Below the pieces are notes generated by a model that was not told where the DNA came from, did not search any database, and saw only the letters and a list, made by a program, of their open reading frames with translations. DNA of 20,729 nt from a virus. Below are positions 1-20,729 of the stretch, one piece after another; the stretch's first letter is position 1; every line of letters starts with the position of its first letter. Location: IMG/VR virus record IMGVR_UViG_3300038469_000279, positions 1 to 20,729 of that record; one strand, written 5' to 3'. A program made the translations under genes and the position numbers.

Positions 1-1
1 C

Positions 2-1798
2 GTGGCCGTCGTGCCGGACGGTGCGGACAAGGCGTTCACCTGGGACGAGCGTGCGCTCGCGGACGATGTGATGCGCGCCTCGCTGGCCCGCCTGCTGATG
101 AACCCGCGCGTGCGGAAGGACGGCCACTTCCTGCGGTACGACGTGCACGCCGTTGAGCAGGGGCTCGGGATCCGCGTCCAGGGGTGGGGCTACGACACGC
201 GGCTCGCGCGGAAGCTCCTGGACCCGGAGGCGGACGGGCGGTTGGAGGCGATGGAAGAACTCGTCGGCATGGGCGGCGCGAAGGAGGAGTCGGACGAAGC
301 TCTCGTGGTCCTGCGCGCGCGCCGTCCCGCCCCCGTCGCGGAGGGTCAGGAGCCGCTGTTCGGGTCGGCGGCGCCGCCGGCCTCGGACGACCGGATGAAG
401 TACCTGTTCGCCGACCTCCCGCCGGACGTGCTCCGGCGCCGGAACGCGACGGACGCCATCGCCACGCGCCGGTTGTCGTCGCTCCTCGTGCCCCAGGTGG
501 ACGCGGAGCCGTGGTCGCGGCGGATCTTCCACGAACTGCTGGCGCCGCTGAACGACGCGATCGCGGAGATGGAGCGGAACGGGATCCGGGTGAACGTCGC
601 CGCGCTGGAGGCGGCTGACTCGTACTTCGGCGCGTGCCAGTCGGACATCCTCCCGCGCCTCCGCGCCTACGGCGACTTCGACCCCGACAGCCCGCAGCAG
701 GTCTCGGAACTCCTCTTCGGCAAGCTCGGGTTGAAGCCGCAACGCACGACGGAAGCCGGCCACGCCTCGACGGACCGGGACGCGCTCGACTCGATCGCAC
801 ACGACCACCCCATCGTGCCGGACCTGATCGCGTATCGCTGGTTCGCCCACATGCGGAACACCTACGGCTGCGGCGAGGACGGCCGCGGCGGGCTCAAGGC
901 GCACGTCCGACCGGACGGGCGGGTCCACCCGTGGTACGACCCCGGCGCGACCCGCGTCGGGCGGCTGAACTGCACGGACCCGTCGCTCCACACGATCCCG
1001 CGCGAGGAGTCGGAGGACCACCGGAAGGAGGGCAAGCTGATCCGCGACGCCTTCGTCGCGGATCCGGGGTGGAAGCTGCTCTCGGCCGACTACTCGCAGG
1101 TCGAGCTTCGCGTGCTCGCGTACCTGAGCGGCGACGAGGAGATGATCGGCGTCTACAAGCGCGGAGAGGACCTCCACCAGCGGACGGCGGAAGGGATCGC
1201 CCGGCAGGCGTGGGGCATGCGGCCGGAGGAGGTCGGGAAGGTCCAGAGGGACAAGGCGAAGATCGTCAACTTCGCGCTCGTGTACGGCAAGGGCGACGAG
1301 TCGTTGGCGACGGACCTCGGGGTGTCGGCGGGGGAGGCACGGCGGATCCGGGACGCCATCTTCGGTCGGTTTCCCCGCGTGGCAGAGTACCGCGATGCTT
1401 GCCTCGCGCACGCGAGGCGCAAGGGCGAGGTCTGGACGAAGTTCGACGGCGAGCGAGGCCGGCGACGGTCCCTGTGGTCGATCGCGGCGGAGGAGGGCGA
1501 GGTGCGGTCCCGCGCGGAGCACGGGTCGCTGCACACCCCGGTCTGCGGGACGGCCGCCGACCTATCCCTTCGCAGCATCGTGGAGTGCGTGCGCTGGATT
1601 CGCGCCGACGCGATCCCCGTGCGCCTCGTGCTCTCGGTGCACGACGCGCTGGTGTTCGAGGTGCGCGAGGACGTTCTGGCCGAGGCGGGGTACCAGATCA
1701 AGCGGATCATGGAGGGGTGGTCGTTGGGCGACGTTCCGCTCGTCGTGGCCCTCAAGGCCGGCGACTCCTGGGGGTCGCTGGCAAAGGTCGCGGCGTAG
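2..1798 (+). CDS. polA: DNA polymerase I family (family A), 5'-truncated
   Basis: This is a template-directed DNA polymerase, probably the phage replicase. The frame is open from the window edge, so the true start and the first exonuclease motif lie upstream. Residues about 25-160 resemble the 3'-5' exonuclease domain: GHFLRYD (41-47) stands for Exo II and RNATD (146-150) for Exo III. The palm and fingers follow: motif A DYSQVELR at 363, motif B R416-x3-K420-x3-F424-x3-YG ending at 429, and motif C VHDAL with H547 and D548. The residue after the catalytic Asp is Ala, where most family members have Glu. The Exo II Asn is Phe and the Exo III Tyr is Arg, although both acidic residues remain, so proofreading may be altered. 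Phe at the E. coli 762-equivalent is the wild-type bacterial residue. The TAG stop overlaps the first base of a putative promoter element. The family call is secure. Confidence 0.95.
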   Translation: MAVVPDGADKAFTWDERALADDVMRASLARLLMNPRVRKDGHFLRYDVHAVEQGLGIRVQGWGYDTRLARKLLDPEADGRLEAMEELVGMGGAKEESDEALVVLRARRPAPVAEGQEPLFGSAAPPASDDRMKYLFADLPPDVLRRRNATDAIATRRLSSLLVPQVDAEPWSRRIFHELLAPLNDAIAEMERNGIRVNVAALEAADSYFGACQSDILPRLRAYGDFDPDSPQQVSELLFGKLGLKPQRTTEAGHASTDRDALDSIAHDHPIVPDLIAYRWFAHMRNTYGCGEDGRGGLKAHVRPDGRVHPWYDPGATRVGRLNCTDPSLHTIPREESEDHRKEGKLIRDAFVADPGWKLLSADYSQVELRVLAYLSGDEEMIGVYKRGEDLHQRTAEGIARQAWGMRPEEVGKVQRDKAKIVNFALVYGKGDESLATDLGVSAGEARRIRDAIFGRFPRVAEYRDACLAHARRKGEVWTKFDGERGRRRSLWSIAAEEGEVRSRAEHGSLHTPVCGTAADLSLRSIVECVRWIRADAIPVRLVLSVHDALVFEVREDVLAEAGYQIKRIMEGWSLGDVPLVVALKAGDSWGSLAKVAA

Positions 1799-1827
1799 GA
1801 AAAATCGTGGCCGCTCGTGCAAGTCTA
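1798..1827 (+). promoter_or_regulatory. Recurrent bipartite element, copy 1 (putative phage promoter)
   Basis: GGAAAA at 1798-1803, twelve bases, then CGTGCAAGTCTA at 1816-1827. The same arrangement with the same spacing occurs at 13488 and 18679. If GGAAAA is a -35 and AAGTCT (1821-1826) a -10, the spacer is 17 bases. The element ends 17 bases before the ATG at 1845, with GGAGG between. It would drive the recombination gene cluster. Recurrence and spacing are seen; promoter function is inferred. Confidence 0.6.
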
Positions 1828-1844
1828 GCGAACGGAGGTGAGCG

Positions 1845-2396
1845 ATGAGCGAGAAGGCGAAGCTGCGAGAGTTGGACGTGGACGCGTTCCTCGTCGAGTG
1901 CGTCCAGATCCTGCCCGAGGCGCTGAACGAGGAGTTCGTGCGGATGCCCTCCGACCTCGCGTACTGGAACGCCCGCTTCGCGGCGGCGCTGCGCCGCTAC
2001 CTGGAGGCCAAGGTCGCGCTCGACGAGGTGCTCGTGGCGTGCAAGCAGACCGTCGCGGAGGCGGAGGCGACCGCCTACCAGGACTGCCGCGCCGCGTTGC
2101 TCGTGGAGCACTCGCGCCCCACCGAGTCGATGGTGGCGGCGGCGGTCGAGACGCATGCCCCGCTGCTCGAAGCGCGGAAGACCGCACTGGAGCGGGAGCG
2201 TCAGTTTCGGCAGGCGCTGATCGAGGCGGAGGTGGAGAAGGCTCACCTGTACGGCGTGGTGGACGCGATCCGCACGAAGAAGGAGATGCTGATCTCGCTC
2301 GGCGCGCACATCCGCGCCGAGATGCAGCACGACCCGGTGCTCCGCGAGCAGTCGCGGAGCGGCACGGAGATCGGGCGGAAGGGGGGCGACGAGTAG
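1845..2396 (+). CDS. Helical protein, candidate UvsY-like recombination mediator
   Basis: This 183-residue protein looks mostly alpha-helical and charged, and has no obvious enzyme motif. The ATG is preceded by ACGGAGGTGAGCG, a strong ribosome site, and by the recurrent element. Its layout recalls T4 UvsY: an early aromatic segment (LAYWNARF, about 44-51), a middle amphipathic helix, a TES start to a second helical stretch near 92, and a C-terminal helix containing VVDAIRTKKEMLISLG (about 138-153). UvsY helps load the RecA-like UvsX protein onto SSB-coated DNA. The next genes encode a gp32-like SSB and RecA, which is the expected company for a mediator. The resemblance is by pattern only and helical proteins can mislead, so a generic phage helical protein remains possible. 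Confidence 0.4.
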   Translation: MSEKAKLRELDVDAFLVECVQILPEALNEEFVRMPSDLAYWNARFAAALRRYLEAKVALDEVLVACKQTVAEAEATAYQDCRAALLVEHSRPTESMVAAAVETHAPLLEARKTALERERQFRQALIEAEVEKAHLYGVVDAIRTKKEMLISLGAHIRAEMQHDPVLREQSRSGTEIGRKGGDE

Positions 2397-2462
2397 CTCC
2401 GAGCGGGCGGCGAGCGCGCCAGAGGCATGCGAAGCGAGTTGAAACGAAACGGAGAACATGCG

Positions 2463-3296
2463 ATGGACGACCAGAAGGGAATCCAGAAGACGGAGCCGGG
2501 CGGCGCGATCGAGGAGTTCGGCGCGTTCGACCCGAAGGCGCTCGACGACGAGGACAAGTTCGTCGAGCAGGCGGAGGCGGGCGACTTCCTCAAGCTGCCG
2601 GAGGGCGACACCATCGTGCGCGCCTACCCCCCGCCGGCGGGCGAGGCGATGCCGTACCTCCTCGTGTACGAGCACGCGATCAAGGCGCCGGGGATGAACT
2701 TCCCCTTCCGCTTCCCGTGCCCCCGCCTGATGGCGCGGCAGCCGTGCTCGTTCTGCGCGAAGGCGGAGGCGCTCAAGGCGTCGGGGAACAAGGCCGACCG
2801 GAAGCTCGCGGGCGAACTCCAGCCGAGGCGACGCGGGTACATGGACGTGATCGGTCGGGCGAACCCCGAGCACGGCCCGTTCATCTTCGCCTTCGGCACG
2901 ATGATCCACAACGACCTCAAGGAGATCCTCCGCAAGCCGGCGAAGGGCGGGGACTTCTCGCACGCGGTCAACGGCCGCGACCTCATCATCACCCGCAAGG
3001 GGACGACGCGCGACGACACCGAATACAGCGTCACGGCGAGCATGGAGAAGTCGCCGTTCGCGCCCGACGCGGAGACGATGCGGCGGTGGCTCGGCTTGCG
3101 GCACGACTTCTCGCGGTTCGTGCTGCCGAAGACGGACGCCGAGAACCAGCGGGACCTGGAGGAGGCCGCCGACCGGGCGGAGTCCGGTGGGGCGGAGTCG
3201 CGCACGACGCGCGGGGGGACGAACGGCCGCGGGGCCGGCAGGCCGCCGCGGTTGCACGCGAGCATCGACGACGACGACGACAAACCGTTCGGATAG
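2463..3296 (+). CDS. ssb: Single-stranded DNA-binding protein, T4 gp32-like
   Basis: This 277-residue protein probably coats ssDNA during replication and recombination. A putative zinc site, H71-x14-C86-x8-C95-x2-C98, closely matches the His-Cys-Cys-Cys spacing of T4 gp32 (H64, C77, C87, C90). Before it lies FLKLPEGDTIVRAYPPP (42-58), and after it a strand-rich core with many aromatic and basic residues. The tail is Ser/Gly/Arg-rich (about 238-265) and ends in five Asp followed by KPFG, like the acidic SSB tip that docks partner proteins. I chose the ATG at 2463 because ACGGAG sits about eight bases upstream. An in-frame ATG at 2427 would add 12 residues but lacks such a site. RecA and the UvsY-like gene flank it, which supports the role. 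Function is inferred from motifs and context. Confidence 0.8.
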   Translation: MDDQKGIQKTEPGGAIEEFGAFDPKALDDEDKFVEQAEAGDFLKLPEGDTIVRAYPPPAGEAMPYLLVYEHAIKAPGMNFPFRFPCPRLMARQPCSFCAKAEALKASGNKADRKLAGELQPRRRGYMDVIGRANPEHGPFIFAFGTMIHNDLKEILRKPAKGGDFSHAVNGRDLIITRKGTTRDDTEYSVTASMEKSPFAPDAETMRRWLGLRHDFSRFVLPKTDAENQRDLEEAADRAESGGAESRTTRGGTNGRGAGRPPRLHASIDDDDDKPFG

Positions 3297-3305
3297 CGGG
3301 CGGCG

Positions 3306-3349
3306 CCCCGCGCGGGGTCGCGCCGGTTCGAGCCCGGCGGCGGGGCCCA
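3306..3349 (+). other. Two GC hairpins, the second resembling a tRNA T-arm and 3' end
   Basis: The 64-base gap between ssb and the next gene holds a perfect 12-base palindrome (CCCC GCGC GGGG, 3306-3317) and then GCCGG-TTCGAGC-CCGGC (3322-3338). The latter has the five-pair stem and TTCGA loop of a tRNA T-arm. Seven bases, one discriminator base and CCA (3347-3349) follow, as at a tRNA 3' end. No 5' acceptor, D-arm or anticodon arm fits upstream. It could be an attachment-site core copied from a host tRNA, a transcript-processing or attenuation structure, or chance in GC-rich DNA. Confidence 0.4.
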
Positions 3350-3360
3350 GGAGGCGGCCG

Positions 3361-3606
3361 ATGGCGAAGCGGAAGCGAAGGTTGAGCGAGCGGTTGATGG
3401 GAGCGCGAGTTCGGTTGGACGCGCTGCGCGGCGAAGTCGAGCGCGGCCAGCGGCGCTTCCAGATCAAGGACGGCAAGGCCACGCGGTCGTCTGCGCGACG
3501 ACTCGCCCGGCTGAAGGTGCTGGAGCGGGCGTGTCGGCGGGTGGAACGCGAGTTGCACCGCAAGCGCGAGCGGATCGCGGGGCGGCGGAAGGGGGACCCG
3601 AAATGA
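3361..3606 (+). CDS. Small basic helical protein, unknown
   Basis: This 81-residue protein is extremely rich in Arg and Lys and looks like one long helix or coiled coil, with repeated LxxxRxRL-type spacing. It starts at an ATG preceded by CAGGAGGCGGCCG, a clear ribosome site. The stop overlaps the recA start (AATGA), so the two are probably translationally coupled. Charge and position between ssb and recA suggest a nucleic-acid-binding accessory, but no family is recognised. The preceding gap has strong hairpins, which may set its expression apart from ssb. Confidence 0.65.
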
Positions 3607-4631
3607 ATCGTCAGGAGAAGGCGAAGGTGGTCGAGACCGCTGTCGCCGGGATCCACAAGCTGTTCGGCGCGGCGTCCATCATCTCGCTCGGCGACGATGC
3701 CGCGATCGAGCAGGTCGAAGTCATTCCGACCGGCTCTCTTGGCCTCGACTTGGCGACCGGCGTCGGCGGGTATCCGCGGGGGCGAATCGTCGAGGCGTTT
3801 GGATCAGAGTCGGGCGGCAAGACGACGATGGCGCTGCACGCGATCGCAGAGGCACAGAAGCTTGGCGGCATCGCGGCGTTCGTGGACGCGGAGCATTCGC
3901 TCGACGTGCGGTACGCCGCCGCCATCGGCGTACAGATCGACAAGCTGTGGCTCTCGCAACCGGACTGCGGTGAGCAAGCGCTGGAGATCGTCGAGCAGTT
4001 GACCCGTTCGGGCGGCGTGGACATCATTGTCGTGGACTCGGTGGCGGCGCTTACTCCTCGCTCGGAGATCGAAGGCGAGATGGGCGACGCGCAGATGGGC
4101 GCGCAGGCGCGGCTGATGAGTCAGGCGCTCCGCAAGTTGGTCGCGGTCGCGCACCGCACCGGGACATGCGTATTCTTCGTGAATCAGCTTCGGATGAAGA
4201 TCGGCGTGATGTTCGGCAACCCTGAAACGACGACCGGCGGGAACGCGCTGAAGTTCTACGCCTCGATGCGTCTGGACGTCCGACGCGCGGGCGCGGCGAC
4301 CAAGGAGGGGGATGTCGCCATCGCGAACCACACGCGAGTCAAGGTGGTGAAGAACAAGGTGGCGGCCCCCTTCCGCGAGGCGGAGTTCGACATCCGCTAC
4401 GGGCACGGGATCGACGCGGAAGCGGAGATTCTCGACTTGGCGGTCGCCGTCGAGGTCGTCGAGAAGTCTGGCGCGTGGTTTTCCTACGGTAAGGAACGCA
4501 TCGGTCAGGGGCGAGAGGCGGCGGTGCGGTGGCTGCGCGAAAACCCGGTGGTCTGCGTCGAGGTTGCGGAGGCCGTGCGACTCGTGACGGGGAAGGTCGC
4601 GGCGGCGGCGTCTTCCGAGGCGGGCAGATGA
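3603..4631 (+). CDS. recA: RecA recombinase
   Basis: ATP-dependent strand-exchange recombinase that forms filaments on ssDNA, here with a likely role in phage recombination, repair and recombination-dependent replication. Its length of 342 residues is close to bacterial RecA. Walker A is GSESGGKTT (67-75), the RecA ES-S-GKT with Gly in the second Ser place. The catalytic Glu lies in FVDAEHSLD (E97). Walker B is [11 protein letters not shown] (about 140-150), followed by the loop region [15 protein letters not shown], the [17 protein letters not shown] segment and [12 protein letters not shown]. The full bacterial-type core is present, not the shorter UvsX form. I chose the ATG at 3603, overlapping the preceding stop, because upstream extension would run into the previous gene. 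The next gene starts at ATGA on its stop. Confidence 0.96.
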
Positions 4632-4837
4632 TGATCGAAGTCGGTCAGGTATACCAGGACGTTCGGCTGCTCGCTGTCAACGCGGTCGCGCCGGAGTTTG
4701 CCTGCTATGAGGTCGTCGCCGTGCGGCGACGGGACGCGACGCTGAAGCGCCTGGGCGATGGGCTCCAGAAGGTCGTGCCGTTGGCGAAGCTCGCCAGCGC
4801 GCGGTTCCACTTCGTGCGTGGGCCGCTGGACGGGTGA
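4628..4837 (+). CDS. Small protein of unknown function
   Basis: This 69-residue protein begins at an ATGA overlap with the recA stop. A second ATG directly follows and may be the true start. The sequence looks like a compact beta-rich fold: [14 protein letters not shown], then [10 protein letters not shown], then KVVPLAKL and ARFHFV. Such short strand-rich proteins, sometimes SH3-like, are common in phage replication regions. No catalytic motif is visible and the family is not recognised. Co-translation with recA is suggested by the overlap. Confidence 0.65.
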
Positions 4838-4848
4838 AGGAGGACGCG

Positions 4849-5151
4849 ATGACCCACGACGAGATCAAGAAGGCCGCAATCTCGGTGCTTATGATCGCCC
4901 GGCAGAAGCTGAAGCAACGGACGAGGTGTACGGCGCACATCGTGGTCGTGGCGCTGGAGGACGAATCCGGAGGGGATATCCACCTCATCTCAGACACCGG
5001 GGACGGTCTGCGGGACTTCCTCACCCGCTTCCCGAAGGTGGCCGAGAGTCTCCCGTTCGGGTTCGCTCACGTCGTCGGGCACGTGGTCGAGGACCCCGAC
5101 GATCTATGCTCGTGCGAGTGTCTTGAACCTCTTCCAACGGGCAGGGTGTGA
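4849..5151 (+). CDS. Small protein of unknown function
   Basis: This 100-residue protein starts at the ATG preceded by GAAGGAGGACGCG. An in-frame GTG at 4834 lies before that ribosome site and is unlikely to be used. The N-terminal helix (THDEIKKAAISVLMIARQKL) leads into a hydrophobic strand (TAHIVVVAL), then a DIHLISDTGDGLRDFLTRFP segment and a Cys pair near the end (C-S-C). It contains no recognisable domain. It lies in the tight run between recA and the nuclease subunit. Confidence 0.65.
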   Translation: MTHDEIKKAAISVLMIARQKLKQRTRCTAHIVVVALEDESGGDIHLISDTGDGLRDFLTRFPKVAESLPFGFAHVVGHVVEDPDDLCSCECLEPLPTGRV

Positions 5152-5168
5152 GGAGAAGGGAACCCACG

Positions 5169-5501
5169 ATGAATAAAGAAACGGGAGAGAAGACCGAGGG
5201 CGTGAGCGAGATCGCGGAACAGCCGGTGCCGGAAGATCGAACCACGTGCCCGTTCTGCGGCGGCGTCGAGTCGCTTCGGCGGGGGACCGCCGGGGATTCC
5301 CTCCGCTGCGACGACTGCGGCGTGGCGGTGTACTTCCACGACCACCGCTTCTATTCGCTCGCGCACGTGCGCGTGTGGGGCACGCTGAAGCGCGCGATCC
5401 GCGGTCACGAGCGGGAGGCAGAGCGCCTGAGCGACCTGCTCGACGATCTCCGCTGTGGGAGAAAGGAGCCGGCCGTCGTGCTCCGGGAGTCGGAACTGTA
5501 G
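5169..5501 (+). CDS. Zinc-ribbon protein, unknown
   Basis: This 110-residue protein carries two CxxC pairs (C27/C30 in CPFCGG and C47/C50 in CDDCG), the classic zinc-ribbon pattern seen in many small nucleic-acid-binding proteins. After it comes YFHDHRFYSLAHVRVW and then a charged C-terminal helix. The ATG at 5169 follows GAGGAGAAGG at a workable distance. An in-frame GTG at 5148 would put that site inside the gene. The stop TAG directly abuts the TTG start of the nuclease subunit gene, so coupled translation is likely. The partner is unknown. Confidence 0.7.
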   Translation: MNKETGEKTEGVSEIAEQPVPEDRTTCPFCGGVESLRRGTAGDSLRCDDCGVAVYFHDHRFYSLAHVRVWGTLKRAIRGHEREAERLSDLLDDLRCGRKEPAVVLRESEL

Positions 5502-6608
5502 TTGGCGAAGCTCGCCGCCATCGCCGACCCGCACGTCTGGAACCACCGCGCCTTCGCGGGTTCCTACGAGGCGGGCCTGAACGCGCGGTGCCGCGCCGCG
5601 GTCGCCACGTTCCGCGAAGCCTGCGCCGTGGCGAGGGCGGAAGGGTGCGACGACCTCCTCGTGCTCGGAGACGTGTTCGACGGCGTGGACCCGTCGCCGC
5701 AGATCGTCCGCGCCGTGCGCGACGTGCTGTGGTCGGCAGGAATGCGCGTTCACGTCCTCCCCGGCAACCACGACCTCGTGAGCGGAGCGCTCGGGGACAA
5801 CTCGCTCGGGCCGCTGGAGAAGCCTGATCTCGTGTACGTCCACGAGCGCCCGATCGTGGTCGTCGTGCCTGGGTGGGAGGTCTGGTTCGTTCCGCACGAG
5901 CCGGGCGACGGCGCCGCGAACGTGGCGGCCGCCGCGTCCGACCTCGCGGGCAGGAGCGCGGCGGCAGGTCTGGACCTCCCCTGCCGCCGCCTCCTGGCCC
6001 TCCACTACGGGGTCGCGGACGAGTCCACCCCGCCGTACCTCTCGCGCGGCAAGGACGCGATCCAGGTGGACGACCTGTTCGACCTCATGGGGGCGCACGA
6101 GATCCACGCGACCGTCGCGGGACACTGGCATCGCGGGAGGATGTGGTCTCGCGACGAGGGGCGCGCGGTCGTCCAGGTAGGCGGACTCTGCCCGCGCGAC
6201 TTCCGCGACGCGGGCGCGGAGGATTACGGTCGCGTCGTGGTCTTCGACGGCAATCGGGTGGAGTCGCACGTCGTGCCCGGCGACCGCTTCGCCGTCGTGC
6301 GGAGCGTCGAGCAGCAGGAGGAGGTCGCGCGGCTCGTGCAGCCGCCGAACCGGCTGTACCTCCGTCGCGTGTTCCCGGCGGCCGTCGCGGACGCCCCGAC
6401 TCCGGAGGGGGTGGAGACCGAGGACGTGCCGGACCTCGTCGAAGCGACCGTCGCGACTCGCTCGGCCGCGCTCGCCGCGCGAGGGAAGGAGACGCTCGAC
6501 GAGGCGCTCGCGGCGTTCGTCGCGGAGATGCCGCTCGCGGAAGGCGTGGACCGGGACGCGGTGCTCTCGCGGTGCCGCGAGTTCTTGGTTGGCGCGGAGA
6601 ACGGCTAA
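5502..6608 (+). CDS. sbcD: Metallophosphoesterase, SbcD/Mre11/T4 gp47-type nuclease subunit
   Basis: Nuclease subunit of a recombination exonuclease that, with its Rad50/SbcC-type partner, trims DNA ends and hairpins using divalent metals. All metallophosphoesterase motifs are present: DPH (D9, H11), GDVFD (56-60), GNHD (88-91), the His of LALHYG (H168) and GHWH (207-210). Its length of 368 residues is typical. The start is probably a TTG immediately after the previous stop; the weaker initiator may be offset by coupling. The C-terminal part (about 260-368) is acidic and helical, as expected for a partner-binding or capping region. The ATPase partner is not adjacent but begins about 2.7 kb downstream at 9335, with small genes between. 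Confidence 0.88.
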   Translation: MAKLAAIADPHVWNHRAFAGSYEAGLNARCRAAVATFREACAVARAEGCDDLLVLGDVFDGVDPSPQIVRAVRDVLWSAGMRVHVLPGNHDLVSGALGDNSLGPLEKPDLVYVHERPIVVVVPGWEVWFVPHEPGDGAANVAAAASDLAGRSAAAGLDLPCRRLLALHYGVADESTPPYLSRGKDAIQVDDLFDLMGAHEIHATVAGHWHRGRMWSRDEGRAVVQVGGLCPRDFRDAGAEDYGRVVVFDGNRVESHVVPGDRFAVVRSVEQQEEVARLVQPPNRLYLRRVFPAAVADAPTPEGVETEDVPDLVEATVATRSAALAARGKETLDEALAAFVAEMPLAEGVDRDAVLSRCREFLVGAENG

Positions 6609-6853
6609 TGTCCTGGCGAAGCGTTCACGTGACCGACGCGGGTCGCATCGTTCTAGAACTGGCCGTCGATCGCGGTGCGTTCGAGGTTGGGATTCGCGGG
6701 AGTACGATGCACTGGTTTCGGGTGGGGGCTGACCGGTCGCTGTGTGGTCGTGTCCGGTATCATCGCATGCGGGAGATCGGACCGCACTGCTTCTCCCTGC
6801 ACACGGCGGCGTGTTCGTACTGCATCGCGCGGCTCGGGCGGGAGCGATCGTGA
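6608..6853 (+). CDS. Small Cys-containing protein, unknown
   Basis: This 81-residue protein starts at TAATG, overlapping the nuclease gene stop. Beta-rich N-terminal strands are followed by HWFRVG (35-40) and four Cys: C46 in SLCGR, C61, and C69/C72 in CSYC. These could hold one zinc ion. Similar small Cys proteins with a histidine-tryptophan and CGR segment are common in phages of high-GC hosts, but I cannot name a family. Its stop overlaps the GTG start of the sigma-like gene. Confidence 0.65.
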   Translation: MSWRSVHVTDAGRIVLELAVDRGAFEVGIRGSTMHWFRVGADRSLCGRVRYHRMREIGPHCFSLHTAACSYCIARLGRERS

Positions 6854-7296
6854 GCATCTACGCCCGCGACTCCTACATCATGGCGCACGCCGCTGGGCAG
6901 CGGCTTCACGATCCGTTTGGGCGACGGCAGCGACGTTGCGCCGCGCTCGCCATCTACGTCGACGCGGCGGGAGTCGGGGACGCGGATGCCGCGTGGGAGT
7001 TCGTCGAGCATGTGTTCCTGGACCTCGCGCAACACGCGGCCAGGCCCGAGCAGCGGAAGATGTGGCACCGCACTCTCGACGCGCTGACGCTCCGCTACGT
7101 CCATGGACTCACGTTGACGCGCATCGGCGAATCGCTCCGCGAGCCGGTCACGAGGGAGCGCGTGCGGCAGATCCTCGCCAAGGGCCTTCGCGTGCTGAGG
7201 CACCCGGTGCGCTTTCAGACGTTTCGCGCCGCCGTCGCGCAGAGCTTGACGAGACGTGCAACCCGATCAGGCTGGTGTCGCGATGACCGATGCTGA
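6850..7296 (+). CDS. Sigma-70 region 4 (helix-turn-helix) protein, putative phage transcription factor
   Basis: This 148-residue protein has a clear C-terminal sigma-70 region 4 domain (about 78-121): LRYVHGLTLTRIGESL, then TRERVRQILAKGLRVLRHP. This closely matches the -35-recognition helix-turn-helix of primary sigma factors. Two extra residues (REPV instead of the usual GV) sit in the turn before TRERVRQ. Region 2, which binds the -10, is not recognisable; the first 70 residues are helical and unassigned. It may therefore act as a region-4-only regulator of host polymerase, or a minimal sigma factor. The GTG start overlaps the preceding stop (GTGA) after GGGAG; an in-frame ATG at 6880 is an alternative. 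The recurrent bipartite element is a candidate target, which is inference. Confidence 0.8.
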   Translation: MSIYARDSYIMAHAAGQRLHDPFGRRQRRCAALAIYVDAAGVGDADAAWEFVEHVFLDLAQHAARPEQRKMWHRTLDALTLRYVHGLTLTRIGESLREPVTRERVRQILAKGLRVLRHPVRFQTFRAAVAQSLTRRATRSGWCRDDRC

Positions 7297-7570
7297 GATA
7301 ACTGCGCTCAAGGCCGACGTGCTGTACGTCCTGGATGCCCTCCCCGTCTGCATCGAATCCGGAAGCGATGGCAACTACGTTCTCGTGACGCCGCGCTCCC
7401 ACGATTCGCCGGCGCGGCAGGCGCGACTCATGACGTACGTCGCCAACATCCTCTCGATCGGTTTCGACGTGAGTCGATCGAGAACGCGGGTGCGGGTCTG
7501 GCGCATCGGGAAGCGGCCGGCGCTTGGCGAGCCGGATTTCGTCTGCGGGAGAGAGGGTGAGTCCCGATGA
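7283..7570 (+). CDS. Small protein of unknown function
   Basis: This 95-residue protein starts at an ATG 14 bases inside the sigma-like gene and ends in an ATGA overlap with the next gene. An in-frame ATG at 7256 is possible but would deepen the overlap. It is predicted to be a mixed alpha/beta protein: a helical start (DAEITALKADVLYVLDAL), a strand with YVLVTPRS, then an amphipathic helix and FDVSRSRTRVRVWRIG. No family is recognised. Third codon positions look less GC-biased here than in the polymerase gene, hinting at an accessory gene. Confidence 0.55.
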   Translation: MTDAEITALKADVLYVLDALPVCIESGSDGNYVLVTPRSHDSPARQARLMTYVANILSIGFDVSRSRTRVRVWRIGKRPALGEPDFVCGREGESR

Positions 7571-7866
7571 CGCCGATCAATCCTGCGGACCTGCCGGACC
7601 TGGGCTACCGTCCGACTGTGCAGAAGGGAGTGCTCGCGCTCTTCGTGTGGCTCGAAGCGGGCCGCTACGTGTGGATGCACCCACCGATGCCGGTCTTCAT
7701 CTGGCGCGACGGGAAGCGCATTCGGGAGAGCGTGTCGGGGTACGAGCACTACCTGGACGACCTACGCGGGTCGGTGTTCTACCCCATCGAGCAGTGGCGC
7801 GAGGTGTGGGCGGACTGGGAATCGCGGTGCGCAATGGCGGGGAGCGGACCATGCACATCGCGTTGA
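7567..7866 (+). CDS. Small protein of unknown function
   Basis: This 99-residue protein is rich in aromatic residues (WLEAGRYVWMHPPMPVFIW, about 28-46) and contains EHYLDDLRG and IEQWREVWADWES. It starts in an ATGA overlap after GAGAGAGGGTGAG, which contains a usable ribosome site. The end overlaps the next gene by 16 bases. No catalytic or binding motif is recognised. Confidence 0.6.
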   Translation: MTPINPADLPDLGYRPTVQKGVLALFVWLEAGRYVWMHPPMPVFIWRDGKRIRESVSGYEHYLDDLRGSVFYPIEQWREVWADWESRCAMAGSGPCTSR

Positions 7867-8096
7867 CTGTCATCGTGGACGTTGATCCGGACGGGAAGAC
7901 CTGTCGAGACCTCGACCCTTCGGGCGCGGGCTGCCCGTGTCACGACGTGGACGAGTGCGTTCTGTGGGGCGGGCTGAACGCGCGTGGGCACTGGGTCAAT
8001 CGCAAGCTGGAGTCGGTCGGCACCGGCGAGTCTCGACGGTGTGATATGTGCCTCGCCGCGCAGGCGAACGAGTGCCATGGAAGGAGGGATCGATGA
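7851..8096 (+). CDS. Small Cys-rich protein, unknown
   Basis: This 81-residue protein starts at an ATG preceded by GGGGAGCGGACC. After a hydrophobic strand (HIALTVIVDVD) it carries seven Cys: C18, C28, C30, C36, C64, C67 and C75, with CPCHDVDEC and CDMCLAAQANEC segments. This suggests one or two metal sites. The central GLNARGHWVNRKLE segment may be a strand pair. No family is recognised. The stop overlaps the next start (ATGA). Confidence 0.6.
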   Translation: MHIALTVIVDVDPDGKTCRDLDPSGAGCPCHDVDECVLWGGLNARGHWVNRKLESVGTGESRRCDMCLAAQANECHGRRDR

Positions 8097-8356
8097 TCCC
8101 GAAGGACTTGCTGCATGCTTGGCAGAACGCACTCGCGGAGCAGCCGGAGGTGTGGGTCGTCGAAGTTCACCGCGAGTGGACCGGCAACTTGTACGATTCT
8201 GCGGAAGCAGCGGAACACGAAGTTGCGGCTTGCAAGCGCCGAGGTAAACGGGCGGTTCGTGCCGTCTGTTGGGGTTGCTTGCACAGCGTCAGGTTGTCGG
8301 AGGCACGATGGTCTTCGGAAGTGTGCCGTGGCGACTTGGCGCCAGAGGCTTGCTGA
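8093..8356 (+). CDS. Small protein of unknown function with a CxxC pair
   Basis: This 87-residue protein begins at an ATG after AAGGAGGGATCG, one of the best ribosome sites in the block. The N-terminal helix (PKDLLHAWQNAL) is followed by VWVVEVHREWTGNLY, a helix with a lone Cys, and VCWGCLHS (C59, C62), with further Cys near the end. A metal-binding role is possible. The family is unknown. The stop overlaps the DUF4326 gene start as TGATG. Confidence 0.6.
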   Translation: MIPKDLLHAWQNALAEQPEVWVVEVHREWTGNLYDSAEAAEHEVAACKRRGKRAVRAVCWGCLHSVRLSEARWSSEVCRGDLAPEAC

Positions 8357-8814
8357 TGCCGTGGGTGGGCAGAACGATGGATCGAAAGCGTGCGCTGCGA
8401 CGCACGGCTGAACCGGATAAGCTTGGGTCCGTTCGAGTTGTTCGGCTGCGCACGGAAGACGCGCGCGGCGCGATTTCGGTCGCTCGCCCGTCGGCGCTCG
8501 GCAATCCGTTTCCACTCCTCGGAGGCAGTAACGCATGCAACCGCATGCGCGTGATCAAGTTGTACCGGGAGTGGCTGACCTGTCGCCTCCGCGACGACCC
8601 GAGGGTGATTCGTGCGATGGCGCGGATCGTGACAGAACTGCGTGCAGGTCACGACGTGAAGCTGGCCTGCTGGTGCGCGCCGCTTCCGTGCCATGCGGCG
8701 GTCGTCGGTGAGGTTGCTTTGCGTTTGGCGAGTGCGAATCCAACTGACGATCCCGTGATTCGTGATGCCGATCGAGCCTACCGTGATGATCTCGCGCATG
8801 GGAGGATCGAATGA
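8356..8814 (+). CDS. DUF4326 family protein
   Basis: This 152-residue protein belongs to the DUF4326 family, common in phages and of unknown biochemical role. Diagnostic parts are the RPSALGNPF segment (44-52), the KLYREWL helix (68-74) and the highly conserved LACWCAPLPCH motif (103-113), whose Cys and His residues may form a metal or active site. The start is taken at the ATG overlapping the preceding stop (TGATG). A second ATG about 20 bases downstream is out of frame, and an in-frame one at residue 8 is the main alternative. The following gene starts in an ATGA overlap. Confidence 0.82.
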   Translation: MPWVGRTMDRKRALRRTAEPDKLGSVRVVRLRTEDARGAISVARPSALGNPFPLLGGSNACNRMRVIKLYREWLTCRLRDDPRVIRAMARIVTELRAGHDVKLACWCAPLPCHAAVVGEVALRLASANPTDDPVIRDADRAYRDDLAHGRIE

Positions 8815-9335
8815 TGGGCTGCCGAGGAACGAGGAAGGTGACTCGCTACGTGCAGGGAACGACCGGCGTTGGCATCGAGGCCGCGTTCGACTGCCCCGGT
8901 TGCGAGGACTGCCGATCTTGGTTCTCCGAACGTCCGATGCCGGGCCAGTCACCAGAAACGCCGGAGCAGGCGACTGCTCGGCGGGAACTCGTTGCCGCCG
9001 CCGCCGAAGCATCCGAACGGTTTGGTGACGACGAACTCGAACGCAGGTGCCCACCGCGCGTCACCGTTCCTTCTGATCTTGCGTGCTGGCAAGAGTCGCT
9101 TCACGGGACTCTCGGCTTCGAGTGGATCGCTCCGAACACGGACGCATTCGAAGTTCGTATCGTGGCCACGCCGATGGGCCATGCGGTGTTGTCCGTCGAG
9201 GCCAGGGGCTCCTCGAAGTTCGAGGTTGCTTACGATGACACGTCGGGCGAAGTGCCTTGCCGGGAACTCGCGGAACGCGTCTTGCAGGCGGCGGTCGGAT
9301 GCGGAGTCGTCCGGCACAGGATCGGCGGCGTCTGA
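8811..9335 (+). CDS. Cys-motif protein, unknown
   Basis: This 174-residue protein starts at an ATGA overlap preceded by GGGAGGATCG. The N-terminus has C4 followed by RGT, then C28-x2-C31-x2-C34 (CPGCEDC), likely one metal site. The N-terminus of the coiled-coil gene at 19328 has the same order of elements. The middle (about 45-75) is helical and acidic. The rest looks beta-rich (EVRIVATPMGHAVLSVEARG) and ends with a helix and VVRHRIGG. No enzyme motif is recognised. It directly precedes, and overlaps, the ATPase gene. Confidence 0.6.
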   Translation: MMGCRGTRKVTRYVQGTTGVGIEAAFDCPGCEDCRSWFSERPMPGQSPETPEQATARRELVAAAAEASERFGDDELERRCPPRVTVPSDLACWQESLHGTLGFEWIAPNTDAFEVRIVATPMGHAVLSVEARGSSKFEVAYDDTSGEVPCRELAERVLQAAVGCGVVRHRIGGV

Positions 9336-11047
9336 TGCACGTCCGCTCGCTGAGTCTCGACCACTTCCTCCGCCATGAAGGGAAGACGACTCTCTCGATG
9401 CCCGAGCGCGGCATCGTGACGGTGACAGGCCCGAACGAGTCGGGCAAATCATCGCTCGTCGAAGCGGTGTCGTGGGGCGTGTGGGGTTGGACGCTCCGCG
9501 GGGAGTTCCCGCTCGATGGGCCTGGGGCAGTCACGATCGAGGCCGACCGCTGCGTCGTGTCGCGATGGGTCGAGAAGGGGCGGAAGGTCGAACTGGCCTG
9601 GAGGACGACGGCGGGCGATCCGATCAACGAGGCGACGTTCCCCACGACGACGAAGGCGCAGGAGGCGTTGGAGCGAGTCGTGGGCGACTGGGAGACGTGG
9701 TGCCAGACGCACGTCTTTTCATCGGACGACGCTGCGCGATGGACGCTCGCGACGGACGGGGAGCGGAAGCGGTTCGTCGAGGGGTTGCTCCGGTACGATT
9801 TCGACGGCCCGCTCGACCGTTGCCGGAAGGCGTTGCGCGAGGCGAAGGAGGCGCAGGGTCGGTGCGAGGCACGGCTCGTCGAAGTGAACGCCGGGATCGT
9901 CAACCAGGAGCAACGGCTCGTGGAGAACCGAGCGGTGCTCGACCGCGCGGTCCCGGACGGTCCTGCCCCTGCTCCCCCGGCCGCTACCGGATCCCGCGCG
10001 GAGGAGATCGCTCGCCTCGACGTGCAGATCAAGGGCGGCGAGAAGTTGCTCCTCGCCCTTCGCCGGAAGGCGTCCGACGTTGGCAGGGTTTCCGCGGAGA
10101 CGGAAGTGGAGCTTCGGTTGGCGCGGGATCGGTGGAACAAGCTCCGTTCCGGTCGGTGCCCGACGTGCCACCAGGAGATCGGGGACGCGCTCCAGGACGC
10201 GCTTCGGCGGGCCGTGAGCGAGGCCGAGGCCGCCTCGGCGGCGGGGGCGCGGCTGGCCGAAGAGACTCGGGCGGCGGTCGAGGCAGAACTCGCCGAGGTT
10301 CAGGAGGAGCAGTCGGCTTTCGGCCGGGAGCACGCGGCGCTCCAGGCGGCGGAGGACCGAGCGGCGGAGGACGCGCGCGCCTGGGAGGCCGACCGACGGC
10401 GCCGCGAGGGTGCGGCGGCCGTTCGCGCTTCCGCCGAGAAGTTCGCCGCGCTGGCCCGCGAGGCGCTCCGGGCGCTGACCGAGGAGAAGGCTACCCTCGA
10501 AGCGTCGCTCGCGGGGTACCGGGTTGACGTCGCCGTCCTGATCGCGTGCGAAGAGGTGCTCGGGCTGCGCGGCGTTCGGGCCCAGGTCGTCGCGCGGACG
10601 CTCTCCGGGCTGGAGCAAGCTGCGAACGTGTTCCTCTGCCGCATCGCGCGCCCCGGCGTGGCCGTGCGCCTGCGGCCGTACACGGAGAAGAAGGGGGGCG
10701 GCGTGGCCGACTCCATCGCCTTCGAGTGGAGGGACGGGGAGGCGTGGCGGCCATACCGCACCGCGTCGAGCGGCGCTCGCCGCCGGCTCGACGTGGCGCT
10801 CCTGCTCGCGCTCGCGGAGGTGGCCGCCGCCGCGAGCGGGAACGCGAGCGAGAACGCGGATCTGTATTGTGATGAGGTCTTCGATGCGTTAGACTCTACC
10901 GGGATCGGGGCGGTTTCGAGCCTTCTGCACGAGATGGCCGAGACTCGGATGATCATGGTGATTTCTCACAACCCCGATCTTGTAGGAGGGCTGGAGCCAT
11001 GCACGTTGAGACTGCGCGTCGAGAACGGAACGGTTTCGAGCTACTGA
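9335..11047 (+). CDS. sbcC: SbcC/Rad50/T4 gp46-type recombination ATPase
   Basis: ATPase subunit that partners the SbcD-type nuclease (5502-6608) in DNA end processing. Its 570 residues match the compact T4 gp46 form and not the long bacterial SbcC. Walker A is GPNESGKSS (32-40). Charged coiled-coil arms (about 170-270 and 285-400) flank the zinc hook RCPTC (C275, C278). The ABC signature is a divergent SSGARRRLDVALLLAL, Walker B is LYCDEVFDALD (D513, E514), and the H-loop His is H545 in ISHNPDL. The start is the ATG overlapping the previous stop (TGATG). The last 49 bases overlap the HNH/methyltransferase gene. All elements needed for activity are present. Confidence 0.93.
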   Translation: MHVRSLSLDHFLRHEGKTTLSMPERGIVTVTGPNESGKSSLVEAVSWGVWGWTLRGEFPLDGPGAVTIEADRCVVSRWVEKGRKVELAWRTTAGDPINEATFPTTTKAQEALERVVGDWETWCQTHVFSSDDAARWTLATDGERKRFVEGLLRYDFDGPLDRCRKALREAKEAQGRCEARLVEVNAGIVNQEQRLVENRAVLDRAVPDGPAPAPPAATGSRAEEIARLDVQIKGGEKLLLALRRKASDVGRVSAETEVELRLARDRWNKLRSGRCPTCHQEIGDALQDALRRAVSEAEAASAAGARLAEETRAAVEAELAEVQEEQSAFGREHAALQAAEDRAAEDARAWEADRRRREGAAAVRASAEKFAALAREALRALTEEKATLEASLAGYRVDVAVLIACEEVLGLRGVRAQVVARTLSGLEQAANVFLCRIARPGVAVRLRPYTEKKGGGVADSIAFEWRDGEAWRPYRTASSGARRRLDVALLLALAEVAAAASGNASENADLYCDEVFDALDSTGIGAVSSLLHEMAETRMIMVISHNPDLVGGLEPCTLRLRVENGTVSSY

Positions 11048-11592
11048 CGCCGGAGCAGATTGCTCGCTTCTGGTCCAAGATCGCACGGAGGGGCGAAGAA
11101 GCCTGCTGGATCTGGCGCGGCGCACGGGGAGGACACTGGCAGCCCTTCCGAGGAGGCTATTCGTTCAGCGCCAAACGGCTTGCCGCTTTGCTGACTGGTG
11201 CCCCGGTTCCGACGTTCGATCTTCACATGCTTCCTACGTGTGGAACTTCCGATTGCATCAATCCGCGACACCTGCGTTCGACGATGCGTGAGCGCTTCGA
11301 TGCACTGGTGAGAAAAACGGACGCGTGCTGGCTGTGGGAGATCGATCGTCCTCATCGATCGGAGTACCATCCCACGATGAAACCAGTGGAACTGTTCGCG
11401 CGTGCGATTCGCAACTCGTCGACTCGCGGCGATCTCGTTCTTGATCCGTTCGTCGGTTCGGGGACGGCGATCGTCGCCTGCGAGGAAACCGCTCGGGTGT
11501 GTTGCGCGCTGGACATCGATCCCGCGTGTTGCGCGGTTGCAATCCAGCGTTGGGTGGACCAGACGGGCGAGAAGCCCAAGAGGCTCGACTGA
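10999..11592 (+). CDS. HNH-like domain fused to the C-terminal part of a DNA methyltransferase
   Basis: This 197-residue protein joins two unrelated pieces. Residues 17-105 look like a phage HNH domain: LTPEQIARFWSKI, CWIWRGA (36-42), then LHMLPTCGTSDCINPRHL with H76, C81, C86, N88 and H91. The usual AHR of this family reads AKR (58-60). Residues 110-190 match the C-terminus of beta-class N4/N6 methyltransferases: EIDRPHRSEYHPTMKPVEL (114-132), then the SAM-binding motif DPFVGSGTA (149-157) and LDIDP (171-175). The catalytic DPPY/DPPW part, normally upstream in this class, is missing. It could be a decayed methyltransferase interrupted by an HNH gene, or a functional chimera. The ATG overlaps sbcC by 49 bases after GGAGCC. 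Confidence 0.75.
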   Translation: MHVETARRERNGFELLTPEQIARFWSKIARRGEEACWIWRGARGGHWQPFRGGYSFSAKRLAALLTGAPVPTFDLHMLPTCGTSDCINPRHLRSTMRERFDALVRKTDACWLWEIDRPHRSEYHPTMKPVELFARAIRNSSTRGDLVLDPFVGSGTAIVACEETARVCCALDIDPACCAVAIQRWVDQTGEKPKRLD

Positions 11593-11810
11593 TGGCGACC
11601 TTCGCTCGCAAGCAGGTTCCGATCCGCGCGGAGCGCGTGACGGGGGATGGGTCGATCGAGACGTTCGTCGGGCCACGCGAGGCGCGCGCGGGCGACTGGC
11701 TCGTCTTCGGGACGGGCGTGTCGCCGCTGCTGGTGCGCGACTCGCTGTTCCGCGAGTTGTACGAGCCGTTGGACGACGATGCGCGAGCGATGCTCGCGGA
11801 AGGAAGCTGA
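11592..11810 (+). CDS. Small protein of unknown function
   Basis: This 72-residue protein starts at a TGATG overlap with the preceding stop. The sequence reads like a small beta-barrel or strand-rich fold: KQVPIRAERVTG, then IETFVGPREARAGDWLVFGTG, then VRDSLFRELYEPLDDDAR. The GPREARAGDWLVFG stretch, with Gly and Asp at turns, resembles phage proteins that bind a partner through a small barrel, but no family is named. No catalytic residues are evident. Confidence 0.65.
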   Translation: MATFARKQVPIRAERVTGDGSIETFVGPREARAGDWLVFGTGVSPLLVRDSLFRELYEPLDDDARAMLAEGS

Positions 11811-11828
11811 GGAGAGGAGGCTGGGGAG

Positions 11829-12635
11829 ATGGGCGAGGCGAAGCGGGTCGCGGAGGCGAGCGGGAAGTCGCTGGCGGAGCGCCAGCAGGAGATGATGGAG
11901 CAGGCGCAGCGAACTGGGTGGGCGGAGTTCGTGTCGATGCTGAACGCCGACCCGTCTCGGTCGCTCGATGCGCGCATCTACAAGCGCGCGCTGCTCGGGC
12001 TCGGGTGGAAGGTGGACGTGATCCGCGACTCCGCGAAGACGAGCTTCGATGCCGCGAGCGAGGTGGCGAAGCAGCAGCAGCGCCAGATCCTCGCGCTGTT
12101 CGCGCGGCAGGAGGTCATGCACCGCTGCGCGAAGGCGCAGAAGGAGGCGACCGCGAAGGCGTTCGAGCAGGTCGTCGAGCGGCAGGACGCCGACGCCGCC
12201 GCCCTCTCGGGCTTCGTGATCCGCCTCGCGCGGTGGCACGACGACGTGCTGAAGGCGCTGGGCGACCACGACGCAGCGATGCGGGGGTGGCGGTCGCTCG
12301 GGTGGTGGGTTCGCCGGAGGACCCTGCCGCCGTCCCTGGAGCTTCCCGAGCCGCCGAACCCGCCGGGGCTGCACGGCCCGCTGACGATCGCGTTGCCGGC
12401 CGTGCCGGAACTCCCGCCGCTCGCGTCTGCCGCCGAACTGGCCGCGTTGATGGAGGATGCCGGGCTCGTGCCTGCGACGAAGGACGAGGGAGCGGGGCAG
12501 TCCTCGGAGGCGGCGAGCCAGACCGGTGCGACGGACGGCCCCCCCACTTCGACGCCCCGGCTCGTCGCGGCGCTGCCCGCTCCTGGTTCCCCTGAGGGCG
12601 AGCCAGCGTCCGCCGTCATGCCGAGCGAGCGGTGA
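11829..12635 (+). CDS. Helical protein with Pro/Ala-rich tail, unknown
   Basis: This 268-residue protein starts at an ATG after GGAGAGGAGGCTGGGGAG, a strong ribosome site. Residues 1-150 are mainly charged helices, with an early Gln/Glu/Met-rich helix (AERQQEMMEQAQ) and a Lys/Gln helix around 75-85. A WRSLGWWVRRR segment follows (about 155-165). From about 168 onward the protein is low complexity, rich in Pro, Ala, Ser and Gly, and probably disordered. I recognise no family. It could be a structural or scaffold-like accessory or a nucleic-acid-binding protein. A seven-base gap separates it from the next gene. Confidence 0.6.
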   Translation: MGEAKRVAEASGKSLAERQQEMMEQAQRTGWAEFVSMLNADPSRSLDARIYKRALLGLGWKVDVIRDSAKTSFDAASEVAKQQQRQILALFARQEVMHRCAKAQKEATAKAFEQVVERQDADAAALSGFVIRLARWHDDVLKALGDHDAAMRGWRSLGWWVRRRTLPPSLELPEPPNPPGLHGPLTIALPAVPELPPLASAAELAALMEDAGLVPATKDEGAGQSSEAASQTGATDGPPTSTPRLVAALPAPGSPEGEPASAVMPSER

Positions 12636-12642
12636 CGCTGCC

Positions 12643-13518
12643 ATGCGGGAGCAAACTCACCGCGAGCTAACGCGGCTCGTCGCGCGCGAGACGGGTTGGC
12701 CGGCGGAACTCGCGAACCTGATGGGGGAGGAGGCCGCGACGCCGGACCGCGTCCACGTCCTCGCGATCGACGGCCTGGGGTGCAAGCCGTTCGGGTACGA
12801 AGCCTTCTGCCTCTGCCACTTCGGCCTGCGGCGGGTCGAGGAGAAGGGGGGCCGGCGCGGGTTCACGATGACCGGCTATCGCTGGAAGCACGACGCGACG
12901 GCGGTGCACCTCGACCTCCCGAATCGGAACGTGATCGCCCGGCCCGAGCAGTGGCGGTGGCCGGTCACCCCCGAGATGCGCTTGCAGGAGCCGTTGTACC
13001 GGCTCGCTTCTCACGGCGGGCTCAACCTCGCCGCCGACGAGGTCGCGTTCCCGGCGGCGTCCACGTACGCCGACTGGGAGGAGTGGTGCATCGGGAAGAT
13101 CCCGCGCGATTGGGGGCAGGACGCGGCGGAGGAGGCGCTCGCGCACTTCGTCGCCTTTGCGGCGCACAAGGTCCAAGACCTCGCGCAACCGTTCCACGCC
13201 GTCGGCTTGCTCCTGGGGGGTCACGCGGCGTTCGAAGGGGACCAGCAGGAGTTGTTCCTGCGTTCGGGAGACTCCATCTGCGCGCGGCTGAAAAAGGCGA
13301 ACGTCGCGGGGAGGGGGAACTTCCGCGCCATCGCGACGGGGGCGGCCGGCGCCGCCTACGTTGCTCCGGGTGCGCTCATGGACGACATGCTCAGACCGAC
13401 GAGGCGGGCGCTGCGCGTCAGCGCGTCCGTCGCGCTCGCCGTCGGACTCACCGCCGAACTGCTGACCTACGCCCGGAAGACGTACCTGGAAAAGCCGAGG
13501 GCTCGCAGGCAAGTCTAG
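12643..13518 (+). CDS. Protein with zinc phospholipase C / P1 nuclease-type metal signature
   Basis: This 291-residue protein contains the ligand pattern of zinc-dependent phospholipases C and S1/P1 nucleases: an early THRE (H6), PD (D35), then HKVQDLAQPFH (H175-x3-D179-x5-H185) and HAAFE (H194-x3-E198). Clostridial alpha-toxin and Bacillus PC-PLC have HxxxD, a His six residues after that Asp, then HxxxE; spacing to the last pair is shorter here. The W/H-rich insert (about 77-110) and the Cys pair CLC near 56 are unassigned. No signal peptide is visible, unlike secreted PLCs, so the cytoplasm is likely. The substrate (phospholipid, DNA/RNA or nucleotide) is unknown. The start ATG has only a weak ribosome site. 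The last bases hold the second recurrent element. Confidence 0.55.
   Translation: MREQTHRELTRLVARETGWPAELANLMGEEAATPDRVHVLAIDGLGCKPFGYEAFCLCHFGLRRVEEKGGRRGFTMTGYRWKHDATAVHLDLPNRNVIARPEQWRWPVTPEMRLQEPLYRLASHGGLNLAADEVAFPAASTYADWEEWCIGKIPRDWGQDAAEEALAHFVAFAAHKVQDLAQPFHAVGLLLGGHAAFEGDQQELFLRSGDSICARLKKANVAGRGNFRAIATGAAGAAYVAPGALMDDMLRPTRRALRVSASVALAVGLTAELLTYARKTYLEKPRARRQV
13488..13517 (+). promoter_or_regulatory. Recurrent bipartite element, copy 2
   Basis: GGAAAA at 13488-13493, twelve bases, then CAGGCAAGTCTA at 13506-13517, overlapping the 3' end of the preceding gene. Spacing is identical to copies 1 and 3. It lies 22 bases before the likely ATG at 13540, whose ribosome site is GGAGG at 13530. 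It would serve the gene group containing the two methyltransferases. Function as a promoter is inferred. Confidence 0.55.
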
Positions 13519-13539
13519 CTGCATCCCATGGAGGTGATG

Positions 13540-13755
13540 ATGCAGGTCGGAATCGCCGTGATGCCCGAAACGATCCCCGTTCTCTCGATCTCGTGCGAGG
13601 GCGTGCCTCGCGTGGACGAGGTGGTGCTCCTGCAACTCGCGGGCGACGCGGAGCCGTTGGACTACCGCATCGTCCGCGTGGTGTGGGGCTTGAAAGATGC
13701 CAGCACCGAACGGCCGTACCTTTCGCCTACCGCCGTCGTCGCGCGGCCGTGGTGA
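13540..13755 (+). CDS. Small protein of unknown function
   Basis: This 71-residue protein is strand-rich: QVGIAVMPETIPVLSISC, then DEVVLLQLAG and YRIVRVVWGL, ending in TAVVARPW. I chose the ATG at 13540 because GGAGG (13530-13534) lies five bases upstream. In-frame ATGs at 13528 and 13537 sit on or before that site. It is the first gene after the second recurrent element. The compact beta pattern resembles other small phage proteins in this window, but no family is recognised. Confidence 0.65.
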   Translation: MQVGIAVMPETIPVLSISCEGVPRVDEVVLLQLAGDAEPLDYRIVRVVWGLKDASTERPYLSPTAVVARPW

Positions 13756-13765
13756 GCGCGGCGGA

Positions 13766-13785
13766 GGGGGCGACGTGACGGAGCG
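13766..13785 (+). repeat. 20-base direct repeat at a methyltransferase start, copy 1
   Basis: The 20 bases spanning the ribosome site and start codon, GGGGGCGACGTGACGGAGCG, recur exactly at 15378-15397 around the start of the other methyltransferase. GCGGAG precedes both copies. The two proteins therefore share the N-terminus V/M-T-E-R. Confidence 0.85.
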
Positions 13786-15316
13786 CCCGCCCATCATCCG
13801 CGCCTCCTACGGCCTGCCCGGCGAGTTGGTGGCCGACCTGTTCGCCGGAGGTGGTGGCGCGTCCTGCGGAATCGAGGACGCGCTCGCTCGTCCTCCCGAT
13901 CTCGCCATCAACCACAGCGCCGAGGCAATCGCCATGCACGCGGCCAATCACCCCGACACGAAGCACTACCAGTCGGACGTGTGGGAAGTGGATCCGCGCG
14001 AGGCGTGCGGCTCGCGTCCGGTGGGGCTGCTGTGGGCGAGCCCGGACTGCACGCACCATTCTCGCGCCCGTGGCGGGAAGCCGCGCGACCACGGGATCCG
14101 CTCGCTCGCGTGGGTGGTCGTGAAGTGGGCCAAGGAGGTCGGTCCCCGGTTGATCTGCGTCGAGAATGTCGAGGAGTTCGCGCAGTGGGGACCGCTCGAT
14201 GACGCGGGCCAGCCGATCAAGGAGCGCGCCGGGGAGACGTTCCGCGAGTGGACCGGCGCCCTGTCCGATGCGGGGTACAGCGTGGGTTTCCGCTCCCTGG
14301 TCGCCGCGGACTACGGGACACCGACGACGCGCAAGCGCCTGTTTCTCGTGGCGCGGCGGGGTGGCGGCGGCGTCGCCTGGCCGGAGCCCACACACGGCGC
14401 CGGGAGGCCCGCGGCGTGGCGACCGGCCGCGGACGTGATCGACTGGTCGCTGCCGTGCCCGAGCATCTTCGTGCGCGAGCGCCCGCTCGCGGACGCGACC
14501 CTGCGGCGCATCGCGGCGGGCGTCCGCAAGTACGTCTTGGAATGCGCGGAACCGTTCATCGTGCCGATGACCCACCACGATGCGTCGAACCGCTGTCGCG
14601 GGATGGATGATCCACTGCCAACAATCACGGCGGCACACCGCGGCGAACTGGCCCTTTGCGCCCCGACGCTCATCACCACGGGATACGGCGAGCGCGACGG
14701 CCAAGCGCCGCGCGTCCCGGGGCTCGACAAGCCCCTTGGGACCGTGGTCGCGGGTGGACAGAAGCACGCCCTCGTCGCCGCGTTCCTCGCCAAGCACTTC
14801 GGCGGTCCCAACGGGCACCAGACGCCGGGCGTGGATCTCCGGCGACCGATGGGCACCGTGACGGGGAGGGACCACCACGGGCTCGCCGTGGCGTGGCTGG
14901 AGAAGTTCTACGGGTCGGCACGATCTGGCGCTCCGCTCACGGAACCCGCTCCCACAATCACGGGGCAGGCATGCGGGGGCCACTTGGCGGAAGTCCGCGC
15001 GTTCCTCATCGGCTACTACTCGAGCGGCGGCAGCCAGCAACAGGGCCTCTTCGACCCGCTGCACACGGTCACCGGGAAGGCGCGATTCGGCCTCGTAACG
15101 GTCCACGGTTCGCTGTACCAACTCGTGGACATCGGCCTGCGGATGCTGTCGCCGCGCGAGTTGTTCCTCGCGCAGGGATTTCCCGAGGACTACGAGATCG
15201 CGCCAGTCTGCAACGGGAAGCCGATCACGAAGACGAGTCAGGTGCTACTCGCCGGCAACGCGGTGCCGCGGCAGCCGGTCGCGGCCATCGTCTCCGTCAA
15301 CGCGAGGGCGGCATGA
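13775..15316 (+). CDS. DNA (cytosine-5) methyltransferase with repeated target-recognition region
   Basis: Transfers a methyl group from SAM to C5 of cytosine, most likely protecting phage DNA from host restriction. Motif I is DLFAGGGGAS (21-30). The catalytic Cys is C92 in ASPDCTHHS, the phage-type version of PC. Motif VI is ENV (130-132), motif VIII is TRKRLFLVAR (about 188-197), and motif X includes GNAVP near the C-terminus. At 513 residues it is long because residues about 261-443 are five imperfect repeats (see the repeat entry) where the target-recognition domain lies. The GTG start follows GCGGAGGGGG. A longer in-frame ATG at 13697 would overlap the previous gene and is not favoured. 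No cognate endonuclease is visible, so an orphan methyltransferase is likely. Confidence 0.92.
   Translation: MTERPPIIRASYGLPGELVADLFAGGGGASCGIEDALARPPDLAINHSAEAIAMHAANHPDTKHYQSDVWEVDPREACGSRPVGLLWASPDCTHHSRARGGKPRDHGIRSLAWVVVKWAKEVGPRLICVENVEEFAQWGPLDDAGQPIKERAGETFREWTGALSDAGYSVGFRSLVAADYGTPTTRKRLFLVARRGGGGVAWPEPTHGAGRPAAWRPAADVIDWSLPCPSIFVRERPLADATLRRIAAGVRKYVLECAEPFIVPMTHHDASNRCRGMDDPLPTITAAHRGELALCAPTLITTGYGERDGQAPRVPGLDKPLGTVVAGGQKHALVAAFLAKHFGGPNGHQTPGVDLRRPMGTVTGRDHHGLAVAWLEKFYGSARSGAPLTEPAPTITGQACGGHLAEVRAFLIGYYSSGGSQQQGLFDPLHTVTGKARFGLVTVHGSLYQLVDIGLRMLSPRELFLAQGFPEDYEIAPVCNGKPITKTSQVLLAGNAVPRQPVAAIVSVNARAA
14555..15103 (+). repeat. Five imperfect protein repeats inside the C5 methyltransferase
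   Basis: The translated segment holds five units of about 33-40 residues. Each has a [DKR/E]P[LM/A]xT[IV][TV] core followed by a His/Gly-containing turn and a hydrophobic end. Cores are DPLPTITAAHRGELAL, KPLGTVVAGGQKHALV, RPMGTVTGRDHHGLAV, EPAPTITGQACGGHLA and DPLHTVTGKARFGLVT. Between cores, segments such as LITTGYG, LAKHFGG, LEKFYGS and LIGYYSS align. They occupy the place of the target-recognition domain. Confidence 0.8.
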
Positions 15317-15390
15317 CTCCAGCGCAACGCCACCTGCTCGAACTGCTCGCCTTGCTCAAGCTGGCGATGGCGGAGGTGGGGGCGACGTGA
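15313..15390 (+). CDS. 25-residue microORF coupled to both methyltransferases
   Basis: A 25-codon frame starts at ATGA on the stop of the C5 methyltransferase and ends at GTGA on the start of the amino-methyltransferase. The peptide is a Leu-rich amphipathic helix (HLLELLALLKLAMAEVGA). It may be a real micropeptide, or simply a relay that carries ribosomes from one methyltransferase gene to the next. Its 3' end contains the ribosome site for the next gene. The double overlap is the main evidence. Confidence 0.45.
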   Translation: MTPAQRHLLELLALLKLAMAEVGAT

Positions 15391-15397
15391 CGGAGCG
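15378..15397 (+). repeat. 20-base direct repeat at a methyltransferase start, copy 2
   Basis: Exact copy of 13766-13785, again spanning ribosome site, GTG start and first codons. It is preceded by GCGGAGGT, two bases longer than at the first copy. Confidence 0.85.
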
Positions 15398-16136
15398 GAT
15401 CGGCCCATACGAACTCGGCCGCGTTCACCGTGCCGATTGCCTGGACGCGATGCGCGAGCTGCCGGACGGGTGCGTTGATGCCGTGGTGACGGATCCACCG
15501 TATGACGCCAAGACCCACGCCGGGGCTAGGTATTCGGCGCGCGGAACGGAATCGAAGATCGCGTTCGAGCCGCTAGCTGACGTTGGCGCGGCCGTCCGCG
15601 AGATGTTGCGCCTCGCCCGTGGGTGGGTTGTCTGTTTCTGTTCGCTGGAGATGTTCGGCGCATACCGCGACGCATCCGGTGAATCGTGGGTGCGCGCCGG
15701 ATTCTGGCGCAGGCCGGATGGTTGCCCGCAGTTCACCGGAGATCGCCCGGGGCAACCGGGCGAGGGCATTGCCATCATGCACCGACCGGGGCGTAAGGAA
15801 TGGAACGGCGGCGGGCGGCACGGATTCTGGACGTGCGGTGTCGAGCACGAGGACCGGAGACACGAGACGCAGAAGCCGGTCGGATTGCTGGTAGACATCG
15901 TGCGCGACTTCACCGCGCCCGGCGCCACGATCCTAGACTGCTACTCTGGCTATGCGACCACGGCCGTTGCGTGTATGCGCCTCGGCCGTCGCTTCCTCGG
16001 CTTCGAGATCGAGCAACGGTGGGTTGACCTCGCCAACGCGCGCATCGCCGCCGAGCGCGAGCGGTTGGGCGAGCTGAGCGCGGAGAACACGACGAGGGGC
16101 CAACAGGTGGGGCTCTTCGCGGAGGTGCCAAAGTGA
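15387..16136 (+). CDS. DNA amino-methyltransferase (N6-adenine or N4-cytosine)
   Basis: SAM-dependent methylation of an exocyclic amino group in DNA. The catalytic motif IV is TDPPY (35-39). The later HETQKPVGLL (159-168) and the SAM-binding motif ILDCYSGYATT (182-192), followed by GFEIEQRW (205-212), give the order typical of beta-class enzymes. The SAM motif is DCYSGYAT and not the common DPFxGxGT, a glycine change that may still permit binding. Its 249 residues are usual for small phage enzymes. The GTG start overlaps the microORF stop and sits in the 20-base repeat. The stop overlaps the next GTG (GTGA). Specificity cannot be read from the sequence. DPPY is found in both N6A and N4C enzymes. 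Confidence 0.9.
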   Translation: MTERIGPYELGRVHRADCLDAMRELPDGCVDAVVTDPPYDAKTHAGARYSARGTESKIAFEPLADVGAAVREMLRLARGWVVCFCSLEMFGAYRDASGESWVRAGFWRRPDGCPQFTGDRPGQPGEGIAIMHRPGRKEWNGGGRHGFWTCGVEHEDRRHETQKPVGLLVDIVRDFTAPGATILDCYSGYATTAVACMRLGRRFLGFEIEQRWVDLANARIAAERERLGELSAENTTRGQQVGLFAEVPK

Positions 16137-16669
16137 AGGGACAACTCGCGTTTCCGATGGGGGTGCCGGAACCGCCGGACACGCTGGCGGAGGCGCGTCG
16201 AGTCTGGCGTTCGGAGGACCCGCCGAAGGTATGTCCGTGCTGCGGTCGCCCGTCCCCGACGACCTACCACCGCCGGCTCAACGGAAGCATGGTGCGGACA
16301 CTCGTCGCCATCGTCCGCGCCGCGCGCGAGTCCGCGACCGGGTGGGTGCATGCGATCAGCGTGCTCGTGGCGCTCCCGCTCCCGCCGCGGCAAAAGGCCG
16401 CGCTGACGGGCGGCGTCCACGCCAAGCTCGTCCACTGGGGTCTGCTGGAGGAGGAGGCCAGCCCGCGCGGCGATGGGACTCGGCATCGCGGGTACTTCCG
16501 ACCCTCGATCCTCGGGTGGGAGTTCGTCGCCGGTCGAGCGAGGGTCCATCGCGTGGCGCTCGTGCGAGGCGGCGTCGTCGTGGGGTACGAGGGGGACGAG
16601 GTAGCGATCGCGGACGTCATGGGCGAGAACTTCTCGCTCGCGCAGCTCCTGGAGGAGTCGAGGCCATGA
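16133..16669 (+). CDS. Zinc-finger plus winged-helix-like phage protein, unknown role
   Basis: This 178-residue protein starts at GTGA on the methyltransferase stop. A VCPCCGRP motif (33-40) suggests half of a zinc site. After it, YHRRLNGSMVRTLVAIVRAARES forms a long helix. The HAKLVHWGLLEEE segment and the later RGYFRPSILGWEFVAGR stretch resemble the recognition helix and wing of a winged-helix domain. The end has VALVRGGVVVGYEG and a short acidic helix. Proteins with this order are common among phages and usually annotated as hypothetical. A DNA-binding role is inferred from the pattern only. The next gene overlaps it (ATGA). Confidence 0.65.
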   Translation: MKGQLAFPMGVPEPPDTLAEARRVWRSEDPPKVCPCCGRPSPTTYHRRLNGSMVRTLVAIVRAARESATGWVHAISVLVALPLPPRQKAALTGGVHAKLVHWGLLEEEASPRGDGTRHRGYFRPSILGWEFVAGRARVHRVALVRGGVVVGYEGDEVAIADVMGENFSLAQLLEESRP

Positions 16670-16956
16670 AGACGCGCAGCCCGATCTTCGCGGAGTTCGC
16701 TCGCCGCATGCACGACGAGTACGAGCGCGCGGCGGCGGAGTCGGGGTGGAAAACGCAGGGCTCGTGTCGGGGCAAGCCGTGGGCGGAACTGCCGCGCGAG
16801 AACCAGGAAACCATGATCCTCGCGGCGGAGCGCGCGCTCCGCTCGCTGATGGAGGTCCCTCGGGACCTGCGCGAGTCCCGAGTCGGCGTCACGCTCGGGT
16901 TTCCGCTGCCGGCGGAGCCGGCGGAGTTGGCGGCCGATGCGAGCGGCGGATCCTGA
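16666..16956 (+). CDS. Small protein of unknown function
   Basis: This 96-residue protein starts at an ATGA overlap after GGAGGAGTCGAGGCC. It has a helical start (SPIFAEFARRMHDEYERAAAES) followed by GWKTQGSCRGKPWAELPRE and a second helix (NQETMILAAERALRSLME), ending in a Pro/Ala-rich tail. The WxxLPxENQxTM pattern recurs in short phage proteins I cannot name. It overlaps the next gene by 20 bases. Confidence 0.65.
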   Translation: MKTRSPIFAEFARRMHDEYERAAAESGWKTQGSCRGKPWAELPRENQETMILAAERALRSLMEVPRDLRESRVGVTLGFPLPAEPAELAADASGGS

Positions 16957-17773
16957 GTCGAGAACCGCACCGGACCCCGACGCGATCGTTGGGTCGGACG
17001 GGCGAGTCTTCCACCGTGTGGACTACGCGAAGCGACGGGACGCGACGATGGTGGCCGAGGAGATCGCCTTCGAGTTGGAGTTCGGCACGACCACTCGTGA
17101 AACGGGCGGGGCGCGAGGGAGCGCATCGGCCCCGATGACTCGCCCGGTAGACTGGGCACGCCATTCGCGAGAGACGGGCTCGGCGCGGAGCAAGACGGTG
17201 CGCAGTCGGCGCCTGCGAACCGCCTGCGCGCCGCTGCCGAGGCGGGAGAGGATCGATCTGACGGAGGCGTTCGACGCGGAGGTGGCCGTGGTGAAAGCGT
17301 TGCTCGCCGAGGTCGAGGGGCGAAGAGGAGGGGAGGGAATGCAGCGAAAGAAAGGGAAGCCGGTCACGCTGGACGACGTGCGGCGCGTTCTCGGCGAGAT
17401 GGGGTGTTGGTGCACGGCCGCGGAAGTCGCGGCGCTGATGGGGTGGAAGGGTGCGACGGCGACTTCGAGCCCGGTCGTCGTCGCGCGGCGGTGCCTCGTG
17501 AAGCTTGTCGGGGGGAGGCTCGCCGAGTCGCGCCGCCGTGCGGAGCCCGCCGCCATCGGGCGGAAGCCGGCCGAGTTTCGGTTGCTGCCCGGTGCGCTTG
17601 CCCTTCCGCTGCCGAAGCCGAGGCTGCGCCCCGGCGTGGGCGGCGGTTTGCGGCGGGGCGAAGTCGAGCGCCGTGCTCGCTCGTTTGCGGCGGGCGTGCG
17701 CGCGCTGCACAAGGAATTCGTCCGCAAGGTGCTCGACTTGCAGCGCGAGTTTCTCGCGTCGTTGCCGGGGTGA
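16937..17773 (+). CDS. Basic protein with a helix-turn-helix-like segment, unknown
   Basis: In its longest likely form this protein has 278 residues. Residues 1-60 look folded, 60-105 are Arg/Ser-rich and probably disordered, and 105-130 is an acidic helix. From about 142, the TLDDVRRVLGEMGCWCTAAEVAALMGW pattern suggests a helix-turn-helix, followed by basic segments and a C-terminal helix (HKEFVRKVLDLQREF). The in-frame ATG at 17339 is preceded by GAGGAGGGGAGGGA, a much better ribosome site than the one at 16937, so a shorter 144-residue product may be made instead or as well. No family is recognised. The first start overlaps the previous gene. Confidence 0.55.
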   Translation: MRAADPESRTAPDPDAIVGSDGRVFHRVDYAKRRDATMVAEEIAFELEFGTTTRETGGARGSASAPMTRPVDWARHSRETGSARSKTVRSRRLRTACAPLPRRERIDLTEAFDAEVAVVKALLAEVEGRRGGEGMQRKKGKPVTLDDVRRVLGEMGCWCTAAEVAALMGWKGATATSSPVVVARRCLVKLVGGRLAESRRRAEPAAIGRKPAEFRLLPGALALPLPKPRLRPGVGGGLRRGEVERRARSFAAGVRALHKEFVRKVLDLQREFLASLPG

Positions 17774-17776
17774 CCC

Positions 17777-17884
17777 GTGCTCCTCGACCGCGACCTCGCG
17801 ATCCTCCTCGCCGCGATCGGGCTGGCGTTCGCGCTGTTCCTCGCTCTGAAGGACGGCTGCGCGTGGGCCGGTCCGATCCCGTGA
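17777..17884 (+). CDS. 35-residue membrane microprotein (candidate)
   Basis: A short frame starting at GTG directly after the previous gene stop encodes 35 residues. One strong hydrophobic stretch (LAILLAAIGLAFALFLAL, 7-24) is flanked by a charged N-terminus (LDRD) and KDG, i.e. a single membrane span. The only ribosome site is a weak GGGG. It lies just before the promoter of the exported protein gene, so a role in lysis or membrane interaction is conceivable. The hydrophobic profile is the evidence; expression is unproven. Confidence 0.4.
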   Translation: MLLDRDLAILLAAIGLAFALFLALKDGCAWAGPIP

Positions 17885-17888
17885 CGGC

Positions 17889-17917
17889 TTGACCGCGCCT
17901 CCGCCGACCGCTATGGT
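17889..17917 (+). promoter_or_regulatory. Sigma-70-type promoter, TTGACC-N17-TATGGT
   Basis: TTGACC (17889-17894) and TATGGT (17912-17917) are separated by exactly 17 bases in the longest gene-free gap of the window. In such GC-rich DNA this match is notable. It would transcribe the exported protein gene starting at 17977. It differs in sequence from the recurrent GGAAAA element, suggesting that two promoter classes are in use. Confidence 0.6.
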
Positions 17918-17976
17918 GGCTCCGAGCAACCAGGGTGCCGGGCCCCTGCGGGGGGCGGAAGGAGGAGAACGGAGAG

Positions 17977-18666
17977 ATGTTCCCGAACCTCGTGCTGTGG
18001 TTGATGCTCGTGTGGTCGAGCACCGTCCAGGTGCCTCCGCTGGATCAACCGTTGCCGAACGGGCTCCCGCCGGGGATGACTTGCCCCTACGGGTGCATCG
18101 TCGCGTCGGACGGTTGGGCGTACCAGATGGAGCGGAACGACCTCACCTGGATGGCGAAGTTGGCGATGGTCGAAAGCGGACCGCGATTCGTCCGGGAGGA
18201 GGCGAGCGCGACGGTGTGGGCCGTGATCCAGAACTTCGTCCGCGTGAACCGGCACCGGAACGAGGTCGACAGGCTGCGGTTCGGCACGTTCGTCCAGAAC
18301 TACTCGGCCGCGCTGTCGAAGCGGTGGTCGTCCCAGGGGACGCGCCACCACGCTCGGATCACCCCGCGCGCGGATCGCTACCGTCCGCTGACGTGGCTGG
18401 ACCTCCCGAAGCGTTGGAGGCAGTTCGCCGTGGAGGTGGTCTGCGCTCGCGTGTCGAACCGCTCGCCGGGGTACGTCCACGTGCTCGCGCGGGGCTTCGA
18501 GGAGCGAGCCGCGCCGGACCTGATCGGCCCTTGGTACGCGACGACGGAGGACGTGCACCCCGGCGGGAACGCCTACTACGCCGTCCCCGAGTCTCGTGGT
18601 TGGGGCCCGGACGAGGTTCGCATCGTGCCCGCGACCGCCGACATGCTCTGCCTGTTCGTAGACTGA
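17977..18666 (+). CDS. Exported protein, possible peptidoglycan hydrolase
   Basis: This 229-residue protein starts at the ATG after GGAGGAGAACGGAGAG. The N-terminus (FPNLVLWLMLVWSSTVQ) is hydrophobic and fits a signal or anchor sequence, although it lacks a positive charge. Residues about 55-115 (MAKLAMVESGPRFVREEASATVWAVIQNF... FGTFVQNYSAALSKRW, described in parts) recall lytic transglycosylase or SleB-type domains, where an early Glu, here E66, is catalytic. C36 and C40 may form a disulfide. The C-terminal 80 residues are strand-rich and contain HPGGNAYYAVPES. It has its own sigma-70-like promoter. A lysis or entry enzyme is a reasonable guess; a secreted protein of other function is possible. 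Confidence 0.5.
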   Translation: MFPNLVLWLMLVWSSTVQVPPLDQPLPNGLPPGMTCPYGCIVASDGWAYQMERNDLTWMAKLAMVESGPRFVREEASATVWAVIQNFVRVNRHRNEVDRLRFGTFVQNYSAALSKRWSSQGTRHHARITPRADRYRPLTWLDLPKRWRQFAVEVVCARVSNRSPGYVHVLARGFEERAAPDLIGPWYATTEDVHPGGNAYYAVPESRGWGPDEVRIVPATADMLCLFVD

Positions 18667-18678
18667 CGACCGCTCCCT

Positions 18679-18708
18679 GGAAAACTTCGCCCCGTCCGTG
18701 CAAGTCTA
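18679..18708 (+). promoter_or_regulatory. Recurrent bipartite element, copy 3
   Basis: GGAAAA at 18679-18684, twelve bases, then CGTGCAAGTCTA at 18697-18708, identical in its 12-base half to copy 1. It lies fully in the 60-base gap and ends 18 bases before the ATG at 18727, with AGAGGTG between. It would serve the cluster 18727 to the window end. Promoter function is inferred. Confidence 0.6.
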
Positions 18709-18726
18709 AGAGTCAGAGGTGTCACG

Positions 18727-18987
18727 ATGAAGCCACTGAGCGACGACGAGATCGCGGACGTGCTGCGTGGGCGTGGCGAAGCCGTGCCCGGCGCTCTCCC
18801 CCGCCTCGCTGCGGAGGTGAAGCGGCTGCGGGAGGGGGTGAGGCACATGGTGGTGGCAAGTGGATCGTGGCCCTGGAAACTCTCGCCCGAGCAACTAGAA
18901 GTCGCATGCAAGCTGGTTGACGGGTGTACGAAGATCGCCGACAACCTGCTCGCGGGCCGCGAGTGGAACGGGAAGGAGGCGGAGTGA
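18727..18987 (+). CDS. Small helical protein, unknown
   Basis: This 86-residue protein follows the third recurrent element and an AGAGGTG ribosome site. It starts with LSDDEIADVLRGRGEAV and continues with helices (LPRLAAEVKRLREGVRHMV and SPEQLEVACKLVDGCTKIADNLL). There is no recognised domain. It is the first gene of its cluster, and its stop overlaps the next start (TGATG). Confidence 0.65.
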   Translation: MKPLSDDEIADVLRGRGEAVPGALPRLAAEVKRLREGVRHMVVASGSWPWKLSPEQLEVACKLVDGCTKIADNLLAGREWNGKEAE

Positions 18988-19328
18988 TGGGCGACGTGCA
19001 ACTGGACCGTGAGGAAACGAGCCTTCTGCTCTACCTCGAAACCTGCGCGGTAGACCACGGCGGGCGCGTTGATGCGCGGCACATGAACGCCGAGGACATG
19101 GTGCGCGCGAAGACGATGCAGGAGCGGGACGGCCTGCTCCGTTTCGGTCGCATCCTCTCCGCCGAGATCCAGCGAGTACACCTCAGCCACCATCCGTTCA
19201 AGGGAACCCATTGGGTCGAATTGACAGACGCCGGATGGTCGGCCGCCCACGCGGCGCGAAAGGCTCGGGGCATCCGCAGCCTGATGGACAAGGGGCTGCG
19301 CACGGAGAGCAAGGGGGAGGTGCGCTGA
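18987..19328 (+). CDS. Winged-helix-like small protein, unknown
   Basis: This 113-residue protein begins at TGATG after GGAAGGAGGCGG. The order of parts fits a winged helix: a first helix (EETSLLLYLETCAVDHGG), RVDARHMNAEDMVRAKTMQERDGLLRFGRI as helix-turn-helix, and HWVELTDAGWSAAHAARKAR as wing and last helix. The ELTDAGWxxA pattern is typical of phage and MarR-like winged helices. DNA binding is inferred, and the target is unknown. It overlaps the following gene. Confidence 0.65.
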   Translation: MGDVQLDREETSLLLYLETCAVDHGGRVDARHMNAEDMVRAKTMQERDGLLRFGRILSAEIQRVHLSHHPFKGTHWVELTDAGWSAAHAARKARGIRSLMDKGLRTESKGEVR

Positions 19329-20539
19329 TGCGCTGCGGTGGTACGCCGGGGAAGCCGGGACGGATCGTTGGCGAGAACAACGCGGGCGAGTGCCGCGGCT
19401 GCGAGGACTGCGCGATGCTGCCCGTAAACGCGCACGACGAGGCGATCGTGGACCGGCTCGTCGAGGTCGCCCGCCTCCGCGCCCAGGTCGCCTCGCTGGA
19501 GGCACAGGCCCGTGAGGCCCGCGCGGAGGCATCTCGCGCGTGGGCTGTCCTGTCGGGCCAGGACTGGATGCAGACGCGCTTGCCGGGTTCGGCGGTCACC
19601 GAGGCACGGCGCGTGATGGGGGACGTGGCCCGCCTGACGCGCGAGCGGGACGAGGCGAGGATGAACTTCGCGACGGAGTTGGAAGTCTCGAAGAAGTGGG
19701 CCGAGGAAAACGACAACCTTCGGGCAGAAGTCGAACGCGAAGCAGAGCATCGCAGGCTGGTACATGCACGCCTTTCCCGCCGCGCCGAGGCTGCTGAGCG
19801 CGCCCTTGACGAACTGAAACTCCACCACGCCGAGGTCTGCCACGACCTTCATGCCCGGTTGGACGCCGCCACCGCACGCGCCGAGAAGGCGGAGCGAGAG
19901 GCGGAGAGGATGAGGGGAGATGTCCGTCGCGCGATTGGCCTCATTCAGTCGGAGGCCAACTACGATAACGGGATGGCGATCCTGGCAAGAACCGTCGATC
20001 CGGCATGGGTGAGCCCGCTGGCAGGCTTGGCACCGGCGCCGTTGGCCCAGGTGGCGGCGGGACGGGATAGGCCGTTTCGTTCACCACCTTCACCGGCTTC
20101 CCCCGCCCCCTCGCCCGAGCCCGATGCACTGCCGAGCGAGGAGTACATCGTGCGACCGGCTACTGCTGACGATCTGCGCCGCTGTGCTGCCGCCCCCGCA
20201 TCCGCGCCCGATGGCGACGAGGTGGAACGGGTCGCGCGTGTGATGTACACGTCCCTGAACGAGACGGGGCCAGCCTTCGATCCCGTTAGAGATCAGATGC
20301 GTTGGGATCGCTTGACTGAGGCCGACCGAGAGCGCGGCAGGGTTGCGGCCCGCGCCGTCCTCGCCGCCGTGCGACCGCAGAGCGAGGGCGACATCTTCGT
20401 GAACCTGCGCCGCGAACTGGCGACGGCGAGAGCGCGGTTGTCCGAGGTGATCGGCGCACTGGTCGCGCACGGGTACGACGTGGCGGCGATCCTGGGCGCC
20501 GACCTTGTGCGAGCGGTGGAAGAGGAGACGGAGCGATGA
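19328..20539 (+). CDS. Long coiled-coil protein with N-terminal Cys module
   Basis: This 403-residue protein starts at TGATG after GGGGGAGGTGCGC. The N-terminus has C3 followed by GGT, then C22-x2-C25-x2-C28 (CRGCEDC), matching the module of the 8811 gene. Residues about 38-205 are a long charged coiled coil with many Ala, Arg and Glu heptads. A Pro/Ser/Ala-rich linker follows (about 230-265). The C-terminal part (about 295-345) has VERVARVMYTSLNE, then RWDRLTEADRERGRVAARAVLAAV, a helical module common in small phage proteins. No enzyme signature is seen. A weak copy of the recurrent element lies within it at 19705. Confidence 0.65.
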   Translation: MRCGGTPGKPGRIVGENNAGECRGCEDCAMLPVNAHDEAIVDRLVEVARLRAQVASLEAQAREARAEASRAWAVLSGQDWMQTRLPGSAVTEARRVMGDVARLTRERDEARMNFATELEVSKKWAEENDNLRAEVEREAEHRRLVHARLSRRAEAAERALDELKLHHAEVCHDLHARLDAATARAEKAEREAERMRGDVRRAIGLIQSEANYDNGMAILARTVDPAWVSPLAGLAPAPLAQVAAGRDRPFRSPPSPASPAPSPEPDALPSEEYIVRPATADDLRRCAAAPASAPDGDEVERVARVMYTSLNETGPAFDPVRDQMRWDRLTEADRERGRVAARAVLAAVRPQSEGDIFVNLRRELATARARLSEVIGALVAHGYDVAAILGADLVRAVEEETER

Positions 20540-20729
20540 ACGCCACCCGTGTCGGTCTCCTCGGTGACGCCACCTTCTCGGACGACGGACACTACCGCTA
20601 CCGGCTGACGCGCCTCGTCAACCCCGTGCGCGGAGAACGGCGCGCGGTCTGCTGGATCATGCTCAACCCGTCCACCGCCGATGAGAACGCCTCTGATGCG
20701 ACCGTGGCGCGCGTGGTCTGCTTCTCCGC
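20536..20729 (+). CDS. DUF1643 family protein, 3'-truncated
   Basis: The frame begins at an ATGA overlap with the coiled-coil gene and runs off the window after 64 codons. The segment YRYRLTRLVNP is followed by CWIMLNPSTADENASDATV, the hallmark IMLNPSTAD of DUF1643, a family of unknown function widespread in phages and bacteria. The C-terminal two thirds are outside the window. GACGGAGCG before the ATG supplies a ribosome site. Confidence 0.85.
   Translation, partial: MNATRVGLLGDATFSDDGHYRYRLTRLVNPVRGERRAVCWIMLNPSTADENASDATVARVVCFS

Follow-up and report, generated by a model that had tools for sequence, protein, structure and literature searches.

The analysed window spans an entire IMG/VR virus record (20,729 bases), which is probably a fragment, since no completeness is given for it and reading frames reach both of its ends. 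The GC content of the record is 64-73%, and its + strand carries all apparent genes. According to Pfam, PHROG and NCBIfam profile searches, the record encodes a replication-repair module with an A-family DNA polymerase, a gp32-like single-strand binding protein (SSB), RecA, SbcD and SbcC (Table 1). Between sbcD and sbcC lies a gene for a 148-aa protein whose sole Pfam domain is a sigma-70 region 4 (Sigma70_r4, PF04545; the match scores 37.6 bits, where the cut-off is 24.1), and a recurrent two-box element precedes three other genes of the window. Neither tRNAs nor Rfam families were found in these 20.7 kb.

Other reading frames of the record encode a small zinc-ribbon protein (5148-5501) with a below-threshold match to the restriction alleviation family Lar (PF14354, E=5.6e-5) and a DUF4326 protein (8269-8814; PF14216, E=3e-14). 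A Dcm-type cytosine methyltransferase (13697-15316) adjoins a CcrM-like adenine methyltransferase (15387-16136), and a partial methylase is present besides at 10999-11592. The C-terminal part of this last ORF matches an N6/N4 DNA methylase at its end only (PF01555 positions 142-219) and its N-terminal part appears HNH nuclease-like by eye (CINPRHL motif), as though a homing-type insertion had taken the place of the methylase start.

Table 1. Positions of the module genes, the sigma region 4 gene and its parts, and the promoter-like elements in the window.
Feature	Position	Strand	Evidence or context
A-family DNA polymerase	2-1798	+	
Two-box element, copy 1	1798..1827	+	17 nt ahead of the ATG of ORF 1845-2396
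ORF between polymerase and SSB genes	1845-2396	+	
gp32-like single-strand binding protein	2427-3296	+	
RecA	3603-4631	+	
SbcD	5502-6608	+	
Sigma region-4-only protein gene, 148 aa	6850..7296	+	ORF, PF04545, codon bias
Sigma-70 region 4 domain, residues 76-118	7075..7203	+	PF04545 E=1.6e-9; AlphaFold2 pLDDT about 85-96
Codons of R97-E98-P99, lengthened HTH turn	7138..7146	+	Alignment to RpoD and RpoE
Recognition helix VTRERVRQILAKGLRVLR, primary-sigma type	7147..7200	+	8/8 tested RpoD -35-contact residues kept
SbcC	about 9332-11047	+	
Two-box element, copy 2	13488..13517	+	Overlaps the stop codon of the preceding ORF; upstream of ORF 13528-13755
Sigma-70-like promoter match TTGACC-N17-TATGGT (weak)	17889..17917	+	Only match outside a clear coding region
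Two-box element, copy 3	18679..18708	+	In the gap preceding ORF 18727-18987

The lone sigma region 4 protein

The ORF of the 148-aa protein begins with a GTG codon that overlaps the stop of the preceding gene (GTGA), and its GC content by codon position (0.71/0.51/0.82) is typical for the coding frames of this phage. A preliminary description of this DNA, made from the letters alone, had called region 4 near-canonical and had recognised no region 2. Both points are confirmed by the profile searches, in which PF04545 was matched (Table 1) and region 2 (PF04542) was found by Pfam neither in the protein nor in six frames of the whole record. The protein is thus not a complete sigma-70 family sigma factor, which would include region 2. 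Nor does it have the features of an ECF sigma factor, namely PF08281 (Sigma70_r4_2) or TIGR02937 together with region 2: PF08281 gave no match to the protein, and the ECF superfamily model TIGR02937 reached 21.4 bits, under its cut-off of 42.9. The top NCBIfam matches are mostly RpoD-type models, the ECF superfamily model being weaker, and the closest PDB matches are RpoD region 4. A lone region-4 HTH with its -35-contact residues present corresponds in sequence to a minimal (region-4-only) phage sigma factor.

An AlphaFold2 model of the protein, built from 17 sequences, has a mean pLDDT of 72.8 and a pTM of 0.61; it is confident over region 4 only, with pLDDT of about 46-55 at residues 1-40. 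Foldseek returned nothing at E<=0.001 with this model. Its weak matches mix sigma region 4 with DnaA C-terminal domains, and the structure search for this reason decides nothing.

In order to compare single residues, the RpoD sequence of E. coli K-12 was taken from its genome as reference, together with literature lists of 16 -35-acting (PMC4943231) and six core-binding RpoD residues. Twelve of the 16 -35 residues are identical in the 148-aa protein, including 8/8 in the recognition helix; those kept include T583, R584, E585, R586, R588, Q589, K593 and R596, and the motif VTRERVRQI occupies residues 100-108. The four altered positions (D570, which is missing, Y571L, E574T and E575R) all lie outside the helix. 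Identity of the helix is 15/19 with RpoD, as opposed to 4/19 with the ECF (group IV) sigma RpoE, where among R171, S172, F175 and R176 only R171 aligns with an identical residue. Since the helix is of the primary-sigma type and the -35-contact residues are retained, the protein should, to judge from its sequence, prefer TTGACA-like DNA, although its specificity could be shifted given the four differing positions outside the helix. RpoD itself reads TTGACA-N17-TATAAT (PMC4943231). Of the core-binding positions, three are kept and three altered (E555T, F563Y and I565H), and docking to the polymerase flap is uncertain because half of this list has changed. The protein further differs from RpoD, a primary (group 1) sigma factor, in lacking regions 1-3 and in a region 4.1 loop that is four residues shorter.

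The HTH turn (residues 96-101 in the AlphaFold2 model) is two residues longer than in E. coli RpoD (REPV versus DV), as had been described before. As a special feature of this protein the insertion does not hold up: RpoE has a turn of the same length (MDCPV), six residues separating the conserved A/G from the V there as in the phage protein, and the longer turn recurs in two other phage TRERVRQ proteins, L081 (DPPV) and L126 (NPPV), of which the former additionally carries region 2-like sequence. Nearly all remaining proteins of the scanned set have a turn of RpoD length. The longer turn is a rare variant with precedent.

The recurrent two-box element

The element GGAAAA-N15-GCAAGTCTA is present in exactly three copies, all on the + strand and with no others in the record, and a backwards control pattern gave 0 matches, which establishes as real the recurrence noticed earlier. 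Each copy lies directly upstream of a GAGGTG Shine-Dalgarno sequence and a start codon, on the coding strand. The 9-mer GCAAGTCTA was seen 3 times against 0.009 expected per strand under a dinucleotide model; GGAAAA alone is unremarkable (6 seen, 3.95 expected). As any three-fold box pair of such kind arose in 5/200 shuffles, the weight of the element lies in its position ahead of genes and in its low expectation. The spacers are dissimilar (identity <=47%), a pattern that favours a pair of contact boxes over a repeat that has been copied.

All three copies fit GGAAA-N20-GTC and with it the ECF-type promoter pattern of a GGAA -35 box and a GTC or GTT 17-20 bp from GGAAN; their distance of 20 bp is the long extreme of the published ECF range. 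Promoters of ECF sigma factors combine GGAA-type -35 boxes with GTC or GTT -10 elements (PMC6411747, PMC11588781), as in GGAAYA-N17-GTT for Mtb sigma-H (PMC6411747), GGAAT-N18-20-GTT for C. glutamicum sigma-H and the GGAAC and GTC used in E. coli sigma-E structures (PMC11588781); the -35 box of SigW is GAAAC (PMC6713349). The conserved GCAA of the element has no explanation from the ECF consensus. Based on these sequence features, the element is probably a separate ECF-type phage promoter class. With sigma-70 spacing it may alternatively be read as GGAAAA-N17-AAGTCT.

Pfam profiles run over six frames detected no ECF sigma gene in the 20.7-kb fragment. Among viral contigs, the exact element gave 47 chance-like matches, one per contig and nearly all in AT-richer phages, with 0 in a recognisable comparable operon. 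Sigma-70-like promoter matches numbered 2 in the record, with 0.7 expected, and the one that falls outside clear coding sequence (Table 1) is a weak candidate for recognition of the ordinary host type or the sigma-4 type.

Relatives, rival readings and proposed role

A scan of phage contigs with the conserved part of region 4 yielded 79 loci, with 75 ORFs not cut off at their upstream end, and 56/75 of these, some of them redundant, are of 260 aa or less. Among 17 representatives, including the protein of the window itself, Pfam found PF04545 in 17/17, region 2 in 1/17 and a second HTH (HTH_3) in 2/17. By eye, the architectures differ: some proteins are a bare region 4 (65-100 aa), one family shares a motif of SRNDE type at the N-terminus, and in another the N-terminal half is Xre-like. 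Proteins of L055, L060, L068, L093, L121 and their kin, a recurring phage family, join such an Xre-like half (by eye) to sigma region 4. Region-4-only proteins thus appear to be common in phages, and a survey of jumbo phages has described 'minimal' single-HTH sigma factors (group 2) that bind promoter and flap (PMC7824862). These resemble the 148-aa protein in being phage-encoded region-4 HTHs without region 2; the phage studied here differs in carrying an A-family DNA polymerase. With dozens of such proteins in phage contigs by one scan and this published precedent, what had been termed an unusual minimal switch is an already-known protein kind. We found little functional work on it in the literature.

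No close relatives were recovered among viral contigs by the sigma-4 protein, PolA, a PolA motif or SSB, and the sole hit among genome contigs was a Bacillus protein, unrelated although its helix is similar. The RecA scan led to three distant syntenic phages (L183, L137 and L198), whose shared genes are 29-61% identical. They keep the order polA - (g2) - ssb - recA - sbcD - (sbcC), suggesting a conserved replication-repair cassette. Both a PF04545 gene and the element are absent from the available sequence of these phages, whose records may be incomplete. As the only syntenic relatives found have neither, the check for co-occurrence is uninformative; the joint absence would fit a paired gain, two gains independent of each other, or divergence together with incomplete records. 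In other phages with a lone region 4, a strict search detected no comparable rigid two-box element except in the L055 group, where the repeats look like coding repeats.

Presence in one phage is the sole tie between protein and element, and a direct link between them is unlikely. The preliminary description had proposed that the protein selects GGAAAA; this is not supported, as the recognition helix is of primary-sigma type and the element reads like an ECF-type promoter. In a split-sigma version of such a link, the protein would substitute for host region 4 and read GGAAAA as a novel -35 box, and host region 2 or another phage factor would read the -10 element. In its favour, AAGTCT in the sigma-70-spaced reading retains the A at -10 position 2 and the T at position 6, gene and elements share one strand of one phage, and T4 gp33 and gp55 provide a precedent for a split sigma (PMC2988020). 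We nevertheless regard it as rather unlikely, given the TTGACA-reading type of the helix, the lack, by the strict search, of such a rigid element in other region-4-only phages (bar the probable coding repeats of the L055 group) and the syntenic relatives, which lend no support from co-occurrence. A phage-host two-part sigma, in which a region-4-only factor with an ECF-length turn and a primary-sigma helix sends host polymerase to GGAAAA promoters and host region 2 reads the -10, seems to us quite improbable. T4 gp33 is a late co-activator and flap-bound sigma-4 mimic that reads no DNA sequence (PMC2988020). In our working model the 148-aa protein is likewise a small phage stand-in for sigma region 4, but it keeps the DNA-reading residues, and the searches used revealed no sequence similarity to gp33.

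Other readings detach the protein from sigma function. It could be an HTH protein that activates or represses on its own, like Ltr, ArpU and RinA, which are likewise small phage transcription regulators; it would then bind a phage operator and contact host sigma without acting as a sigma part. Small activators that control late genes from the end of an early module are documented (Ltr, phage phi13), several region-4 relatives have a second HTH, and TRERVRQI-type helices are found also in large proteins that are not sigma-like in appearance (L130). Yet neither NCBIfam nor Pfam models of these regulator families match the protein, and the RpoD -35-contact residues are strongly retained, which together make this alternative unlikely. 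A Q-like antiterminator whose sigma-4-like fold would engage the polymerase flap is suggested by a weak match to PHROG 79 (antitermination Q-like, E=0.018); however, the match covers the region-4 HTH only and is far below the sigma matches, and no terminator readthrough context was seen, so that we give this reading very little credence. Equally improbable is that a full sigma factor has decayed here to a remnant without function: the missing region 2 and the low-confidence N-terminus would fit decay, but the ORF is intact with codon-position bias in both halves, the -35-contact helix is complete, the gene position is translationally coupled, and many independent phage proteins have the same architecture.

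We posit, with reasonable though not strong confidence, that the 148-aa protein is a minimal sigma-like regulator that binds RNA polymerase and/or TTGACA-type DNA, and that the two-box element belongs to a separate, ECF-type promoter class. Besides its primary-sigma-type region 4, the protein would have an N-terminal extension that is poorly defined and about 60 residues long. Docking is most likely on the beta-flap of host RNA polymerase, which is the usual site of sigma region 4 on the polymerase, and/or the protein may bind -35-like DNA of the TTGACA kind; either activity could modulate promoters of phage or host. The reader of GGAAAA-N15-GCAAGTCTA is probably not this protein and would instead be an ECF sigma that comes from the host or is encoded outside the 20.7-kb fragment. 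The earlier idea of a factor that redirects host polymerase thus survives in part: a polymerase-associated regulator with region 4 only is plausible, whereas its selection of GGAAAA is not upheld.

The three-copy ECF-like element suggests that part of the replication operons of this phage is under a promoter class that the housekeeping sigma of the host should not read. If region-4-only proteins replace host sigma region 4, they would constitute a widespread minimal means of retargeting polymerase.
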